DNA from: a virus | Strand: one strand, 5' to 3' | IMG/VR virus record: IMGVR_UViG_3300035180_002081 | Location: 1 to 62,116 of that record | Length of the DNA: 62,116 nt | In this document: positions 1 through 62,116 of the stretch, in pieces | Position numbering within the stretch: the stretch's first letter is position 1 | Layout of the letters: each line of letters starts with the position of its first letter | Notes under the pieces: generated by a model | The model's database searches: none | What the model saw: the letters and a program-made list of their open reading frames with translations, nothing else | Told to the model about the DNA's origin: nothing | Program-made: the position numbers and the translations under genes

Positions 1-360
1 GGCACGGCGACCGCTGGCGACGCGGGCACGGCGACCGCTGGCTACGCGGGCACGGCGACCGCTGGCTACGCGGGCACGGCGACCGCTGGCGTCAGGGGCA
101 CGGCGACCGCTGGCGACACGGGCACGGCGACCGCTGGCTACGCGGGCACGGCGACCGCTGGCGACACGGGCACGGCGACCGCTGGCGTCAGGGGCACGGC
201 GACCGCTGGCGACACGGGCACGGCGACCGCTGGCGTCAGGGGCACGGCGACCGCTGGCTACGCGGGCACGGCGACCGCTGGCTACGCGGGCACGGCGACC
301 GCTGGCTACGCGGGCACGGCGACCGCTGGCGTCAGGGGCACGGCGACCGCTGGCGAAAAT
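1..360 (+). repeat. 24-bp tandem coding repeat, 15 units
   Basis: Fifteen head-to-tail 24-bp units, each beginning ggcacggcgaccgctggc and varying only in the last six bases (tac gcg, gac gcg, gac acg, gtc agg or gaa aat). The units keep the reading frame, giving GTATAG plus two variable residues. The array continues at the other end of the window. The contig was broken inside it, so the true unit number is unknown. Confidence 0.97.
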
Positions 361-528
361 GGCGTGATCTCGATCCTGTGGTGGGACGGCTCGAAGCAGA
401 AGTACCGCAAGGCCATCGCCGTCATCGGCGAGGGCGACGTCAAGGCCAACGTCCGCTACCGCCTCGACGCCGCCGGCAAGTTCGTCATCAACGAGACGCA
501 GCCCGCCACTGCGAAGGCGGCAGCGTAA
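1..528 (+). CDS. C-terminal part of a DUF7666-like octapeptide-repeat protein (continues from 61534)
   Basis: This is the 3' part of a gene whose 5' part lies at 61534-62116; the window start cuts it. The frame opens with 15 octapeptide units of the form GTATAGxx, where the last two residues are DA, YA, VR, DT or EN. A non-repetitive tail of about 55 residues follows, beginning GVISILWWDGSKQKYRK, and the gene ends at TAA 526-528. I recall the same order (globular N-terminus, GTATAG repeats, WWDG-type tail) in DUF7666 proteins of phages and bacteria, whose function is unknown. The repeat resembles the ice-nucleation AGYGSTxTA repeat and should form a short-rung beta-solenoid; that is inference. 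Its stop overlaps the next start (TAATG). Confidence 0.75.
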   Translation, partial: GTATAGDAGTATAGYAGTATAGYAGTATAGVRGTATAGDTGTATAGYAGTATAGDTGTATAGVRGTATAGDTGTATAGVRGTATAGYAGTATAGYAGTATAGYAGTATAGVRGTATAGENGVISILWWDGSKQKYRKAIAVIGEGDVKANVRYRLDAAGKFVINETQPATAKAAA

Positions 529-1001
529 TGCGCCTCGTCACCAACGACCCCACGCACGGCGAGTTGACCGAGCGGGTCGACACGTTCGCGGCAGCGCTCA
601 AGGCCGGCATCGAGGAGGCCGACGGGTCGACGATCCTGCAGCGCCAGGTCGATGCCGTCGTCGAGGACATCGGCCACGCCATCCGCACCGCGCTCGGCGC
701 CCCGTGCCAGGTCACGCTCGATAGGCACGGCGAACTGCGCGTGCGCTTCGACGCGGCCAACACCGCAGCGATCGCCCAACTCGACACGTCACCGTCGGTG
801 TTCCCCATCGACGTCATCGTCGAGCAGCGCTCGACCCGCTGCACCGACCTCGCCGCGCTCAAGACCGCGATGGTCGCCGCGCTCGGCAACCCCGCCGTCG
901 CCGCGCGCATCCGCAACGCCGCGAAGCGCAACGGCCCCGCGCTCCGCGTCGCGCCGAAGTCCTACACGGGCGTGCTCACCTCGGGAGGCGTGACGGCATG
1001 A
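528..1001 (+). CDS. Hypothetical protein, 157 aa
   Basis: I do not recognise this protein. The ATG overlaps the TAA of the repeat-protein gene (TAATG) and the stop overlaps the next ATG, so it is translated as part of a coupled operon. The N-terminal half is acidic and helical (THGELTERVDTFAAALKAGI), the middle is predicted beta (VTLDRHGELRVRFDA), and the C-terminus is basic (RIRNAAKRNGPALR). There is no signal peptide or membrane segment. It sits between the repeat protein and the ligase gene upstream of the packaging genes, so an accessory role is likely, but nothing assigns a function. Confidence 0.75.
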   Translation: MRLVTNDPTHGELTERVDTFAAALKAGIEEADGSTILQRQVDAVVEDIGHAIRTALGAPCQVTLDRHGELRVRFDAANTAAIAQLDTSPSVFPIDVIVEQRSTRCTDLAALKTAMVAALGNPAVAARIRNAAKRNGPALRVAPKSYTGVLTSGGVTA

Positions 1002-1540
1002 GCGACCTCGAGTTCAAGCCCTTCGCGAAGATCGCGCGCCTGAAGCGCGACGTGGTCGTCACGGAGAAGATCGACGGCACCAACGCGCTCGTGTGCATCG
1101 CGGACGACGGCGAGACGATTCGCTTCGGCTCGCGCACCCGGTGGATCACGCCGGCCGACGACAACGCCGGGTTCGCTCGGTGGGGCGAGGAGCACCGCGC
1201 AGAGCTGCTGCAGCTCGGCCCCGGCTACCACTACGGCGAGTGGTGGGGCCAGGGCATCCAGCGGCGCTACGGCCTGACGGGGAAGCGCTTCTCGCTGTTC
1301 AACACGGGCCGGTGGAGCGGCGATAAGCAGCCCGCGTGCTGCCACGTCGTGCCCATCCTCGGCATCGGGCCGATGAACGAGACCGTCGACGCCGCGCTCG
1401 CGAAGCTCTGCACCGACGGAAGCGTCGCTGCGCCCGGGTTCGCGCGCCCCGAGGGCGTCGTCGTCTACCACATGGCGAGCCACATGCTGTTCAAGGTGCT
1501 GCTCGAGAACGACGGCGTGCCGAAGGGGGTGGCTGCGTGA
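998..1540 (+). CDS. RNA-ligase-family nucleotidyltransferase
   Basis: A 180-aa protein with the signature of ATP-dependent RNA/DNA ligases. The nucleotidyl-acceptor motif KIDGTN has its lysine at residue 24 (VVVTEKIDGTNALV). A motif III-like YGEWWGQGIQ lies near residue 80, EGVVVYH (motif IV) near residue 150 and LFKVLLEN (motif V) close to the C-terminus. Family members become adenylated on the lysine and seal nicked RNA or DNA. At this size it is a minimal catalytic core without accessory domains. No polynucleotide kinase is visible beside it. The start overlaps the previous stop. RNA repair after host anticodon-nuclease attack is one possible role, but this is inference. Confidence 0.85.
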   Translation: MSDLEFKPFAKIARLKRDVVVTEKIDGTNALVCIADDGETIRFGSRTRWITPADDNAGFARWGEEHRAELLQLGPGYHYGEWWGQGIQRRYGLTGKRFSLFNTGRWSGDKQPACCHVVPILGIGPMNETVDAALAKLCTDGSVAAPGFARPEGVVVYHMASHMLFKVLLENDGVPKGVAA

Positions 1541-1821
1541 CCGCGATCGTCCTGTCGATCTTCCTGCTCGCCGCGTTCGTGGTCGCGCTCGAACGGCACC
1601 GCGAGGTCCAGCGCCTGCGCTCGCAGGTCGACGACCTCGCGTTCTTTACTTCGCTCGACTGCGACGCGTCGGTCGGCGGCTCTCCCCGCAAGATGGTGCC
1701 GTCCGACATCGAGGCGCTCGATCGCTTGTCGCGCAGGATCGGTGAAACGTGGGCCCCGGACAGCCAGTACAGCGCGTGGAAGAGGGCGTGCGACATGCTC
1801 GGAATCAGGGACTGGCGATGA
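1537..1821 (+). CDS. Small single-pass membrane protein, 94 aa
   Basis: The GTG start at 1537 sits in the ligase stop region (GTGA overlap) behind a G-rich ribosome site (gaagggggtgg). The N-terminus is one hydrophobic helix (IVLSIFLLAAFVVALE), followed by a charged region REVQRLRSQVDDL that could form a short coiled coil, then a soluble tail ending WKRACDMLGIRDWR. The likely topology is N-terminal anchor with a cytoplasmic tail. It resembles many phage accessory inner-membrane proteins but no family is recognised. The next gene, also hydrophobic, overlaps its stop (GATGAC). Confidence 0.65.
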   Translation: MTAIVLSIFLLAAFVVALERHREVQRLRSQVDDLAFFTSLDCDASVGGSPRKMVPSDIEALDRLSRRIGETWAPDSQYSAWKRACDMLGIRDWR

Positions 1822-1967
1822 CGTCCACCCGCTACCACGACCCCCTCGACCAACTCTCCGGCGCGCTCGGGATGCTGCTCGCGCTGCTCCTCGCCGGGTG
1901 CGCGTGGGCGGCCATCGTCGAGACCACCCACGGTGTCGACCGGGTGGCCGTCTGCGAGGCCACGTGA
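1818..1967 (+). CDS. Small membrane protein, 49 aa
   Basis: This short ORF begins with ATG inside the stop of the preceding gene and ends over the GTG of the next. Its middle is a hydrophobic helix (ALGMLLALLLAGCAWAAIV), preceded by a polar 16-residue N-terminus and followed by a short polar tail. The LLLAGC stretch looks like a lipobox, but the N-terminus lacks the positive charges of a lipoprotein signal, so a simple transmembrane peptide is more likely. The function is unknown. The evidence is the two stop/start overlaps and the hydrophobic pattern. Confidence 0.5.
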   Translation: MTSTRYHDPLDQLSGALGMLLALLLAGCAWAAIVETTHGVDRVAVCEAT

Positions 1968-2338
1968 CCGAGAGCGCCGAGAAGCCCGTCGACCTGCAGC
2001 ACTGGCTCATACAGCGCGAGCAGACCCGCAAGGACTATCGAGGCCGCATCATCGCGGGCAACGACATGGCAACAGGCGAGATCCTGTTCAGCGCGCGGGG
2101 CCTTGCCTGGCGCGTCCAGGCCGAGGGGCGCACCCGCGACGTCGTGCGCGCGTTCGAGGCCATCCGCGGCGACGGAGGCGCGCTCACCTTCAACTTCGCG
2201 CCGGACCCGCGCTGCACCTGGCACGAGTGCACCGCCCGCGCGACCACGGAACGCACGCAGCTCGGCGGCGCCGTGGCCCCCCTTTGCTCCACCCACAACG
2301 CCGAGGGCGACCGCCTCGGGTACTGGCTACCACAATGA
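1964..2338 (+). CDS. Hypothetical protein, 124 aa
   Basis: The GTG start overlaps the upstream stop (GTGA) and the stop overlaps the next ATG (ATGA). The protein is soluble and mixed in charge. The centre (GEILFSARGLAWRVQAEG) looks beta-rich. The C-terminal half has two cysteine/histidine pairs (RCTWHECTAR and PLCSTHN) that could bind one zinc ion. I do not recognise a family. Its place in a coupled string just upstream of the terminase genes suggests co-expression with packaging genes and nothing more. Confidence 0.65.
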   Translation: MTESAEKPVDLQHWLIQREQTRKDYRGRIIAGNDMATGEILFSARGLAWRVQAEGRTRDVVRAFEAIRGDGGALTFNFAPDPRCTWHECTARATTERTQLGGAVAPLCSTHNAEGDRLGYWLPQ

Positions 2339-2991
2339 TCATCGACCCCACGAACGCTGACGATCGCGCGCGGCTCGACCTGTACATCCACCAGATCGCG
2401 CGCGAGAACGAGAAGCTGCGCGCCGAGCTGGAGGCCACGAAGGTCAACGCTGGCAAGACGCGTGTCGGCCTGCAGCTCGTGCTGACCGAGAAGGAACGCG
2501 CCGAGCGTCAGCTCGCGAACCTGGAGGCGGCGTTCGAGAAGCAAGCCGACCAGCTCCGCGGGCTCGCGTCGCAGCGTGACGCCGCGGTCTCCCGCGCCGA
2601 CATCGCGACCAACTGGATGGGGCACTACATCGCCGAGGAGGAGGCCGCCGACGACGCCCTCGACGCGCTGCCCGAGACGCTTCGCCCCGCGCAAGGGCCG
2701 CTCGACCAGCGCGTGCGCAGCCTCGCCTCGAAGCTGCGCAACACCGGCCCGTTCGTGATGGCAGAGGAGCTGCAGCGCGTGAAGCAGGCGCTGGCGAAGG
2801 TGAACGAGGAGCGCCGCAACGCGCCGCACGTCTCCGTCGCGATGGCCCACGCAGCAATCGCGGACGCTGCCGCCGACGCGCGCCGCAACGCCCTCGCCGA
2901 GGTCGCGCAGTCGCTCGCGAAGATGCAGGAGACGCAGGCGCACGCCCGCGAGCAGCTCCGCGAGCCCAACAACGGCAAGAGCTACTCCTGA
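2335..2991 (+). CDS. Coiled-coil protein, 218 aa
   Basis: The protein is mostly alpha-helical with long heptad-like stretches: residues about 18-75 (ARENEKLRAELEATK, EKERAERQLANLEAAFEKQ) and about 140-210 (EELQRVKQALAKVNEERR, LAEVAQSLAKMQETQ). It is rich in Ala, Glu, Arg and Gln, with no signal peptide or membrane segment. The ATG overlaps the upstream stop and four bases separate its stop from the small-terminase start. The function is unknown. Coiled-coil proteins at this position can be structural or DNA-associated, but the sequence alone does not decide. Confidence 0.7.
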   Translation: MIIDPTNADDRARLDLYIHQIARENEKLRAELEATKVNAGKTRVGLQLVLTEKERAERQLANLEAAFEKQADQLRGLASQRDAAVSRADIATNWMGHYIAEEEAADDALDALPETLRPAQGPLDQRVRSLASKLRNTGPFVMAEELQRVKQALAKVNEERRNAPHVSVAMAHAAIADAAADARRNALAEVAQSLAKMQETQAHAREQLREPNNGKSYS

Positions 2992-2995
2992 CCGC

Positions 2996-3541
2996 ATGAA
3001 CCCGCGCGCGCCCTGCCCTCACGGTGGCGGGGCGCGCGCTGCCACTTCGAAAGCGAGTGCCCCCGTGGGACGCCCGACCAAGCTGACGCCCGAGATCCAC
3101 GCTGACATCGTCGAACGCCTCGGCAACGGCGAGTTCCGCGAGCAGGCCGCCGCCGCTGCCGGCATCGACTCGTCCACGTTCCGGCGCTGGATGCTGCGCG
3201 CCGAGGAAGGCGAGGAGCCCTACGCGCAGTTCGCGCACGACGTCGCCGTCGCTGACGCCAAGGCCGAGGGCGCCTCGGTCTCCGTCATCAAGCACGCGCA
3301 GTACGGCGTGGGCGAGGAGCCCGGCGACTGGAAGGCCGCCGCGTGGCTGCTCGAGCACAAGTTCCCGAAGCGATGGGGCCTGCGCCTGAAGGTCGAGGTG
3401 GCCGAGGAGCTGGGCGACTTCCTCGCGAAGCTGGAGAAGAGCATTGACCCCGAGACCTTCGAACGCGTCCTTTGCGCCGCGTCTGACGCTGCTGGCATCG
3501 AAAAGGCTGGCGGAGCTGCGCGCGTCGAGAGCGACGGCTGA
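2996..3541 (+). CDS. Terminase small subunit (probable)
   Basis: This 181-aa protein has the usual small-terminase pattern: a Pro/Gly-rich lead, GRPTKLTPEIHADIVERLGN, then a helix-turn-helix (REQAAAAAGIDSSTFRRW, residues about 45-62) and a helical region with EEPYAQFAHDVAVADAKAE and a tryptophan-containing DWKAAAWLLEHKFPKRWG. Small terminases bind the packaging initiation site as oligomers and load the large subunit. The downstream end overlaps the large-terminase ORF by about 100 bases, consistent with coupling. The assignment rests on the HTH, the W/FPKRWG segment and the position just before TerL and portal. Confidence 0.8.
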   Translation: MNPRAPCPHGGGARAATSKASAPVGRPTKLTPEIHADIVERLGNGEFREQAAAAAGIDSSTFRRWMLRAEEGEEPYAQFAHDVAVADAKAEGASVSVIKHAQYGVGEEPGDWKAAAWLLEHKFPKRWGLRLKVEVAEELGDFLAKLEKSIDPETFERVLCAASDAAGIEKAGGAARVESDG

Positions 3542-4844
3542 CGACGAGGAGGGGCTGCTCGAGTTCATCCCGCGGGTGACTCCGTGGTTCGAGAGCCCCT
3601 CCCATCTCAAGCCGATCACGGACGTATTCGAGCAGGCGGTCCACACGCCGCAGAACGTCGCGCTCAGCACACCACCGCAGCACGCGAAGACCGAGACGAT
3701 CTCGCACGCGATCGTGCAGCTCATGCGGCGGATGCCGCGCAAGCGTCACGTCTACGTCACCTACGAGGCGAACCGCGCACAGGAGGTCTCTGCCGCCGTT
3801 CAGCGCATTGCGCGCGACGCCGGGTTCGCTGTCGAGGGGACCAAGTCCCGATGGCACACGGACACCGGCGCGGCGCTACTCGCCACCGGCATCGGCGGCC
3901 CTCTCACAGGATACGCGGCCGACGGCTGCATCATCATCGACGACCCGCACAAGAACCGCGCGGAGGCCGAGAGCGCCACGATCCGCGGCTCCGTCGACGA
4001 CTGGTTCAAGAGCACCGCGCTGACGCGCCGGCACCCGTCCAGCTCCGTCGTCGTCGTCCACACGCGCTGGCACGAGGACGACCTGATCGGCCGGCTCGTG
4101 AAGCGCGGATGGCGGTGGATCAACCTCCCCGCCGTCGACGACCAGGGGCGCGCGCTGTGGCCGAAGCACCGCCCTCGCAGCTTCCTCGACGAGCAGCGCG
4201 GCCACCTCGGCGAGTACGAGTGGGCCTCGCTCTACATGGGGCAGCCGCGGCCGCGCGGGGGCGCCGTCTTCGGTGACGTCCACTTCTTCGAGACGCTCCC
4301 CGAGTCGTACCGCGTCGCGATCGGCGTCGACTTCGCCTACACCGCGAAGACCTCGAGCGACTACTCCGTGGCCGTCGTGCTCGCGAAGGGCCGCGAGAAG
4401 GACTCTCCGCTCTACGTGCTCGAGGTGGTGCGCGAGCAGGTCACCGCGCCGGACTTCGCGAAGCGGCTCGTCGAGCTGCGCAAGCGCTACTCGGGCGCGT
4501 CGCTCTACTCGTACATCGGCGGCACCGAGCAGGGCATCATCGACATGCTCGCGCGGCCCCCGCACGGCATCGTCGTCAACGCGTGGAGCGCGGTGGGGCG
4601 CGGCGACAAGTTCGTGCGTGCGCAGCCGACCGCCGCGACGTGGAACCGCGGGAAGATCCTCGTGCGTCAGGGCGCGTCGTGGGCCCCCACGTTCGTCGGC
4701 GAGGTGGCCGCGTTCACCGGCGTCAGCGACGCCTACGACGACGAGGTCGACGCGCTCGTTGCAGCGCACGACGCCCTCTCTACGGGAGTGAAGGTCGGCG
4801 TGCGCACCTCGGGCGACCGAATCGACGTCGCGGCCGGATTCTAG
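3444..4844 (+). CDS. terL: Terminase large subunit
   Basis: Packaging ATPase and nuclease, 466 aa. The N-terminal ATPase shows a Walker A-like TPPQHAKTET near residue 77 (an Ala replaces the usual Gly before Lys), Walker B CIIIDDPHKN near residue 170 and a coupling motif VVVVHTRWHEDD. The C-terminal RNase H-like nuclease starts at IGVDFAYTAKTSSDY, with the first catalytic Asp, and has a late acidic pair DDEVDALV. The chosen start is a TTG at 3444 behind ggagaag, which overlaps the small subunit; later starts are possible because the first 40 residues are not conserved in type. The portal follows after an 85-bp gap. Confidence 0.92.
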   Translation: MTPRPSNASFAPRLTLLASKRLAELRASRATADDEEGLLEFIPRVTPWFESPSHLKPITDVFEQAVHTPQNVALSTPPQHAKTETISHAIVQLMRRMPRKRHVYVTYEANRAQEVSAAVQRIARDAGFAVEGTKSRWHTDTGAALLATGIGGPLTGYAADGCIIIDDPHKNRAEAESATIRGSVDDWFKSTALTRRHPSSSVVVVHTRWHEDDLIGRLVKRGWRWINLPAVDDQGRALWPKHRPRSFLDEQRGHLGEYEWASLYMGQPRPRGGAVFGDVHFFETLPESYRVAIGVDFAYTAKTSSDYSVAVVLAKGREKDSPLYVLEVVREQVTAPDFAKRLVELRKRYSGASLYSYIGGTEQGIIDMLARPPHGIVVNAWSAVGRGDKFVRAQPTAATWNRGKILVRQGASWAPTFVGEVAAFTGVSDAYDDEVDALVAAHDALSTGVKVGVRTSGDRIDVAAGF

Positions 4845-4929
4845 CCAGCGCGCGACGTGCGCGAGGCCTGCGCTCTGACCACACGTCCGCGCCAAGTGAC
4901 GGCGAGTGACCTCGCACGAGGTAGGGTAG

Positions 4930-6429
4930 ATGGGCATCGTCGACAGGGCGATCGACCGCGCGCGCGGTCTCCTTGGCGAACAGGCCATGGCGCTCGCCAC
5001 GCGTGCGCTCGGTCCCCGCGGTGCTGCCCCCGCCGGTTCAGGCGTCGGCCCCGGCGCGCGTCCTCCCGCGAACATCTGGCGTGAGATCACGTCGCCCTCG
5101 CCGTACGCCGAGAAGCGCCCGTACACGTTCGGGCAGAACCTCACGCCCTCGGCCGTGTCGAGCGCGCTCCGCCTCGCCGAGCTGGGGTACATGCAGCGCC
5201 TGTCCGACCTCGAGTCGGAGCTGCGCGAGAAGCTGCCGCACCTCCAGGCCGTACTCGCAACGCGCGAGCTGGCCATCACCGCGTGCCTCCGTCGCGGCAA
5301 GTGGGCCGTGCTCCCCGCGGACGTGAAGGGCGCCGGCAAGACGCGCAAGGCCGCCGAGGTCGCGGACTACGTCCGTCGCCGCTTCCAGCGCCTTCCTGCC
5401 TTCGCCGACAGCGTCGGGCACCTCATGGGCGGTGTCTACTTCGGGCGCTCCGCCTGCGAGACGCTGTGGGCCCGTGACGCTGAGGGCATCTACCCCGGCC
5501 GGCTCGTCACCGTGCACCCGCGCCGCCTCTCGTACGCGACGAAGCACGACTGGGCGATCCACCTCTACGACGAGACTGGGAACGAGCACGACCCGAGCCT
5601 CGGGACGCTCCCCGGCCTCGATCTACGCAACGACCCACGCTCTCGCGACAAGTTCGTCATCCACGAGCCGAAGACCGTCGGCGCCGAGTACCCGACCCGC
5701 CAGGGCGTGGGCCGCTCGCTCGTGTTCACGGGCTGCTTCCTCCGCTGGACCTACGCGGAGTGGATGCAGTTCGCCGAGCTGTTCGCCCGCCCGTGGCGCA
5801 TCGGCAGCTTCGACAAGGTCATCGACGACGAAGACGACATCGCGACGCTCGAGACCGCGCTGAAACAGCTCGGGTCCGCGACCACCGCGGTGCTACCGAG
5901 CGGTGCGAAGGTCGAGATCCTGTCGCCGAAGGGCGAGCAGAAGACCCACGAGCAGCTGCGCACCGCCTTCAACGCGGAGATCAGCAAGGTCGTCCTCGGG
6001 CAGACCAGCACGACCGAGCTGGGCGACTCCGGCAGCTACGCCGCGACGAAGGTCCACGACACCGTTCGCCAGGACATCCTTACCGCCGACGGCGCCTCGA
6101 TCAGCGAGACCATCACGCGCGACCTCGTCATGCCGATGGTCCGCCGCACGTTCGGCGCGCTCGTCGCTGAGACGATGTGCCCGCGCTTCGAACTGGTCAC
6201 GCAGCCCGAGGAAGACCGCGACGCCGAGTTCACGCGCTTCGAGGGCCTCGCCGGCCTCGGCGTGTCGTTCGACGCGGACGAGGCGCGCGAGCGCTTCACC
6301 ACCCTCTCGAAGCCGGCCGAAGACGCCGTGCTCCTGAAGCCCCCGCCGAAGCCGGCCCCCGCGATGCCGCCGGGCGCACCGAGCGCAGACGCCGCAGCCA
6401 ACGCCGACCAGGCGGACGAGGCCGCATGA
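4930..6429 (+). CDS. Portal protein, DUF935 (Mu gp29) type
   Basis: The 499-aa protein matches the DUF935 portal pattern: an early NIWREITSPSPYAEKRP segment, a helical ELREKLPHLQAVLATRELAI stretch, a conserved core with FVIHEPKT, and RWTYAEWMQFAELFARPWRIG near residues 275-295. The stem region contains VVLGQTSTTELGDSGSYAATK, as in Mu gp29. A dodecameric ring of this protein would form the unique vertex for packaging and tail joining. The ATG has a gaggtag ribosome site. The C-terminal 35 residues are Pro/Ala-rich and disordered. Its stop overlaps the protease start (ATGA). In Mu a gpF-type minor head gene comes next; here it is absent. Confidence 0.92.
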   Translation: MGIVDRAIDRARGLLGEQAMALATRALGPRGAAPAGSGVGPGARPPANIWREITSPSPYAEKRPYTFGQNLTPSAVSSALRLAELGYMQRLSDLESELREKLPHLQAVLATRELAITACLRRGKWAVLPADVKGAGKTRKAAEVADYVRRRFQRLPAFADSVGHLMGGVYFGRSACETLWARDAEGIYPGRLVTVHPRRLSYATKHDWAIHLYDETGNEHDPSLGTLPGLDLRNDPRSRDKFVIHEPKTVGAEYPTRQGVGRSLVFTGCFLRWTYAEWMQFAELFARPWRIGSFDKVIDDEDDIATLETALKQLGSATTAVLPSGAKVEILSPKGEQKTHEQLRTAFNAEISKVVLGQTSTTELGDSGSYAATKVHDTVRQDILTADGASISETITRDLVMPMVRRTFGALVAETMCPRFELVTQPEEDRDAEFTRFEGLAGLGVSFDADEARERFTTLSKPAEDAVLLKPPPKPAPAMPPGAPSADAAANADQADEAA

Positions 6430-7670
6430 TCGACGACCTCCTCCTCCGACCGATCGACCGCTGCGCCATCTCCGACGAGGTGCGCACGCTGCTCGCGCAG
6501 CCGACGCAGGGCGAAGCGCTGACCACCGCACGCGAGTCGTGGGTGCAGATCGCGCGGTCTGGCACGTGGAGCGGGCACTCGGCCGGCGAGTTCACCTTCG
6601 ACGAGAAGGTCTACGCGCAGCTCGTCGCGAACTTCCGCGCCACGGCGAACCCGCTCCCGGTCGACTTCGAGCACGCCGCCGAGATGGGCCCGAAGGACGG
6701 CGTCAGCGCGTACGGCGCCCCCGCTCAGGCGTGGGTCACCGACCTCCGCTACACCGCCGACGGCCTCGAGGCCCTCTTCCGGTGGACCGATGGCCAGCCC
6801 GGCCGCGAGTACGTCCGACAGGGCGCCTACCGCTACACGAGTCCCGCCGTCTCGTTCAACGCCACCGACCGCAAGAGCGGCCAGCGAATCGGCGCGGAGC
6901 TGCACAGCGTCGCGCTCACCAACCGGCCATTTCTCGACGGCATGCGTGCTGTCGCGGCCAAAGACAATCGGGCCGCCACGCCCGAGGAGCCCTCCCGCAT
7001 GCCCCTCTCGAACGACATCCTCGCCAAGCTGCTCTCGTGCGACGTCACCGACGACGCAATCACCGCCAAGCTGACCGCCCTCGTCGACGACTCAGCGAAG
7101 CTCGTCACGCTCTCCGCGAACGCGAGCACCGTCCGGGCCCTCTCGCCCGAAGCGCACGCGATCCACGCGCTCACCTGCAAGTCGCTCGCGCTTCCCGAGA
7201 CCGCGACCGAGGCGGACGTGTCCGCGAAGCTCGTCATGCTCGCCGACCGCGCCAAGCTCGCAGACTCGCTCGAGCCGGAAGTGGTCGCCCTGCGCGCCGC
7301 GAACGCCGCGCACGAGAAGGCCGACGCCGAGGGCGAGGTCGACTTCATCCTCTCGAACGGCGGCACCTACGGCCGGAAGTTCGAGGCGACCGACCGCGAC
7401 TCGCTGCTCGCCCTGCGCGCCGCGAATCCGAAGGCCTTCGGCGCGACGTTCAAGGTTGTGCTCGATGCGCGCAAGCGTGGCGACACGCCGCACCTGTTCT
7501 CGCAGGTGACGCCGCCTGCCGAGCCTCCGAAGCCGCTGCCCGAAGGTTCGGACGGCTCCGGCGACGACATCACGAAGCTCGCCGCGCAGATCGCGAAGGA
7601 CGAGCAGGTCCCTCTCTCGCAGGCCATGAGCCTCGCGCATTCGCGCCTGCTCAAGTCCGCCAACACCTGA
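6426..7670 (+). CDS. Head maturation protease / scaffold (Mu gpI type)
   Basis: A 414-aa fusion of protease and scaffold. Residues about 40-180 contain the Mu gpI-like protease pattern, with VDFEHAAEMGPKDG near residue 80 (Asp-Phe-Glu-His), then a WTDGQPGREYV...YRYTSPAVSF region and LHSVALTNRPFLDGM. After residue 190 the protein becomes helical, Ala/Lys/Glu-rich scaffold (AKLVMLADRAKLADSLEPEV) and ends with a disordered Pro/Asp stretch and a final helix. The protease would cut scaffold and capsid N-termini during head maturation. The start overlaps the portal stop. An internal in-frame start at 6999 should make the scaffold alone. Confidence 0.88.
   Translation: MIDDLLLRPIDRCAISDEVRTLLAQPTQGEALTTARESWVQIARSGTWSGHSAGEFTFDEKVYAQLVANFRATANPLPVDFEHAAEMGPKDGVSAYGAPAQAWVTDLRYTADGLEALFRWTDGQPGREYVRQGAYRYTSPAVSFNATDRKSGQRIGAELHSVALTNRPFLDGMRAVAAKDNRAATPEEPSRMPLSNDILAKLLSCDVTDDAITAKLTALVDDSAKLVTLSANASTVRALSPEAHAIHALTCKSLALPETATEADVSAKLVMLADRAKLADSLEPEVVALRAANAAHEKADAEGEVDFILSNGGTYGRKFEATDRDSLLALRAANPKAFGATFKVVLDARKRGDTPHLFSQVTPPAEPPKPLPEGSDGSGDDITKLAAQIAKDEQVPLSQAMSLAHSRLLKSANT
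6999..7670 (+). CDS. Nested scaffold protein, internal start in the protease gene (Mu gpZ-like)
   Basis: An ATG at 6999 lies in the same frame as the protease gene and is preceded nine bases upstream by gaggag (6984-6989), a stronger ribosome site than the one for the full-length protein. Translation here gives about 223 residues beginning MPLSNDILAKLLSCDV, which is exactly the helical scaffold half without the protease domain. Mu and many tailed phages make the free scaffold this way (gpZ within gpI). The position of the start at the domain boundary supports the reading; expression is not shown. Confidence 0.65.
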   Translation: MPLSNDILAKLLSCDVTDDAITAKLTALVDDSAKLVTLSANASTVRALSPEAHAIHALTCKSLALPETATEADVSAKLVMLADRAKLADSLEPEVVALRAANAAHEKADAEGEVDFILSNGGTYGRKFEATDRDSLLALRAANPKAFGATFKVVLDARKRGDTPHLFSQVTPPAEPPKPLPEGSDGSGDDITKLAAQIAKDEQVPLSQAMSLAHSRLLKSANT

Positions 7671-7686
7671 TTCGAAGGAGCACGAC

Positions 7687-8112
7687 ATGGCAGGCAACTC
7701 CCCCAGCTGGAAGGTCGACAACGCCGGCATCACGGTCTTCGCCGTGTCGGCCGTCGCCGCGAACCTCTTCCTCGTCCCCGACGCGACCGCCACCAAGGGC
7801 GCGAAGATCCCCGTGACGGCGTCCACGCCGTTCATGCACAAGGGCGTCTCGCGAACCGCGATCGCCGCGGGCACCTACGGCACGACCTACTTCGAGCCCG
7901 GCTCGACGGTCGTCGTGAAGGCCTCGGGCTCCGTCACCAAGGGTGACCAGCTCTTCGTGGACACCACGTCGACGAAGGAAGGCCGCGCGAAGACGTACGT
8001 CAACTTCGCGACCAACGGCGTCGCCCTGCTCTGCGGCATCGCCGAGACCACGGGCGTCGACGGCGACCTGATCGAAGTGCTGCTCACGGTGCCGTCCGCC
8101 AAGACCGCGTGA
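7687..8112 (+). CDS. Capsid decoration protein-like (DUF2190 type, tentative)
   Basis: A 141-aa all-beta protein with alternating Val/Ala/Gly/Thr strands (GVSRTAIAAGTYGTTYF, STVVVKASGSVTKGDQLFV, GIAETTGVDGDLIEVLL). The pattern of short strands punctuated by Gly fits the DUF2190 group found between protease/scaffold and capsid genes and thought to be a head decoration or stabilising protein. A clear aaggag site precedes the ATG. It is followed by a strong hairpin and then the major capsid gene. The family call is from memory of the pattern; the position is the firmer evidence. Confidence 0.65.
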   Translation: MAGNSPSWKVDNAGITVFAVSAVAANLFLVPDATATKGAKIPVTASTPFMHKGVSRTAIAAGTYGTTYFEPGSTVVVKASGSVTKGDQLFVDTTSTKEGRAKTYVNFATNGVALLCGIAETTGVDGDLIEVLLTVPSAKTA

Positions 8113-8201
8113 TCCATCGCGTGGTGGCGTGGCTCCGAGAGGGGCCGCGCGCCACGCGCGCTCGCTCTCCCCCTCGACTCTCACCACTCCAGTCCACCCC
8201 C

Positions 8202-8250
8202 ACGAAGGGGCCGCGCGCTCAATGCAGCGCCGGCCCCTTCGTCCGTTTTG
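8202..8250 (+). terminator. Hairpin with T-run between decoration and capsid genes
   Basis: A perfect 12-bp inverted repeat (acgaaggggccg at 8202-8213, cggccccttcgt at 8231-8242) with a 17-base loop is followed by ccgttttg. It should act as an intrinsic terminator or attenuator. It lies in a 173-bp non-coding gap; the capsid ribosome site ggaggag begins 20 bases after it, so it would insulate or modulate capsid expression. Confidence 0.75.
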
Positions 8251-8285
8251 CCGCCGCGACCACCGCAGGCGGAGGAGCCACGCCA

Positions 8286-9398
8286 ATGCTGCTCTCGCGC
8301 ATCTACGCGCACGCCAAGCGCGAAGACCTCGCGGCGAAGATCGCCGGCAAGCCCGCCGACGTCGACGTCGATCACTACCTCTCGAAGCAGTTCGCTGCCG
8401 CAGAGGCCGAGCAGAAGAAGACCCTGCTCGCGTACTCGAAGTCCGACGTTCACGTCGACCGCTTCGCGCCGAACTTCTCGATCGCGTACCGCGGTCAGGA
8501 GACGCTGATCGCGGACCTCGCGCTGCCGATCGTTCCGGTCGACGCCGCGAGCAACAAGTTCGTCGTGTGGGACCGCCGCATGGCGATGGCCATCACCGAC
8601 GACGAAGTCGGCCCGCTCGGCCGCGTCGGGCAGGTCTACCAGGACTTCAGCTCGAGCACCTACACGTGCATCGGCCGCGCGCTGATGTCGCAGGTCGCGA
8701 ACGACATCCTCGCCAACGCGGATGCGCCGCTCGATCTGCTCTCGGAGGCTGCGGCCGACGTGCGCGATCGCCTCGCTCGCAACCGCGAGGACCGCGCCGC
8801 GACGCTGCTCATGACGGCGGCGAACTACGCCGCGGCCAACTCGGTGGCGCTCTCGGGCACCAACCGCTGGGACGTCGTGTCGGGCAGCACCGCCGACCCG
8901 ATCAGCGACATCATGAACGCGATGGCGGCCGTCGGCGTCGCCGCGCCGATCAACGCGATCGTCATGTCGCTCCCGGTGTGGACGGCGTTCCGCAAGCACC
9001 CGAAGGTCGTCGCCGCGCTCGGCGGCTTCGTGCAGTCGACCACGAGCGGCGTGCCCCTCGGCGCGGTCGCGACGGTCGAGGCCGTGCGCCAGTTCTTCGG
9101 GCTCGACTACTTCCTGGTCGGCAACGCCAAGAAGGACACCGCGAACCCCGGCAACGCGACCGCGGCGTTCAACTTCATCTGGGGCAAGGGCTGCGCGCTC
9201 GTGCGCCTCAACCCCGGCGCCGGCATGAACCAGCTGGCGTTCGCGAAGACGTTCCGCCACCAGCTCCTGAACTTCACCAGCTGGTTCGACCCGAGCCCCG
9301 GTGTGAGCGGCGCGACGCTCATCAAGGGCGGGTTCAGCGACTCCGAGAAGGTGACCGCGGCCGACGCGGGCTACCTGATCGACACGGTGATCAGCTGA
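8286..9398 (+). CDS. Major capsid protein (Mu gpT-like)
   Basis: A 370-aa protein in the capsid position, with the composition and length expected of an HK97-fold shell protein. It opens with a helical Ala/Lys/Glu-rich N-arm (residues about 1-60), then IAYRGQETLIADLALPIVPV, a spine-like region SEAAADVRDRLARNREDRAATLLM and late beta segments GLDYFLVGNAKKD and FNFIWGKGCALVRL. Mu gpT-type capsids share the ALPIVPVD and NRWD patterns. The ATG at 8286 follows ggaggag; an open frame extends further upstream, but through the terminator, so the shorter start is chosen. Together with scaffold and portal it builds the procapsid. Confidence 0.88.
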   Translation: MLLSRIYAHAKREDLAAKIAGKPADVDVDHYLSKQFAAAEAEQKKTLLAYSKSDVHVDRFAPNFSIAYRGQETLIADLALPIVPVDAASNKFVVWDRRMAMAITDDEVGPLGRVGQVYQDFSSSTYTCIGRALMSQVANDILANADAPLDLLSEAAADVRDRLARNREDRAATLLMTAANYAAANSVALSGTNRWDVVSGSTADPISDIMNAMAAVGVAAPINAIVMSLPVWTAFRKHPKVVAALGGFVQSTTSGVPLGAVATVEAVRQFFGLDYFLVGNAKKDTANPGNATAAFNFIWGKGCALVRLNPGAGMNQLAFAKTFRHQLLNFTSWFDPSPGVSGATLIKGGFSDSEKVTAADAGYLIDTVIS

Positions 9399-9400
9399 TC

Positions 9401-9643
9401 ATGGCGCGCAAGCCCGACAGCGCACCGGCCGACAGTGCCGGCGCCGACGGAGCGAGCGCGCCGCCCGATGCGACGCAGGACGTGGCGGCTCCGGCCGCTG
9501 CGCCTGCTCGCAGGGCGATCGCCCTCGTGTGCGTGAGGTACGGCGTCGACGGGCACGATCTCACGATCGAGGCCGGCGGCGAACTCCCCGAGGCGGCTGC
9601 GAAGCAGCTCGTCGAGGGCGTGCACTTCCGCTTCGAGGAGTGA
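9401..9643 (+). CDS. Small head protein, Mu gp35-like position
   Basis: This 80-aa protein has a disordered Ala/Pro/Asp-rich N-terminal half (residues 1-40) and a compact C-terminal half, AIALVCVRYGVDGHDLTIEAG...VEGVHFRFEE. Proteins of this shape occur between the capsid and gp36 genes in Mu-like phages (gp35/HI1506-like). The role is unknown, possibly head-tail connection. It starts two bases after the capsid stop with no good ribosome site of its own, so it probably depends on coupling. Confidence 0.65.
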   Translation: MARKPDSAPADSAGADGASAPPDATQDVAAPAAAPARRAIALVCVRYGVDGHDLTIEAGGELPEAAAKQLVEGVHFRFEE

Positions 9644-9649
9644 CCACCG

Positions 9650-10144
9650 ATGACGTGGACCGACACGTACGTGCAGCAGGCCGACCTCGAAGTGCGCTTC
9701 ACCGCGGAGCGTGTGGCGGAGGTCTTCTCTGTGCGTGCGTCGGACGGCTCGACCACCGGCGTCGCTGACGACGCGTCGATGCACGTCGCCGCGCTCGACG
9801 CGACCACCGAGGTCAACGAGAAGCTCGCGCCGGTCTACGCCACCCCGTTCGTTGCCCCCCTTCCCGCGTCCGTCGTGGAGATCGTCGCGATCATCACGAT
9901 GTGGCGCGGGATGGTGCGGCGCCCCGAGTTCCTCACCGAGAAGAACTCGAAGCCGTACGAGATGCAGTACCGCGACGCGAGAACGCGCCTGCAGGAACTG
10001 CACGACGGCACGAGCAAGCTCGACGAACGCTACCGGGCGGCCAACAGCGGCGGCGCGGTGGTGAACGAGAACGTCGAGACCGCTCGCCCTTTCTACTTCA
10101 CCGCCAACCCCGACGACGGTTCGGGGGGCATGGGGCAGTTCTGA
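9650..10144 (+). CDS. Head-tail connector, DUF1320 (Mu gp36) type
   Basis: The 164-aa protein begins YVQQADLEVRFTAERVAEVFSV and has a helical core with ALDATTEVNEKLAPVYATPF...VEIVAIITMWRGMV, the pattern of DUF1320 proteins (Mu gp36), which are connector-type proteins at the head-tail joint. The last third is Gly/Asn-rich and probably flexible (DDGSGGMGQF). The stop overlaps the next ATG (TGATG). The gene order capsid, gp35-like, DUF1320, gpG matches Mu closely and backs the call. Confidence 0.8.
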   Translation: MTWTDTYVQQADLEVRFTAERVAEVFSVRASDGSTTGVADDASMHVAALDATTEVNEKLAPVYATPFVAPLPASVVEIVAIITMWRGMVRRPEFLTEKNSKPYEMQYRDARTRLQELHDGTSKLDERYRAANSGGAVVNENVETARPFYFTANPDDGSGGMGQF

Positions 10145-10581
10145 TGCCCTGGGACACGACCGACGTCGATACGAAGGACTACGCGCTCTGCGGCGCGCTC
10201 CTCGACATGACGGCGCCGATGCAGCTCTCGACGGAGATCGTCGCGGCGGGCATCGACCAAAACTTCGACCGCGAGTCCGCGGCGGGTGACGCGTGGGCCG
10301 AACTCGAGGACTCGACCATCGAGGACCGCGAGCGACGCGGCTACGACGGCGAACACCCCATCCTCGAGCGCACCCGGCGCCTTCGCGAGGGCGCGAGCGC
10401 GCACCGCGAGGTCACCGCGTCGAGCGCGGAGGTCGGCCCCGCCGAGGGCGACCGGATCGCCGCCTACCACCTCGAAGGCACGAGCCGCATGCCGGCGCGC
10501 GACTTCCTCGTGCAGAGCGACCGGACCGAAGACGTCATCGAGATCGCGATCCTCGACCACCTCACGCACGCGAGCGGGTGA
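10144..10581 (+). CDS. Virion morphogenesis protein, Mu gpG type
   Basis: A 145-aa protein with the pattern of phage virion morphogenesis proteins (tail completion, Mu gpG): HPILERTRRLREGASAH, a short beta region VTASSAEVGPAEGDRIAAYH and the near-invariant end LEGTSRMPARDFL, where PAR-x-FL is the family hallmark. Such proteins act at the head-tail junction or tail completion. The N-terminus is acidic. It overlaps the upstream stop. Confidence comes from the PARDFL motif and position. Confidence 0.8.
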   Translation: MPWDTTDVDTKDYALCGALLDMTAPMQLSTEIVAAGIDQNFDRESAAGDAWAELEDSTIEDRERRGYDGEHPILERTRRLREGASAHREVTASSAEVGPAEGDRIAAYHLEGTSRMPARDFLVQSDRTEDVIEIAILDHLTHASG

Positions 10582-10584
10582 CGC

Positions 10585-11481
10585 ATGTCGTCGGTTCAAG
10601 CCGCGCTCTCGGCGCAGCTCCTCGATCGCGCCGCCGAGGCGGTGAACGGGCCGGTGCTCGGCGTCGTGACCGCGACGTCCACCGTCGACGGCACGCCGAT
10701 CAACCGCGGCCAGCTCGGCACGCTGCCTGACGGCCGTGTCGTGCGGTGCGTGAAGGGCGTCCGAGTCTACTCGATCGGCACGCCGGTGCTCGTGCGGCTG
10801 CTGCACCTCTCTCCGACGGTCCCCGCGAAGGCGAACTTCCTCCCCGTCACGGCCGGCACGGTCGTCACGTGGGGCTCTGCGCTGGTTGATGCGGGCGCGC
10901 TGAACGTTGTTCCGACGGGCATCGTTGCGACCGGCACCGTCGCCGCCAACTTCGCCGCCGACGCAGGCGCCGCGCTCTCGGCGCTCGTGGAGTTCGAGCA
11001 GCTCGGCGTCGATGCCGACGCGTTCAGTTCCGGCGCGCAGGGCGACACCGCCGCGATCATCATGCCGCCCGACGCCGCGCTGCTGTCCGGGATGGGCAGC
11101 GGGCACGGCGGTCGACACGCGGTGATTCAGACGTCGTGGACGATCCGCGTGAACGTCTCCGGTCTCTCGTCGTCGGCGCTCCGCAGCACGCGCTCGAAAG
11201 AAGCGTTCGACGCGCTGTTCAACTCCATCCACGGCTCGCGCATCGGCTCCGGCCCCGCGTGGTTCACGTCGTGGAAGCTCGCGAAGTCCAGCGGCGCGGT
11301 GTCGTCGTGGGAGTTCAAGTTCACGACGAAGCACGTGGGCCGCGGACATCCGCTGCAGGCGTGGCCGGCGCTCGCTGCGCCTCCCGCGCTCGGCCCCGTC
11401 GGCGTCGTCATCCCGTTCAACGTCACGGGGCAGACGCCGGCTGAGCAGATCGCCGCCGACATCGCCATTCCCACCAGCTGA
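10585..11481 (+). CDS. Virion protein of unknown role (Mu gp37 position), 298 aa
   Basis: This protein lies where Mu has gp37 (DUF1834, tail terminator) but I cannot recognise that domain with confidence. Residues 1-90 look like a beta-barrel (GRVVRCVKGVRVYSIGTPVLVRLL), 95-170 are Ala/Val-rich, and 180-300 contain SWTIRVNVSGLSSSALRS...FDALFNSIHGSRIG and SSWEFKFTTKHVGRG. Being soluble and beta-rich it fits a tail-joining or tail-terminator protein. The start is 3 bases after the gpG stop; the stop is 29 bases from the next gene. Confidence 0.6.
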   Translation: MSSVQAALSAQLLDRAAEAVNGPVLGVVTATSTVDGTPINRGQLGTLPDGRVVRCVKGVRVYSIGTPVLVRLLHLSPTVPAKANFLPVTAGTVVTWGSALVDAGALNVVPTGIVATGTVAANFAADAGAALSALVEFEQLGVDADAFSSGAQGDTAAIIMPPDAALLSGMGSGHGGRHAVIQTSWTIRVNVSGLSSSALRSTRSKEAFDALFNSIHGSRIGSGPAWFTSWKLAKSSGAVSSWEFKFTTKHVGRGHPLQAWPALAAPPALGPVGVVIPFNVTGQTPAEQIAADIAIPTS

Positions 11482-11510
11482 CAGCGCGGTCGCCGCGCGC
11501 AGGAGAACGC

Positions 11511-11936
11511 ATGCCCAAGGGCTTCCGCGTCGCCCCCGTCGAGGGGCGCATGATCGTCGATCCGTTCACGATCGGCTCGCAGCATCGTCGCCTCGGGTAC
11601 TCCCGCGCGATCGAGGGCGAGACCATCGACCCGCTCAGCGGCGAGCGCGTCCCGCGCGTCGTCTGGAACTGGAACGGCGACACCGAGATCGTCGTCGAGA
11701 CCACCGACCAGTACATCCGCAAGGCCATCGAGTGCGGTGACCTCGACTACGTCGGCACCGTCACGATCGGCTCCGCCGGCATCCAGGACGAGCCGCTCGA
11801 TGCGGCCCTCGTGAAGCGGACGCTCGAGAACGTGAGCGCGCGCATCGGCGCCGTTACGCCCCCCGCGAAGGCGCTCGGGCCGTTCCCCACGCTCCCCGCC
11901 GCGAACCTCACCGACACCACCGCTTCGGCGGCCTGA
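11511..11936 (+). CDS. DUF2635-like protein (Mu gp38 position)
   Basis: A 141-aa protein whose first 75 residues resemble DUF2635 (Mu gp38): VAPVEGRMIVDPFTIGS, later VPRVVWNWNGDTEIVV, close to the family scheme of an early PxxGRxVxDP and a later W...D.V. Family members are usually about 60-80 residues; this one has an extra C-terminal half with helices (YIRKAIECGDLDYVG) and a Thr/Ala-rich tail. It sits directly before the sheath, as in Mu. Function is unknown in the family. A ggaga-like site precedes the ATG. Confidence 0.6.
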   Translation: MPKGFRVAPVEGRMIVDPFTIGSQHRRLGYSRAIEGETIDPLSGERVPRVVWNWNGDTEIVVETTDQYIRKAIECGDLDYVGTVTIGSAGIQDEPLDAALVKRTLENVSARIGAVTPPAKALGPFPTLPAANLTDTTASAA

Positions 11937-11957
11937 TCCGAAGGGAGATCCGACACC

Positions 11958-13466
11958 ATGCCGAGCATCTCGACGGGCGCCGCTGGCGTCTCCGTCTACT
12001 ACAAGCTCCCGAAGGTCATGCTGCAGGTGCTTCTCGGCGCCGCAGTCGCCAGCGCTGGCGGCCGCGCCCGCAAGCTCCTCCTGATGGGCAACAAGACGTC
12101 GGCGGGCACGCTGACGGCCGACACCCAAATCTACGCGCCTACGTCCATCGAGGACGGAGCGGCCGCGGGCGGCACCGGCGCCGAGGTCTCGCTGATGTTC
12201 GCCGCGGCTCGCACCGCGGAGCCGAACGTCAGCGCGTACATGATGGCGATCACGGAAGCGGCCGGCACGAAGGCGACCGGCACGTTCACCTTCACCGGCA
12301 CCACGTCGACCGGCTCGGGTGACGCGCGCTTCTGGATTCACGGCGTGCTCGTGACGCTCGCGGTCTCCGCTGGCCTCACCCCGACGCAGCTCGCCACCGC
12401 GCTCGCCTCCGCCATCAACGGCAAGGGCACGTACCTCTGCGCCACGGCGACCTCGTCGCTCGGCGTCGTCACGGTCACGTACCGCCACAACGGCCTGCGC
12501 GGGAACTTCTGCGCCATCCGCTGCGAGATGGACGCGTCGGTGACCGGCATGACGCTCGCGGCCTCCGCGGCGTACCTCTCGGGCGGCGCCGGCCAGGACG
12601 ACCTGACCGCCGGCCTCGCGACGGCGCAGGCCAGCGTCTACCACCGCATCACCCCGGCGAACTTCGACGCGGCGGCGCTCACCCTCGTCAACACGCACGT
12701 CGGCTCGATGGGCGGCCCCCTCGTCGGTCGCTACGAGCAGGTCATCGCCTGCCTCGACGCGAAGCAGACGCTCGGCACCGCGACGACCATCGCGACGGGC
12801 ATCAACGACGGCCTGTCGCAGCACCTGTTCTACCCGAGCGCCGAGACGCTCCCGATGGTCACCGCGGCCGCGTGGGCTGCGACGCGCGCCATCGCCGAGG
12901 AGGAGCCGTCGACCAACCTCTCGTCCATGAACATGGACGTGGTCGACCAGTACCCGGTGGTGCTGCCGCCTCCGCTGCAGTCGTCCTACCTGACCGACTC
13001 GCAGGCTGCGGCCGCCCTCGACGTCGGGCTGACCCCCATCCAGGTCACCGCGAACGGGCACCCGTACATCGCGCGCTCGATCACCACGCACTCGAGGGAC
13101 AGCGGCGGCAACCCCGACACGCGCGTCCTCGACACGAACAACCCGACGGTCACCCAGGCCTTCGCCGAGGAACTGCAGACCAGCATCCCCGACGAGTTCA
13201 AGGGCCGCGTGCTCGTCGACGACCCGGTCGACAGCGACGACGAGCTGCCGCCGAACGCGACGACCCCGCAGCGCCTCAAGAGCCACTGCGTCGGCCGCGC
13301 GGTCGCCTGGGGGAAGGCGGGGCGCCTGACGCAGGTCGACGCCGACGTCGCCACCTGGGTCTTCTCGCTCGCGCCGAACGCGCCGGGACGCGCGAACGCC
13401 ACGATGCCGATTCACCCGGCCCCCTGGTTCGTCCAGTTCTCGGCGCAGATTCGGCAGCTGAGCTGA
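11958..13466 (+). CDS. Contractile tail sheath protein (Mu gpL-like)
   Basis: A 502-aa sheath subunit. The N-terminus is followed by a beta-rich domain (residues about 90-230: GTFTFTGTTSTGSGDARFWI, VVTVTYRHNGLRGNFCAI) that would be the surface insertion, and by the conserved sheath core from about residue 250 (YHRITPANFDA...) to the C-terminus, with ITTHSRDSGGNPDTRVLD and AQIRQLS at the end. The NPDTR-type motif in the core handshake region and the place between the gp38-like gene and the tube support the call. The ribosome site is aagggag. Presence of a sheath makes the virion a contractile-tailed particle. Confidence 0.88.
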   Translation: MPSISTGAAGVSVYYKLPKVMLQVLLGAAVASAGGRARKLLLMGNKTSAGTLTADTQIYAPTSIEDGAAAGGTGAEVSLMFAAARTAEPNVSAYMMAITEAAGTKATGTFTFTGTTSTGSGDARFWIHGVLVTLAVSAGLTPTQLATALASAINGKGTYLCATATSSLGVVTVTYRHNGLRGNFCAIRCEMDASVTGMTLAASAAYLSGGAGQDDLTAGLATAQASVYHRITPANFDAAALTLVNTHVGSMGGPLVGRYEQVIACLDAKQTLGTATTIATGINDGLSQHLFYPSAETLPMVTAAAWAATRAIAEEEPSTNLSSMNMDVVDQYPVVLPPPLQSSYLTDSQAAAALDVGLTPIQVTANGHPYIARSITTHSRDSGGNPDTRVLDTNNPTVTQAFAEELQTSIPDEFKGRVLVDDPVDSDDELPPNATTPQRLKSHCVGRAVAWGKAGRLTQVDADVATWVFSLAPNAPGRANATMPIHPAPWFVQFSAQIRQLS

Positions 13467-13493
13467 CCGACTCGCCACCACCAACAACCCACT

Positions 13494-13536
13494 CGAAGGG
13501 CGCCGCTGCATGACCTGCAGCCGGCGCCCTTCGCGT
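13494..13536 (+). terminator. Hairpin after the sheath gene
   Basis: A perfect 12-bp inverted repeat (cgaagggcgccg at 13494-13505, cggcgcccttcg at 13522-13533) with an inner ctgca/tgcag stem is followed by cgtttcc. The T-run is short, so partial termination is likely. It shares the cgaaggg/cccttcg arms with the hairpin before the capsid gene; the tube ribosome site starts shortly after. Confidence 0.7.
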
Positions 13537-13549
13537 TTCCGGAGGCTGC

Positions 13550-13927
13550 ATGGCCGACGATTTCGACGAGTTCGGGCGCGGGGATCTCATCTACAAGGGC
13601 GGTTCGCTCGGCGAGGCCATCTCGGGCCGCGCGCACCTCGAGAACGGCAGCAGCATCGTCAAGACGCTGCGGCGCGGCGTCGCGGGCTCGCACAAGGGGT
13701 CGCTCGTCGGCACCGTGTCGTTCTCGCAGGCCGTGCTCAAGGCCGGCATGCGCGAAGACTTCGTGGACCTCATCCTGAAGCAGCGCAAGGCCACCATCAC
13801 CGCGGTGCTGTCGGACGACGTCCGCATCCAGGTGAAGGGGATCATGCAGGGCGGCGACTTCGCGTTCGGCGAGAACTCGATGGTCACCGGTGATTTCGCC
13901 ATCACCGGCAAGGTCACCAGGGTCTGA
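13550..13927 (+). CDS. Tail tube protein (probable)
   Basis: The 125-aa protein is all-beta and has a plausible tube-protein pattern: FGRGDLIYKGGSLGEA, a loop with LRRGVAGSHKGSLVGTVSFSQA, helix LKAGMREDFVDLILKQRK, then ATITAVLSDDVRIQVKG and a final hairpin NSMVTGDFAITGKVTRV. This order (strands, helix, strands, GDF-type end) is that of Mu gpM/PF10618-like tube subunits. It stacks in hexameric rings inside the sheath. The position between sheath and tail chaperones is diagnostic. The ATG follows ccggagg. The stop overlaps the next ATG (TGATG). Confidence 0.75.
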   Translation: MADDFDEFGRGDLIYKGGSLGEAISGRAHLENGSSIVKTLRRGVAGSHKGSLVGTVSFSQAVLKAGMREDFVDLILKQRKATITAVLSDDVRIQVKGIMQGGDFAFGENSMVTGDFAITGKVTRV

Positions 13928-14562
13928 TGGCCAAGCTCGAAGCACTCAAGCTCGGCAAGACCGCCGGCAAGCGCTTCACGTTCACGCGCAAGACCTCCAC
14001 GGGTGACGCTGTCCCCGTCGAGGTCTTGATCGTGCCGCTCTCGCCGACGGACATCGACCGGGCACGCATCGACGCGGAGAACTACTTCGAGTCGCTGCCC
14101 GACGCGAAGACGATGCCGCAGACGACGCGCGACGAGATCGTCACCGACGCGCGCGAGGTGGAGACGCTCTCGCGAGCGCTCCGCGACGTGGACGCGCCGG
14201 AGGACATCTTCGCGGGCCCCGCGGCGCTGCGCTCGCTGCTCACGACCAACGAACTCGGCGTGCTGCTCAAGGCCTACGTCCACCACCAGGACGACGTCGG
14301 CCCGCTCATGTCGAAGCTCACGAATGAACGGCTGGAAGGGATCATCGAGGCGGTCGCGAAGACCGGTGAACTCGACCCTTTTGTGTTCTTCGACTCGCCC
14401 ACGCAGAAGGCATGCATCATTTCTATGGCGCGCCTGCTGTGGAACTCACGGACGGACAGGTCATCTACTACCTCGGACTCCTGCGAGCCCGGGAGCGGAT
14501 CCTTGAGCGCCGCCGGTCCAGTGAGAAGCGACGAGTCGAGCAACGAAACGCTGGCGGCCTAG
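13927..14562 (+). CDS. Tail assembly chaperone, unshifted product (gpG/Mu gp41 type)
   Basis: A 211-aa mostly helical, soluble protein between tube and tape measure, the place of tail assembly chaperones. Residues 1-45 form a beta-rich head (GKTAGKRFTFTRKTSTGD, VEVLIVPLSPTDIDRARI), followed by helices including LLTTNELGVLLKAYVHHQDD and ERLEGIIEAVAKTGELDPFVFFDS. After the CCCTTTT site (14376-14382) this frame continues only about 60 residues and becomes low-complexity Ser-rich, as expected where a shifted frame is the conserved one. The chaperone coats the tape measure during tail assembly. Confidence 0.8.
   Translation: MAKLEALKLGKTAGKRFTFTRKTSTGDAVPVEVLIVPLSPTDIDRARIDAENYFESLPDAKTMPQTTRDEIVTDAREVETLSRALRDVDAPEDIFAGPAALRSLLTTNELGVLLKAYVHHQDDVGPLMSKLTNERLEGIIEAVAKTGELDPFVFFDSPTQKACIISMARLLWNSRTDRSSTTSDSCEPGSGSLSAAGPVRSDESSNETLAA
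14376..14382 (+). promoter_or_regulatory. -1 ribosomal frameshift site C CCT TTT
   Basis: The heptamer fits the X XXY YYZ rule in the correct phase: zero-frame codons gaC CCT TTT become CCC TTT after a one-base backward slip. From 14382 the -1 frame stays open for 88 codons and ends exactly over the tape-measure ATG (ATGA at 14645). Tail assembly chaperone genes are a classic place for such shifts. Efficiency is not known. Confidence 0.8.
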
Positions 14563-14648
14563 CGAGCAAGCTGCCGCGCGCGAATAGGGCCCAACAGGCC
14601 GCGCGCGCGGGCATCGCCGCACCGAGCACGAAGGGCACCACCCGATGA
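14382..14648 (+). CDS. Tail chaperone T-domain, made as a -1 frameshift fusion
   Basis: This is the -1 frame portion of the chaperone fusion, about 88 residues, joined to the first 152 residues of the upstream frame to give about 240 residues. It contains HHFYGAPAVELTDGQVIYYL, then a very basic helix (RARERILERRRSSEKRR) and a Lys/Arg-rich tail. In phage lambda the equivalent GT product bridges tape measure and tube. An independent ATG exists at 14412 but it has no ribosome site and lies inside the upstream gene. The end overlaps the tape-measure start. Confidence 0.75.
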   Translation, partial: CVLRLAHAEGMHHFYGAPAVELTDGQVIYYLGLLRARERILERRRSSEKRRVEQRNAGGLASKLPRANRAQQAARAGIAAPSTKGTTR

Positions 14649-17215
14649 CTGAGCGCAGCCTCGTCTACAAGATCAGCGTCCGCGGCCAGGCCGAGGGCGT
14701 GAGCGCGATCCGCTCGATCGCGGACGCGGCTGCGCGTGCGTCACGTGAGGAGGCCAAAGCCGCGCAGACCGTGGCGCGCGACACGAGCGACGCACGCCGA
14801 CGCTCGACCGACGCCTCGAAGAAAAGCGTCGACGAGCAGGGTAAGCACGCCTCGATGCTCTCGCGGCTGAACACGAAGCTGGAGGTCCAGCGCGTGAAGG
14901 AAGCCGAGAAGGGCGCGAAGGACCGCGAGAAGGCAGCGATCAAGGCCGGCGACAACATCGTCAAGGCCCTCGGCAAGGAGGTGCGCGAGCACGAGAAGAG
15001 CGAGGCCGCGAAGACGAGGGCGACCGAGAAGGAAGCTCGCGAGAGGCAGCGCTTCGTCGAGAAGGCCGAGGCCGCGACGTCCGCGCACATGATGGCCGAG
15101 CGGCGAGCGGCTCAGAACCAGATGGCGCGCGACGCTCAGAAGGCCATGCGCGAGCAAGCGGCTTCGGAACGGCGGCTCTACAGCGGCCTGGCGCGCGGGG
15201 CTGGGGGCGCCTTCGGCGGCGCGCTCAGCTACGGCGCCGGCCTCGTCTCGCGCGGAGCGCACCAAGTCGCGGCGGGGGCTGGGCTGAATCGAGCCACGGA
15301 CATCAGCGATGTCGTCGCAGAACGCATGCTCGTGCACCGGACGATCCGGCGCATTGCGATCGAGAACCGGGGCGTCGGCGGCGTCTTGGGTGGAGCTGGA
15401 TCGTTCGACGAGAAGGCAGCTATCGCGGGTGTCGCAGCTGCGGCGAAGGCAACCGGCACGTCGCAGGGCAGCCTCGTCGACGCGCTGAACGTGTTCTCGG
15501 AGAAGGGCAAGGGCGCGCAGGGGGTGCAGAGCCTCGGGCGCGTCGCGCAAGAGGCGCTCGCGATGGGCGTCGATCCCGCCGTCGTGGCCAAGCTCCGCGC
15601 GCAGATGCTCGTCAGCTCCGAAGCGACCGGCAAGACGATGTCGGAGAAGGATCTGCAGGTCGCCGTCGGGAAGCTCTCGCTCGTCGGCAAGTCCGGCGTG
15701 TTCCGCGCTGGCGCGATGGCCGAGCAGTCGGAAGCGCTCTTCTCGCGCGCTGCAGCGAGCGGCGTCGACTTCAACACGGAGCTGACGCGCTACGCGGCGT
15801 TCGCGAACGAAGCGCGCAAGTCGACCGGTAGCGCCGCGACGGCGCGCACCTCGATCAACTCGATCCAAGACGCGATCGTGAAGAAAGAGGGGAAGATCAA
15901 CGCGCTCGGAATCGAGACCCGTGACGAGCACGGAGAGCGCAACTTCATCGACGTCGTCGAGGACGTCATCGTCAAGACGGGCGGCAAGGGCAAGGAGTTC
16001 AATCAGATCATCGACCCCTCTCGATCGGGGAAGGCGATTCAGACGATGCTCACCGCCTACAACAACTCGAGCGGCACCGACGCGGAGCGCCGCGCCGCGA
16101 TGGAGTCGTACCTCACGAAGAACACCGCCGACATCTCGAACATGACCGACGACCAGGTCGTCAAGGAGATGGACACGGATATCGGCTCGATGCTCGACGA
16201 AGAGAGCACGAAGATGCAGCAGGGCGTCGAGTCGATCCGGCAGACGCTCGCGGAGCAGCTCGAACCCGCCCTCGTGAAGCTCGCGAAGACGATGCCGGAG
16301 CTGACCGAGGGCTTCGCGAAGGTGATCGACTTCGTGAAGAAGCACCCCGTGCTCGCGGCCGTGCCGGTCGCGCTTCCGCTCGTCGAGAACCTGGCCAAGA
16401 CGGGCTTGAGCCAGGGGGCGCAGTTCCTCGCCAACAAGATCCGCAGGGCCCTTCCTGGCGCGACGGGTGCGGCCGGCGGCGGTGTAGTCGACGCGATCGG
16501 CAACGCTGGCTCCATGCCCGTCTACGTGACGAACTGGCCGGGCGGCGGTGTTGGAATCCCGGGCGGACCCGGCGGGCCCGATCTCGGTGGGGACAAGCTG
16601 ACCGGCTGGAAAGGCAAGCTCGCGCAGCTCGGTACGTGGGCGACCGTCATCCTGACCGCGGCGGAGGTCGGCGGCTATATCGGCGACAAGATCCACGACA
16701 ACATGCGCCACGGCAGCGTCACCTCACACGGATTCACATTCGGTCGCGACGACGGCGGCCACAGTGGCGCCGGGGGCGCGAACGACTGGCGCGGAAACGT
16801 AGGCGGTCGCGATGCGACTCCCGAGGACAAGGCGGAGCTGAATGCGGGTCGCGCTGCCAACAAGCAGAAGAACGACACGATCATGAGCTACCTCGACGCC
16901 GACATGTACAACGCGTTCGCGCCCGATCTCCCGGGTGACAGCGTGCGGTCGAACGACGCGTGGGCGGGACGAAAGGGTCAGCGTCTCGACAACAAGATGA
17001 ACGGCACGAACACGCCGCTCGGCGTTCCCGAATGGCTGCTCGCGGACGGCGGCGGCGGCGGTGGCTCGTCTGGCACCGGTGGTTCCGGAGGCAACAAGAG
17101 CCTGGTCGCAATGGAGACGAAGATCGATTCGGTGACCGCGGGACTCGAGAAGCTCGATCGCGCCGTGCGGTCGCTCGGTTCGTCGTTCTCCGTCTACAAG
17201 GGGCCGGGTCTCTGA
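14645..17215 (+). CDS. Tail tape measure protein
   Basis: An 856-aa protein. Residues about 20-175 are charged coiled coil (EEAKAAQTVARDTSDARRR, EVREHEKSEAAKTRATEKE). A Gly/Ala-rich segment follows at about 180-215 (GLARGAGGAFGGALSYGAG), then a long helical rod with MLVHRTIRRIAIENRG and SIRQTLAEQLEPALVKLAKT. There are two hydrophobic segments (HPVLAAVPVALPLVENL and WATVILTAAEVGGYIG) that may insert in the host membrane on DNA ejection. The C-terminus is a Gly/Ser linker (GGGGGSSGTGG) plus a short helix. Length would set tail length. It follows the chaperone pair directly. Confidence 0.92.
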   Translation: MTERSLVYKISVRGQAEGVSAIRSIADAAARASREEAKAAQTVARDTSDARRRSTDASKKSVDEQGKHASMLSRLNTKLEVQRVKEAEKGAKDREKAAIKAGDNIVKALGKEVREHEKSEAAKTRATEKEARERQRFVEKAEAATSAHMMAERRAAQNQMARDAQKAMREQAASERRLYSGLARGAGGAFGGALSYGAGLVSRGAHQVAAGAGLNRATDISDVVAERMLVHRTIRRIAIENRGVGGVLGGAGSFDEKAAIAGVAAAAKATGTSQGSLVDALNVFSEKGKGAQGVQSLGRVAQEALAMGVDPAVVAKLRAQMLVSSEATGKTMSEKDLQVAVGKLSLVGKSGVFRAGAMAEQSEALFSRAAASGVDFNTELTRYAAFANEARKSTGSAATARTSINSIQDAIVKKEGKINALGIETRDEHGERNFIDVVEDVIVKTGGKGKEFNQIIDPSRSGKAIQTMLTAYNNSSGTDAERRAAMESYLTKNTADISNMTDDQVVKEMDTDIGSMLDEESTKMQQGVESIRQTLAEQLEPALVKLAKTMPELTEGFAKVIDFVKKHPVLAAVPVALPLVENLAKTGLSQGAQFLANKIRRALPGATGAAGGGVVDAIGNAGSMPVYVTNWPGGGVGIPGGPGGPDLGGDKLTGWKGKLAQLGTWATVILTAAEVGGYIGDKIHDNMRHGSVTSHGFTFGRDDGGHSGAGGANDWRGNVGGRDATPEDKAELNAGRAANKQKNDTIMSYLDADMYNAFAPDLPGDSVRSNDAWAGRKGQRLDNKMNGTNTPLGVPEWLLADGGGGGGSSGTGGSGGNKSLVAMETKIDSVTAGLEKLDRAVRSLGSSFSVYKGPGL

Positions 17216-17637
17216 TGCCGTACTATCGAGCCTACTTCGCGTCGCGGGCGCTCGCTGAGGCGGCGGAATCGGTCGCCATCGCCAACATCCGCGCCGACTA
17301 CGCCGCGATCGCGCTGCTCGATCCGGACATCGCGGGTGGCCTCGCGGTGGCGACTGACGCGCCGACATCGCGCTTCGAGTGCACGAGCGTCACGCCGCTT
17401 CCCGCGGGAGCGGTGCCGGCTGGGACGCAGACGTACAGCACCGTCACGTGGCTGGTGACGACGCCGGACGGTGTTCCGTCGACGTCCTGCTCGATCATGC
17501 CGGACACGAACGCGCCCACGGTCGGCGGCGTCGAGTACCACGCCGTCGGGGCTCCACTCGACTGGCAGACGCGCGTCGCGGCAGCTGGTGACGGGCGCTG
17601 GCTCGTCGAGCTGTACACGACGCCGCTGGGGAGCTGA
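17215..17637 (+). CDS. Tail protein of unknown role, 140 aa
   Basis: The ATG overlaps the tape-measure stop (TGATG). Residues 1-45 are helical (YYRAYFASRALAEAAESVAI); residues 60-140 are beta-rich with Thr/Val strands (QTYSTVTWLVTTPDGVPS, AAGDGRWLVELYTTPLG). No family is recognised. The position between tape measure and gpN suggests a tail-hub or tail-tip accessory. The next gene starts 2 bases after its stop. Confidence 0.65.
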   Translation: MPYYRAYFASRALAEAAESVAIANIRADYAAIALLDPDIAGGLAVATDAPTSRFECTSVTPLPAGAVPAGTQTYSTVTWLVTTPDGVPSTSCSIMPDTNAPTVGGVEYHAVGAPLDWQTRVAAAGDGRWLVELYTTPLGS

Positions 17638-17639
17638 GC

Positions 17640-18551
17640 ATGGCCGACGAGACCATCTTCGAGACGCTGCAGGAGGGGAGCTACGACGGCATCGTCATCC
17701 CCGTGCAGAGCGTCAAGCTCTCGACCGGGACGCGCCAGGTGTTCCACGAGTACGTGTTCCGACCTGGTGCCGACATCGAGCCCACGGGCCGAGAGCCGGT
17801 CACCGGGATGCTCACGGCCACGTACGTGAACGACCTCGAAGACGTCGGCGCGACGAACGACCTGTGGCCGGGCGCGCTGACCCTACTGCGGGCGCGCGCG
17901 CAGGAGCAGAAGGCCGGCCCGCTCGTCATCCCCACGCTCGGCACGCTCCCCTTCGCGTTCATCCACGTTGAGGAGAACTACACCGAGGGCCTCGTCGACG
18001 GCGCCACGGTCGTCATCACGTTCGCCGAGGACTCGTCCGCGCAGTTCAGCAACCTCGGCGTGAAGAGTGCGCGCTCGAAGCTGCCATCGTCTGCCGAGAA
18101 GGCCGACGCGTCGGTCCCATCGAGCGCCCTCGCAAGCGCGCTGAGCGGCCTCGACGACGGCGGCAGTGGCTCGATGTCGTTCACGTCGGCCGTCGCGAAC
18201 GTCCTCGGGCAGCTCGAGCAGGCGCAGGACAGCATTGCCCGGCCGATCCGACAGCTGCAGCAGATCGCGCAGGCGGTCGACGACGTGATCGGCGCCGTCT
18301 CGTCGCTGATGTCCCCGAGCAGCTGGGAAGCCTTCGAGGCGCTCCGCGACCTCAAGTCGACGGCGCTCGCCGCGGCTGACGAGGTCTCGCGCGCGCAGGA
18401 TCTCAAGAGCTACCGCACGCCCGTGACGACGAACATCGCCGCGATCGCGCTGGCGACGAAGAACACGATCGACGAGCTGCTCGCGATCAACGTCTTCGAG
18501 GACGCGAACGACATCGACGCTGGCACATCGCTGCTCGTCTTCGTCCGCTGA
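17640..18551 (+). CDS. DNA circularisation / tail hub protein, Mu gpN-like
   Basis: A 303-aa protein. The N-terminal 130 residues fit the Mu gpN (DNA circulation, PF07157) pattern: GTRQVFHEYVFRPGADIEPTG, TGMLTATYVNDLE, WPGALTLLRARAQEQ and the core GPLVIPTLGTLPFAFIHVEE. In Mu gpN is a tail protein needed for infection; despite the name it is best seen as a baseplate-hub component. The C-terminal half is helical, Ala/Gln-rich (LGQLEQAQDSIARPIRQLQQ). The gene is followed by 57 non-coding bases and gpP, as in Mu (N then P). Confidence 0.82.
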   Translation: MADETIFETLQEGSYDGIVIPVQSVKLSTGTRQVFHEYVFRPGADIEPTGREPVTGMLTATYVNDLEDVGATNDLWPGALTLLRARAQEQKAGPLVIPTLGTLPFAFIHVEENYTEGLVDGATVVITFAEDSSAQFSNLGVKSARSKLPSSAEKADASVPSSALASALSGLDDGGSGSMSFTSAVANVLGQLEQAQDSIARPIRQLQQIAQAVDDVIGAVSSLMSPSSWEAFEALRDLKSTALAAADEVSRAQDLKSYRTPVTTNIAAIALATKNTIDELLAINVFEDANDIDAGTSLLVFVR

Positions 18552-18608
18552 CCCGTCGACATCTCCCCCTCACCGCGAGGCGCCCGCGCGCACTCGTGAC
18601 GGTGGCGC

Positions 18609-19787
18609 ATGCCCATCGACTGGAAGAGCCCGAACGCGACCAACGTCGTGGTCGAGATCGACGGCGTGGTCTTCGACTTCTTCCACGACTACCACGTGGG
18701 GATCGACCTCCTGAACCCGGGCGGGGAGTTCCATTTCGTCGCGTCGCAAATTCCAGGCAAGCGAGGCGTGCGCGAGAACCTCGGGCCGAAGGGCCTTTCG
18801 CCCGGCCGCAAGGCGCGCGTGTCCGTCGTCACGCAGTACGCGACGACGCTGCAGCACACGGGCCGCATCTACGACGTCACCTACGAGGCCGCGCCGAAGC
18901 AGGGTTCGCTCGTGCGCGTCATCGTGCGCGACCACATGCACGCGCTCGTGCAGGCCGATGCGATGCCAAGCCTGTCTCTCGACAACGCCTCGCTCGCGGA
19001 CGTCATCAAGTCCGTGGCCGCGCCGTTCGGGTTCTCGTCGTCCACCATCTCGATCGACACCGACGCGAGCCGCTCGATCCTGACCGGGAAGGCCGTCGGC
19101 GGGGCCAGGCTCTCCGCCCAGGCGCCGGTGGACCTCGAGTCGTACAAGGTCGACCAGGCACTTCCGAACGCGGGCGAGAGCGGCTTCAGCTTCATCACGC
19201 GCCACGCGCGCCGGTTCGGCCTGCTCGTGTGGGGCACGCCAGATGGGAAGCTCGTCGTGGGGCGCCCGAACTACACGCAGAAGCCGCTCTACGAGTTCGT
19301 GCTGAAGCAGGGGAACAAGGGCGTCGCGAACAACGTGAAGCGCGGCTCGCGGCACCTGTCGTTCGCGCAGCGGCCGAGCGAGATCCACGTCTACGGCAAG
19401 ACGTTCGGCGGCGACTTCTCGCGCTCGCACGTGCACGAAGTCGTCTACGACGAGGAGGTCCGTGCGGCCGGAATCTACGCGCCGATCACGGTCCACGACC
19501 ACAACGCGCGCGACTCCGCGCAGGCGCGCGAGCGCGGGGCGTACGAGCTGGGAAAGCGGAAGCAGACCAGCGACGTCGTGCAGATGACGATGCGCGGGCA
19601 CTGCGGGATCGACGGCGCGGTCTACGCGATCGACACGATCGGTAACGTGCAGTTCGACTCCGCCAACGTCGACGCCGGCATGTACCTGACCAAGCGCACA
19701 TTCACGGGTGGCAAGGCGAGCGGGCGCGAGACGACCGTCATGCTCGTGCCGAAGAACTCGATCGTGCTCGGAGAGGGCGCCCGATGA
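18609..19787 (+). CDS. Baseplate hub protein, Mu gpP (gp44)-like
   Basis: The 392-aa protein opens NATNVVVEIDGVVFDFFHDY and has a hub-type double barrel with helices (LADVIKSVAAPFGFSSST, FSFITRHARRFGLLVWGTPDGKLVV) typical of gpP / late-control-D proteins, then a C-terminal barrel with MTMRGHCGIDGAVYAIDTIG. The FITRHARRFG/LLVWGTPDG segment is the most family-like part. The hub joins the tube to the spike. The stop overlaps the spike start (ATGA). Confidence 0.85.
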   Translation: MPIDWKSPNATNVVVEIDGVVFDFFHDYHVGIDLLNPGGEFHFVASQIPGKRGVRENLGPKGLSPGRKARVSVVTQYATTLQHTGRIYDVTYEAAPKQGSLVRVIVRDHMHALVQADAMPSLSLDNASLADVIKSVAAPFGFSSSTISIDTDASRSILTGKAVGGARLSAQAPVDLESYKVDQALPNAGESGFSFITRHARRFGLLVWGTPDGKLVVGRPNYTQKPLYEFVLKQGNKGVANNVKRGSRHLSFAQRPSEIHVYGKTFGGDFSRSHVHEVVYDEEVRAAGIYAPITVHDHNARDSAQARERGAYELGKRKQTSDVVQMTMRGHCGIDGAVYAIDTIGNVQFDSANVDAGMYLTKRTFTGGKASGRETTVMLVPKNSIVLGEGAR

Positions 19788-20569
19788 AGCTCGAATTTGC
19801 GACGGCGTACGGCCACCGCTTCACGGCGACGAACAAGGCGCTGCAGCTCCAGTGCGTGACCGACGTCACGGGCGGCAAGGCCAGCGCGTCGCGCGGGGCA
19901 TACGGCGACTGCATGGCCGGCTCGTGGTGCCTGATCGCCCCGCCGGCCGCACCCACCGTCGACACGGCCGGCAACGTCACCTCGGCGTGCGAGGTCGCAG
20001 GCGTTCAGGTCGGCGACCAGATCGTCGCGCTCGGCCAGCGAGACGTCCGGTGGAGCAAGTTCGGGCAGGACGCGAAGCCGGGCGAGGTCGCGCTCTTCAA
20101 CGCGTGGGGCGCGCGGCTCTTCCTCGGGCAGAACGCGATGGCCATCAACGCGCGCGGCGCGTTCATCTCGTTCGACTACGCCAACAAGAAGGTCGGGATC
20201 GCGGGCTACGCGGCGAGCCCCGGCGCGGGCGCCCCATACTTCACGATGGACACGCTGTCCGCCGGCATGGTCTCCGCGACGGGCGGCGCCTCGGTCAACG
20301 TCAAGGACGACCAGGCCACGCTGAGCGGGGCGAGCGTCTCGCTGAACGGCGGCACCGTCGTCATCGGCACCGGCGCGACCGACTTCGTCGCGCTCGCGTC
20401 GCTCATCCTGGCCGAGCTGAACGTGATCAAGTTCTGGCTGAACTCGCACTACCACACGGTCGGCGCGCCTGGCCCAAGCTCGACGGGTCTCGCGATGGTC
20501 CTCGGCGCCCCGGTGCCCGTCACGTACAACCCGGGCTCGGTGGCCTCGACGCGGGCGAAGTGCGCCTAA
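19784..20569 (+). CDS. Baseplate spike protein, Mu gp45-like
   Basis: A 261-aa protein. The N-terminal half has an OB-like domain (ALQLQCVTDVTGGKASASRG, SACEVAGVQVGDQIVALGQRD, NAWGARLFLGQNAM). The C-terminal half is repeated short Gly-punctuated strands (ASVNVKDDQATLSGASVSLN, GGTVVIGTGATDFVAL), the pattern of a triple beta-helix needle. Near the tip is WLNSHYHTVG, where HxH could coordinate iron as in gp45/gpV spikes. It would pierce the outer membrane. The stop overlaps, by four bases, the stop of a reverse-strand lipoprotein gene. Confidence 0.8.
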   Translation: MKLEFATAYGHRFTATNKALQLQCVTDVTGGKASASRGAYGDCMAGSWCLIAPPAAPTVDTAGNVTSACEVAGVQVGDQIVALGQRDVRWSKFGQDAKPGEVALFNAWGARLFLGQNAMAINARGAFISFDYANKKVGIAGYAASPGAGAPYFTMDTLSAGMVSATGGASVNVKDDQATLSGASVSLNGGTVVIGTGATDFVALASLILAELNVIKFWLNSHYHTVGAPGPSSTGLAMVLGAPVPVTYNPGSVASTRAKCA

Positions 20570-21339
20570 AGCGACGTCGCAACGAACGATGACGCGGGCA
20601 CTTCCTCGAGCGCCGCGAACGTCATGTTGCTCGGCGTCGACCATCCGACGTAGGACCCCATCGCCACCGAGCAGACGCCGAGGCTCAACAAGTAGAACGA
20701 GCCGGACACGGGCGTCTTGACCGAGCGTCCGCGCCGCACGTGCGCGCCAGTGGCTTCGTCGACGATGCCGAGCATGGGCAGGTTGAAGTCGGCGCCCGGT
20801 GGCAGCGATGGGACGGCCACGAACGTCGCGTTCGGCGAGCACGCCGCGCTCGAGTAGGCGACGACGGGGCCGCGCGAGACGGGCATGCACCGAGTCGTGC
20901 CGTCGGCGTGGCGCGCGAACGTGCACGGCGCAGGCGAGACGAGCACCCCTGCGGGCGGCGACGAGTCGAAACAGCCGTTGCCGGGCATCCAGTACAGGCG
21001 CGGGGCGCCCGCCTCGCACCGCTGCTGCTCGAGCACGAGCGGGTCGACGGGCGTCTCGGGGGCGGCATCGACCGCGCCGGCCTCGCGCGCATCGGCGCTC
21101 GTCTCGGCGCTGTCGTTCGCAGCCTCTGGCACAGCATCAACGGCGGTGTCGGCGAGCGCATCGCCTGCGCCGGCATCGCTCGTGTCGGCGTTGCCTTCGG
21201 CGTCTGGCGCCGTCGCGGTGTCGGCGATGTGCGCGTCATCGGCCGCGTCTGGTGCGGCGGGCAGGCCGAGCGCGCTGGACGAGCAGCCGCTGCAAGTGAC
21301 GGCAAGTAACGCGGCGGCGAGCGTTCTACGAGAGAGCAT
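20566..21339 (-). CDS. Asp/Ala-rich secreted lipoprotein, inserted reverse to the baseplate operon
   Basis: A 257-aa protein with a signal peptide MLSRRTLAAALLAVTC and SGC lipidation site, then an acidic low-complexity linker (residues about 30-95, Ala/Asp/Glu/Thr repeats) and a globular Cys-containing C-terminal domain of about 150 residues (RLYWMPGNGCFDSSP, SGSFYLLSLGVCSVAMGSYVG). Such Asp/Ala linkers after a lipobox are typical of Myxococcota surface lipoproteins. The frame also allows GTG at 21342; ATG 21339 is preferred. It is the only reverse-strand gene in the late block and is likely a 'moron' that alters the lysogen surface. Its function is unknown. Confidence 0.8.
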   Translation of the reverse strand: MLSRRTLAAALLAVTCSGCSSSALGLPAAPDAADDAHIADTATAPDAEGNADTSDAGAGDALADTAVDAVPEAANDSAETSADAREAGAVDAAPETPVDPLVLEQQRCEAGAPRLYWMPGNGCFDSSPPAGVLVSPAPCTFARHADGTTRCMPVSRGPVVAYSSAACSPNATFVAVPSLPPGADFNLPMLGIVDEATGAHVRRGRSVKTPVSGSFYLLSLGVCSVAMGSYVGWSTPSNMTFAALEEVPASSFVATSL

Positions 21340-21387
21340 CACCGCTGAACCTTACCAGGCGCAGCGCGCCGTCAAGGGGATGCTCCA

Positions 21388-21723
21388 ATGAGCTGCGGAT
21401 TTGCGCTGCTGGCGATGCCCATCGGCGGGCTCACGCTGCCGAGCGTTCCGGTGCCGGCGTTGCCGCCTGTGCCGAGCGCGCCGGCCATCCCGTTCCCGGG
21501 AGTCGACCCGCCGCCACCGACGCTCGCGAACCCCATCGCCGGCCTTGGTGTGCCTGGGACGCCACTGCCAGCCATCCCCACGCTTCCGACGGCGCCACCC
21601 ATCCCTTTCCCCGGCGCTGACGTCTCGTCGCTCCTGGGGGCGATTCCGGGGCTCTCGCTGCCCGGCGTGCCGGTGCCGGCGCTCCCCGTCGTGCCGTCCG
21701 TTCCGACCTGCCCCATCCCATGA
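21388..21723 (+). CDS. Proline-rich repeat protein, 111 aa
   Basis: Two long imperfect repeats make up this protein: PSVPVPALPPVPSAPAIPFP and GTPLPAIPTLPTAPPIPFPG, and a third partial unit LPGVPVPALPVVPSVP. Pro, Val, Ala and Leu dominate, giving an extended or polyproline rod. The ATG has a ggggatg site and the stop overlaps the next baseplate gene (ATGA), which supports this strand over the Gly-rich frame on the other strand. It lies between spike and wedge genes, so a baseplate or spike-related role is possible. The hypothesis is weak. Confidence 0.6.
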   Translation: MSCGFALLAMPIGGLTLPSVPVPALPPVPSAPAIPFPGVDPPPPTLANPIAGLGVPGTPLPAIPTLPTAPPIPFPGADVSSLLGAIPGLSLPGVPVPALPVVPSVPTCPIP

Positions 21724-22160
21724 GCTTCGGCCTCGACCCCTTCGGAACCGACCCGCTCGGCTCGGTGTTCGACGCCACGTCTGCGTCCGCAGACACGATC
21801 GCCGCGACCGCTGCCGCGTGCCGCGTCCTCGGGGTCAATGGCGACTACGAGCGTGCGGACGACGGCGTGAACCTGCGCGACGCAGCGGACCCCATCGGCG
21901 AGGAGGTCTACTTCCGACTGGCGACCGCGCTGGGCTCCTACTCCGCCGACGTGACGCTCGGCAACAGCGTCGCGACGATCCGGGTCGCCTCGTCGTCCTC
22001 GACGGTGGCCATCCGCGACGCCGTGCTCCGGGCGCTCGAGCCGATGCGCGCGCGCGGCGTCATCTCCACGATCACGGTCGACGTCGCGACGAACACGCAG
22101 CAGGGCACTACGCGCGGCGAGTACCGCGTCTCGTACCAGAAGACCGGCGTCCGCCGGTGA
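21720..22160 (+). CDS. Baseplate wedge protein, Mu gp46 / gp25-like
   Basis: A 146-aa protein in the gp46 slot. It has DGVNLRDAADPIGEEVYFRLATA, a strand VTLGNSVATIRV, helix AIRDAVLRALEPMRARGVI and a final strand region ITVDVATNTQQGTTRGEYRVSY. The central helix followed by a beta hairpin is the gp25/gpW-like wedge fold, which anchors the baseplate to the tube and sheath. The start overlaps the proline-rich gene and the stop is 10 bases before gp47. Confidence 0.72.
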   Translation: MSFGLDPFGTDPLGSVFDATSASADTIAATAAACRVLGVNGDYERADDGVNLRDAADPIGEEVYFRLATALGSYSADVTLGNSVATIRVASSSSTVAIRDAVLRALEPMRARGVISTITVDVATNTQQGTTRGEYRVSYQKTGVRR

Positions 22161-22170
22161 TTGGGGCGCG

Positions 22171-23742
22171 ATGACGACCTCGGAGTTCTACACCCCGACG
22201 CGCGACAAGATCGTCGCCGACTACCTGCGGGACATCGCGCTCGAGATCCCCGATGCGGTCACCGGCGACGGCTCCGACTACCTCGGGACCGGGAACGCGC
22301 TCGGCAACGCACTGCTGCCCATCTACGCGAACGGCGAGTTCAACGCACGCGAGTCGATGCCCGACCTCGCGACGGACAAGGGCCTGACGCGATGGTCGCG
22401 CGCGACCGGGATGCCGAAGCTCGGGGAGCAGTTCTCCGAGGGGACCGTCATCGTCAGCGCGTCCTTCGGGACGAGCGTGCAGGACGGGGCGCAGCTGCGG
22501 AACCCCGCGACGCGCGCGCTCTACAAGACGGTCGGCGACACGGCGATCTCGCCGATCACGCTGCAGGGGCGTGCGTACGTCGTCGCCCTCTCGACTGGCC
22601 CAGCCAGCGACCTCGTATCGCCGGCCATGCTCGAGTTCATCTCCGTTCCGCCCGGCGTCTCCCCGACGGCGACCGTCGAAGCGATCTCGGGCGGCGCCGC
22701 CGCGTGGAGCACGCCCCGCTGGGCGACCGAGATCATGCGATCGATGCGGGCGCGCGCAGCCGCCGGCAACGTGGCGCACATCCAGGCGCTCGCGATGGCC
22801 GTCCCTGGCGTCGAGCAGGCCTTCGTCTACCCGGCACTCCGCGGGTCCGGGACGAACGACGTCGTCATCACCACGACGGCCGCCGCGGGCACGCGCATCG
22901 CCGGCCGGTCGCTGCTGATGAAGGTGAGCGCGGCGATCCGCTTCGGCATCCGCTCGCCAGGCGGGGACCTCATCCCTGGCCTGCCGGCGCACACGTTCAA
23001 CCGCACGACGGTCTCTGCCGTCATCCAGCTGCCGACGAACCTGCTGCTGCGACTGAAGGCCTCGAAGGCCAACCCGTTCACGGTGTGGCCGCCCGCTCCG
23101 CCGGTCGGCGCCGATCCGCTGCTGTACCTCTACACGGTCACCGCCTCGACCTCCCCGACGAGCTTCACCGTCGCGGCCCCAGGCGTCGGCTCGCCCGTGA
23201 AGCCTGCCGTTGGAACGACGGTGTGCCTGTTCTTCCCGTCCGTCGGGTTCGTGCGGTCGACGATCACATCGATCAGCGCGGGCGCGTCGCCGTGGACGAT
23301 CACCACCGCCGCATGGTCAACGCCGCCAACCACCGAGACGACCGTCCCGGGCGGGTCGTCGATCATGCCGTGGAGCCCGATGCTCGCGCAGCTCGTCGCG
23401 CCGCCGGTGCTCGGTTCGGCCGGGGCCTCGGGCGTCATCTCCGACTACTTCGCATCGCTTGGCCCTGGCGAGATGGTGCCGCTGCTCGCGAGCGACATCA
23501 CGCGGCGCTGCCGCTGGCCTCGGCAGAGCGACAAGAACCCCGTGTCGGGCGTCGTCGAGTGGCCCACCGATGTGGGTGGCCGGCTCGCCTCGGCCATCTT
23601 CGACGGCACCGACGCGCAGGACGTCTCGGTCGCGGCGATGGCGGGTTCCGTGCTGACGCCGCCCGTCCCGCTCGCCTCGTACATCGGCACGCCGCCCACC
23701 GTTCTGCGCGTGGGGCAGCTGACGGTCTCCCCGCTCCCGTGA
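22171..23742 (+). CDS. Baseplate J-like protein, Mu gp47
   Basis: The 523-aa protein shows the J pattern: an early TPTRDKIVADYLRDIALEI, ATDKGLTRWSRATGMPKL near residue 70, GTVIVSASFGTSVQDGAQL, and the core helix-strand region RAAAGNVAHIQALAMAVPGVEQAFVYPALRG around residues 195-225. The HIQALA..VPGV..A.VYP segment is the family mark. The middle holds an extra Pro/Thr-rich beta domain (about 290-420), longer than in Mu. It forms the baseplate wedges that drive sheath contraction. Confidence 0.85.
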   Translation: MTTSEFYTPTRDKIVADYLRDIALEIPDAVTGDGSDYLGTGNALGNALLPIYANGEFNARESMPDLATDKGLTRWSRATGMPKLGEQFSEGTVIVSASFGTSVQDGAQLRNPATRALYKTVGDTAISPITLQGRAYVVALSTGPASDLVSPAMLEFISVPPGVSPTATVEAISGGAAAWSTPRWATEIMRSMRARAAAGNVAHIQALAMAVPGVEQAFVYPALRGSGTNDVVITTTAAAGTRIAGRSLLMKVSAAIRFGIRSPGGDLIPGLPAHTFNRTTVSAVIQLPTNLLLRLKASKANPFTVWPPAPPVGADPLLYLYTVTASTSPTSFTVAAPGVGSPVKPAVGTTVCLFFPSVGFVRSTITSISAGASPWTITTAAWSTPPTTETTVPGGSSIMPWSPMLAQLVAPPVLGSAGASGVISDYFASLGPGEMVPLLASDITRRCRWPRQSDKNPVSGVVEWPTDVGGRLASAIFDGTDAQDVSVAAMAGSVLTPPVPLASYIGTPPTVLRVGQLTVSPLP

Positions 23743-23749
23743 GGCACGA

Positions 23750-24193
23750 ATGACGACGCCGTCTCTCCCGTACTCGCGCCCCACGTCGGACACCTACGGG
23801 CCCGACCTGTCGAACGATGGCCTCGTCACGCGCCCGACGTACGAGCTGGACGCGACGTCGTGGAACCGGGCGAAGGCAGACCTGGCAGCCGCGGCGCTGA
23901 TGGTCCACCTTGTGCGCGCTCGCATCACGAACGCAGGGACCGCAGCGGTTGCCGACGCCACGCCGATCGCGCCCGCGTCGATCACGGCGACGCGCACTGG
24001 CGCAGGGCACGTGCAGGTGACGATGCCGAACGGCCTCGTGCCTCGGTTCGCGTCGTTCAGCTGCCCCGTCGCGAACACGGTCTGCACCTGGAGCTACGCC
24101 ATCACGGGCCAGGTGATCGACGTCTACACCTTCGTCAGCAGCGGCGGCCCGATCGCGCTGACGGACGTGGACTTCGTGATCGAGGTCTCGTGA
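23750..24193 (+). CDS. Baseplate-region protein of unknown role, 147 aa
   Basis: A soluble protein with a helical start (TSWNRAKADLAAAALMVHLVRA) and a beta-sandwich-like rest (ASITATRTGAGHVQVTMPNG, WSYAITGQVIDVYTFVSS). It sits between gp47 and gp48 where Mu has nothing comparable. The last residues overlap the gp48 start (GTGA). No family is recognised. Confidence 0.65.
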   Translation: MTTPSLPYSRPTSDTYGPDLSNDGLVTRPTYELDATSWNRAKADLAAAALMVHLVRARITNAGTAAVADATPIAPASITATRTGAGHVQVTMPNGLVPRFASFSCPVANTVCTWSYAITGQVIDVYTFVSSGGPIALTDVDFVIEVS

Positions 24194-25119
24194 CCGCGCT
24201 GGGCCGGTGGGGCGGCATGCCGTTGCGCATGGGCGGCGGGCGCTCCGACGCGTGCGCCATCTACGAGACGCTCCGCGACTCGATGGGCTCCGCGCACAGC
24301 AAGGACGACTCGACGCTCGCCAACCGGGAGCGGCGCTGCATGGCGCTCGCGATCGCGCGGGCCAAGGCGCACCAGACGCGCGGCGCGATGCAGTCGCTCC
24401 CCGAGACCGCCACCGACTACCTCCCGCGCTGGGAGCGGTGGCTGCAGGTCCCGGTCGACACCACCTCGCCCGCGCACCTCCGCCGCGCCGTCTGCACGGG
24501 GGCGCTCGCAGGCAACCTCCCGCCGACCGAGGACAACATCGCCTCGGCCTGCTCCACTGCGCTCGGCGGCGAGTCGGTGCGCGTGACGACGGGCCGCGTC
24601 CCGGTCGCGCAGATGTGGGCCGCCAGCTTCTTCCGACCAGCGCTCAGCGAGGTACTCGGCGCCGGGCAGCTCCGCGCTGGGCTCCATTACGTCTACGGCG
24701 TGAACGAGGTCCCGATGGACCCGTCGACCGGCTACGACGTGGCGATCTACGTCGACGCGCCACTGTCGATCACGCTTGCGGCGGACGGCTCTGCGATCTC
24801 GGTAGGCGGCTACGGAATCCCGCTGACCTTCCGCTACTACCTGTCGCACGCACCTGGCTCGACGGATGCCTCGTGGGTCGCGGACGGGAACGGCGGGCCG
24901 ATCACCCTCGGTGCGTACCCGACCGAGCGGCCTGATCGGAACCAGCAGCACTACGCGATCATCGTCAGCGACTCGACAGCCGCGAACGACGCGAGCCTCG
25001 CGAAGCTGCACACGGTGCTCGGCCCGATGCTTCCGGCCGAAGCCACCTACGACATCGTTGGCTCGCAACCGTTCGTGCTCGGGCCTGCAGGCTCGCCGCT
25101 CGGGCGCGGAGGACTCTGA
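24190..25119 (+). CDS. Tail protein, DUF2313 (Mu gp48)-like
   Basis: The 309-aa protein has a DUF2313-type middle: LPETATDYLPRWERWLQVPV and HLRRAVCTGALAGNLPPTEDNI, i.e. the family's LP..T..LP.WE..L......RR..V pattern. Before it comes an Ala/Arg helix region and after it a beta-rich C-terminal half (YVYGVNEVPMDPSTGYDVAI, VGGYGIPLTFRYYLSHAPGS). Mu gp48 is a baseplate protein before the fibre. The GTG start overlaps the previous stop. Confidence 0.78.
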   Translation: MTALGRWGGMPLRMGGGRSDACAIYETLRDSMGSAHSKDDSTLANRERRCMALAIARAKAHQTRGAMQSLPETATDYLPRWERWLQVPVDTTSPAHLRRAVCTGALAGNLPPTEDNIASACSTALGGESVRVTTGRVPVAQMWAASFFRPALSEVLGAGQLRAGLHYVYGVNEVPMDPSTGYDVAIYVDAPLSITLAADGSAISVGGYGIPLTFRYYLSHAPGSTDASWVADGNGGPITLGAYPTERPDRNQQHYAIIVSDSTAANDASLAKLHTVLGPMLPAEATYDIVGSQPFVLGPAGSPLGRGGL

Positions 25120-25122
25120 TCG

Positions 25123-26376
25123 ATGGCGACCGGGACCAGCAACCTGAAGTCGGCGCTCGTCGCGGGCTCGACGCTCGCCGCGGAGCAGGTCGACGACCTG
25201 ACGACGCTGCTCGCGCGCGCCGACGACGAGACGATCTACGACCTCTACGACCTCGAGCCGCCGGCAGCCGCCACGGCCACGTTCGTCAACACGGGGTACA
25301 TCCCGCTCCACTCGGGCGCGCTCGTCACCGAGGACGCGTTCTCGCGGCTCGTGTGGATCGCCCCCGCGCGGTGGTGCCGCTCCTCGACGAGCACGACGAC
25401 GCCACGCCGCATCCTGTCGGCGACCGTCGATGCGCTGTCGGCCTTCGCGCTCCCCACGATTGCGCCGGCCGGGAAGTGGCGCATCGAGCTGCTCTACGCG
25501 CAGCTGTCGTACATCGATGCGTCGGAGCCGACGAAGGGCACGCAGGTCACGTACTTCTGGGCGACGTCCCCGGCCGACGCGAACATCGGCTCTCCGGCCA
25601 ACGTCGCAACGCTGCCGGCGAACACGTCGACGACGTGGAACATCCCGGTCCGCTACGTGAAGAACGTGGCGGCCGCGACGCGGACGTACCAATCGGACAT
25701 CCTGTCTCCGACGCCGACCGCGGCCGGCGGGCTCGACGGGCGACTCCGGCGGCGCGCCGGGGCGGGCAGCATCGACGCGCAGCGCAGCTACTCGTCGATC
25801 GCGCAGTCGCTCGCAACGCTGGTCGCCGCGAACACCATCACGTCCACGGTCACCCCGGCGCGCGTGCACAAGGGCGATTCGGACGTCGTGTTCCGCGTCT
25901 TCAAAGTCATCGCAGGATCGACGGGCGGCACGAGCGGCGCCACCGTCGCGATCGACCTCGACGACACGCGCGACTGGCGTAACGCCGACTTCCTGACTCT
26001 CTGGAACGTCCCGTTCTACACGGGGTGGGAGTTCGGCGAAGAGCCCACCACGGTCAACACCGCGGCGTCCCGACAGATGCCGTCACTGTTCACGTCGATT
26101 GCCAACATCAGCGGCGCGCTCTTCATCCAGTTCGGGCAGTCGTTCGAGCCGTGGGGCGGGTCCGGCACGCAGGCCTTCGCCGCGAAGCTCGTCCTCAACG
26201 ACACGCACGGCCTCGCGCAGCTCGTGGGCACTCCGTACCTCGCGGCGGGCGACCACGTCGAACTCGTCGTCGACATGACGACCGGCAAGCTGCAGCTGCA
26301 GCGCACCATCGCCGGAGCGGCAACCGGCGTGCCGATCACCGTCTTTCTCTTCGCCGCATTCCCCAACAGCCGCTGA
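25123..26376 (+). CDS. Tail-fibre-region structural protein, 417 aa
   Basis: An Ala/Thr-rich, beta-dominated protein. A short helical start (LKSALVAGSTLAAEQVDDLTTLL) may be the tail-attachment part; the rest has repeated hydrophobic strands (KWRIELLYAQLSYIDASEPT, STTWNIPVRYVKNVAAATRT, VVFRVFKVIAGSTGGTSG) and a C-terminal domain with WGGSGTQAFAAKLVLN. It follows gp48 and precedes the SGNH-hydrolase protein, the position of fibres. No known fibre motif is recognised. Confidence 0.65.
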   Translation: MATGTSNLKSALVAGSTLAAEQVDDLTTLLARADDETIYDLYDLEPPAAATATFVNTGYIPLHSGALVTEDAFSRLVWIAPARWCRSSTSTTTPRRILSATVDALSAFALPTIAPAGKWRIELLYAQLSYIDASEPTKGTQVTYFWATSPADANIGSPANVATLPANTSTTWNIPVRYVKNVAAATRTYQSDILSPTPTAAGGLDGRLRRRAGAGSIDAQRSYSSIAQSLATLVAANTITSTVTPARVHKGDSDVVFRVFKVIAGSTGGTSGATVAIDLDDTRDWRNADFLTLWNVPFYTGWEFGEEPTTVNTAASRQMPSLFTSIANISGALFIQFGQSFEPWGGSGTQAFAAKLVLNDTHGLAQLVGTPYLAAGDHVELVVDMTTGKLQLQRTIAGAATGVPITVFLFAAFPNSR

Positions 26377-26395
26377 TACGAGAGGAAAAGCACCG

Positions 26396-28198
26396 ATGAG
26401 CATCGAACGCAACGGGCCTTTCCCGGACAACGTACTTGCGGAACACGCGCTTGCGGTTCAGAACGTGCCGAATGCAGGCGCCAAACTCGGGGCCCTCGCC
26501 TCGACCCTCGACGCGTCGGGGCGGGTGACGGCGGCGTCCGACTCGCGCAATACGCCGACGCTGACCGTTCGCCTCGACGGCGACTCGCGATTCGCGGGCG
26601 GCGCGTCGGCGATGGACGACACGACCGACTCCGTGCGAGACGCGTTCTGGTCGGCGATCCGAGCCAAGCGCGGCGGCGTCAGGCTCCTCGGCGAGTCCAT
26701 CTCGGGCCGCTACATCGTCAACAGCGGCACGCCGATCCCGCAGGTTCCGCTGCTCGGCGACTGGCACGTCAGCGCGACGGGCGGCTACACGGTCGCACAG
26801 ATCGACGCTGCTGCGACGGCGAGCGAGGCGGCAAGCGGCGCGGCGGACGTCGTCTGCTTCACGGGCGCCGAGAACGATGCCGCTGCGGGCACGACCGGCG
26901 CCGCGATCCTCGCACTGATCTCGACGTACGTCGCGAATCGCAAAGCCGCAAAGCCGGACGGGATCGTCATCCTCTGCACGCAGATGGTCGACTCCCCCGC
27001 GCTCGCAGGGTACGCGGCGCGCAATGCGATCCTCGCGGTCGTGAACGCGGGGCTCCCAGCGCTCGCCGCGACGTTCAAGGGCGTCTACGTGCTCGACGTC
27101 GCGTCGCTGCTCGGCCTCGCCGACGTGAACAGCAGCGGCAACCACCCGAACGGCGGAGGGTACGCGAAGTGGGGCGCAGCGCTCGCGGCGCTCGTGCTCG
27201 CGAATACCGGGCAGGGCGGGAGCGCGTTCCCTCGCGCCGTGCAGTCTCGCGTTGCGCGCGCGCGGCTCGTGACGGTGACCGAGGGCGCCGACACGGCATA
27301 CGTGCTCGACGACGGGACGAAGGGGATTCTACCACAGCAGGATGCGTCGTTTTCGTTCGGTCGGCTCTACCGGCCCACGACGGCCACGCCCGCATACCAG
27401 CGGGTGGTGATGGCACTCGGGAACAACGCCGGGCTCGCTGGGAACGTCGTGCTTCTGGAGGGGCCTCCCTACGCAGGGTGCAAGCACGCGACGCTTCAAC
27501 TCTACATCAACGGCGTTCTGCGCAGCGTGCACAGCGATTCGATCGTGATCGGCCGCGCACACCTGATCGGGGTGAACGTCGACCGGACGCGCGGCGAGGC
27601 GTCGATCTTCTGCCTGCGCGAGGGCGATGACGGCAAGCCGTGCACCACGCTCGTTTCGCAGGTCTCCGGCGTCGTCACGTGGACGTACACCTTTGGCCGC
27701 GTCACGCTCGCGGGCACCGGGTGCGTAATCAACGGATCGCCCGGCGTCCACGGCGACGCGTGGGTCAACCCGACGGGGCTGGTCACGATCGACCAGATGG
27801 AGGCGTGGTACCACGAAGACGCGCTTCCGGCGGGAGCCGTCCACTACCCGCTGAACGACGGCAGTGGCACTACGCCTGCGCCGGCGCCATCGTTCGCGAG
27901 CTACCCCGCTGGCGCCACCAATGCGTCGTGGTCGGCCGCGGGAGTCGTTCGCGAGCCGTGGCATCGCATCGGGCAGAGCGCGAATACTTCGGGCGCGTTC
28001 GCGGTCAACGGTGCGACTCCAGTGGTGGTCTCGTGCCCCGGCATGTGCGTGGGCGACGAGGCGGGGATCACGCTCACCCGGTCGGTGAACGGCGGCACCG
28101 TCGGCCCCGTGCCGGCCATCGTGTGCGCGGCGGACCAGTTCACCGCAACGGGCACGGCGGCTGACACGTCGACGTACGCGTGGCGCTTCCGCCCGTGA
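26396..28198 (+). CDS. Tail spike/fibre with SGNH (GDSL) hydrolase domain
   Basis: A 600-aa protein. Residues about 55-260 carry SGNH-hydrolase blocks: LTVRLDGDSRFAGG with the nucleophile Ser64, VCFTGAENDAAAG with Asn160, and NSSGNHPNGGGYAKWG with His250. The usual Asp three residues before His is a Ser here. Such enzymes remove O-acetyl or other ester groups from sugars. Residues 260-470 are beta-sandwich-like (TLQLYINGVLRSVHSD) and the last 100 are Ser/Thr/Pro-rich with a beta end. On a phage tail it probably deacetylates surface polysaccharide. A hairpin follows the gene. Confidence 0.75.
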   Translation: MSIERNGPFPDNVLAEHALAVQNVPNAGAKLGALASTLDASGRVTAASDSRNTPTLTVRLDGDSRFAGGASAMDDTTDSVRDAFWSAIRAKRGGVRLLGESISGRYIVNSGTPIPQVPLLGDWHVSATGGYTVAQIDAAATASEAASGAADVVCFTGAENDAAAGTTGAAILALISTYVANRKAAKPDGIVILCTQMVDSPALAGYAARNAILAVVNAGLPALAATFKGVYVLDVASLLGLADVNSSGNHPNGGGYAKWGAALAALVLANTGQGGSAFPRAVQSRVARARLVTVTEGADTAYVLDDGTKGILPQQDASFSFGRLYRPTTATPAYQRVVMALGNNAGLAGNVVLLEGPPYAGCKHATLQLYINGVLRSVHSDSIVIGRAHLIGVNVDRTRGEASIFCLREGDDGKPCTTLVSQVSGVVTWTYTFGRVTLAGTGCVINGSPGVHGDAWVNPTGLVTIDQMEAWYHEDALPAGAVHYPLNDGSGTTPAPAPSFASYPAGATNASWSAAGVVREPWHRIGQSANTSGAFAVNGATPVVVSCPGMCVGDEAGITLTRSVNGGTVGPVPAIVCAADQFTATGTAADTSTYAWRFRP

Positions 28199-28206
28199 CC
28201 CCCTCC

Positions 28207-28237
28207 CGCCTCCCGCGCCGGCGGGGTGGGGGAGGCG
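28207..28237 (+). terminator. GC-rich hairpin after the SGNH gene
   Basis: Arms cgcctccc (28207-28214) and gggaggcg (28230-28237) enclose a 15-base loop, a few bases after the stop at 28198. No T-run follows, so it is a possible factor-dependent terminator or an mRNA-stability element. The remaining 87 bases up to 28325 hold nothing clear. Confidence 0.45.
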
Positions 28238-28324
28238 AGCGACCGAGATGCTGAGACGAGAAACGGCCGCGCCGCGCGCGCCGAATGGCTACTACCGCGA
28301 GCCTCACGCTCGCTTGGGTGATGC

Positions 28325-29350
28325 ATGCCTGTTCCTGTGATTCTCATCGATGGGCTGCAGCCTCCTCCGCTCGGCACGAAAGCAGACGGCACGAAGGCGC
28401 TGAACAGCAACGTCACGATTTCGCTGCAGTCGACGGCGGGGATCGATTCGATCGAGTACCGCCTAGTGACGCCGAGCGGCGCGACGACGGCTTTGGGTAG
28501 TTCCACGCCGTCGCGGCCGTTCACGACGACGCTCGGCCCGTTCGACAAGGCGGGCACGTACCGACTGACGGCGATCGCGAACGCGTCGGCCTCGCAGACG
28601 TCGCAGATCGCGATCACGGTGCTGTCGGCGGTCGCGGGGCTGCGCATCCCCGGAGCGCGCGAGCAGTCGCAGTGGGACCCGGTCAACGGCTGGTTCCCCG
28701 ACATCGAGTCGCTCTACCTGTTCGTCGACGGCATGGGCTACGGGCGCACGCCGGGCTACGCGTCGCTGGTCACTCCACCGCTCGCCTCGACGTTCACCGC
28801 GAACCCGTCGAACGGCGCGGGCGCAGCGCTCGTCGACATCTCGGGCGGCGGGCTGCTGCTCAGCGGCGCGAAGGGCGCCTCCGACGACAGCAAGAGCGCG
28901 GGGTTCTACCGGGCCAAGAGCGGCACGAAGACGCTGACGGTGTGCCTCCGCCAGGCGCTCACCGACACGGGCGGAGTGGCCGGCGCGAACGCCGCGGTGG
29001 GGCTCTACTTCGGCGAATCCGCGACGGGGCGGATCAAGACCTTCCGCAGCTTCGCGGGCGCCCTGCCGACGCAGCTCTTCTTCAACTCGTACACGAACCC
29101 CGCGACTGCGGTCGGCGGCGGTGCGGTGCTGGGCGTCGCGCTCGGCAGCACGTACTGGCTGCGACTCGTCGACGACGGCACGAACATCGTCGGCTCGTAC
29201 TCGATGAACGGGAAGAACTGGACGCAGGCGTGCACCGAAGCGCGCGGCACATTCCTGACCACGACGCCGGGCGGCGACCGAATGGGCCTGTTCGTCTTCG
29301 GTTTCTCGAGTGCGGTGCAGGCCGAGATTCTCAGCTACTCCGAGACCTGA
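28325..29350 (+). CDS. Virion protein with concanavalin-like C-terminal domain
   Basis: A 341-aa protein. Residues 1-100 look like an Ig-like domain (IEYRLVTPSGATTALGSS, LTAIANASASQTSQIAITVL). Residues 110-341 resemble a lectin/LamG-type beta-sandwich with the DUF1349-like piece STYWLRLVDDGTNIVGSYSM followed by NGKNWTQA. Such folds bind carbohydrates. It is the last structural-type gene before the lysis region, so a tail accessory or head decoration that binds cell-surface sugar is plausible. Gene-specific function is unknown. Confidence 0.65.
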   Translation: MPVPVILIDGLQPPPLGTKADGTKALNSNVTISLQSTAGIDSIEYRLVTPSGATTALGSSTPSRPFTTTLGPFDKAGTYRLTAIANASASQTSQIAITVLSAVAGLRIPGAREQSQWDPVNGWFPDIESLYLFVDGMGYGRTPGYASLVTPPLASTFTANPSNGAGAALVDISGGGLLLSGAKGASDDSKSAGFYRAKSGTKTLTVCLRQALTDTGGVAGANAAVGLYFGESATGRIKTFRSFAGALPTQLFFNSYTNPATAVGGGAVLGVALGSTYWLRLVDDGTNIVGSYSMNGKNWTQACTEARGTFLTTTPGGDRMGLFVFGFSSAVQAEILSYSET

Positions 29351-29415
29351 TTCGCGCCACGGCGCGCACGTGACGGCTGCCCCGCGGAGGGCGCGGCCTG
29401 GGAGAGATTCGCCCC

Positions 29416-30057
29416 ATGTCGACCAAGCAGCTCTACTCGCTCTTCGCCGTCCTCGTGCTCGCCGTCTGCGCGATCCCGCAGGCGCAGCCGTACGTGGTCA
29501 CCGTCGCGACCGCGCTCGGGGGACTGACCATGCTGTTCACCGCGCTCGCTGCGCTCCCCGGCAAGGTGGGGGAGTTCTTCGCGAAGGTCGGGCACGACGT
29601 CGATGGCGTGCGCGCGCTGCTGCCGAAGCCTCCGCCCGACAGCGACGAGCCTCCCACCGCGGGGGCCGTCAACACGTCGCGCCTCTTGCTGGCCGGCGCG
29701 GCCGCGATGCTCGCCATGTCTCTCACGACCGGGTGCGGCTCGATGCGCTTCGCTCCCCCGGTATCCGCGGGCGGCGTGCCGGGCGCTGCGATCGAGGTCT
29801 CGACGCCGGAGCGGTGCTCGCAGCTCGACGACCGGCACACGACCTACGGCATCGTCGCGGCTGGCTCGGGTGCGGGCGCGGGCGTTGCTGGCCTCGCCGC
29901 GGGGCTCTCCGCGAATGGCCGGCTGGGCCTCGGCGTCGTCGCGCTCGCCGTCGGCATCGTCTCCGCCGCGACCGCGAAGGGCGCGCAGGACACCGCCGCG
30001 ACGTTCGTTCGCGAGGGCTGCGGCTCGATGGCCGCGCTGCCGAAGGCAGGCAAGTGA
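29416..30057 (+). CDS. Holin-like multi-pass membrane protein
   Basis: The 213-aa protein has two adjacent N-terminal helices (YSLFAVLVLAVCAIPQAQP and VVTVATALGGLTMLFTALAAL), a charged linker, a third helix ending LTTGC near residue 105 and a C-terminal Gly/Ala-rich pair (AAGSGAGAGVAGLAAG, GLGVVALAVGIVSAATAKG). The N-terminal hairpin is holin-like. The internal LTTGC resembles a lipobox but no start codon precedes it suitably, so this is one protein. It heads the lysis genes, which include a GH25 lysozyme. The role as holin is inferred. Confidence 0.55.
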   Translation: MSTKQLYSLFAVLVLAVCAIPQAQPYVVTVATALGGLTMLFTALAALPGKVGEFFAKVGHDVDGVRALLPKPPPDSDEPPTAGAVNTSRLLLAGAAAMLAMSLTTGCGSMRFAPPVSAGGVPGAAIEVSTPERCSQLDDRHTTYGIVAAGSGAGAGVAGLAAGLSANGRLGLGVVALAVGIVSAATAKGAQDTAATFVREGCGSMAALPKAGK

Positions 30058-30374
30058 TGCGCGCGCTAATCCACACCGCCTACGCGCTCGTTCTGGCCGC
30101 AACGCTCGCCGCGGGCGCGACGGTCGGCGTCTCAGCGTGCGCGCCGAAGTGCCAGGGCTGCGGCGTCGCCCACCCCGAGGAGCCCGTCACCGATGCCGAG
30201 GCCGTGACCGCGTGCGCGTCGGCCGGCGCCAAGATGGAGCAGCTCCATTGCCGCGAGGCGCGCCCGGACTACTCGGAGTGGTGCACCTACGAGATCGCCC
30301 ACGGTGTGCCTCTGCGCCCCGTGTGCGTGTCGAAGGTCACCGACTGCTCGCAGGTCGACGGGGTGTGCCGATGA
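30057..30374 (+). CDS. Cys-rich secreted or lipoprotein, 105 aa
   Basis: A signal peptide (MRALIHTAYALVLAATLAAG) ends with GVSAC, a possible lipobox. The mature part has nine cysteines in pairs (CAPKCQGCG, CREARPDYSEWC, CVSKVTDCSQVDGVC), suggesting a disulfide-bonded small domain outside the cytoplasmic membrane. The ATG overlaps the holin-like stop (TGATG) and its stop overlaps the protease start. In a lysis operon it could be an o-spanin-like lipoprotein, but it is longer and more Cys-rich than those known to me. Confidence 0.6.
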   Translation: MRALIHTAYALVLAATLAAGATVGVSACAPKCQGCGVAHPEEPVTDAEAVTACASAGAKMEQLHCREARPDYSEWCTYEIAHGVPLRPVCVSKVTDCSQVDGVCR

Positions 30375-31120
30375 CGAAGTTCGGACATCGCATCTCGGGC
30401 CCCGAGCTGATGGCCGCGGCGTTCGCGCGCTTCCCGGAACGCCCTGCGCTTCTGCTCATGCACGACGGTACGCGCGTCGAGTTGGACGAGCGCACGCCCA
30501 TCAAGGACCAGGGCCAGGCCGGTTCGTGCGTCGCGCACGCGGGCTGCACCTCGATGGAGCACGTCATGGCGGAGCCGACTCCGCTCGCGTGCCTCCAGGC
30601 GTACTACGACTGCCGGCTGCAGTTCGGCGAGCAGTGCGTCGATGAAGGGTCGTGGCCGCATGTTTTCGTGCAGGTCGCGAGCAACATCGGCGTGTGCGCC
30701 GAGGCCGAGTACCCCTACGATCTCACGCAGCTCTTCACGCGCCCGACCGACTACAGCTACCAGCGCGCCTACGATCACCGCGTCCTGACGGGGCAGGCGC
30801 TCGGCATCGAGGGCGACATCGTCGACGACATCGAGCGCCACGTCCGCGCCGACACGAAGCCGTTCGGCGGGTGGCCGGTGGACGACGCGTTCCTCGAGTG
30901 GGTCGGCGACGGCATCTACGACGGGCCGCGCGGTCCGAGCCGCGGCGGGCACTCGATGGCGGTCGCAGGGCTCGAGGTCCGCAGCGACGGCACGCGCGCG
31001 TTCAAGCTGCAGTCCTCGTGGCGCCGCTCGTTCGGCGCGAACGGGTACGTGTGGGTCTCGGAGAAGTTCTTCCGACAGGGCAGCGACTTCGCCGTCTTCA
31101 CGAAGATCGGGGCGCCGTAA
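30371..31120 (+). CDS. Papain-family (C1) cysteine peptidase
   Basis: The 249-aa protein matches papain-type peptidases: oxyanion Gln47 and catalytic Cys53 in KDQGQAGSCVAHAG, catalytic His194 in RGGHSMAVAGLEV, and the end motif LQSSWRRSFGANGYVWVSEKFF, where the usual Asn of NSWG is Ser215. There is no signal peptide or inhibitory propeptide. It lies between a secreted Cys-rich protein and a GH25 lysozyme. Papain-like enzymes in phages are uncommon; this one could cleave peptide crosslinks, process virion proteins or degrade host proteins. Which is unknown. Confidence 0.82.
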   Translation: MTKFGHRISGPELMAAAFARFPERPALLLMHDGTRVELDERTPIKDQGQAGSCVAHAGCTSMEHVMAEPTPLACLQAYYDCRLQFGEQCVDEGSWPHVFVQVASNIGVCAEAEYPYDLTQLFTRPTDYSYQRAYDHRVLTGQALGIEGDIVDDIERHVRADTKPFGGWPVDDAFLEWVGDGIYDGPRGPSRGGHSMAVAGLEVRSDGTRAFKLQSSWRRSFGANGYVWVSEKFFRQGSDFAVFTKIGAP

Positions 31121-31121
31121 C

Positions 31122-31373
31122 GTGGCCCTCGCCTCGTCCGCCGCCTACGCCTGCCAGTTCGTCGCCGAGGCGTCGGACTTGCCGCACCTCGCGCGTTGCC
31201 TGCGGGCACACCGCGACGTCGTAGCCGAGTCGGTGTGCGAGGTGCCCGAGAGCCATCGCGTCCTCTACTCGCTCGACGAGACGCTCGTCTCCAGCGCGGA
31301 GGTGGCCGCGGCCGACCTCGGCGTGCGGATGGAACTCGGGCGCGTGGCGAGCGCGCACAGGTGGCCGGCGTGA
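31122..31373 (+). CDS. Hypothetical protein, 83 aa
   Basis: GTG at 31122 starts just after the peptidase stop, and the end overlaps the lysozyme GTG (GTGA). The protein is soluble with a helical, Ala/Val/Glu-rich body (VAEASDLPHLARCLRAHRDV, LVSSAEVAAADLGVRMEL). No family is recognised. The frame keeps good codon use and tight overlaps on both sides, so it is probably real. Confidence 0.55.
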   Translation: MALASSAAYACQFVAEASDLPHLARCLRAHRDVVAESVCEVPESHRVLYSLDETLVSSAEVAAADLGVRMELGRVASAHRWPA

Positions 31374-32122
31374 CCCCCCCCCGCGACGCCGCAGCCACGC
31401 TCGACCGCCGCATCCAGCCACGATGGCTGCGCGGCTTCGACGTGTCGAAGTTCCAGCTCGAGATCGACTTCGCTGCCGCGCGCGCGGGCGGCATTCGCTT
31501 CGGATGGATCCGCGAGGGCGAGTCGAACTGGTCGACGCCCGACGACAAGTGGTCGCGCAACTGGCCCGCGTGCCACGCGGCGGGCATCCCTTGCGGCCCC
31601 TACCACCCGGTGCACGGTGACGCGCCCGGCGCGGTGCAGGCGCGCATCTTCCGCGACCGCTGCAAGGATTGGGAGCACGGGCTCGCCCTTCGCCCCGCGA
31701 TCGATCTCGAGACGCGCGGCGGCGCGCCGTTGCACGAAGCCGAGGCGATGGCCGAGGAGACGGAGCGCCTCTTCGGAGTCGCGCCGATCCTGTACGTCGG
31801 CCGGTACTTCGCTCGCGAGATCGGGCTGACGCGCAAGTCGCCGCTCGCGCGCCTGCTGCTGTGGCTACCGGCCTACGACACGGATGCGCCGCAGCTCCCC
31901 GACGCGTGGGACCGCTGGCACGTGTGGCAGCTGTCCGGCAACGGCACGGCGCCCGGCGTGTCGACCGCGTGCGACCTGAACGTCGTGCAGTCGGAAGCCG
32001 ACCTCGACGAGATCCTCGACGTCTCGCGACGTGGCCCCGTTGAAGTTCCCCGCGCCGACGCCGTCACCGCGCCGTTGGCTACCAGCCTGCTCGCCGACCC
32101 CGCAAAGGAGCCGACGCCGTGA
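31370..32122 (+). CDS. Endolysin, glycoside hydrolase family 25
   Basis: The 250-aa enzyme has the GH25 lysozyme signature: GFDVSKFQ near residue 26 (first catalytic-site Asp), IRFGWIREGESNW, PCGPYHPVHGD, then the catalytic pair in RPAIDLET (Asp-x-Glu) and DRWHVWQLSGNG near the C-terminal end. It cleaves the MurNAc-GlcNAc bond of peptidoglycan. No signal peptide is visible, so it needs the holin for release. The last 40 residues are a Pro/Ala-rich tail rather than a cell-wall binding domain. The GTG start overlaps the preceding stop. Confidence 0.9.
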   Translation: MTPPRDAAATLDRRIQPRWLRGFDVSKFQLEIDFAAARAGGIRFGWIREGESNWSTPDDKWSRNWPACHAAGIPCGPYHPVHGDAPGAVQARIFRDRCKDWEHGLALRPAIDLETRGGAPLHEAEAMAEETERLFGVAPILYVGRYFAREIGLTRKSPLARLLLWLPAYDTDAPQLPDAWDRWHVWQLSGNGTAPGVSTACDLNVVQSEADLDEILDVSRRGPVEVPRADAVTAPLATSLLADPAKEPTP

Positions 32123-32379
32123 CTCTTCACGATTGGATGTACGTCGTCGTCACGTTCCTCGGATGGGCCGGCGTTCTCGCCGTGATCGTGTTCAAGGGCG
32201 GCGGGATTTCTTCTGAGGTGAAGGCCACGCACGTGCTGGTCTCGGAGATGCGCGCCGACGCAAAGGAGCACGTGCAGATCACCAACGCGCACGGCGAACG
32301 CATCGCCAAGCTCGAAGCCAAGGACGACGTCGCGGACCGCATCGCCGACGCGCTCACCCGCAACAGCCGGGCGGCCTGA
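32119..32379 (+). CDS. Single-pass membrane protein, 86 aa (possible spanin or holin)
   Basis: The N-terminus is one hydrophobic helix (WMYVVVTFLGWAGVLAVIVF), then a charged helical tail (EVKATHVLVSEMRADAKEH, GERIAKLEAKDD) that could form a coiled coil. This N-anchor plus coiled-coil outline fits inner-membrane spanin subunits or class III holins. An aaaggag ribosome site lies inside the lysozyme end, and the GTG start overlaps its stop. Its place directly after the endolysin supports a lysis role. Confidence 0.6.
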   Translation: MTLHDWMYVVVTFLGWAGVLAVIVFKGGGISSEVKATHVLVSEMRADAKEHVQITNAHGERIAKLEAKDDVADRIADALTRNSRAA

Positions 32380-32381
32380 CC

Positions 32382-33578
32382 GTGCCGGCGATCCTGGCGT
32401 GGACGCCTGAGCGAGTCGCGGAGGCCGCGTCGGTCGCAGCGCAGCGCGGGAACGCGTGGCGCGCCATCGCAGGCATCCTGAGCGACAGGTGGGGCGAGCA
32501 GGTCACGCACAAGGCGGTCAAGTCGAAGCTCGAACGCGAGAATGCGCGCGAGCCTGCGGCGGCCGCGCATCGGCCCGCGGTCGTCTCGAACGTCGGCAGC
32601 GACCCTGCGATCGCGCAGCTCGTCGAGGTGGCCAAACGCCACGCGCGGCGCGGCGGCCTGACGCTCGAGACCCTCGCCGACGCGCTCGACATGCCGCCCG
32701 GCAAGGCGCGCGCGCTGGTCGACCGTGCGCGCACGAGCGGGTACACCGTCGACGTCGTGCACGGCGAGTTGGCGTTCAAGCCCGCCGAGCCGTCGCGCGA
32801 GGTCGCGCATGTGGACGCTGGCACGCGCCCCGGCGCCGAGCAGGCGATCTGCGTCATCTCCGACCTGCACCACGGCTCCGCGTACAGCCTCGGCGCGCAG
32901 CAGCGCGCGTTCGTCGAGCACGCGTACAGCCTCGGCATCCGTGACGTGTTCTGCCCCGGCGACGTGCTGGAGGGGTGCTACCGCCACGCGCAGTGGGAGC
33001 TTTCGCACCGCGCGTGGCACGAGCAGGCGCAAGCATTCCTCGACTCGCTGCCGAGCCTTCCAGGCCTACGGTTCCACTTCATCGACGGGAACCACGACTG
33101 GACCTGGACGGAGCGAGACGGGTACGAGAGCGGGCGCAAGCTCGTGTCTCTCGCGCGCGACCAGGGACGCAACGACCTGCACTACTACGGCTCGCGCGGC
33201 GCCCTGATCGACTACGGCGGCACGAAGATCGAGCTGTTCCACCCCAAGAAGGGCGCGGCCTACGCGCTCTCCTACCAGCTGCAGAACAAGATCCGCGACA
33301 CCGCGCCGGAGCGGCTCCCCGACATCCTGCTGTGCGGCCACGTGCACCAGTACGTGAAGTTCCGCCGGCAGAACGTGTGGGCGTTCTACTGCGGCACGTT
33401 CCAGCACGGCGACGGCCCCTACGGACGCTCGCTCGGCGGCGACACGGCGACGGGGGGGCTCATCATCCGATGGCGCAAGGATGCCGACGGCGTGGTGCGG
33501 ACGCTCTCCGACGCGTTCCACGTCGCCGACCACGTCGCGCCGACGTACGCGGTACAGGCCGGCAAGGCGGCCGCCTGA
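32382..33578 (+). CDS. Calcineurin-like metallophosphoesterase with N-terminal HTH
   Basis: A 398-aa protein. Residues 1-60 (RVAEAASVAAQRGNAWRAIA...VTHKAVKSKLERE) and about 75-125 (LETLADALDMPPGKARALVD) look like two DNA-binding helical or winged domains. From residue about 150 the phosphoesterase motifs appear in order: ISDLHHG (DxH), GDVLEG, DGNHDWTW (GNHD) and LLCGHVHQYVKF (GHxH). These bind two metals and cleave phosphodiesters. The HTH plus phosphoesterase architecture suggests action on nucleic acids or nucleotides; a DNA-end or RNA role is open. It is next to the lysis genes but is probably not lytic. Confidence 0.82.
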   Translation: MPAILAWTPERVAEAASVAAQRGNAWRAIAGILSDRWGEQVTHKAVKSKLERENAREPAAAAHRPAVVSNVGSDPAIAQLVEVAKRHARRGGLTLETLADALDMPPGKARALVDRARTSGYTVDVVHGELAFKPAEPSREVAHVDAGTRPGAEQAICVISDLHHGSAYSLGAQQRAFVEHAYSLGIRDVFCPGDVLEGCYRHAQWELSHRAWHEQAQAFLDSLPSLPGLRFHFIDGNHDWTWTERDGYESGRKLVSLARDQGRNDLHYYGSRGALIDYGGTKIELFHPKKGAAYALSYQLQNKIRDTAPERLPDILLCGHVHQYVKFRRQNVWAFYCGTFQHGDGPYGRSLGGDTATGGLIIRWRKDADGVVRTLSDAFHVADHVAPTYAVQAGKAAA

Positions 33579-33964
33579 TGGCGCGCCGCAAGGCGCCCTC
33601 GCCCACTCCGCCCGCGTGGCCGGTCGAGTGGTACCGCTTCAAGCTCGGGACGTCGGAGTGGCGCGTGCTGCTCTCGACGCCAGAGCATTCGCCGCAGCTC
33701 GTCGACGCCGAGGGCTACTGCCAGCAGAGCAAGTCGACGATCTGGCTCGACGCGACGTTGCCGGCGGATCGGCTCGCCGACGTCGCGTTCCATGAGAAGC
33801 TCCACGCGGTGCTGTTTCACTTCGGCATCGCGAAGGCGCAGCGCTGGGACGACGACGCGGAGGAGCGCTTCATCTCGCACCTCGCGCCGAACCTGACCGC
33901 GGCGCTCGCATCGGCGGGGCTGCTGGCGATGCCGCCTCTCCCCGCGCTACCAGGTGCAGCATGA
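33578..33964 (+). CDS. HExxH metallopeptidase-like protein, 128 aa
   Basis: The core motif VAFHEKLHAVLFHFG carries HExxH at residues 72-76 and a later acidic pair (DDDAEERFISHLAPNLT) where a third ligand Glu is expected. Before it lies a strand-rich region EGYCQQSKSTIWLDA. The layout resembles small phage zinc-peptidase-like proteins of the ImmA/M48 kind. No signal peptide. The start overlaps the phosphoesterase stop (TGATG) and the end overlaps the next ATG. Target unknown; it may also be a structural zinc protein. Confidence 0.65.
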   Translation: MARRKAPSPTPPAWPVEWYRFKLGTSEWRVLLSTPEHSPQLVDAEGYCQQSKSTIWLDATLPADRLADVAFHEKLHAVLFHFGIAKAQRWDDDAEERFISHLAPNLTAALASAGLLAMPPLPALPGAA

Positions 33965-34269
33965 GCGACGAGCACAGAATCACCGAGTGGCTCGAGGCGC
34001 ACTGCGTGGCGAGCGACGTCGTGGCGCTGAACGCGGCGAGGCTCGACCACGGGCGCGAGACGTACGGGCCCTTCGCGATCGACACCGACCCGCGCGACTT
34101 CATGCGCGAGGCCGGAGAGGAGGCGGTCGACGCGCTCGCGTACCTCGCGGCCCGATCGATTCAGCTCGAGCGCGCAGGCGTCACCGACGCGCGGGCCTAC
34201 CCGTCCGCCGGGCTCCTCGCCGAGCTGTCCGCGCTCGCCGCCTACGCCGCGCCGCACGCGCGCGACTGA
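33961..34269 (+). CDS. MazG-like nucleotide pyrophosphohydrolase (tentative), 102 aa
   Basis: An all-helical small protein with the segment DTDPRDFMREAGEEAVDALAYL, close to the ExxE...EExxD metal-binding scheme of MazG/dUTPase-type all-alpha pyrophosphohydrolases. These hydrolyse nucleoside triphosphates to monophosphates; phage forms tune nucleotide pools or alarmone. Only part of the motif is obvious, so the call is tentative. It is the last gene of the rightward late block and is followed by a terminator. Confidence 0.55.
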   Translation: MSDEHRITEWLEAHCVASDVVALNAARLDHGRETYGPFAIDTDPRDFMREAGEEAVDALAYLAARSIQLERAGVTDARAYPSAGLLAELSALAAYAAPHARD

Positions 34270-34284
34270 CGAGCCTCCGACGAA

Positions 34285-34333
34285 CGAACGCGCCCGCTCG
34301 GCCTCACGGCTGGGCGGGCGCTTCGTCGTTTTG
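34285..34333. terminator. Terminator between convergent operons
   Basis: Arms gcgcccgc (34290-34297) and gcgggcgc (34314-34321) with flanking cgaa/ttcg pairing form a hairpin followed on the + strand by ttcgtcgtttt. It ends the rightward late block. The loop contains the stop codon (34304-34306) of the convergent leftward gene, so it probably works in both directions. Confidence 0.75.
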
Positions 34334-34609
34334 TGCGGCCGCTCGCCAGAGCTTCGACGCCACGCACCCGAGCGCCGTGCACCACGCGCGGTCGCCGCTG
34401 TCGTCGGCGCTGTTCGCGCCTTCGGTGACGGCCGCCGCGAAGCTCCGCGCTTCCTCGGCGCCGCGCACAGCGAGCGTCCGCCCCTCGAGCGCGTCACGGA
34501 TCGCACACACCGTCGCGGCCTCGTCGTCGTCGGCCTCGCAGTGGCACGGGTCGGTCACGTACATGTGCACCGCCTCGAGCTGCGCGGTCGTCAGCCGCAC
34601 CGATGTCAC
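34304..34609 (-). CDS. Hypothetical protein, 101 aa
   Basis: GTG at 34609 overlaps the stop of the preceding leftward gene. The protein reads TTAQLEAVHMYVTDPCHCEADDD, then helices (ATVCAIRDALEGRTL, ARSFAAAVTEGANSADDSG) and a Cys-containing end. CHC plus later Cys might bind metal but no family is recognised. The gene is the last of the leftward operon. Its final codons pass through the terminator hairpin. Confidence 0.55.
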   Translation of the reverse strand: MTSVRLTTAQLEAVHMYVTDPCHCEADDDEAATVCAIRDALEGRTLAVRGAEEARSFAAAVTEGANSADDSGDRAWCTALGCVASKLWRAAAQNDEAPAQP

Positions 34610-35391
34610 GCCGGCTCGAACGCGTCCCACGCCTCGCGAGCCTTGCGCGGGTTGTTCTGCTTCGCGGCGATCGCGAACTTGCCGCGGACGTAGAAGGTCC
34701 CCACCGCCAGCTCGTTCTCGTCCTCGGCGGGCTCGAGCACGAAGAAGCGGTGCTTGCCCTCCCCGCCCGCGATGATGGCGACCCGCGACCAGCGCAGCAG
34801 CTCCGCCTCGACGACGTTCGGCGCGGGCCGCTCCTCGCGCGAGAGGCCCCCGAGCGCCTTGATCCGGAAGCCGTACCCGTCGACGTTGCCGATCCGGACC
34901 TTCAACGGCTCGCCCGACCCCGCCGGCTTCGGCCCGCGGTTGCCGACCTTGAACGCCTCGACGGCGTCGGGCCGCAGGTAGTGCTTCCCGTCCTTGACCC
35001 ACGACGGCAGCCGCCTCGCGGCGATGGCCTGGCGGATGGCGCTCTCGTGCACACCGAGACGCTCTGCCGCGTCGCCGACGGTGACCGTGTGCTCGTCTGC
35101 GATCTTGGCGACGTCGACGCCACGGGCCCGCGCGTGCTTCCTGGCCAGCATGTCGGCCATGACGTGGTAGAGCGGGTCGGAGAGCGTCTCGCGGGTGACC
35201 CCGCCGCGGCCGGCGAAGAGCGTGTGGTCGAGCAGCGGGTTCTCGGGCCCGTAGGCGCACCCGATCATGGCCTGCTCGTCGACGGCGTCGTCTTCGAGCA
35301 TCGCGCGCAGCCGGTCGAGGAACGCGGCGACGGCGGGCGCGGGGGTCTCGTGCGCGATCTCGTGGCCCGAGAGCGTGATGTACTTCGGCAT
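34606..35391 (-). CDS. Protein with central excisionase-type HTH, 261 aa
   Basis: The start is ATG at 35391 behind a cggaga site; the frame extends 12 codons further but without improving the signal. Residues about 88-140 contain TVTVGDAAERLGVHESAIRQ then KDGKHYLRPDAVEAFKVG, the MerR/excisionase-like DNA-binding pattern (HTH followed by a wing). The C-terminal third is beta-rich with RVAIIAGGEGKHRFFVL. The N-terminal helical part is unknown. It could be an early regulator. A GC-rich hairpin lies between it and the gene upstream. Confidence 0.65.
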   Translation of the reverse strand: MPKYITLSGHEIAHETPAPAVAAFLDRLRAMLEDDAVDEQAMIGCAYGPENPLLDHTLFAGRGGVTRETLSDPLYHVMADMLARKHARARGVDVAKIADEHTVTVGDAAERLGVHESAIRQAIAARRLPSWVKDGKHYLRPDAVEAFKVGNRGPKPAGSGEPLKVRIGNVDGYGFRIKALGGLSREERPAPNVVEAELLRWSRVAIIAGGEGKHRFFVLEPAEDENELAVGTFYVRGKFAIAAKQNNPRKAREAWDAFEPA

Positions 35392-35415
35392 GGTGAACGT
35401 CTCCGAAGGGAGAGA

Positions 35416-35441
35416 GGGGCCCCGCATCTCCGCGGGGCCCC
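35416..35441. terminator. GC-rich hairpin between two leftward genes
   Basis: Arms ggggccccgc (35416-35425) and gcggggcccc (35432-35441) with a 6-base loop form a perfect 10-bp stem in the 59-bp gap between 35391 and 35451. On the minus strand no T-run follows, so it may attenuate or stabilise the transcript rather than terminate fully. Confidence 0.5.
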
Positions 35442-35450
35442 CGTCTCGGG

Positions 35451-35759
35451 CTAGAGGATCTCGGCGAGGCCGAGGTAGCGGAGGTACATGGCCTCCTGGC
35501 GGTAGTGCGACTTCGCGAAGGCGACGACTTCGCCGACCTTCGCGCCGTCGACGAGCGACTTCACCGCGAACGCGTACACGCGCGTGTGGTCGTCGTAGCG
35601 CTTGCCGCCGTCGACCCAGGAGCCGACCGCCTGCGCGGGGTAGAGGGTGACGCCGCCGAAGCGGTCGATCACGAACGCCTCGAAGGCGACGTGGTCGTCA
35701 GCGGTGAACGCGACGTTCGCGTTGTCGACCACCGGGATGAGAATCTGCAGTTCGAACAC
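35451..35759 (-). CDS. Hypothetical protein, 102 aa
   Basis: GTG at 35759 has a gaggag ribosome site about 9 bases upstream on the minus strand. The protein is a mixed alpha/beta soluble domain: FELQILIPVVDNANVAFTAD, DRFGGVTLYPAQAVGSW, RVYAFAVKSLVDG, and an end with YRQEAMYLRYLG. I recall similar short phage or bacterial proteins ending in the QEAxYL pattern but no name. A candidate promoter lies about 100 bases upstream, so it probably heads its own small operon. Confidence 0.7.
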   Translation of the reverse strand: MFELQILIPVVDNANVAFTADDHVAFEAFVIDRFGGVTLYPAQAVGSWVDGGKRYDDHTRVYAFAVKSLVDGAKVGEVVAFAKSHYRQEAMYLRYLGLAEIL

Positions 35760-35857
35760 GCTGCTCTCCTCGTTGGAGCTGCTCGGGTCCGCCGAGCCGG
35801 GTCAGTCGTTCCCGACCGATGAATCCACTCTACAGGATCCCTCCGACCGAGCAACAG

Positions 35858-35886
35858 TTTTTATCTGTCGCGCGGTCGATTGTCAG
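35858..35886 (-). promoter_or_regulatory. Candidate sigma70-type promoter, leftward
   Basis: Reading on the minus strand, ctgaca (35886-35881) and taaaaa (35863-35858) are spaced by 17 bases, in an AT-rich patch unlike the surrounding GC-rich sequence. The patch also contains the palindrome acag-ttttt-at-ctgt. It points at the gene starting at 35759. The 146-bp gap holds no other feature that I can support. Confidence 0.5.
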
Positions 35887-35905
35887 AAACGGCGAGGATT
35901 CTCAG

Positions 35906-36103
35906 CTACGGGCTGGGATGCGACGTCCAGCGCAGCACGCGCGGGCCATGCTCGACGTTGTTGCCGTCCACGTCTTCAACGACAACGGCAACGTTCGGCC
36001 GCTCGCTGTGCTCTCTCCGTGCCCGCGCGATCGCGTAGCGAAGCGTCGTGTACGACCCGTCGCGCAGCCGCGCGCCATCCACGCTGACCACGTACGTCAG
36101 CAC
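35906..36103 (-). CDS. Hypothetical protein, 65 aa
   Basis: GTG at 36103 overlaps the stop of the upstream leftward gene. The product has the layout VLTYVVSVDGARLRDGSYTT, a helix LRYAIARARREHSERP and a strand NVAVVVEDVDGNN, a small alpha/beta domain like many short phage proteins of unknown role. The coupling and the coherent fold support it being a gene. Confidence 0.5.
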   Translation of the reverse strand: MLTYVVSVDGARLRDGSYTTLRYAIARARREHSERPNVAVVVEDVDGNNVEHGPRVLRWTSHPSP

Positions 36104-36468
36104 CGGCCCACCCACTCCGCGGTGGTCGCGAACCGCGGCCCCCACTCGCTCGCGTCGCCTCCAGCGCCGGTGTCGGCGTCGGCGTCGTCGTGCCAGTACC
36201 ACCAGCCGCCGCACCGTTCGTGCAGGAGCCGGAGCGCGTCGACCGTCTCCGGCTTGACGCTGCCGTCGCTCGAGCCGTTCTCGCCCTGCCCGTAGCGCCG
36301 CGAGCCGCCGGCCAGCATGTCCCACAGCGCATCTTCGAGGCCGCTCATCCAGCCCGCGCAGTAGCACTCCTCGCTGATGCTCCGCATGAGCAACACGAGC
36401 GCGCGCGCCGCTTTGGGGTCGGACGAACGGGCCGCTTGCGCATGCTCGTCGGTGTAGCTCCGGCTCAT
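36097..36468 (-). CDS. Hypothetical protein, 123 aa
   Basis: The ATG at 36468 overlaps the stop of the upstream gene (ATGA type). It begins SYTDEHAQAARSSDPKAARA and is helical with ALVLLMRSISEECYCAGWMS and LEDALWDMLAGGSRRYG. The second half has VDALRLLHERCGGWWYWHDD and an acidic loop (DDADADTGAGGD). No family is recognised. It is one of a run of small leftward early genes; such runs in phages often encode host-takeover or anti-defence proteins, but nothing specific is visible. Confidence 0.6.
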   Translation of the reverse strand: MSRSYTDEHAQAARSSDPKAARALVLLMRSISEECYCAGWMSGLEDALWDMLAGGSRRYGQGENGSSDGSVKPETVDALRLLHERCGGWWYWHDDADADTGAGGDASEWGPRFATTAEWVGRC

Positions 36469-37007
36469 TCTGCCGCCTCGTCTGCGTCGAGGTCGACGCT
36501 CCAGTCCACCGCACGCCCTTCGAGCATCGCACCGATGCGCGCGCTCATGGTGAGCGGCCCCGCGGCGAGCGGCATCGACCCGATCGGCTCCGTCCGCGCG
36601 ATGTCGATGTTCGCCTCGCCCGCGTTGTCGGTGATGACGAGCACGCGATCGAACGGCGGCTCGCGCGGGGTGGCGCGCACCTCGTCTTCGGTGACCAACA
36701 AGAGCCGCCACCCGAGGCACGCGACGACGGTGCGCCAGTCGACCGCGGCGAAGTCGCTGCGCGTCGCTGGGGGCGACGTGGCGGCGTCGAGGAACGCTTC
36801 CGCGCACGACTCCGCCAGGACGGGGGCAACGCGCGCCTGAGCAACGCGCAGGGCCCGCACGGCGTCGTCGTAGCCGAGGGGGCGCACGTCGTCCCTCGCC
36901 CACGCCGCGCGCATCTCGTCGAGGCGGTGGACGCTCGTGCGCCAGGCGCCCAGCTCGTCGATCGCGTCGCTGGCGAGCGTGACGGTGCGGGTCTCAGCCA
37001 CGGCCAC
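36465..37007 (-). CDS. Hypothetical protein, 180 aa
   Basis: GTG at 37007 has a gaggaaggggg ribosome site. The N-terminal half is helical (AVRALRVAQARVAPVLAESC). A short beta section follows (WRLLLVTEDEVRATP, FDRVLVITDNAGEANIDIA) and a C-terminal acidic end. The DWRTVVACLGWRLLL segment is distinctive but I do not know it. Start and stop both overlap neighbours. The role is unknown. Confidence 0.65.
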   Translation of the reverse strand: MAVAETRTVTLASDAIDELGAWRTSVHRLDEMRAAWARDDVRPLGYDDAVRALRVAQARVAPVLAESCAEAFLDAATSPPATRSDFAAVDWRTVVACLGWRLLLVTEDEVRATPREPPFDRVLVITDNAGEANIDIARTEPIGSMPLAAGPLTMSARIGAMLEGRAVDWSVDLDADEAAE

Positions 37008-37614
37008 CCCCTTCCTCGATGCACACGTTGAAGCCGTCGATCAGCGCTGCGGCGATGCGTTTCTGTACGCTCTCTGCGATGCCAGCGAGTCGTCCGGCGG
37101 CTTTGATTCCGTCAACGACTCCAGATTCGTAACCTTCACTTCGCGCCATCGAGACGGCTGCGAAGGCCATGGTGCTCCTTCGCTCGGCCTCGTCGCGCAG
37201 CATCGCCATCGTCTTGCCGTGCTGCCGGCGAACCTCGACGATCACGCCGTCGCCCTTATGGTCGGTCAGCCTGCACTCGATCGTGTTCGGCGCCTTCGCG
37301 CTGTCGAGCATGTGCATGAGCGCGTCCGCCATCTGCGTGACGACCCAGTCGCCGCGGAGCACAACCTCGAAGCCACCGTCCGCCGGACCCATGCGCTCGA
37401 TGAAGAGCGAGCCGTCGCCGTCGAAGCCGCCCGCGACGCGCTGCCGGCGCCACTTGCCGAAGTACTCGCGGGCGAGCGCGTGCCATCGGGCAGACCACGC
37501 CCGCGCCTCGGCGAGAGTACCGCGAAGGGCATCGGCCTCGCACGCGTCGCACCGCCACCCATTGAGCGCAGGCACGTCGTAGCCGCAGCCGCAGTCGGGA
37601 CAGGTCGCGCTCAT
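36994..37614 (-). CDS. Zinc-ribbon protein of unknown function, 206 aa
   Basis: The N-terminus has CPDCGCGYDVPALNGWRCDAC, two CxxC knuckles making a zinc ribbon. It is followed by a helical part (TLAEARAWSARWHALAREYF) and a beta region (GGFEVVLRGDWVVTQMADAL) with IECRLTDHKGDGVIVEV. The end is helical and close to the next gene start. The ribbon often binds nucleic acid or protein partners. The start overlaps the upstream gene's stop. Confidence 0.65.
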   Translation of the reverse strand: MSATCPDCGCGYDVPALNGWRCDACEADALRGTLAEARAWSARWHALAREYFGKWRRQRVAGGFDGDGSLFIERMGPADGGFEVVLRGDWVVTQMADALMHMLDSAKAPNTIECRLTDHKGDGVIVEVRRQHGKTMAMLRDEAERRSTMAFAAVSMARSEGYESGVVDGIKAAGRLAGIAESVQKRIAAALIDGFNVCIEEGGGRG

Positions 37615-38066
37615 TTCGACACCTTCGCCGCTGCGCGTTCGATCCGCTGCGCCCACGCGTCGTGCGCGGCTTGGTCCTGCTTCACGGCGTTCGCCTCGCC
37701 AGCATCGGCCGGCGGCCACGGCTTGCCCTGCGCGCGCTGCGAGTCCTGCAGCGCGCCGGTGAGGTCGTTCCAGTGGCGCGACTCGCAGACCTCGTTGACC
37801 TCGGCCTCGTACAGCGCCAGCGCAGCGCGTTCGACCCGCGCCGCGTGCGCGAGCGTCCCCGCCACGTCGACGGGCGTGCCCTGCACCACAGGGCGCACGG
37901 GGGCGGCGAGCACCAGGTCGGCGAGGGCGCACTTGGTCTCCGACTGCCATCGCGTCGCCTGGCCCCACACGGCGCTCCCACGCTGCGCGGTGGTCACGCC
38001 CGTTCGCGCCTTCCGCGCGCGATCGATCGCCTGCTCGATCTCCTCGGTGACCTCGATCGCCTTCAC
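37611..38066 (-). CDS. Hypothetical helical protein, 151 aa
   Basis: GTG at 38066 follows a ggaggacg site. The sequence is almost wholly helical and Ala/Arg/Glu-rich: EVTEEIEQAIDRARKARTGV, WGQATRWQSETKCALADLVL, ARVERAALALYEAEVNEVCE. There is no recognised domain. It is translationally coupled at both ends, in the leftward early operon. Confidence 0.6.
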   Translation of the reverse strand: MKAIEVTEEIEQAIDRARKARTGVTTAQRGSAVWGQATRWQSETKCALADLVLAAPVRPVVQGTPVDVAGTLAHAARVERAALALYEAEVNEVCESRHWNDLTGALQDSQRAQGKPWPPADAGEANAVKQDQAAHDAWAQRIERAAAKVSK

Positions 38067-38398
38067 TTCGTCCTCCGCCTCTCGGCCTTCACGTTGGCCA
38101 TCGTGACGCTCCCGTCGATGCGCACGCGGACCGTGTAGCCGTCCGCGTCGAGCGAGATCGGCCACGGGATCGGGACGTCCTCCTCGAGCAGCTCGAAGGT
38201 CGCGGCCCACCCGGGCGAGTCGCCGCGGGCGTACGCGAAGACGACGCGCACGCCTCCGCTGGCCTCGTTCCCGACGGTGAACACGAAGTCGTCGCCACGC
38301 GCGCAGTCGTCGAGCGAGTCGCCGCGCATGATCGGGAAGCCGCCCGCGTCCGTCCATGCGACCGTGTCGTCGCTGTGGCCCTCGAAGTAGAGCGTCAC
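38063..38398 (-). CDS. Hypothetical beta-rich protein, 111 aa
   Basis: The GTG at 38398 overlaps the upstream stop. The product opens MTLYFEGHSDDTVAWTDAGG and is rich in strands: DDFVFTVGNEASGGVRVVFA, GWAATFELLEEDVPIPWP, GYTVRVRIDGSVTMANV. It has a single-domain beta-sandwich outline with no cysteines in pairs, no signal and no membrane part. I do not recognise it. Confidence 0.6.
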   Translation of the reverse strand: MTLYFEGHSDDTVAWTDAGGFPIMRGDSLDDCARGDDFVFTVGNEASGGVRVVFAYARGDSPGWAATFELLEEDVPIPWPISLDADGYTVRVRIDGSVTMANVKAERRRTK

Positions 38399-38676
38399 GA
38401 CGCGCTCTCCGCGGCGTCGACGGGGACCCACTCGGTGACCACGACGGCCTTCTCGACGGCGCGCACCTCGGTCACGCGGTACGGCGCGCGGTCCTGGTCG
38501 CCCTCTTCGTGGTGCACCGACACGTTCAGCCGGTAGTGCTTCCCCTCGAACGGGACGACGCGCGTCTCGTGGTGCCCGTGTCTCCACGGCTGCCGATCGG
38601 TCACGATCGCGTCTTCCATCGCCTCGATGAAGGCCTCGGTCTCGTCGGTGTTGGCCTCGAACGTTCTCTTCGCCAT
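38395..38676 (-). CDS. Hypothetical protein, 93 aa
   Basis: Strong ggagga site before the ATG. The protein has an acidic helical start (NTDETEAFIEAMEDAIVTD), a His-rich centre (RQPWRHGHHETRVVPFEG, NVSVHHEEGDQD) and a strand-rich end (YRVTEVRAVEKAVVVTEWV). The His cluster might bind metal. Unrecognised. It lies 19 bases downstream of the next leftward gene. Confidence 0.6.
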   Translation of the reverse strand: MAKRTFEANTDETEAFIEAMEDAIVTDRQPWRHGHHETRVVPFEGKHYRLNVSVHHEEGDQDRAPYRVTEVRAVEKAVVVTEWVPVDAAESAS

Positions 38677-38695
38677 CGTCGATTCCTCCTCGCGC

Positions 38696-39169
38696 CTACG
38701 CGGCGCGCCGTGCCTTCCGAATCGCCACCATCGCCGCGAGGCAGTCCGGCTGCGCGCCCGTGGGTCGCCCCATGTGCGAGCCGAACTCGGCGCCCGGGTG
38801 CCATGCGCGGTGGTAGCTGCACCAACTAAGACCGCACTCGACGTGCGCCATGTAGTCGTCCGGCGAGCAGCCGATGCGGCGCGCGGCCGCTGCGATAGCC
38901 CCCGGCACGCCGACCACCGCGAGCTTCACGCGCCCCAGGTCCACGCCGTGCCGCGAGCCGCAACGCGTCTTGCGCCCGCTGCGCAGCTCGGTCGCCTTCG
39001 CCACCGCCGAGCGCCCGCAGTCGCACGTGCAGAGCCAGTAGAGCCGCGACTCGCGCCCGGCACCGCGCCGCACGGGGCCGCCCGAGACGACGAGCGAGCC
39101 GAAGCGCTGGCCGATCATGCTGGCCGGCGTCGCGGCGCGCATCCGCTCGTGCACGCGCTTCGGCCACAT
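38696..39169 (-). CDS. Zinc-ribbon protein, possibly endonuclease-related, 157 aa
   Basis: The ATG at 39169 overlaps the upstream stop. Residues about 20-80 carry IGQRFGSLVVSGG, then YWLCTCDCGRSAVAKATELRSG and TRCGSRHG. This pattern (GqrfG.L.V...W.C.CdCG) precedes the nuclease or AP2 domain in many phage HNH/AP2 proteins. No HNH core follows; instead the end has CGLSWCSYHRAWHPGAEFG with Cys/His pairs. It may be a degenerate or compact DNA-binding protein. Function uncertain. Confidence 0.6.
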   Translation of the reverse strand: MWPKRVHERMRAATPASMIGQRFGSLVVSGGPVRRGAGRESRLYWLCTCDCGRSAVAKATELRSGRKTRCGSRHGVDLGRVKLAVVGVPGAIAAAARRIGCSPDDYMAHVECGLSWCSYHRAWHPGAEFGSHMGRPTGAQPDCLAAMVAIRKARRAA

Positions 39170-39516
39170 CACACGCCGCCCTTCGCCAGCTCGACGAGCT
39201 TCCGAAGCAGCCGGTCCTCGGCGTCGCTTGCCGCCTCGCACGTCGGGCAGAAGATCGGGATGTTGCCGTGCGCGCAGAACGGCCCGTTCCCATGCGCGTC
39301 GAACGCGATCGTCACGGGCCCCGCGGCCTTGCGCTTCGCCTCCGCCAGCGTGACGAGTGCGAGCAGCGAGTAGGGCGCACCCCACCCGAGCGCCTTCACG
39401 TCGACGAGGGCCGCGGAGAGGAGCCCGTCGGAGACGATCGTCTCCATCGGATTCGAGATGTCGATCCCGCGCGCCATCTCGGCGAGGCGCGGCAGCTTGG
39501 TGGCGAAGTCCTTCAC
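39169..39516 (-). CDS. Hypothetical protein with C-terminal CxxC, 115 aa
   Basis: GTG at 39516 overlaps the upstream stop. The product is helical at first (ATKLPRLAEMARGIDIS), then ALVDVKALGWGAPYSLLALV, and has a Cys/His-containing loop GNGPFCAHGNIPIFCPTCEA that resembles a zinc knuckle, followed by a helix DRLLRKLVELAKGG. No family is recognised. Confidence 0.55.
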   Translation of the reverse strand: MKDFATKLPRLAEMARGIDISNPMETIVSDGLLSAALVDVKALGWGAPYSLLALVTLAEAKRKAAGPVTIAFDAHGNGPFCAHGNIPIFCPTCEAASDAEDRLLRKLVELAKGGV

Positions 39517-39731
39517 GCGGCCTCCATGCAGCGCAGCAGGAACCGAAGAGCCTTCACGCTCGCGGGGTCGTCGACGTAGCCCGACTCGCAGGGCTCCGGG
39601 ACGCACATCTGGCAGCCGTCGTTCGCGATCGATTCCATGAGGTTCTCGAGCAGCCTGTCGCCGGTCAGGTGGCGAAGCTTCGGGCGCACGCCGTGAACGC
39701 GCGCGACGATGACGGATTGAAGTGCTCCCAT
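39513..39731 (-). CDS. Hypothetical protein, 72 aa
   Basis: ATG at 39731 gives MGALQSVIVARVHGVRPKLRH, then a helix LLENLMESIANDG, a Cys pair CQMCVPEPC and a helix VKALRFLLRCME. A GTG 12 codons upstream (39767) is possible; neither start has a strong ribosome site. The DDPASVKALRFLL end resembles a motif of short phage proteins with two Cys but no name comes to mind. The 129-bp gap upstream, to the SSB stop, holds no clear promoter. Confidence 0.5.
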   Translation of the reverse strand: MGALQSVIVARVHGVRPKLRHLTGDRLLENLMESIANDGCQMCVPEPCESGYVDDPASVKALRFLLRCMEAA

Positions 39732-39860
39732 AGCGCCCACGCGACGAATCGAACGTCGCCTCCCCACGCCAGCTATCGCGCGGGTCCTCGCCAGAAGTCG
39801 CAGGCAGTGCCGGTCTGCCCCCGGCTGTGTCTCACTGACTGGCAGTTACACGCAAGCAGG

Positions 39861-40343
39861 CTAGAAGGGGATCTGATCGTCCTCGTAGCCGCCCGGCATG
39901 TCGTCGCCGAAGTCCATGCCTCCGCCGCCTTGCGGGGCGCTCTGCGGGCGCGCGCCCCCACCGCTCGGCTGCGTGCCGTTCGACGCCGGCCGCTGCTGCC
40001 CCGTCGCAGCCGCGCCGTTCAGGATGACGTTCGTGGCGATGACGTCGGTGCGGTAGTGCTTCTGCCCATCCTTGTCGTAGCTCGACGTCGACAGCCGCCC
40101 CTCGATGAAGACGCGCGACCCCTTCGATAACAGCTTCTGCAACGCCTCGGCGCGCTTCCCGAAGATGACGACGCTGTGCCAGTCGGTGCGCTCCTTGCGC
40201 TCGTTGATGCGCTTGTCGAAGTAGCTCTCCGTCGTCGCGAGGCGGAGTTTCAGCACCGCGGTGTCGGGCCCCTGTCCGAAGCGCAGCTCCGGATCGGCTC
40301 CGAGGTTCCCGAGCAACAGCACACGATTCAGTCCTTCGGCCAT
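39861..40343 (-). CDS. ssb: Single-stranded DNA-binding protein
   Basis: A typical 160-aa SSB. The OB fold spans about residues 4-110: NRVLLLGNLGADPELR, VLKLRLATTESYFDK, DWHSVVIFGKRAEAL, KGSRVFIEGRLST and KHYRTDVIATNVILN. A Gly/Pro/Gln-rich linker follows and then the acidic tip YEDDQIPF, which in bacteria recruits replication and repair partners. It coats ssDNA in replication and recombination. The minus-strand ribosome site is gaggagat. It is grouped with nuclease and annealing-ATPase genes. Confidence 0.95.
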   Translation of the reverse strand: MAEGLNRVLLLGNLGADPELRFGQGPDTAVLKLRLATTESYFDKRINERKERTDWHSVVIFGKRAEALQKLLSKGSRVFIEGRLSTSSYDKDGQKHYRTDVIATNVILNGAAATGQQRPASNGTQPSGGGARPQSAPQGGGGMDFGDDMPGGYEDDQIPF

Positions 40344-40358
40344 CGGTCCTATCTCCTC

Positions 40359-41258
40359 TCAGATCACTACGGCAGCGTTGGCGCGCGCTCGCGCCGCTTT
40401 GGAGCTGGTCTTCTCGACTGCGGGCGCCGCGGCGGCGGCTTCGGCCTTGAGCGCCTCTGCGCGCTCCACGGCACTCGCGCGCCCCGGCATGCACTCGGCG
40501 AGGAAGGCGCACGGTTCGCCCCACGTCGAGCACGCCGTCGGGTTGCGCGGGTAGTCGCCGCGCTCGGTGGCGGCGGCGATGAAGCGCACCGCGGCGCGCG
40601 CGGCATCGGCCTCGGCGGCCAGCTCGTCGGCGTCGAGGATGATGGGCAGGTGCCGCACCTCGCGGCCGCGCGCCTTCGTCTCGCTCATGACGAGCGTGTC
40701 GATGGCCCCCTCGAGCGGGCGGGCCGTCATCGGCTGCCGCACGACGGCGTACATGCCGAGCTGCAGCCGCTCCGCCGGCTCACCCCACGCGCTCCCCGCG
40801 CGCATCTTCGTCTTCGTCTCGCGCACTCCGATGGTCTCGACAAGGTCGATGCGGCCGCGGACGATGACGCCCTCGATGTTCGCCTCGAACGGTTCCTCGA
40901 CGGCGGCCACCGAGAGGAGCGGCACGACGTCGCGCAGGTACGCTTCGCCGATGGCAGCGCCGCGCACCGCGAGCAACGCGCGGTCCTCGTCTTCATCCTT
41001 CGCCCACGCGACCTCCGGCATGATGCCCTCGGCGAACGACGTGGCGACATCTCGGATCTCCTCGCTCGTCGGCAGTGGGAGCCCAGCGAGGATGCGACGG
41101 GGGCCCAACTCGGTGACGGCGTGGCCGACGCGTCCGAGCGCCATGCGGTGCACCATCGGCGTCCTGCGGCGGTCCACGTAGCGGAACGCGGCCTGCTTCG
41201 GGCACGTGAGGTACGCGCGCACCGAGGTGTGCGAGAACTGGAACCCGGAGCCGCTCAC
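40359..41258 (-). CDS. Cas4/RecB-like exonuclease with Fe-S cluster motif
   Basis: A 299-aa PD-(D/E)xK-type nuclease. VRGRIDLVETIGVRETKTKM holds the catalytic Asp and ExK (GRID...ETK). A cysteine near the N-terminus (YLTCPKQ) and three at about residues 245-260 (ACSTWGEPCAFLAEC) reproduce the 1+3 Cys pattern of the Cas4/AddB-type iron-sulfur cluster. An N-terminal His (LGRVGHAV) also fits. It should degrade or resect DNA ends. The last 45 residues are Ala-rich. It overlaps the neighbouring ATPase gene and belongs to a recombination set. Confidence 0.85.
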   Translation of the reverse strand: MSGSGFQFSHTSVRAYLTCPKQAAFRYVDRRRTPMVHRMALGRVGHAVTELGPRRILAGLPLPTSEEIRDVATSFAEGIMPEVAWAKDEDEDRALLAVRGAAIGEAYLRDVVPLLSVAAVEEPFEANIEGVIVRGRIDLVETIGVRETKTKMRAGSAWGEPAERLQLGMYAVVRQPMTARPLEGAIDTLVMSETKARGREVRHLPIILDADELAAEADAARAAVRFIAAATERGDYPRNPTACSTWGEPCAFLAECMPGRASAVERAEALKAEAAAAAPAVEKTSSKAARARANAAVVI

Positions 41259-42268
41259 AGCCGAACCTCCGCGTTCGGGTCGGCGACAGCGGGCGGGGAC
41301 GCGAGCGGCGGGATCGGGGTCGGCACCGTGGCGCCGTTCGTCGGCGCGCTGGCGGCGGCCGCACGGGCCTTCGCGGCCTCCACAAGCTCAGACTTGCGCC
41401 GCTTCCACGCCGACTCGAACTTCGCGCACTCGTCCGCGCTCATCTCTTTCCGCGCGCTCACGTACTTCGACCACGTGTCCTCGCAGTCGGCCTTCGACGA
41501 CATCGACGCGGCGAGGTCCATCAGGAACGGCGCGGGAGACACCGGGGCGACTGGCTTTTCCTCGGGCGCGCCGTCCATTAGCCAGGCGCTCAGCGTGTCC
41601 GCGACGTCCTTGCCGGGCTTCGGGATGACGGCGCCTGTGAGCGCCTTGCAGCGCGTCTTCTCGACGACCATCGTGTTGTCGTTCAGCATCGAGGCGAAGA
41701 GCGTGAACTCGTACTCGAGGTCGTCGCGCTGAATCACCTTCATGCCGACCTTGCGGACGACTGTCTTGTTCGTGCGCTCGTCCTTCTCCTGGACGTGCTC
41801 CATCTTCGACCGCATCGTCACGATGACGTGGCACTTCGACCGCGTGATCGCCTCAACGAGCTGGTCCTGCAGCTTGCCCGCCTCGCCCCAGGCCGTGTAG
41901 CTGTTGGCGTTTCGGTCGCGCTTCGTGATCTTGTCCTTCTCATCGAGGACGCCGTCCTTCCCCGCCCATGCGTGCGAGAGCGAGTCGATGATGATGACGT
42001 CGTAGCCCTCTGCCTCGGCCGCGTGGATGGCGTCGACGTATTCCGTCGGGTGGAACGAATCGAGGGCGAGCGTGTCGAAGTTGAACTCGTCGGCGTAGAG
42101 CGAGGCCGACTCGCGCTCCGTGTCGATGACGGCGACGCGGCCGCCGGGCACGAGGAACGAGGCGATCTTCAGCGCCGTGTACGTCTTGCCGCCGCCGGAC
42201 ACGCCGGCCAGCGCGAGGCGCAGCTTCAGTTGGTGTTTCGTCGCCTTCTTGAAAGTCTTCGGGGCCAT
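41255..42268 (-). CDS. RecA-like ATPase, Sak4-type recombinase
   Basis: The 337-aa protein has Walker A ALAGVSGGGKTYTALK (residues about 18-33), Walker B DVIIIDSLSHAW near residue 90 and a conserved RDRNANSYTAWGEAGKLQDQ segment. The RecA-core phage ATPases of the Sak4 family share this size and order and act in recombination with SSB. The C-terminal 90 residues are helical then disordered (TPIPPLASPPAVADP). An aggagg site precedes the ATG. The set SSB, Cas4-like nuclease, Sak4-like ATPase is typical of such systems. Confidence 0.82.
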   Translation of the reverse strand: MAPKTFKKATKHQLKLRLALAGVSGGGKTYTALKIASFLVPGGRVAVIDTERESASLYADEFNFDTLALDSFHPTEYVDAIHAAEAEGYDVIIIDSLSHAWAGKDGVLDEKDKITKRDRNANSYTAWGEAGKLQDQLVEAITRSKCHVIVTMRSKMEHVQEKDERTNKTVVRKVGMKVIQRDDLEYEFTLFASMLNDNTMVVEKTRCKALTGAVIPKPGKDVADTLSAWLMDGAPEEKPVAPVSPAPFLMDLAASMSSKADCEDTWSKYVSARKEMSADECAKFESAWKRRKSELVEAAKARAAAASAPTNGATVPTPIPPLASPPAVADPNAEVRL

Positions 42269-42296
42269 GTCGTCCTCCTAAAAGTTGCGGAACACG

Positions 42297-43859
42297 TCAC
42301 TCGGCGGCAGCTGCGTCGTCTTCGACGAACTCGATCGCGGTGATGACGAGCTGGTCGTCGTCCGTGGTCTCGGAGACGAAGAGTTGCCAACCACCCGCGC
42401 CAGCCTCGCGAAGGAACGAGTCCCGACGCTTCGGGGGCAGGTGCTCCAGGTGGTCGATGATCATGAACGGCGTCTTGTTCAGGCGCTTCGCCAACTTGGT
42501 GGAGAAGATCAGCGCCTCGCCGGACGACAGCGAGTCGATCGAGACGCCGTCGAGCCGGATAGTGTCGCCGTCGATCTCGATGCCGTCGATTCCGCCCGAC
42601 TCGGCCAGGAGTGCCTTCGGCGCGTCGTTCGCGAGCGCCTTGACGATGACGTCGTATCGGTCGGCCTCGGCTTGCGCGGTGAACTGCTTCGACGCGGCGG
42701 TGTCGCGCGCCTTGTTGGCGAGGTCGGCGGCACGTGCACGTTCGGCAGCTTCGACGCCAGCGCGAGCGGTCGCGACCTCACGAGCGGCGTCTTCGAGGGC
42801 CGCATCCGACGGGGCGCCAGGGGCCGTGGCGGTCAGCGTCGCCTGCAGTTCGTCGGCTTGCTGGTAGAGCTTCGTCGCTTCCGAGCGGGCGCTCTCGATG
42901 GATCGCAGGGCCTGCTCGGCCGCATACACTCGCCGCTCGTCAGCAGCGAGGCTCTCACGCGCTGCCGCGAGTTTCGCTTCGAGGTCCCTGACGAGCGCCG
43001 TTCGCTCGCCGATGGTCTCACGCGCCACGTCGAGGGCGGCGCTCGCGGCGATCAGCTCATCCTCGGACCGCGCCGCGGCGCGCCCGTCGGTGCGGAGCTG
43101 GGCGATCTTGGCGCGCACCGCGGTGGTGCGGGTCTCGTAGGCGGCCGCAGCAGCGATCGCCGCGCGCACCCCCGAGAGCTTCCGCTCGGCATCGGCCACG
43201 CGGGCCGTCGCGTCGTCGACGCTCGCCGCGTTGGGGTCGACACCCTCGCTCGCCAGGGCCGCCGCGGTCGTCGCGCGCTCGAGGTCGCCCTGCGCAGCCT
43301 TCGCCGTGGCGTTCGCCGGCGCGCGCCGGTCGTACGCGATCTTGTGCAGCTTCTTCAGGACGTCGAGGCCGTGGCCGCTGCAGTCGAAGGCATCGAGGTT
43401 TGGCACCCACTCGCGTAGCCGCTCGAGCGTGACCGTGCAGGGCATCGCCTTCTGCAGAAGCCGCACGCGCTCGGCCGGCTCGGTCGCCGAGATGAAGGCG
43501 ATCACGTCAAAGGCGGCGAGGCCGAGCATCTTGTCGAGCTGCTCCTGCGGCTTCTCGATTCCGCGGGTACCCGGCGGCTTCACCTCGCAACGCGTGACGC
43601 CGTCGCGGGTGACCGTGCGCTTCGCACGCGTCCCGTCGTTGAAGGTCAGGACGGAGACGCCCTTCTCTGAGCCGTTGCGGATGATCTCGGCGCCGAGGCC
43701 CATCTTGCGGAGGCCCGACGAAACGGCGTCGAGGATCGACGTCTTGCCGACGCCGATGTCCCCGCTGAATCGGAGTCCGCCCGGCGGGACGTCAATCGAC
43801 CACTCGGTGATGCCGCGGATGTTTTCGACGGAGATGTGTGAGATGTAACGGATGGCCAT
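42297..43859 (-). CDS. SbcC/Rad50/RecF-type ATPase
   Basis: A 520-aa ABC-type ATPase. Residues 1-40 have VENIRGITEWSIDVPPG and Walker A SGDIGVGKTSILDAV. A coiled-coil arm covers residues about 180-370 (AQGDLERATTAAALASEG, LVRDLEAKLAAARESLAADE), shorter than in SbcC and without a zinc hook. The C-terminal half has the signature VSIDSLSSGEALIFS, Walker B MIIDHLEHLP and a late D-loop-like SETTDDDQ. It probably tethers or processes DNA ends with the neighbouring nuclease. No partner SbcD is adjacent; the phosphoesterase at 32.4 kb is one distant candidate. Confidence 0.82.
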   Translation of the reverse strand: MAIRYISHISVENIRGITEWSIDVPPGGLRFSGDIGVGKTSILDAVSSGLRKMGLGAEIIRNGSEKGVSVLTFNDGTRAKRTVTRDGVTRCEVKPPGTRGIEKPQEQLDKMLGLAAFDVIAFISATEPAERVRLLQKAMPCTVTLERLREWVPNLDAFDCSGHGLDVLKKLHKIAYDRRAPANATAKAAQGDLERATTAAALASEGVDPNAASVDDATARVADAERKLSGVRAAIAAAAAYETRTTAVRAKIAQLRTDGRAAARSEDELIAASAALDVARETIGERTALVRDLEAKLAAARESLAADERRVYAAEQALRSIESARSEATKLYQQADELQATLTATAPGAPSDAALEDAAREVATARAGVEAAERARAADLANKARDTAASKQFTAQAEADRYDVIVKALANDAPKALLAESGGIDGIEIDGDTIRLDGVSIDSLSSGEALIFSTKLAKRLNKTPFMIIDHLEHLPPKRRDSFLREAGAGGWQLFVSETTDDDQLVITAIEFVEDDAAAAE

Positions 43860-43871
43860 TGGGTCTCCTGG

Positions 43872-44027
43872 TCAGGCAGCGCGGCGGATGCGCGCGAAAA
43901 GGGTCGAAAAGGCGCGCTCGGGGTCGCGTCCGAGTCCCGACGCGCAGGTGCGAGCCGAGAAGCTCCCGCGCGAAATCTTCCAGACGCCGTTGATTCGAGA
44001 GCCGCACACGAACGTGTCGGCGGTCAC
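43872..44027 (-). CDS. Hypothetical protein, 51 aa
   Basis: A short frame from GTG at 44027, overlapping the upstream stop and ending 12 bases before the ATPase start. It reads TADTFVCGSRINGVWKISRG and ends basic (RDPERAFSTLFARIRRA). It is compact, without repeats, and coupled. It is probably a small real gene; no function. Confidence 0.5.
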   Translation of the reverse strand: MTADTFVCGSRINGVWKISRGSFSARTCASGLGRDPERAFSTLFARIRRAA

Positions 44028-44428
44028 GCCGTCACCGCTGCGGCGTCGTGCTCGAGCTTGTCGGCCATACCGAGCGCGGCCTCTCGCCACGGCCCCGCGG
44101 GGTACGTGTCGGCGACGGAGCGGTAGACCTTGGCGGCGCCGAGCAGCTTCGCCTTCGCGGCGCACTTGGGGCAGCGGCCGTCGTCGTCGTAGTCGGCGTT
44201 CAGGACCAGCGCGGAGCACTCGTCGCAGAGCGCGCGGGCTTCGCGGCAGCCGTTGCAGAGCATCCGGCCGCCCATCTCTTCGATGGTGATCAGGACGCGT
44301 AGGCCGGGGTGGTAGCGATCCTGCGCGACCTCCCCGCACTCGTCGCACTCGGGGCCACGCTCGACCTCAGGCTCGCGCTTGCCGTAGCAGGCGTCGCAGT
44401 CCGTCGCGCCGCACATGCAGCGGCTCAT
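44024..44428 (-). CDS. Multi-zinc-ribbon protein, 134 aa
   Basis: Cysteine pairs occur all along the first 95 residues: CMCGATDCDACYG, CDECGEVAQD, MLCNGCREARALCDEC and GRCPKCAAKAK, enough for three or four zinc sites. The last 40 residues are helical (AAKVYRSVADTYPAGPWREA). Small Cys-rich early proteins often bind nucleic acid or polymerase. The ATG overlaps the upstream stop. Confidence 0.65.
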   Translation of the reverse strand: MSRCMCGATDCDACYGKREPEVERGPECDECGEVAQDRYHPGLRVLITIEEMGGRMLCNGCREARALCDECSALVLNADYDDDGRCPKCAAKAKLLGAAKVYRSVADTYPAGPWREAALGMADKLEHDAAAVTA

Positions 44429-44757
44429 GAGGCCCTCGCGGGGAGCGCGAAGAGGCGCGCGGAGAAGGCCTCGCGCTCGCGGAGCACGGCGAACGCGTGA
44501 CGGATGGCGCGCACCACGTCGGGGCTGCGCGCGGCGCGGACGTTCTTGGCGATCCACTTCAGCTCGTCCCCCATGAACGAGCGATCGCGGCCGTCGGTGG
44601 CGTCGAGGCGGAACAGCTCCGCGGCCTCCTTCGACGCGCCGACGTAGCGGAGGCGGATGCACACGGCGTCGATCGCGCCGGCCACAACGTCGTCGAGCCC
44701 GACGGACAGGTGCGCGGCGTACGCCTCGCGGACGGGCGCCTCGGCGGGGGCGTTCAC
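44425..44757 (-). CDS. Hypothetical helical protein, 110 aa
   Basis: GTG at 44757 overlaps the upstream stop. The protein is alpha-helical (VREAYAAHLSVGLDDVVAGA, VCIRLRYVGASKEAAELFRL, ELKWIAKNVRAARSPDVVRA) with an Arg/Ala-rich end (HAFAVLREREAFSARLF). No family is recognised. Tight coupling in the leftward operon makes it a real gene. Confidence 0.6.
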   Translation of the reverse strand: MNAPAEAPVREAYAAHLSVGLDDVVAGAIDAVCIRLRYVGASKEAAELFRLDATDGRDRSFMGDELKWIAKNVRAARSPDVVRAIRHAFAVLREREAFSARLFALPARAS

Positions 44758-44981
44758 GAGAACGGCTCCGCGTGGCAGTCGTCGCAGACGCTGAGCGTGC
44801 CGCCGCAGCCGTCGTCGTGGCCGTGCACGCGCTTGAGGCGGTTGCAGAGGTCGCACGTCGTGGTCGGCGGCTCGCAGTTGTCGCAGCCGTCGTCGCAGTC
44901 ACAGCCGGCGTCCGGCGGCGACATCGCGTCGTAGCGGCGCTGCGCGGCGTTCATTCGGCGCTGGCGGGTTGCGTGGTCCAT
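44754..44981 (-). CDS. Cys-rich protein, first gene of the leftward operon, 75 aa
   Basis: The ATG at 44981 has a strong gaggagg site and lies about 30 bases after a promoter/operator. The protein has a basic start (TRQRRMNAAQRRYDAM), then twelve Cys/His residues in knuckles (GCDCDDGCDNCEPP, TTCDLCNRLKRVHGHDD, LSVCDDCH). It should bind two zinc ions. As the first gene behind the main leftward promoter it will be expressed earliest after infection, which suggests a regulatory or host-takeover role. Confidence 0.65.
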   Translation of the reverse strand: MDHATRQRRMNAAQRRYDAMSPPDAGCDCDDGCDNCEPPTTTCDLCNRLKRVHGHDDGCGGTLSVCDDCHAEPFS

Positions 44982-45009
44982 CGGGGTCCTCCTCGCTGCT
45001 GACCAACCA

Positions 45010-45045
45010 AACATACCATCCGATATGCGCATGTCAACTGGTATG
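45010..45045. promoter_or_regulatory. Leftward early promoter overlapping a 34-bp palindrome
   Basis: On the minus strand ttgaca (45037-45032) and tatgtt (45015-45010) are spaced by 16 bases with an extended -10 tg (tggtatgtt). Overlapping them is an imperfect 34-bp palindrome, 45012-45045: catacca...gatatg-cg-catgtc...tggtatg, centred between 45028 and 45029. This is what an operator for a dimeric or tetrameric repressor looks like. The half-site tggtat also occurs twice before the Cro-like gene. The rest of the 132-bp gap before 45114 holds no other feature. Confidence 0.7.
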
Positions 45046-45113
45046 CGAGAGCCCGGCAAAAGAATGTCCGTCCGGGGGGTGACGGCATCCCAGCTCGGGA
45101 CGAATCTGGAACC

Positions 45114-45758
45114 TTGCCGATCAACCTCGACGACGCCGAAGCCTTCGCGCAGCGAAACCTCCGCATCGCAGCCCTCGACGGGCACGACTCGCCGCCGTGG
45201 CGTACGGGCCTCTCGCGGCTCGGCGTGCGGCTCGCCACCTACGACGCCCGCTCGCCCATCTACGCGCGCTCAGGCGTCGGCACCTTCGGCATCGTGAACG
45301 ACGCGCCGACCGTCTACGTCTTCGATGGGATGTGCGACCAGGACATGGCTCTCACCGCCTGGCACGAGCACAGCCACCACATGATTCGCAGCGAGGGGCT
45401 CGTGCTCGCGTGCCACGCCGAGGCCTTCTGCACGCGCTACGCGGCGGCGATGCTCGCGCCGGCCGACTCGGTGCGCCGCGCATGGAAGCAGACGCGCGAC
45501 CTCGTCGAGCTGCACGCGCTCCGTCCAGCGACGTCGGCGAGCGTGATCCTGCTCCGCATCGGGGATCTCGAGCTGGCGCCTGTCGCGCTGTACGACCGCA
45601 AGGGCCCGCGGCGCGCGATGCCCGATCGGCCCATGCCGCGCGGCATCGGGAAGCTCGTCGACCTCGCGCGGCGGGAAGGCTTCGCGCAGAACGAGAACGG
45701 CCGCGCGTGGCGCCTCCCCGACAACACGTCGCGCGTCGGCGTTGTGCTCGCGGCGTAG
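45114..45758 (+). CDS. ImmA/IrrE-family zinc protease
   Basis: The 214-aa protein has WHEHSHH with HExxH at residues 84-88 and the downstream glutamate in HAEAFCTRYAAAMLAPADSV (Glu103), the exact ImmA/IrrE layout (HExxH then E..AN.FA..LL.P). ImmA-type proteases inactivate phage or ICE repressors and trigger excision. The N-terminal 80 residues are of the family type (PTVYVFDGM). The start is TTG 45114 with a weak tctgga site; no in-frame ATG lies nearby. The repressor gene nearby lacks a self-cleavage domain, so this protein is the likely inducer. Confidence 0.85.
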   Translation: MPINLDDAEAFAQRNLRIAALDGHDSPPWRTGLSRLGVRLATYDARSPIYARSGVGTFGIVNDAPTVYVFDGMCDQDMALTAWHEHSHHMIRSEGLVLACHAEAFCTRYAAAMLAPADSVRRAWKQTRDLVELHALRPATSASVILLRIGDLELAPVALYDRKGPRRAMPDRPMPRGIGKLVDLARREGFAQNENGRAWRLPDNTSRVGVVLAA

Positions 45759-46547
45759 CTACTTCTTCGCGGTGTGGTTCGACGGAAGGTCGAACATGCC
45801 GATCGCGAGCACCGCCTGATTCGTCCCGCCGAAGTTCGTCTTGTACTCGTTCCGGCCACTGACGATGCCGCAGAACCGAGCGTCGCTGTGCGCGACCAGC
45901 GAGCCCGTATCACCCGCCGCGAAGAAGTAGATCGTGGTCCCGGCGTACGTCAGGAGAAGGCCGCCGTAGATCCTGCCGAAGTTGCCGCGCTGCGCTTCGA
46001 TCTGAACGATCGAGCCCGACGCGCAGATGCGCTTCCCGCGCTCAGCCTCCGAGTCCTTCATCACCAGCGCGGGCTCGGTTTCCTGCACCGACTGCAGATC
46101 CTCCCAGGTGAGGCTCCGCGCTGCCCAGCGAGCAAACGAGAGATCCGCCTCGCTCGGTTGATCGATCGTGTCGCCCAAGAGCGGCCTCACGACCTCCAGT
46201 GCGACGGCGAGTTGGCGGCCAGCGAGCCGTTGGTCGAGCGATAGCGGTTTCGGCGGAGGTGGGTCGGCTCGCTTCTGCTCGACGCGCGGCTCGTCGGTTG
46301 TAGCAACGGCTGGAGAGGGCGCAGGCTGCGACTGCGATGGCTTTGACGACGACGAGTAGAACCACACGCCCGAGGCGAGAAGTAGCAGCACGCCGAACGT
46401 CGAGAGCGGCATCGTCGCGCCCCTCGGCGTCGGCCTGGCGGGGGCCGTGGGGTCGTCGGTGCACACCACGCATGGGCACCGGCAGACGCGCCCGTCCCCG
46501 TCGTCGTCGGTCGTCTCGGTGCACGTGGCACGGTTGCAATGCGGCAC
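45759..46547 (-). CDS. Membrane-anchored protein next to the repressor, 262 aa
   Basis: GTG at 46547 follows the repressor stop by three bases. Residues 1-35 have six Cys (TCTETTDDDGDGRVCRCPCV), a zinc-finger-like start. A transmembrane helix follows at about 47-65 (STFGVLLLLASGVWFYS), then a Ser/Pro linker and a C-terminal domain of about 150 residues ending ERGKRICASGSIVQIEAQRG, TTIYFFAAGDTGSLVAHS and TNFGGTNQAVLAIGMFDLP. It should be cotranscribed with the repressor and expressed in the lysogen. Superinfection exclusion is a reasonable guess, not shown. Confidence 0.7.
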   Translation of the reverse strand: MPHCNRATCTETTDDDGDGRVCRCPCVVCTDDPTAPARPTPRGATMPLSTFGVLLLLASGVWFYSSSSKPSQSQPAPSPAVATTDEPRVEQKRADPPPPKPLSLDQRLAGRQLAVALEVVRPLLGDTIDQPSEADLSFARWAARSLTWEDLQSVQETEPALVMKDSEAERGKRICASGSIVQIEAQRGNFGRIYGGLLLTYAGTTIYFFAAGDTGSLVAHSDARFCGIVSGRNEYKTNFGGTNQAVLAIGMFDLPSNHTAKK

Positions 46548-46550
46548 GCG

Positions 46551-47090
46551 TCACCGCTTCCGGGCCGGCGCGTCCGGGTCCGGCTCGTCCGGCTGCATCG
46601 TCGAGCCTTCAAGTTGCGTACCTGGCTCCGACAGCGCCCCGGCATCGAAGTCCGCCCAGATCGCTTCGAGCCGTCGTTGGTACGCGCGAACCGTGAGCTT
46701 CGAGATGTCCTTGCCTGCAGTGAACGAGTCGTCGTGGTCGAACCAGTACCGAACCGTGGGCGGGGCGCTCTGGTAGACGCTCTCGCGCCGGACCTGTTCC
46801 TTCGGGTCGAGACCGTCGAACTCCGACGACTCGGGCGCGTGGTCCGCCGTCTCGTCGATCGGTCCGTGGCCCATGAGCTGCTCGTCCGTGATCCGTAGCG
46901 CGCGCAGCACACCGCCGAGCGTGTCGCCGTGCATCCATTTGTGGCCGTTCTCGTAGGTGGACCAGTTGGACTGGTTCACGCCGGCCGCGAGCGCCACGTC
47001 CTCCTGCTTGAGGCCACGAAGATCGCGCCACCTCTTCAGCCGAATACCTCGACGCTTCAGCTCGTCCGGGTCGATTCGTTTCGATGCCAC
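46551..47090 (-). CDS. Phage repressor, XRE-type HTH
   Basis: The 179-aa protein has an XRE helix-turn-helix at residues about 15-65: RLKRWRDLRGLKQEDVALAA, GVNQSNWSTYENGHKW, TLGGVLRALRITDEQLMGHG. The C-terminal 110 residues are helical (VRAYQRRLEAIWADFDAG) with an acidic/proline tail, and contain no Ser-Lys LexA-type peptidase. GTG 47090 is the preferred start; an in-frame ATG at 47159 with an agaagga site is possible but lies inside the promoter region. A tatgtt six bases before the GTG suggests a leaderless transcript. It should bind tggtat operators. Confidence 0.82.
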   Translation of the reverse strand: MASKRIDPDELKRRGIRLKRWRDLRGLKQEDVALAAGVNQSNWSTYENGHKWMHGDTLGGVLRALRITDEQLMGHGPIDETADHAPESSEFDGLDPKEQVRRESVYQSAPPTVRYWFDHDDSFTAGKDISKLTVRAYQRRLEAIWADFDAGALSEPGTQLEGSTMQPDEPDPDAPARKR

Positions 47091-47096
47091 GCGAGA

Positions 47097-47181
47097 AACA
47101 TAGGGGAATCGAGCGCTTCTGTGGGCGCCTACCGATGACCCCTTGCGCACTGATTCCATCTGGTATATTCCTTCTGGTATG
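47097..47181. promoter_or_regulatory. Divergent switch region between repressor and Cro-like gene
   Basis: Rightward: ttgcgc (47143-47148) and an extended -10 tggtatatt (47161-47169). Leftward: tatgtt (47102-47097) ends six bases before the repressor GTG. The sequence tggtat occurs at 47161 and again at 47175, 14 bases apart, the second overlapping the Cro-like ATG (47179). The same half-site builds the palindrome at 45012-45045. The arrangement fits an operator pair bound by the repressor and the Cro-like protein. Confidence 0.62.
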
Positions 47182-47385
47182 GCATCACCGAACGAACGTC
47201 TGGCTGCGTGGCGCTTGGGCGAGGGTCTGACGCTCGTCGCGGCGGCGGAGTTGCTCGGCACGAAGTGGTGGAGGCTGCGCCGGTACGAGAACGGCGAGCG
47301 GTCGCCCGACATCTCGTTCGCCGTCGCGGCGCAGCGCGTGGTGGGCATCCCGGTCGAGGCGTGGGCGAAGTCGGAGGCCGCCTGA
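47179..47385 (+). CDS. Cro-like HTH protein, 68 aa
   Basis: ASPNERLAAWRLGEGLTLVA begins a compact HTH: VAAAELLGTKWWRLRRYENG, then DISFAVAAQRVVGIPVEAWA. The pattern is XRE-like, the size is right for Cro. The ATG at 47179 lies in the operator and about 10 bases after a -10 element, so its transcript may be leaderless; no Shine-Dalgarno is visible. An upstream TTG (47143) would start inside the -35 and is rejected. It is divergent to the repressor. Confidence 0.78.
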   Translation: MASPNERLAAWRLGEGLTLVAAAELLGTKWWRLRRYENGERSPDISFAVAAQRVVGIPVEAWAKSEAA

Positions 47386-47744
47386 TGCCCCCCGCGCTCA
47401 CGCTCCCCGCGTTGCGCTCGCGCGTGTCGGAGCTGCCGCCGCTGCTGCTGGTGGTGCGTCCGCCGCCGCAAACGAGTGACCGCAAGTTGCGGTCGGCGAC
47501 GGTTTTTTGCCGATTGGAGGAAGCGTTGGCGCCTGTTGCCGACGCGAAGGAGCCGCACTCGATGTTGACGACCTCGGAAGCCATGCAGTTGTTGGGTGTG
47601 AGTCGTAGCGCGCTGATGAGCGCGATCAAGCTGGGGTCGATCCCGGCGGTGAAGGTGGGCACGCGGATCTGGCGTATTCCGCGGGAGGCGATCGATCGGA
47701 TGCTGACGGGCAAGCCGGCGGTTCCGGCCGAGGTGTCGAAGTGA
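47385..47744 (+). CDS. Excisionase-type HTH protein
   Basis: The C-terminal 60 residues are an excisionase/MerR-type domain: LTTSEAMQLLGVSRSALMSA then SIPAVKVGTRIWRIPREAID. The ATG at 47385 overlaps the previous stop and gives 119 aa with a Pro/Leu-rich N-terminus. A TTG at 47526 behind ggagg may be the real start (72 aa), because a hairpin and T6 run lie just before it and codon use changes there: ttg, ggt, cgt and agt are frequent, unlike the rest of the genome. It could be the directionality factor of the integrase or a regulator. Confidence 0.65.
   Translation: MPPALTLPALRSRVSELPPLLLVVRPPPQTSDRKLRSATVFCRLEEALAPVADAKEPHSMLTTSEAMQLLGVSRSALMSAIKLGSIPAVKVGTRIWRIPREAIDRMLTGKPAVPAEVSK
47478..47508 (+). 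terminator. Perfect palindrome followed by T6 inside the excisionase-type ORF
   Basis: gaccgcaa (47478-47485) and ttgcggtc (47487-47494) are separated by one base; T6 follows at 47503-47508 and the ggagg ribosome site at 47516-47520. The geometry can serve as a terminator or attenuator for transcripts from the switch promoter, or as a protein-binding palindrome. Confidence 0.5.
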
Positions 47745-48571
47745 GCGCCGCGAAGCCGCGGGCTGTGGCGAGCGGTACGCTCGTCGAGGGCAGCAACGTC
47801 GACTGCTACGTGCTGGACGACGGCCGATGCGTGCTCTCGCAGCGCGGAACGCTTGCCGCTTTGCGCGGGAAAAATAGCGGCGCCGGTTCGGCCGATTTGG
47901 GCCGCTACATCGCACGAATCTCCACGGATTCCAGCCCGATCGAAGTGGTCCCGGTTTCGTTCGACGGCCCTACTGGTCCTGCGAACGGAATCACCACCGA
48001 CGCGTTCGTCGCCATCCTCCGTGCCTACGTCGACGCGCTCGCTTCCGGTCGACTGCACACGCAGCAGACCGCGACCGCCATCCGCTGCGCGACGCTCCTC
48101 GGAGCGTTCGCCACGGCCGGACTGGAGTCGCTCATTCACGAGCGGACTGGCTACCAGGACCGGCGTCCGCGCAACGCCATCGAGCGGCGCATTGCTTCGT
48201 TGCTCCGCGAGGAGCCGAGCGAGTGGGAGATTCGGTTCCGCCCGTCTCTCGTGCGTGCGCTCGCTCCGTTGTGGGGCATCACGTGGACGCATGGGCGGTA
48301 CCCGAAGCAGCTCCGCAGCATCTTCGGCGAAATCTACAACATGCTGCTCGGCGACTCCGAGGCCGCGGAGCTGCGGCGCCGAAACGCCACCCCGGAAGCG
48401 CACCGTCACCACGTGTGGCTTCAGGAGCCGGCGGCCCGCGCCTTCTCTGACGAGCTGCAGATCGTTGAGTTGATGGCGCAACAGAGCCGGACGAAGACGC
48501 AGCTTCGCAACAAGTTGAACGCGCACTACCGCGGCGACGCGTTCCAGACCGACATCAGCGAGGCTGCGTAA
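47741..48571 (+). CDS. P63C-domain protein
   Basis: The 276-aa protein has an N-terminal region with GRCVLSQRGTLAALRGKNSG, resembling the start of P63C/antirepressor-type proteins, and a C-terminal half matching P63C: GYQDRRPRNAIERRIASLL, EWEIRFRPSLVRALAPLWGI, YPKQLRSIFGEIYNMLLGDS, HRHHVWLQEPAARAFSDELQ and LMAQQSRTKTQLRNKLNAHY. P63C domains occur in phage and plasmid proteins of regulatory character; the biochemical role is unclear. Its place at the start of the rightward early operon next to Cro suggests regulation. The GTG start overlaps the previous stop. Confidence 0.75.
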   Translation: MSAAKPRAVASGTLVEGSNVDCYVLDDGRCVLSQRGTLAALRGKNSGAGSADLGRYIARISTDSSPIEVVPVSFDGPTGPANGITTDAFVAILRAYVDALASGRLHTQQTATAIRCATLLGAFATAGLESLIHERTGYQDRRPRNAIERRIASLLREEPSEWEIRFRPSLVRALAPLWGITWTHGRYPKQLRSIFGEIYNMLLGDSEAAELRRRNATPEAHRHHVWLQEPAARAFSDELQIVELMAQQSRTKTQLRNKLNAHYRGDAFQTDISEAA

Positions 48572-48575
48572 CCCC

Positions 48576-48755
48576 ATGGCGATCCCGCTCCCGTTCGTCA
48601 GCGCCCGCGTTCGGGGGCGGGTCGCCGTGGTCCTGCTGCAGCTCGGCCTCCGCGCGGTGACGGCTGCCACGTCGCGGCCTCTGCTCGTCGTCGGCGACGC
48701 GCTCGTGCGAGCTGCGCGCGTTGTCTGGCACTCAGGGCCCATCGTCGAAACGTGA
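48576..48755 (+). CDS. Small basic protein, 59 aa
   Basis: ATG at 48576, four bases after the P63C stop, gives MAIPLPFVSARVRGRVAVVL, a hydrophobic stretch, then SRPLLVVGDALVRAARVVWH. It is amphipathic and basic and might associate with the membrane. No good ribosome site is visible, so coupling would be needed. The 83 bases to the next gene include a short hairpin cccgc/gcggg at 48769-48784. Confidence 0.35.
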   Translation: MAIPLPFVSARVRGRVAVVLLQLGLRAVTAATSRPLLVVGDALVRAARVVWHSGPIVET

Positions 48756-48838
48756 CCACGCCACTGCACCCGCGCAACTGCGGGTCAGGCGTGCAGCGCC
48801 GACTCATCCACTGAACAGATTCTGTCGAGGTGCGGAAA

Positions 48839-49138
48839 ATGGCGAATCCGAACGATGTGACCGATGATGCCAGCCTGCTGCAGCGTGCCGGTTGGACCTC
48901 GCGCGAGGTCGCTGGCGAGCGCTGGTGGCGCATGCCGATGCTGCGGTGGGTCCGCTGGTGGAGCGAGCGGGAGGCCGCGCGCATCGTCCGGGTGCAGGCC
49001 GCGAACGCTGCGGAGCGCGAGGCCCAGCGCCGCAGCTTCGCCTACGGCAACGTCGCGGTCGGCAACCCGAACGTCACGCGCGCGATGGTCGACGCGGCGG
49101 CGGACCGGATGGCTGCGGAAGCCGCGGAGGTGCCGTGA
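48839..49138 (+). CDS. Hypothetical protein, 99 aa
   Basis: ATG 48839 follows gaggtgcgg; a GTG three codons upstream (48830) is an alternative. The protein reads ANPNDVTDDASLLQRAGWTS, a Trp/Arg-rich segment (ERWWRMPMLRWVRWWSERE) and a helical end. The Trp/Arg-rich part could bind DNA or membrane. No family is recognised. The stop overlaps the next ATG. Confidence 0.6.
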   Translation: MANPNDVTDDASLLQRAGWTSREVAGERWWRMPMLRWVRWWSEREAARIVRVQAANAAEREAQRRSFAYGNVAVGNPNVTRAMVDAAADRMAAEAAEVP

Positions 49139-49377
49139 TGGACACCGCGAAGATCCGCGAGAGCATCGCGACGGCCCGCGCGATGGGCGTCGGGATGGTC
49201 AAGGTCGACGTGCGCGACCTCGACGCCGCCGCCGACGCCATCGGGGAGCGCTGCTACAGGGCATCCTCGCTCGAGGACGCCAGGGCGCTGTGCGACCTGC
49301 TGATGCTCGTCGGGCACCACGTGTTCCCCGTGCGGCGGGGCGAGACGACGACGGCAGCTGTGGAGGTGGCGCAATGA
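49138..49377 (+). CDS. Hypothetical protein, 79 aa
   Basis: ATG overlaps the previous stop (TGATG) and the stop overlaps the next ATG (ATGA). The product has alpha/beta form: RESIATARAMGVGMVKVDVR, DLDAAADAIGERCY and LEDARALCDLLMLVGHHVFP. It is soluble. I recognise no family. Confidence 0.6.
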   Translation: MDTAKIRESIATARAMGVGMVKVDVRDLDAAADAIGERCYRASSLEDARALCDLLMLVGHHVFPVRRGETTTAAVEVAQ

Positions 49378-50258
49378 GCGTGCCCCGCAGCGTCATCGAC
49401 ATCGTGCGCTCCGCCTCGGTGGCATCCGCGACGGTGCGCGCCGCGCGCGAGCAAGAGGCGGCGATCGACAAGCTGGCGCGCGAGGTCGCGAAGTCGAAGA
49501 AGCGCACGCGCAAGGGCGAACAGAAGCACCCGGTCGTCAAGGTGTTCGGCGAGGAACTCGCGGCCGTCGTTGAGCAAGTGGTCGAACAGACCGACACCGC
49601 CGCATCGAATCGGAAGATCCGCACCCACTCCGGGCGCGAGGTCCCGCTCTCGGCGCTCCGCGAGGGCGTGCTCAAGTACGCAGAGGCCGTGTTCGGCGCG
49701 GACAAGCCGCTGCACATCGTCTGCGCGCACTGCGGCGTGGTGTTCTTGGTGCCGGCGGGAACCAAAGCGCAGAACGTACCGAAGACCTGTGCGCGCGGGT
49801 GCAGGTGCGTGTGCGGTCGGCGCATCGGCAGGATAGGGGCTAGGCGCGCCGTGAATGAAGGCCGGCGATCAAAGTGTAGGGGATGCGCCAGCCACGAAAA
49901 CATGGCGAAGGTAACGACCGAGCAACGTCACGCGAACATCGCGGTTTGCAATGCGGCGCTGACGCCTGATCAACGCCGAGCATATGCCAAGAATGCCGGC
50001 GCTGCGGCCGCCGCCAAGCAGACGCCAGAGCAGCGCAGTGAGCGCGCCCGGAAGGCGGTTGCCACACGCGGTGCAAAGTCTGTGCAGGCGAGCGCGATGA
50101 AGGGCCGCGCCTCCATTGCCAAAATGACGCCTGATCAGAAACGCGCTCGCGCTATCAAAGGCAATTCCGCGCAGACGACAGAGCAGCGCCGCGCCCGCCA
50201 AGTCAAGGGCTGGGCCACCCGCCGCGCCAAATCCGCATTGAAGTCGGAGGCCGCATGA
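49374..50258 (+). CDS. Protein with zinc ribbon and NUMOD3-like repeats, 294 aa
   Basis: Residues 1-115 are helical and basic (LAREVAKSKKRTRKGEQKHP). A Cys cluster follows at about 120-175 (HIVCAHCGVVFLVPAG, CARGCRCVCGRRIG, SKCRGC). The last 110 residues contain four spaced repeats of the type TxxQRxxxA: TTEQRHANIAVCNAAL, TPDQRRAYAKNAG, TPEQRSERARKAVATRG and TPDQKRARAIKGN, with another at TTEQRRARQVKG. NUMOD3-type modules of homing endonucleases have this rhythm and bind DNA. No HNH or GIY-YIG core is visible, so it may be a DNA-binding remnant or a new arrangement. Confidence 0.62.
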   Translation: MSVPRSVIDIVRSASVASATVRAAREQEAAIDKLAREVAKSKKRTRKGEQKHPVVKVFGEELAAVVEQVVEQTDTAASNRKIRTHSGREVPLSALREGVLKYAEAVFGADKPLHIVCAHCGVVFLVPAGTKAQNVPKTCARGCRCVCGRRIGRIGARRAVNEGRRSKCRGCASHENMAKVTTEQRHANIAVCNAALTPDQRRAYAKNAGAAAAAKQTPEQRSERARKAVATRGAKSVQASAMKGRASIAKMTPDQKRARAIKGNSAQTTEQRRARQVKGWATRRAKSALKSEAA

Positions 50259-50443
50259 GCGCCGTCGTCTTCGTCATCCGCGCGCCGTGCGGCTGCTCGT
50301 CGCACGTCGAGGAGCGCGGCGGACGGCTCGCGGTCGTCGTGGATCGGTGGTGTCGCACGAAGGGGCACCGGCGCCGCCTCGGGCGTACGCGCTCGTGGAC
50401 GTTCATCGAGGTCGAAGGGGACAGGAGGGTCGCGCAGTCATGA
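50255..50443 (+). CDS. Hypothetical protein, 62 aa
   Basis: ATG overlaps the upstream stop (ATGA). It contains a Cys pair and one more Cys (RAPCGCSSHVEERGGRLAVV, DRWCRTKGHRRRLG) and is very basic, so a small zinc-binding nucleic-acid protein is possible. It overlaps the next small ORF by an ATGA. No family is recognised. Confidence 0.5.
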   Translation: MSAVVFVIRAPCGCSSHVEERGGRLAVVVDRWCRTKGHRRRLGRTRSWTFIEVEGDRRVAQS

Positions 50444-50520
50444 GCACGATCGTCGTCGGTGTGCTGCTGGCGGTTGCGTCGCTCGGCGTGGTTGTGTGGG
50501 CCGCGGAGAGTGCCAGATGA
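50440..50520 (+). CDS. Small hydrophobic protein, 26 aa
   Basis: ATG at 50440 has a strong acaggaggg ribosome site and overlaps the previous stop; its own stop overlaps the next ATG (ATGA). The product is one transmembrane helix (STIVVGVLLAVASLGVVVWA) with an acidic then basic end. Such micro-proteins are common in phage early regions and easily missed. Confidence 0.5.
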   Translation: MSTIVVGVLLAVASLGVVVWAAESAR

Positions 50521-50864
50521 GCGAAGACCTTTCGGCCGTTGCAGAAGCGTTCGCACGAGTCGTCCGTTCGAGCATGCCGCAGACGCCGGCCTGCTACTCG
50601 TCGAGCGCCCTGCCGCCCGGCTACCGCACCTCCGCCGGCTTCGCCCGCGCGTGCCGGCAGGGGCGCGTTCCCGGCGCCGTGAAGCGCGGGCGCGCCTGGG
50701 TCGTGACCGTCGAGAGCTACCTCCGTCGAGACGCGGTCGAGGTCGTGCCGCGCAAGCGCAGCGCCCGGCCGAGCGCGAAGGCTGAACAGCGCGTGCTCGC
50801 GAACCTCGCCTCCCGCGGACTCACCATCGCCGAACCGGCAGTCGAGCAGGCCAATGCCGCGTAA
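50517..50864 (+). CDS. HTH protein preceding the integrase, 115 aa
   Basis: ATG overlaps the micro-protein stop. Residues about 35-75 read YRTSAGFARACRQGRVPGAVKRGRAWVV..., an excisionase-like helix-turn-helix with wing (AGFARACRQGRVP then RGRAWVVTVESYL), and the last part is basic and helical (RSARPSAKAEQRVLANLASR). The gene overlaps the integrase start by 11 bases, which makes it the better excisionase/RDF candidate by position than the gene at 47385. Confidence 0.6.
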   Translation: MSEDLSAVAEAFARVVRSSMPQTPACYSSSALPPGYRTSAGFARACRQGRVPGAVKRGRAWVVTVESYLRRDAVEVVPRKRSARPSAKAEQRVLANLASRGLTIAEPAVEQANAA

Positions 50865-52356
50865 GGCAACTGGCCAGATCGTCGAGCGCGGTGGGAAGCC
50901 CTACGTGCGCGCGACATTCCCTAACAAGCAGCGGCGCCTATTGCCGCTGACGATTGGAGCGAGCGCCGAACAGTTGGCGATGGAAGCGCGCATCCTCGCG
51001 CGTGCCGCGCGTGCCGGTCAGATCAAGCTCGTCGCCGTGCCGGAGCCGGCGCCCGCGTTCGAGACGGTGTCGAAGTGGTGGGCGCGCATGCTCACGATGA
51101 AGGAGGGCAGGGGGCTCAAGACGGTGGGGGACATGCGCGGCCGGTTCAAGAACTGGATCGAGCCTGTCATCGGCAGCCTTCCGATCCACGCCGTCACGGC
51201 GGACGAGCTGCGGCGCGTCGTCACGAAGCTGGACGCCGCGATCGAGGGCGAGAGCATCACGGCCAAGACCGCGTCGAACGTGTGGGGCGAGGTGACCGGC
51301 GCGTTCCGCGAGGCGTGCGCGTCGAAGCATGACGACCTGCGCGTGCGAACCGACAACCCGACGGAGAAGGTGACCGGTCCCGAGGACGGTGCCGAGCGCG
51401 AGGGCCCCGTGCTCTACCCCGACGAGTTCCTGCAGCTCGTCGCGTGCGAGGCGGTGCCGCTCGCCCGACGCCGGTACTACGTCGCCGCCGTCTACGTTGG
51501 GCCGCGGTCGAACGAGATCGCCGCCATCACGGCCGCGTCTCTCGACCTCGCGCACCTGACGCTGACGATCGACAAGCAGCGCGACCGCAAGACGAACGCG
51601 GACCGCGCGACGAAGACGAAGCGCACGCGCACGTTCCCGATTGAGCCTGCGGCCGTGCCGTTCTTCCGGATGCTCGCCGCCGAGCGTCCCGAGGGGCGCC
51701 TCTTCGACATGCCGCCGGACGAGCTGCGCGCGAAGCTCCTGCGCGAAGACCTGCGCACCGCGAAGCTCGAGCGGCCGGCGCTCTACCACGACGACGCGAC
51801 CCGCCACGGCCTGTGGCTCCACGACCTGCGGCACACGTCGCTGGTGTGGATGGCGATGCGCGGCGACGACCACCTACGCATCCAGTTCCGTGGAGGACAT
51901 AGCGACATGACCACGACGCAGCGCTACATCGCGCACGCGCGCAACCTGCCGGGCGGCATCGGAGGGCCCTTTCCGGCCCTTCCTGACACCGTCGAAAAGG
52001 CACCGGAAAAGGCACCGTCAGTGGTCGAGCCGCAGGAAGGCCAGGTCTTTCCTGCGGTGTTGGGTGGCGTCCCCAACGGGATTCGAACCCTTGACTCGGC
52101 TTGCCCCGTCGCCTTTGAGCACGTTTCGCAGCCTGACGCAGATGTTACGGGGGGTCCAGACGGCTCTAAAGGCACCGGAAAAGGCACCGGGAATGTGCCT
52201 ATTCAGCCCCTCCGGCTGACGCCCAGCGCCATCAGGAACGCGCTCGACGCTGGCGCCGTGCTGGAGGCCGTCGACCGAGCCAAGGCTGGTGACGAGCCCG
52301 CTGTGCTCGCCATCCTGACCGACCTCGCGCGCCGACATGTAGGAGGTGCGTCGTGA
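50854..52356 (+). CDS. int: Tyrosine integrase carrying attP in its 3' part
   Basis: The 500-aa recombinase has an arm-binding N-domain (RKATGQIVERGGKPYVRA), a core-binding domain about 70-185 and a catalytic domain with Arg218 (YVGPRSNE), Lys near 255, His323-x-x-Arg326 (LHDLRHTS), His349 (GGHSDMT) and Tyr358 (TQRYIAH). Catalysis is complete by residue 360. The next 140 residues, Pro/Gly-rich, pass through the tRNA-like core (52065-52090) and repeat arms, so the 3' end of the gene is attP itself. Integration replaces the C-terminus. Mx8 of Myxococcus is known to work this way. Confidence 0.92.
   Translation: MPRKATGQIVERGGKPYVRATFPNKQRRLLPLTIGASAEQLAMEARILARAARAGQIKLVAVPEPAPAFETVSKWWARMLTMKEGRGLKTVGDMRGRFKNWIEPVIGSLPIHAVTADELRRVVTKLDAAIEGESITAKTASNVWGEVTGAFREACASKHDDLRVRTDNPTEKVTGPEDGAEREGPVLYPDEFLQLVACEAVPLARRRYYVAAVYVGPRSNEIAAITAASLDLAHLTLTIDKQRDRKTNADRATKTKRTRTFPIEPAAVPFFRMLAAERPEGRLFDMPPDELRAKLLREDLRTAKLERPALYHDDATRHGLWLHDLRHTSLVWMAMRGDDHLRIQFRGGHSDMTTTQRYIAHARNLPGGIGGPFPALPDTVEKAPEKAPSVVEPQEGQVFPAVLGGVPNGIRTLDSACPVAFEHVSQPDADVTGGPDGSKGTGKGTGNVPIQPLRLTPSAIRNALDAGAVLEAVDRAKAGDEPAVLAILTDLARRHVGGAS
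51995..52190 (+). repeat. Integrase arm-type repeats flanking attP
   Basis: Two tandem copies of aaaaggcaccg(g) lie at 51995-52017 and two more at 52168-52190, in the same orientation, on both sides of the attP core (about 48 and 78 bp away). Their spacing of 11-12 bp and placement match arm-binding sites of lambda-type integrases. They also code the Lys-Ala-Pro and Gly-Thr-Gly-Lys stretches of the integrase tail. Confidence 0.75.
52065..52090 (-). other. attP core identical in form to the 3' end of tRNA-Glu
   Basis: On the minus strand the 26 bases 52090-52065 read as the 3' end of a tRNA: T-loop ttcgaat with stem bases ggg/ccc, then cccgt, acceptor strand tggggac, g and cca. Acceptor tggggac + g + cca is that of bacterial tRNA-Glu (5' gtcccc). 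Integration would restore the host tRNA 3' end. The core sits in the integrase reading frame at residues about 404-413. Confidence 0.82.
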
Positions 52357-52982
52357 CCTGCGCACCGTCACCGGGCGCGCGCCTCCTCGCGCAGACCGTC
52401 GACCCGGACGGCCAGCTCGGCGGTGTCCGTCGTGCGGTCCTCGCCGAGCGGCTCATCCGCATGTCCAACCCGGACGCGAACGGCTGCCGCATCTTCTCCG
52501 GCGCGGGGCGGGGGAGCGGGTACGGCGCGGTCAAGGTCGGCCGGCGAACGATGGACGCGCACCGGGCGGCGTTCCTCGTCTTCGTCGGCCCCATCCCTGA
52601 CGGCGAACTCGTCTGCCATACCTGCGACGTGCGGCGCTGCATCGAGCCCTCGCACCTGTTCCCAGGCACGCACAAGACCAACCACGACGACATGGTGGCG
52701 AAGGGCCGGCGCGTTCCCGGCGAGGCTATCTCGCGCCGCTGCATCGAGCGCGGGACGCGGCCGCCGGTGGTGCAGAAGCTGACCAACGAGCAGGTCGCGG
52801 AGGTCCGCGCCTCGGTCGCGCGCGGCGAGTCTCGCAAGGCCGTCGCTGAACGGTTCGGCGTCTGCGTATCGACCGTGACGAAGATCGCGAACGGGAAACA
52901 CCGGCCACCCGTCGACCACGCTGCGCTCGACGCAACCGCCGAACTGCACGCTGCCGACGCGCTCGGCAAGGGGGACGCGTGA
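52353..52982 (+). CDS. HNH endonuclease family protein with HTH
   Basis: The 209-aa protein has an HNH core of the phage His-Me type: AHRAAFLVFVGPIPDGE, LVCHTCDVRRCIEPSHLF, PGTHKTNHDDMVAKG. This CxxC-type HNH binds a metal and nicks or cuts DNA. The C-terminal 70 residues add an HTH (LTNEQVAEVRASVARGESRK, AVAERFGVCVSTVTKIANGK), a combination found in many phage free-standing HNH proteins. GTG 52353 follows aggagg and overlaps the integrase end. It may be a homing endonuclease. Confidence 0.82.
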   Translation: MTCAPSPGARLLAQTVDPDGQLGGVRRAVLAERLIRMSNPDANGCRIFSGAGRGSGYGAVKVGRRTMDAHRAAFLVFVGPIPDGELVCHTCDVRRCIEPSHLFPGTHKTNHDDMVAKGRRVPGEAISRRCIERGTRPPVVQKLTNEQVAEVRASVARGESRKAVAERFGVCVSTVTKIANGKHRPPVDHAALDATAELHAADALGKGDA

Positions 52983-53359
52983 GCCGCCGGTTCCGCGCGA
53001 GCGCCGCGCAGCTCAACCTTTGGGCCTGGCTGACCTCGCAGCCGCCCCCCGTGCTCGTCGTGGTCGCCGACGTGCCGCTCGAGCCGGTGGACCCGACGCG
53101 CTGCCCCTGCGGGCTCCTCGCGCTCGACTGCCCTCGGTGCCTCCCTGGCGGCGACACCGTCGAGGCCTTCATCGCCGCGCACCCCGACGGGGCGTCGCTC
53201 GAGGAGGTCGCCGCAGCCCTCGGCCTGACGCGCGAGCGGGTGCGGCAGATCGAGGTCGGCGCGCAGTACCGCATCCGCGAGGACGACTACGAGCCGGGCG
53301 ACGCGTTCCGCCGGGCGATGCGCGCGTCGCGCGAGACGAGCGTGGAGGCTGCCGAATGA
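52979..53359 (+). CDS. Protein with sigma-70 region-4-like HTH, 126 aa
   Basis: The GTG overlaps the previous stop. A Cys cluster CPCGLLALDCPRC is followed by DTVEAFIAAHPDGASLEEVA and the HTH AAALGLTRERVRQIEVGAQY. TRERVRQIE is the sigma70 region 4 recognition-helix signature. The gene at 58483 has the same Cys pair, FxxxHPxGAxLEEVAxALG and HTH. It is too small for a sigma factor; a promoter-binding regulator or anti-sigma-like decoy is possible. Confidence 0.68.
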   Translation: MSRRFRASAAQLNLWAWLTSQPPPVLVVVADVPLEPVDPTRCPCGLLALDCPRCLPGGDTVEAFIAAHPDGASLEEVAAALGLTRERVRQIEVGAQYRIREDDYEPGDAFRRAMRASRETSVEAAE

Positions 53360-53982
53360 GCGCGCAGGCTCGGTTCGACTTCGCCGTGACGTTGCCCCGC
53401 CCGGTCTCCGCGGCGGCGCTGCGAGCGCTCGCCCTAGGCGCTCCGGACGGCGACACCCGCGCGCACATCGAGCGCGCTGCGCGCCTCGTCGAGATGGGCC
53501 GGGGGTCCGACGCCGTCGACTACATGCGCAAGCGGGCGCTCGGCGGCCTACAGCACGCGCGCGAGCTGAAGGGCCGGCAGGAGGCATGGTGCCGGTACGA
53601 GCGGGAGCGTGTGCTCGACCGGGCGCTCGTGTTCGTTCAGGCGGAGCGCCTCGCAGTGAAGGCCGCACCATCGGTCCGCGGTCGCCTCGACGTGCCGGTA
53701 CTCTACGAGACGCCCGAGTACGCCGGCCAGACCGTCGCCGAGTACGTCCGCGAGGTCACCAACCCGCACTGGCCGGAGCTGACGTCGCACGGCGTGTGGG
53801 TCCAGGTCGGCGGCTACCAGGCGCTCGGCAAGAAGTGGAAGGTCGAGCTGCAGTGCCTCCCGCCGGATGCGGAGCGCACGCAGCACGTCATCGTGCGGCT
53901 TGTCGCGACCCGCGAGGAGGCGATGCAGCTCGCACGTCGGTGGGCCGCGCTGGGCGAGGCGCTCATTGAGGCGACCTCGTGA
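53356..53982 (+). CDS. Hypothetical protein, 208 aa
   Basis: ATG overlaps the previous stop. The N-terminal half is helical (AALRALALGAPDGDTRAHIE, VDYMRKRALGGLQHARELKG). The C-terminal half has alpha/beta form with YETPEYAGQTVAEYVREVTN, GVWVQVGGYQALGKKWKVEL and HVIVRLVATREEAMQLARRW. It is soluble. I do not recognise the family. It belongs to the rightward early string between the HNH and initiator genes. Confidence 0.65.
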   Translation: MSAQARFDFAVTLPRPVSAAALRALALGAPDGDTRAHIERAARLVEMGRGSDAVDYMRKRALGGLQHARELKGRQEAWCRYERERVLDRALVFVQAERLAVKAAPSVRGRLDVPVLYETPEYAGQTVAEYVREVTNPHWPELTSHGVWVQVGGYQALGKKWKVELQCLPPDAERTQHVIVRLVATREEAMQLARRWAALGEALIEATS

Positions 53983-54374
53983 CCGCCGAGCGCTCGTCGG
54001 CCGAGGAGGTCGTCACGTTCCTTCGCCGCCGGCTCGAGCCGTACAGCCGCACGGCGCGCATCACCGTCCTGCAACAGCTCCTCGCCGAGGCGGAGGGCGT
54101 CTCGCGCGTCGCCGTGGCCGCGCGTCGCCGGCACGACGCGAACCGGGAGCGCATCCGGGCGCGCGCGCAGCAGGCCTTCGAGTTCATCTGCCTGCACGTC
54201 GAGCGCTACGGCTACACGCCGAACCGCGGGGCCATCGGCAAGGCGCTTGGCACCAGCTGCATGCGCACCGTCGGCGAGCTGGTCGCGATCCTCGTTGCGG
54301 ACGGGTGCATCTCCGTCGAGCCGACCGCCGGCCACCCGATCCGCCTCGTGGGCGATCGCAGCAAGGTGGCGTGA
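53979..54374 (+). CDS. Winged-helix-like DNA-binding protein, 131 aa
   Basis: GTG overlaps the previous stop (GTGA). Residues about 60-120 have AQQAFEFICLHVERYGYTPN, GAIGKALGTSCMRTVGELVA and ILVADGCISVEPTAGHPIRL, the typical LexA-N/winged-HTH scheme (helix, HTH, wing ending in SVEPTAGHPIRL). The N-terminal part is an Arg-rich helix. It probably binds DNA in early control. The end overlaps the next ATG. Confidence 0.65.
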   Translation: MTAERSSAEEVVTFLRRRLEPYSRTARITVLQQLLAEAEGVSRVAVAARRRHDANRERIRARAQQAFEFICLHVERYGYTPNRGAIGKALGTSCMRTVGELVAILVADGCISVEPTAGHPIRLVGDRSKVA

Positions 54375-54715
54375 TGGAGGAGGTGCGTTGCAGGACGTGC
54401 CAGCGCGTGCTGAGCGACGCCGCGAGCATCGCCCGGCAGCAGGGCCCGCAGTGCGCTGGCCTCGCGCGCGCGCGCTGCGGGCATGCCGTGAGTGACCTGC
54501 AGCTCGCGCTCGTGTGGGACGCCTTCGACTACGCCAATACGCCGTTCGAGCAGTGGCCGTGGGTTCGCGCGCACCGAGAGGCACGCGCAGGCGACCCGCG
54601 GCACGTCGAGGGGTGCGAGGGCTGCCAGGTCTACGGCGTCTGCGGCGCACACGACGGGCACGAGACGAGAGGCCGCAAGGCGACGACCGAAGCAGTGGTG
54701 ACTGAGGCGCGTTGA
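54374..54715 (+). CDS. DUF6011-like zinc protein, 113 aa
   Basis: The start EEVRCRTCQRVLSDAASIAR then QQGPQCAG resembles DUF6011, where a CxxC, an L.D..S and a GP.C form a small zinc unit. The rest has SDLQLALVWDAFDYANTPFE and another Cys group (VEGCEGCQVYGVCGAHDG). ATG overlaps the previous stop. Function unknown. Confidence 0.6.
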   Translation: MEEVRCRTCQRVLSDAASIARQQGPQCAGLARARCGHAVSDLQLALVWDAFDYANTPFEQWPWVRAHREARAGDPRHVEGCEGCQVYGVCGAHDGHETRGRKATTEAVVTEAR

Positions 54716-54753
54716 ACTGAGAGACGCGCGGCAACGGCGAGCGGCAGAAACAG

Positions 54754-54787
54754 CACGGCCCCGGCGGTTCCAAGCGCCGAGGCCGTG
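54754..54787. other. Hairpin upstream of the initiator gene
   Basis: cacggcc (54754-54760) pairs with ggccgtg (54781-54787) and inside ggcg (54763-54766) pairs with cgcc (54775-54778). No T-run follows. It lies in the 202-bp gap before the initiator gene and could mark the end of the small-gene string or an RNA element. Confidence 0.4.
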
Positions 54788-54825
54788 TGCCCGCAGCCCG
54801 AAGCCGCGGAATGGAGTTGAGACTC

Positions 54826-54918
54826 ATGGACCATACGGATCGAAATCACACCCCGCAAGCTGAACGCCTGGTCTCGCTGCGTGCCCGCGTGTCGACGCGA
54901 GCGCGAGGGGCACGCTGA
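54826..54918 (+). CDS. Possible leader peptide, 30 aa
   Basis: ATG 54826 has ggag eight bases upstream and gives MDHTDRNHTPQAERLVSLRA plus ten residues; an ATG five codons before shares the frame. The stop overlaps the initiator ATG (TGATG), so translation of this peptide could couple initiator expression. Composition is basic; low confidence. Confidence 0.35.
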   Translation: MDHTDRNHTPQAERLVSLRARVSTRARGAR

Positions 54919-56021
54919 TGTCGTGGGCTCGCTTCGACGACGACGTGCTCGACCACCCGAAGCTGCTGATGGTCTCCGACCTCGCGGCGCATCTGTGGTT
55001 CAAAGCGATCGTCTGGTCGCGCAAGCAGAAGACCAACGGCGTCGTGCCGCGCCACGTCATCGCGACGCTCTTGCGCGTCAAGAAGACGGACGCGCTCGCG
55101 AAGGAACTCGTCGACGCGATCCCGCCAGGCAAGTCGGCTGGCCTGTTCGAGTCGATCGACGGCGGGTGGAAGATCCACGACTTCGATCATTTCGGGCCCC
55201 CGCAGCGCGAGGAACTCTCGGAAACGCGCGCCGAAGCAGGGCGCCGAGGGGCGGCGAAGCGATGGCAAACCGATGGCAAACCGGATGGCAAACGCGAGGA
55301 CGGAGATGGCAAGTTGCCATCCGCTTGCCATGCGGTGCCGATGGCAAACGATAGCTCACGTGCGGGCGCGCCTGCGCACCCGCTCCCGGGCGCACCTGCG
55401 TTCCCGTCCCGTCCCGTCCCGTCCCGTCCCGTGCTTGCTGACGCAAGCACGCAGGCTGCGGGCGAGCCGGCGAATGAGCATGGCCCTCGACCGTCGTTCG
55501 GGAAGGCCCCGCACGGCGGCAAGACCCTCGCCGAGAAGCAGCGCGACGTCGACGAGTGCGCTAGCTACCTGGCCTCGCGGATGGCGACGCTCGGCGTGCA
55601 GGACGAGCGCGACCTGCGCGGGTGGCTGACCGAGACGCTGCCCGAGTTCCCGATCCCTGCCGACACGCCGGTGCTCCCGCTCCTGCGGCTCGCCTTCGCC
55701 GCCGTGCGCGACTCCGCCGCGGCGACGCCGGGTATGCGCGCCGAATCGAAGCTCGCCCGGCTCCGAGCGCAGGTCGGGCTCAAGGCGGCCGACGACAAGG
55801 CCGACGGGTGGAGCTTCGCGCGGTCCGACGGGCAGGCAGGGAAGCTCGCCCCGAAGGCGCTCGAGCGAGGCGGCGTGGGCCCCGGCAGCGGCCTCGACAC
55901 GGCATCCGCGGTCGCCGACATGCAAGTGCTTGAGCGCGACCAGGAGCATGAGCGCGCGAAGCGGCGAGGCGGCGAAGCGAGCGCGACCCAGTTGTTCAGC
56001 GGCGTTCGGGGTGCAGCATGA
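54918..56021 (+). CDS. Replication initiator-like protein with internal origin
   Basis: The 367-aa protein begins MSWARFDDDVLDHPKLLMVS and continues LWFKAIVWSRKQKTNGVVPR, a winged-helix replisome-organiser N-domain as in many phage O/DnaD-like proteins. Residues about 110-190 are low complexity where the DNA carries iterons and a CCCGT repeat. The C-terminal half is helical (TLAEKQRDVDECASYLASRM, LPLLRLAFAAVRDSAA), a likely helicase-loading part. It overlaps the DnaB gene (ATGA). The role is inferred from position before the helicase and from the iterons, as in lambda O. Confidence 0.72.
   Translation: MSWARFDDDVLDHPKLLMVSDLAAHLWFKAIVWSRKQKTNGVVPRHVIATLLRVKKTDALAKELVDAIPPGKSAGLFESIDGGWKIHDFDHFGPPQREELSETRAEAGRRGAAKRWQTDGKPDGKREDGDGKLPSACHAVPMANDSSRAGAPAHPLPGAPAFPSRPVPSRPVLADASTQAAGEPANEHGPRPSFGKAPHGGKTLAEKQRDVDECASYLASRMATLGVQDERDLRGWLTETLPEFPIPADTPVLPLLRLAFAAVRDSAAATPGMRAESKLARLRAQVGLKAADDKADGWSFARSDGQAGKLAPKALERGGVGPGSGLDTASAVADMQVLERDQEHERAKRRGGEASATQLFSGVRGAA
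55261..55349 (+). repeat. Iterons gatggcaaac in the initiator gene (candidate origin)
   Basis: Five direct copies of gatggcaaa(c) start at 55261, 55272, 55284, 55305 and 55340. Two inverted copies (ttgccat) lie at 55314 and 55325. The first three are spaced 11-12 bp, about one helical turn. Iterons inside the initiator gene are the hallmark of lambda-type origins. The encoded peptide is WQTDGKPDGKREDGDGK, a flexible linker. Confidence 0.78.
55403..55432 (+). repeat. Six CCCGT pentamers in the initiator gene
   Basis: Six perfect copies of cccgt, 5 bp each, encode part of a Pro/Ser/Arg linker (PSRPVPSRPV). Because 5 is not a multiple of 3, loss or gain of one unit would shift the frame and switch the protein off; three units would be neutral. 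It lies 54 bp after the iterons. Confidence 0.85.
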
Positions 56022-57466
56022 CCACCCAGCGCAAGCCTTGGCGCCCGGCGGTCGAGGTAGTCGACCTCGGAGGCCGCGTCCCGCCCCACAACGACGCTGT
56101 GGAGGCCGCCGTGCTCGCGCACGTGCTCGCGCACGGGGGGACCGCCCTCGACGAGCTGGCGGACCTACTGGGCGTTCAGCACTGGTACGCCGACGGAAAC
56201 CGGCGCGTGTACGCCGCTGCGGTGGAGCTGCACCGCGAGGGGCGCGCCGTCGACCTGCAGACCGTGGCCGAGAGGCTCCGGGCGCGCGACGAGATCCAAG
56301 CGATCGGCGGCGTGTCCTTCCTCGCGACGCTGATCGACTCGACGCCCGCCGTCGCGAACCTTCGCGCCCACGCCGAGATCGTCGTCGACCTCGCGACCAA
56401 GCGCCGCGCGATCGATACGTGCCAGCTCGCGGCCGCCGAGGGCTTCGGCGACACCGGCCCCACCCTCGCGTGGCTCGATGGGGTCGAGCAGAAGATCCAC
56501 GACCTCGCGCCCGCACGGCAGACGCGGGGCGTCGTCGATGCGTACGACCTGATGAGCGACTTCGTTCGGCGGATGGGGGACCCGACGCCGCCAGGCATCT
56601 CCACGGGGCTCGTCGACGTCGACCGCCAGCTCGGTGGGGGGATGCGAGACGGCGAGCTGATCATCGTGGCCGCGCGCCCCGGCATGGGCAAGACGGCGTT
56701 CGTCACCGGGCTGCTGATGTCCGTCGCCAGCGCAGGCCCGCTCTACGACGGGGCGGACATGGTCCGGCCGAACCTCGGCGCGATGCTGTTCTCGCTCGAG
56801 ATGCCGGCTCAGCAGATGGGCGATCGAATCGCCTGCAGTGACGCGCGGGTGTCACTGTCCGCGCTTCGGTCGAAGTCGCTCACCCCGAACGCGGCGGACT
56901 CGCTCACTGAATCGGCCAGCAAACTCTCGCAGTTGCCGCTGTGGGTCGACGACACCCCTGCCATCACGATGATGGAGCTTCGCGCGAAGGCGCGTCGGAA
57001 GCAGCGCGAGTTCGACAAGGCCGGCCAGAAGCTCGCGCTCGTGATCGTCGACTACCTGCAGCTCATGAAGGGCAGCGGCGAGGACAATCGAGAGCAGGAA
57101 ATCAGCAGCATCTCGCGCGGCCTGAAGCAGATGGCGAAAGAGCTGAAGCTGCCCGTCGTCGCACTCTCGCAGCTGAACCGAGCCGTCGAGACGCGCAGCA
57201 CGAAGGACAAGCGCCCGCAGCTGTCGGACCTGCGCGAGTCGGGCGCCATCGAGCAAGACGCCGACGTGATCCTCTTCGTCTACCGGCCCGAATACTACAT
57301 CTCCGACAAAACTTCGGCCGACGCGCACAAACTCGCCGGGTACGCGGAAATCATCTTCGCGAAGCAGCGGAATGGGCCGACTGGACGAGTCCCCGTGACG
57401 TTCGTCGAGAGCTGCGCTCGGTTCGAGAACCGTAGTCGCGACTCGTACAGCGACAGCGACGAGTGA
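56018..57466 (+). CDS. dnaB: DnaB-type replicative helicase
   Basis: The 482-aa hexameric helicase has the DnaB N-domain (PPHNDAVEAAVLAHVLAHGG, RVYAAAVELHREGRAVDLQT) and the RecA-like C-domain with Walker A IIVAARPGMGKTAFV near residue 225, Walker B LALVIVDYLQLMKG near 345, VVALSQLNRAVETR and the arginine-finger segment LSDLRESGAIEQDADV. An insertion follows Walker A (GPLYDGADMVRPN). The order initiator then helicase and an ATGA overlap mirror lambda O and P with a self-encoded helicase. It unwinds the origin. Confidence 0.95.
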   Translation: MTTQRKPWRPAVEVVDLGGRVPPHNDAVEAAVLAHVLAHGGTALDELADLLGVQHWYADGNRRVYAAAVELHREGRAVDLQTVAERLRARDEIQAIGGVSFLATLIDSTPAVANLRAHAEIVVDLATKRRAIDTCQLAAAEGFGDTGPTLAWLDGVEQKIHDLAPARQTRGVVDAYDLMSDFVRRMGDPTPPGISTGLVDVDRQLGGGMRDGELIIVAARPGMGKTAFVTGLLMSVASAGPLYDGADMVRPNLGAMLFSLEMPAQQMGDRIACSDARVSLSALRSKSLTPNAADSLTESASKLSQLPLWVDDTPAITMMELRAKARRKQREFDKAGQKLALVIVDYLQLMKGSGEDNREQEISSISRGLKQMAKELKLPVVALSQLNRAVETRSTKDKRPQLSDLRESGAIEQDADVILFVYRPEYYISDKTSADAHKLAGYAEIIFAKQRNGPTGRVPVTFVESCARFENRSRDSYSDSDE

Positions 57467-57531
57467 ATCGGCACCAACAATCGACGTGACGTGCTTGCGG
57501 CTCTCTCTCGCGACGTGAGAGGGAGATCGCA

Positions 57532-57987
57532 ATGGCCCCGCCGTGTGTGCGATTCACCGTCAGCGGATTGCGCTTGGTCTCCGAGGCCAACGCGCACGAG
57601 CACCATTGGTACCGGAAGCGGCGCGCTGAGCTGCAGCACGCCAAGACGGCGCCCGAGATGCGCGCTGCGCTCGCGAAGGAACGCGCACGCCTCGCCGTCG
57701 AAACGAACGACCGCCTGCCGAACAACGTCGGGGCGTGGCTCTCGGGCGCGCTGCTCGTCACGATCACACGCATCGCGCCGAGCCGAATCCGGGACAGCGA
57801 CAACTTGACCGGCTGCGCGAAGCACGTTCGCGACTGCATCGCCAAGGTGCTCGGCGTCGACGACTCGACGGACCGAATCGTCTGGCGCGTCGAGCAGCGG
57901 CGCGGAGGAGTCCGGGAGTACGGAGTGGAGGTCACGATCTCGACGCGCGAGATGTGCCCGCACTGCGGCGGCGTCATGGCCGCTTGA
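57532..57987 (+). CDS. rusA: RusA-family Holliday-junction resolvase
   Basis: The 151-aa protein has the RusA core: GALLVTITRIAPSRIRDSDN, LTGCAKHVRDCIAKVLGVDD and STDRIVWRVEQRRG. The family's Asp residues fit (SDN, RD, VDD). RusA-type nucleases cut four-way junctions in recombination and replication. It begins with VRFTVSGLRLVSEANAHEHH, as is usual in the phage group, and ends in a CPHCGG tail. A gagggag site precedes the ATG. It complements the recombination genes. Confidence 0.82.
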   Translation: MAPPCVRFTVSGLRLVSEANAHEHHWYRKRRAELQHAKTAPEMRAALAKERARLAVETNDRLPNNVGAWLSGALLVTITRIAPSRIRDSDNLTGCAKHVRDCIAKVLGVDDSTDRIVWRVEQRRGGVREYGVEVTISTREMCPHCGGVMAA

Positions 57988-58009
57988 ACGAATCGAAGGG
58001 AGCGGCCGA

Positions 58010-58486
58010 ATGATGACGGGATTCGACACGAACCGTGACTGCGTGATCCTCGCGCGCGCAGCGTGCCTCGCGAAGCGACTGAACGCCGGCCACACCAGCC
58101 TGGTCGAGGAGTTCTCCGTCCTGCTCGCCGAGGTCAGGGTGCACGAACTCGTGCGCGACCAGCTCGTCGCCGACGCGGTCCACTCGATGGAGACGGCCGA
58201 GGGCGCGATGCTCGCCGGGCTCACCGAGTGCAACCGGCTGCGCGCGCTGGTCTCGGAGCTGTCGGGCGAAATCGAGCGGCTGCGCGTCATTGCGACCCGC
58301 GAGGCCCCGTTCGTCGCCGCCATCGAGGTCGCGCCGCGCGAGAACGGAACCCCGCTGCTCGTCATCTGCGCGCCGGACCGCGAGACCGAAGACCGCCTCG
58401 CCGCGCTCGCGTTCGCGACCATGTCCTGCGCTGGTGCGTCGATCGAGCCCAGCGCGCCGATCACGCGGATCGGGAATGCCGCGTGA
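58010..58486 (+). CDS. Hypothetical protein, 158 aa
   Basis: Start ATGATG at 58010/58013 with an aagggag site. The N-terminal two thirds are helical (CVILARAACLAKRLNAGHTS, RALVSELSGEIERLRVIATR). The C-terminal third is beta-rich (FVAAIEVAPRENGTPLLVIC). No family. The stop overlaps the next GTG. Confidence 0.6.
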   Translation: MMTGFDTNRDCVILARAACLAKRLNAGHTSLVEEFSVLLAEVRVHELVRDQLVADAVHSMETAEGAMLAGLTECNRLRALVSELSGEIERLRVIATREAPFVAAIEVAPRENGTPLLVICAPDRETEDRLAALAFATMSCAGASIEPSAPITRIGNAA

Positions 58487-58734
58487 CGAGGTCCGTCATC
58501 TGCGCGCACGGGATCGCCGAGCTGCGGTGTCGCGACTGCACCGCCGTCGGCACCGTGAACGACTTCGTCGACGCGCACCCCGAGGGCGCTGACCTCGAAG
58601 AGGTCGCCGAAGCGCTCGGCATCTCGAAGCAAGGCGTGCTCCGCATCGAGCGGCACGCGATGGGCCGCATCCGACGCGAGCCCGGTCCCACGTTCGCGGT
58701 TTTTCGAGCCGTAGTGAAGGAGTTGGCCGCATGA
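58483..58734 (+). CDS. Sigma-region-4-like HTH protein, 83 aa (paralogue of 52979)
   Basis: GTG overlaps the previous stop. ICAHGIAELRCRDC is followed by NDFVDAHPEGADLEEVAEAL and the HTH GISKQGVLRIERHAMGRI. Both the Cys pair and the F(I/V)xAHPxGAxLEEVAxALG block match the gene at 52979. The recognition helix differs (SKQGVLRIE instead of TRERVRQIE), so the two may read different sites. Confidence 0.65.
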   Translation: MTRSVICAHGIAELRCRDCTAVGTVNDFVDAHPEGADLEEVAEALGISKQGVLRIERHAMGRIRREPGPTFAVFRAVVKELAA

Positions 58735-59018
58735 AACGGCACGTCAAGAAGAAGACGCAGGAGCAGGAGTCGCGCGAGATGCTCGCGACGGTGCACGCGA
58801 TCGTGCTGACCGCGACGCTCGCGAGCCCGAAGGTGCCGATCACCGCGATGGAGGCCGGCGTTCTCCGCCGCCAGCGCGCGCGCATCCGCAACGCCATCCA
58901 CTCGAGCGGCCGCCCCCGCTGGCGCGACCTGCACACCGCCGCGAAGAACTTCGCGCCGTTCGTCGGCATCGAGCGCCGTGCGGCCGAGACCGCGACGTAC
59001 GAGGAGGCTGCAGCGTGA
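58731..59018 (+). CDS. Hypothetical protein, 95 aa
   Basis: The ATG overlaps the previous stop (ATGA). A basic Lys/Arg start (KRHVKKKTQEQESREMLATV) and helices (ITAMEAGVLRRQRARIRNAI) give a small DNA-binding-like protein. No family is recognised. Confidence 0.55.
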   Translation: MKRHVKKKTQEQESREMLATVHAIVLTATLASPKVPITAMEAGVLRRQRARIRNAIHSSGRPRWRDLHTAAKNFAPFVGIERRAAETATYEEAAA

Positions 59019-59359
59019 TCGCCCTCGCCACCGAGCCTCGCCCGATCCTCCCGCCGCACCCGCCCTCGCCCGAGGTCGGCCACCCGTCGGCCACGCCGAT
59101 CCACATCGTCGCCGCCATCGTGCAGTGCGGCGAGGACGCGTGCCGCTGCTACCACGGCGTCGTGCGCATCTACGACCGCGTGGCGTGGGTCTCGCGCACC
59201 TGGCCCCGCATCGGCGAGGACCCGCAGCGCCTGATCGCCGAGACCCGCGCGTACATCGCTGGGTGGCGCGCCGACGGGTACGCCATCGACGACTCGAGCC
59301 TCGAAGCGTTCGCGCGCGCCAACCCGCCGCCGAAGACCGACCGCAAGAACCTGCACTGA
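59015..59359 (+). CDS. Hypothetical protein, 114 aa
   Basis: GTG overlaps the previous stop. A Pro-rich start (PRPILPPHPPSPEVGHPSA) leads to a strand-rich Cys region (IVAAIVQCGEDACRCYHGVV) and a helix (ETRAYIAGWRADGYAIDDS). A Cys-x4-Cys-x-Cys cluster might bind metal. Unrecognised. Confidence 0.55.
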   Translation: MIALATEPRPILPPHPPSPEVGHPSATPIHIVAAIVQCGEDACRCYHGVVRIYDRVAWVSRTWPRIGEDPQRLIAETRAYIAGWRADGYAIDDSSLEAFARANPPPKTDRKNLH

Positions 59360-59387
59360 ATCGCGCCACGGCGCCGAGGAGACGAGC

Positions 59388-59921
59388 ATGGCCCGACGAC
59401 GTTGTTTCGACGATGACCTGGCGTGGTTCTACCGGGAGGCCGCGGGCGAGATGGGCGTGCGCGCCATCCCCATCGAGCCGTCCACCGGCAGCGGCACGCA
59501 GCGCGACGACGGGCCGAGCGATCGCATGGTCGCCGCTGCCACCCGCTACCGGCGCATCGCCGAGGCGCTGTGGTCGCTCCCGCACGAGCATCAGCGCGCG
59601 CTCCGGCTCGTGCACACGGGGCGTACCCCGGGGCAGGAGAAGCGCTTCGAGAAGCTCGGAGACGCCGCCCCCGTCGCCTTCGACCTCGTCGGGCACGACG
59701 CTGCCATCGCGCTCCTGAAGCTCTCCGGGAAGCGCGCGTGCCGCGACTACGACCAGGCGTGCGCCGCGCTCGCGAAGCTCCGGCAGCAGGCTGAGGCCGC
59801 CGTTGCGCAGGCGCTGAAGGAGTTCCACGCGGCCCGCAGCGTCGTCCAGGATCTCGAGAGCGCCCGGAAGTCCGCGCGGCGTCGTGACCGCGTCCTCGCT
59901 ATCCTCGGGGAAGCGGCGTGA
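59388..59921 (+). CDS. Hypothetical protein, 177 aa
   Basis: The ATG has a gccgaggagac site. The N-terminus has an acidic and aromatic part (DDDLAWFYREAAGEMGVRAI). Then come RYRRIAEALWSLPHEHQRALRLVH, a pattern like a small antitermination or sigma-type helical domain (RIAEALWSLPHEHQRAL), and a long helix at the end (QQAEAAVAQALKEFHAARSV). A regulator role such as late-gene control is possible but unproven. The end overlaps the next GTG. Confidence 0.6.
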   Translation: MARRRCFDDDLAWFYREAAGEMGVRAIPIEPSTGSGTQRDDGPSDRMVAAATRYRRIAEALWSLPHEHQRALRLVHTGRTPGQEKRFEKLGDAAPVAFDLVGHDAAIALLKLSGKRACRDYDQACAALAKLRQQAEAAVAQALKEFHAARSVVQDLESARKSARRRDRVLAILGEAA

Positions 59922-60334
59922 CCACCAAGGCCCGGCCCGCACGCGATCGGAAGCCGCCTCGCATGTCGCGGCACCTGACGCTGCGCGAGGTCGCGGACAT
60001 GCTCGGCATGAAGGGGCCGACCGCCCCACGGCGCATCCGCGAGCAGCTCCTCCGGCTCGAGGAGCGCACCGGCAAGCGGTTCCTCGTCCGCATGGGCTCC
60101 GACGGGACGGGCACCCGCTACATGGTCACGCTCGCGACGCTTCGCGAGCACCACCCCGACTTCTTCTACCGGCGCGACGAGGCGGCCGAGACCCTGCGGA
60201 CCTACGTCGAGGGCATCGAGGAGCGCTTCGAAGACCTCGCCGATCGCATCGAGGTGCTCGCGAAGGAAGTCGCGAACCGCCTGCAGAACATCGGCGAGCG
60301 GGTCCAGGTGCTCGAGGGGAAGCGGGCCGCGTGA
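59918..60334 (+). CDS. HTH protein with coiled-coil tail, 138 aa
   Basis: GTG overlaps the previous stop. RHLTLREVADMLGMKGPTAP and RRIREQLLRLEERTGKRFLV resemble a MerR/HTH_17-like start. After VRMGSDGTGTRYMVTLATLR come EAAETLRTYVEGIEERFED and RIEVLAKEVANRLQNIGERV, a coiled coil for oligomers. It is the last gene before a 780-bp stretch that holds a tRNA. Confidence 0.65.
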   Translation: MTTKARPARDRKPPRMSRHLTLREVADMLGMKGPTAPRRIREQLLRLEERTGKRFLVRMGSDGTGTRYMVTLATLREHHPDFFYRRDEAAETLRTYVEGIEERFEDLADRIEVLAKEVANRLQNIGERVQVLEGKRAA

Positions 60335-60921
60335 CCAGTGCCGCCGAGTGACGGCAAGCGCCCGCCTGCGGGCTTCGAGTGAGTACGGCGCGTGGATGGG
60401 CATGCCCACCGCGACGCCATCCGCCCCACGCGAGGACGCTCGCGACCACGGGGCAACACGCCACCAACCTGCGCGGCCCTGGGCAGCGGGAAGGGTGGCA
60501 GACGCGCGCCGACGTGCCGGTTCGACCGGAGTTACGGCCGCGTCACCTCTTCCGCGCAGGGAAGCCCGCTACTCCGCGAAACCGGGCTTCTTCAACGACC
60601 CAGCTAGGCGCCTGCGCGTTCGGCATCCATCGCAGCAGCCGACGTTCGCGTCGGTCGGGTAGTCGCCGCCCCGAACACGGGGTCGAGGTCGAGCGGAGTC
60701 GCCGCCGGGGTTACAGCCGGAATCGCCCGCTGACGCGACAATGCTGCCACCTGCGGACCCGCCACGTGTGGGCACCGTTACGGCCACGCCGCTGCACGCG
60801 CTGAGCAACAAGTATCAGCCGTCGACGTGAGCCAGCCACCCCCAAGCACGCCGGCAACGGAGGGGGCAGCGGGAAGCTGAATGTGCCAGGCGCCAGACCC
60901 GCACAGGGCGAGGCGCCGCCT
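60335..60921. other. Non-coding stretch with two hairpins
   Basis: No coding frame here has a convincing start, codon use or protein pattern. A tight hairpin gcccgc-ct-gcgggc lies at 60360-60373, 25 bases after the last stop of the rightward operon. A second, gaagcccg (60561-60568) with cgggcttc (60583-60590), is followed by ttcaac. Either may be a terminator. The rest shows no tRNA or repeat that I can support. Confidence 0.5.
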
Positions 60922-60994
60922 AGCGGTGAGATGGCTCCGGCGAGCCTGTCGGAGTCATGATCCGACGCGGGTGGTTCGACTCCACCCACCGCTA
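60922..60994 (+). tRNA. tRNA with anticodon CAU (Met or Ile2)
   Basis: The 73 bases fold as a tRNA: acceptor agcggtg/caccgct (7 perfect pairs), D stem ggct/agcc with an ccggcg loop, anticodon stem tcgga/tccga with loop gtcatga (anticodon cat at 60956-60958), variable cgcg, T stem ggtgg/ccacc with loop ttcgact, and discriminator a. No CCA is encoded (ccga follows) and base 8 is A instead of T, so it is slightly degenerate. The anticodon is Met-type, or Ile if modified by TilS. Confidence 0.75.
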
Positions 60995-61118
60995 CCGAGT
61001 CCCCCCGTGCCGAGCCATGCGAATGGCCACCCAAAGCCGGCAGGGCGACGGGGAGACTCGCTGTTGTCGTCGACTCGTTTCGCGCGCTGACGTGCGCGCG
61101 CGCGGAGAAGGATCTGGA

Positions 61119-61409
61119 ATGCCGAGCGAACAGAAGCCGTCGATCGGGCGCGTCGTGCACTACGTCATCGCGCTCGACCACGTGGGGGAGCCCGTCGTTC
61201 AGCCTGCGATGATCGTCCGGTGCTGGCCCGAGTCGGTGAACATGCAGGTGCTGCTCGACGGCGGGAACGTGAACCGATCTCGGTTCGCCGCGCCCTCGCC
61301 GTTCGCGCCGACGGATGCCGAGTGCGCCGCTGGCATGGCGTGGCGGACCTCGGTGCACCACTCCGACGCGCAGGATCCCGGCACGTGGCACTGGCCGCCG
61401 AGGGTGTGA
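61119..61409 (+). CDS. Hypothetical protein ending in a GTWHWP motif, 96 aa
   Basis: ATG 61119 has a ggagaagga site. The protein begins PSIGRVVHYVIALDHVGEPV, has a beta centre (MQVLLDGGNVNRSRFAA) and ends DPGTWHWPPRV. This layout (an early RVVHYV, a late GTWHWP) is common to small proteins of many phages and actinobacteria without known role. Upstream is the tRNA. A longer frame upstream lacks good codon use and is not taken. Confidence 0.7.
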   Translation: MPSEQKPSIGRVVHYVIALDHVGEPVVQPAMIVRCWPESVNMQVLLDGGNVNRSRFAAPSPFAPTDAECAAGMAWRTSVHHSDAQDPGTWHWPPRV

Positions 61410-61455
61410 CCACGCTCGACTGCCACTCTTCGGAATCGCCCTGAGCTGCTTGCTG

Positions 61456-61478
61456 GTTTCGCGCGGCGCATGCGAAAC
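61456..61478 (+). terminator. Hairpin before the repeat-protein gene
   Basis: gtttcgc (61456-61462) and gcgaaac (61472-61478) form a perfect 7-bp stem in the 124-bp gap between 61409 and 61534. No T-run follows. It may be a weak terminator or a regulatory RNA element. Confidence 0.4.
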
Positions 61479-61533
61479 GCGGAGTGCGTCGGAGCCGTCG
61501 ACTCGACACGAGCCCGCGCAGGAGCGATTCCGA

Positions 61534-62116
61534 ATGGCCAAGTCCAAGCCTGCTCGCAAGTCCGTGGCGAAGAAGAAGCCCGCGCCCAAGTTCACCGCCG
61601 CCGCGCCGGTCTCGGCCACCTCGGCGAAGCCTGCGACCGTCCTCGTACTGCGCACGTGCATGGCCGACATGGGCGGCACCCACTCGAGCGCGCGGCGCTT
61701 CATCTGGCCCGCCAGCGGCCCCGTGGCGGCGCCCGATTGGGACCCGTCGCCCGTGTGCGGCCACGGCCTGCACGGCCTGCTGTGGGGCGCCGGTGACGCC
61801 GGGATGCTCCGCTGGCAGGCCGACTCGAAGTGGCTCGTGGTCGAGGTGGTGGCGAGCGACGTCGTCTCGCTCGACGACGGCGCCAAGGTGAAGTTCCCGC
61901 GCGGCGTCGTCGTGTTCTGCGGCGACCAGAAGGCCGCGAGCGACTACATCGCCGAGCACGCGCCGAAGGGAACGATCGTGCACGGCGCGACGGCGACCGC
62001 TGGCTACGCGGGCACGGCGACCGCTGGCTACGCGGGCACGGCGACCGCTGGCGACACGGGCACGGCGACCGCTGGCTACGCGGGCACGGCGACCGCTGGC
62101 TACGCGGGCACGGCGA
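61534..62116 (+). CDS. N-terminal part of the DUF7666-like repeat protein (continues at 1)
   Basis: The ATG follows caggagcgat. A Lys/Ala/Pro-rich start (AKSKPARKSVAKKKPAPK) precedes a globular domain of about 130 residues: TVLVLRTCMADMGGTHSSAR, RRFIWPASGPVAAPDWDPSP, CGHGLHGLLWGAGDAGMLRW and SKWLVVEVVASDVVSLDDGA. The octapeptide repeats begin at 61987. The globular part (HGLLWGxGD, WLVVEV) is what I recall as the DUF7666 domain. No signal peptide is visible, so it is a cytoplasmic or virion protein. It ends at the contig break and resumes at 1-528 after removing a 10-base overlap. Confidence 0.78.
   Translation, partial: MAKSKPARKSVAKKKPAPKFTAAAPVSATSAKPATVLVLRTCMADMGGTHSSARRFIWPASGPVAAPDWDPSPVCGHGLHGLLWGAGDAGMLRWQADSKWLVVEVVASDVVSLDDGAKVKFPRGVVVFCGDQKAASDYIAEHAPKGTIVHGATATAGYAGTATAGYAGTATAGDTGTATAGYAGTATAGYAGTA
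61987..62116 (+). repeat. Start of the 24-bp tandem coding repeat
   Basis: About five and a half 24-bp units of the GTATAG type, continuing the array at 1-360. The last ten bases, ggcacggcga, repeat the first ten of the window. Removing this overlap puts the two parts in one frame. Confidence 0.95.

What the first reader, a model, noticed from the sequence alone, without database searches (positions are those of the whole stretch)
50854..52356. attP inside the integrase gene, as in Myxococcus phage Mx8
A 26-base match to the 3' end of tRNA-Glu lies in frame in the integrase, flanked by two pairs of arm repeats. Integration would restore the tRNA and exchange the integrase C-terminus for host sequence (antisense to the tRNA body), giving a different protein in the lysogen. 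In Mx8, intP is converted to a less active form on integration; the same logic would stabilise lysogeny here. The catalytic Tyr358 remains in both forms.
Basis: partly seen in the sequence, partly recalled or inferred. Interest (0 to 1): 0.85.

Follow-up and report, generated by a model that had tools for sequence, protein, structure and literature searches.

The report
Phage integrase altered by its own integration
In this myxobacterial phage, and in a whole family of related elements, the DNA site used to insert into a bacterial tRNA gene lies inside the integrase gene itself, so insertion cuts off the enzyme's tail, which in the relatives is a conserved helical piece, and swaps in bacterial sequence; this suggests a built-in switch that works differently before and after insertion.

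Summary
The 500-aa tyrosine integrase (50854-52356) contains at 52065-52090 an exact 26-bp copy of the antisense 3' end of tRNA-Glu, flanked by two perfect 22-bp arm repeats (51996-52017, 52168-52189). Its closest relatives (37-55% identity), in Myxococcota genomes, almost all end antisense inside tRNA-Glu genes. Across the wider family, all 28 integrases with a tRNA or tmRNA gene just downstream read into it, while the other two frames are usually closed.

New point: in 13 elements with both ends on one contig, the excised junction rejoined in silico keeps the frame open for about 80-160 codons beyond the core. It encodes a conserved helix-helix module under purifying selection, which integration replaces with antisense-tRNA sequence. 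The window shows the same layout: disordered linker, then helices at pLDDT about 90. Its own tail is not significantly matched by the module profile.

So this is a phage-form (attP) integrase of an Mx8-like self-altering type, in a subfamily distinct from Mx8, and the arrangement is family-wide. The regulatory effect is inferred; change of activity is known only for Mx8. Novelty: new variant of a known kind.

The parts
50854..52356 (+). integrase gene, attP (excised/virion) form, 500 aa
51925..51927 (+). catalytic Tyr358 codon, before the core, so kept in both forms
   Evidence: Y358 invariant
51996..52017 (+). P-arm: two GGCACCG sites 12 bp apart, 22-bp copy 1
52065..52090 (-). attP core: exact 26-bp 3' end of tRNA-Glu (T-arm, acceptor, CCA), antisense to int
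52168..52189 (+). P'-arm: 22-bp copy 2, read in a different codon frame
52009..52239 (+). codons 386-462: linker predicted disordered; holds the end of the P arm, the core and the P' arm
   Evidence: pLDDT 28-38
52222..52338 (+). codons 457-495: predicted C-terminal helices (457-463, 466-477, 481-495), the part cut off by integration
   Evidence: pLDDT about 90; same topology in L153; module profile not significant in the window
50496..50864 (+). 122-aa ORF overlapping the int start, possible excisionase (weak: PHROG excisionase E 0.08), placed like Mx8 uoi
52353..52982 (+). HNH endonuclease ORF overlapping the int stop by 4 nt; a neighbour, probably not part of the switch

Best explanation
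The window is the free (attP) form of a temperate contractile-tailed phage of Myxococcota. Its tyrosine integrase binds paired arm sites on both sides of a 26-bp core and recombines that core with the 3' end of a host tRNA-Glu gene (inferred from relatives). The core and the P' arm lie inside the integrase gene, in a disordered linker between the catalytic domain and a C-terminal helical piece. Integration leaves the catalytic part next to the restored tRNA with a host-encoded antisense-tRNA tail and moves the C-terminal piece to the far end of the prophage, without the integrase start. In relatives that piece is a conserved module, kept in frame and under purifying selection, so full-length integrase can be made only from the circular form (shown in silico). 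The likely use, inferred and by analogy with Mx8, is a state-dependent switch: the full-length enzyme favours integration after infection, and the shortened enzyme is less active or altered, which holds the prophage in place until Xis and fresh expression act; excision restores the full-length gene.
For: Core and arms. Target: relatives L046 (55%), L047, L076, L077, L079, L064, L078 end in tRNA-Glu genes. Census: 28/28 integrases with tDNA within 500 nt read into it; int frame 0 stops in 1147 codons against 18 and 30 in the other frames. 11 two-ended elements plus 2 more, one on an 11.26-Mb contig: the excised-form tail is open in the int frame in every one. Leave-one-out profiles find the tail in the int frame (E 3e-22 to 5e-5; L079 0.015); the two later ones score 3e-10 and 0.0015 against a profile without them. 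dN/dS of one tail pair about 0.38-0.43. Among 7771 six-frame segments of 14 contigs the profile hits only the far ends. Native attP forms in viral contigs: L153, L155. Structure: disordered linker then helices in the window and L153. Mx8 precedent: PMC4701971, PMC6070905.
Against: The window's own tail is not significantly matched by the module profile (E 0.07-0.29), and being open for 87 codons is alone not improbable (about 16% by composition). No lysogen of this phage, and no activity data for either form. One subgroup of the family (L150-152, L154, L156) has int stopping before a sense-oriented tRNA-Glu end, so overlap is not obligatory. A possible other end of L047's element, on a separate contig (L197), stops 7 codons after the core in that frame (pairing unknown). 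Most genomes are metagenome assemblies.
Confidence: 0.72

Rival explanations
1. Passive compactness: the integrase ORF simply runs into an adjacent attP. The tail has no function, and its replacement on integration has no consequence.
For: All three phases of the core relative to the int frame occur and lysogen tails differ widely, so the core-encoded peptide itself is not conserved. One subgroup has att outside the gene. The window tail is not matched by the module profile.
Against: 28/28 int frames open into the tDNA while other frames carry stops; 13/13 rejoined attP frames open beyond the core; conserved module found by leave-one-out profiles in the int frame; dN/dS about 0.4; confident helices in two attP forms only 30% identical.
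Confidence: 0.18
2. The downstream module is a separate small gene (a directionality or repressor-like protein) that only happens to lie in frame and may be made on its own in the lysogen.
For: It lies at the far end of the integrated element, where it could in principle be expressed from its own start; it has no Pfam match, so its role is open.
Against: In all 13 rejoined junctions it is in the same frame as int with no stop between; a separate gene would match the frame by chance in 1 of 3 cases. In native attP contigs L153 and L155 it is continuous with int.
Confidence: 0.08
3. The fused lysogen tail acts mainly as a stability tag, so integration controls integrase amount rather than activity.
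For: The L046 lysogen form ends ...FEPVLAA, like an ssrA tag; mycobacteriophage BPs (PMC4557955, found) is a known case where the attachment site affects a phage regulator.
Against: Other lysogen tails end in unrelated residues, so no general tag is seen.
Confidence: 0.05

Closest known systems
Myxococcus phage Mx8 Int (attP inside int; Tojo 1996, Magrini 1999, read through PMC6070905 and PMC4701971)
   Same: Tyrosine integrase of a myxobacterial phage; attP core inside int; 112 residues follow the core-like peptide and are replaced on integration; small HTH excisionase gene overlapping the int start.
   Different: Different integrase subfamily (no tblastn match); no hit of the module profile in Mx8; the target here is tRNA-Glu. 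In Mx8 the change of activity was measured; here it is not.
SSV-type 'suicidal' integrases of archaea (review PMC8371274)
   Same: Attachment site inside the integrase gene, tRNA target, gene split by integration.
   Different: There the split separates the catalytic domain and both parts are inactive; here the catalytic part stays whole and only a C-terminal piece is lost. The review calls self-disrupting recombinases exclusively archaeal.
Mycobacteriophage BPs integration-dependent immunity (PMC4557955)
   Same: attP inside a regulatory gene, so integration changes the product.
   Different: The altered gene is the repressor, not the integrase.
Streptococcal ICEs in rumA (PMC4701971)
   Same: att site inside the element's own integrase gene; C-terminus exchanged on integration.
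   Different: Serine integrase and a protein-coding target gene.

Membership tests
Tyrosine recombinase / phage integrase | R-K-H-R-H-Y catalytic residues and catalytic-domain fold | tested here: met
   R218 K254 H323 R326 H349 Y358 invariant; PF00589; lambda Int and Tn1549 Int are top fold matches
Mx8-type self-altering integrase system | attP core inside the integrase ORF, frame continuing beyond it | tested here: met
Mx8-type self-altering integrase system | tDNA target restored on integration, new C-terminus made | tested here: inconclusive
   Met for relatives; for the window only predicted (425-521 aa lysogen forms)
Mx8-type self-altering integrase system | Lysogen form less active or altered | not testable with these tools
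   Published for Mx8 only (PMC4701971, PMC6070905)
Mx8 Int subfamily (by sequence) | Detectable sequence similarity to Mx8 Int | tested here: not met
   no Mx8 match at E 1e-5
SSV-type suicidal integrase | Integration separates the catalytic domain from the rest | tested here: not met
   All catalytic residues lie before the core
Myxococcota module-bearing integrases (defined here) | Post-core tail matched by the module profile | tested here: inconclusive
   Window tail E 0.07-0.29; same predicted helices as L153

The most novel reading that the evidence does not exclude
A large family of Myxococcota phages and small islands uses a two-state integrase: a detachable C-terminal helical module, encoded beyond attP, is joined to the enzyme only in the circular form and is cut off by integration into tRNA or tmRNA genes. 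This would be a bacterial system of self-altering integrases, with the attachment site acting as a built-in on/off junction. Its generality and module appear undescribed in the open-access papers searched.
Probability: 0.5. Interest if true: 0.75.

Novelty: new variant of a known kind. Interest (0 to 1): 0.62.

Why it matters
Att sites inside their own integrase gene were described as found in 'very few' elements (PMC4701971), and self-disrupting recombinases as exclusively archaeal (PMC8371274). Here the layout recurs across a family on many tRNA/tmRNA targets, with a conserved piece that exists only in the excised form. That makes the old Mx8 puzzle (why place attP inside int?) testable by comparing full-length, lysogen and cut forms from many natural pairs. 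It also warns that integrase genes annotated in Myxococcota genomes are often the altered lysogen form, with a tail that is really antisense tRNA.

Tried and rejected
Close-relative scans of viral contigs with the whole integrase and with its catalytic part gave none or only a distant unrelated family (L013-L020). A first DNA pattern had an off-by-one error and found nothing; the corrected one worked. No match in plasmids; no near DNA match in phages. The viral contig L021 ends at its core, but its other end is not the matching att end. No left end found for the prophages L046, L076, L078. A separate-gene reading of the module and a degradation-tag reading were considered and rated low. Magrini 1999 on Mx8 is not held; the Mx8 facts come from reviews. 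The 11 viral contigs with the same 26-mer are mostly other att sites on tRNA-Glu and carry no relative of this integrase.

Full report
OBSERVATION. The ORF 50854-52356 is a 500-aa tyrosine integrase. At 52065-52090 it contains the exact reverse complement of the 26 bases at the 3' end of Myxococcota tRNA-Glu(TTC) genes, and nothing else in the window is a tRNA-Glu gene. Identity with the host gene ends sharply at both ends of the 26-mer. Two perfect 22-bp repeats lie 47 bp before and 77 bp after the core, each with two GGCACCG units 12 bp apart; 0 of 100 shuffles gave so long a shared repeat. They are read in different codon frames, so they look like DNA sites.

GENOME. The record is 62,116 bp, 70% GC, with a contractile-tail set (TerL, portal, head, sheath, baseplate). 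Both ends are the same 24-bp tandem repeat, which suggests a circular or concatemeric molecule opened in the array, hence the free form. A Sak4-like protein is 50% identical to one of Mx8.

RELATIVES. A degenerate DNA pattern for the catalytic motif found 23 loci in bacterial genomes, all titled Myxococcales, Polyangiaceae, Myxococcaceae or Deltaproteobacteria. Protein searches of Myxococcota genomes added more. Close relatives L046 (55%), L047, L076, L077, L079, L064 and L078 end antisense inside tRNA-Glu genes; exceptions among the close ones are L086 (tRNA-Leu) and L143 (no tDNA seen). Others use tRNA-Leu, Asp, Ser, SeC, Gly, Val, Gln and tmRNA.

CENSUS. Of 61 non-redundant members, 28 have a tDNA within 500 nt, and all 28 read into it. 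From the end of the conserved domain to 20 nt inside the tDNA, the int frame has 0 stops in 1147 codons; the other two frames have 18 and 30. The composition-based chance of 28 open frames is about 10^-15, though coding bias makes that figure only indicative. All three phases of the core relative to the int frame occur.

EXCISED FORM. For 11 elements (6-18 kb) a direct-repeat core of 21-50 bp was found at the far end; two more followed, one on an 11.26-Mb contig. Joining the two core copies gives the excised junction. In all 13 the int frame continues for about 80-160 codons. Profiles built without each element find its tail in the int frame (E 3e-22 to 5e-5, L079 0.015); the two later ones score 3e-10 and 0.0015. 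One closely related pair has dN/dS 0.38-0.43. The module has no Pfam match. A distant integrase (L075, 29% identity to the window) carries it too. Two viral contigs show the form naturally: L153 (tRNA-SeC-like core) and L155; their tails score only E 0.14 and 0.011 against the profile.

WINDOW TAIL. The profile does not match it significantly (E 0.07-0.29), although it ranks first and aligns to the same helix pair. The structure model has a confident catalytic part (1-385), a disordered linker (386-462) and C-terminal helices at pLDDT about 90. L153, 30% identical, gives the same layout. I therefore think the window has the module, but do not count it as shown.

LYSOGEN FORM. With the four host tRNA-Glu genes that carry the exact core, the predicted lysogen protein is 425, 425, 494 or 521 aa, with GVPNGIRTRV across the core. 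Tyr358 and all catalytic residues stay.

MECHANISM. Shown in silico: att layout, target in relatives, C-terminal exchange, in-frame conserved module in relatives. Inferred: that this phage integrates at tRNA-Glu, that both forms are translated, and that they differ in activity. Mx8 is the precedent: 112 residues replaced by 13, lower activity (PMC4701971), or altered specificity as PMC6070905 puts it.

COMPARISON. Works like Mx8; not the Mx8 subfamily (no module hit in Mx8). Differs from SSV-type suicidal integrases because the catalytic part survives (PMC8371274). Nearest solved folds are lambda Int and Tn1549 Int.

CAVEATS. One subgroup keeps att outside the gene; most genomes are metagenome assemblies; L197 may be an end without a module; literature was limited to open-access papers.

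Noticed in passing
window 1-356 and 61990-62116: The same 24-bp tandem repeat (14.8 and 5.3 copies) at both ends: the record was probably opened inside a repeat array of a circular or concatemeric genome.
   Followed up: partly
L012:11493-13034: A serine integrase (PF00239, PF07508) whose ORF runs into the same tRNA-Glu 26-mer at the contig end; serine integrases are not known to target tDNAs according to PMC4383910.
   Followed up: partly
L150, L151, L152, L154, L156: Members of the same integrase family in which int stops just before a sense-oriented tRNA-Glu 3' end, so att lies outside the gene: a natural contrast group.
   Followed up: partly
L079, L057, L055, L052, L094, L082, L056, L062, L070, L075, L077, L161, L166: The two-ended elements are only 6-18 kb, smaller than a typical tailed phage: perhaps satellites or small islands.
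   Followed up: no
L046 int end: The lysogen-form integrase ends ...FEPVLAA, resembling an ssrA tag; other members do not.
   Followed up: no
window 60922-60996: A tRNA-Met(cat) gene carried by the phage.
   Followed up: no
window 41255-42268: Sak4-like protein 50% identical to a Mx8 protein (at Mx8 46969-47691), the best match of the window to a known myxophage.
   Followed up: no
relatives' attP arms, e.g. L055, L057, L082: Relatives carry tandem arm sites 12 bp apart before the core and inverted copies after it, whereas the window has direct copies on both sides (read by eye).
   Followed up: partly
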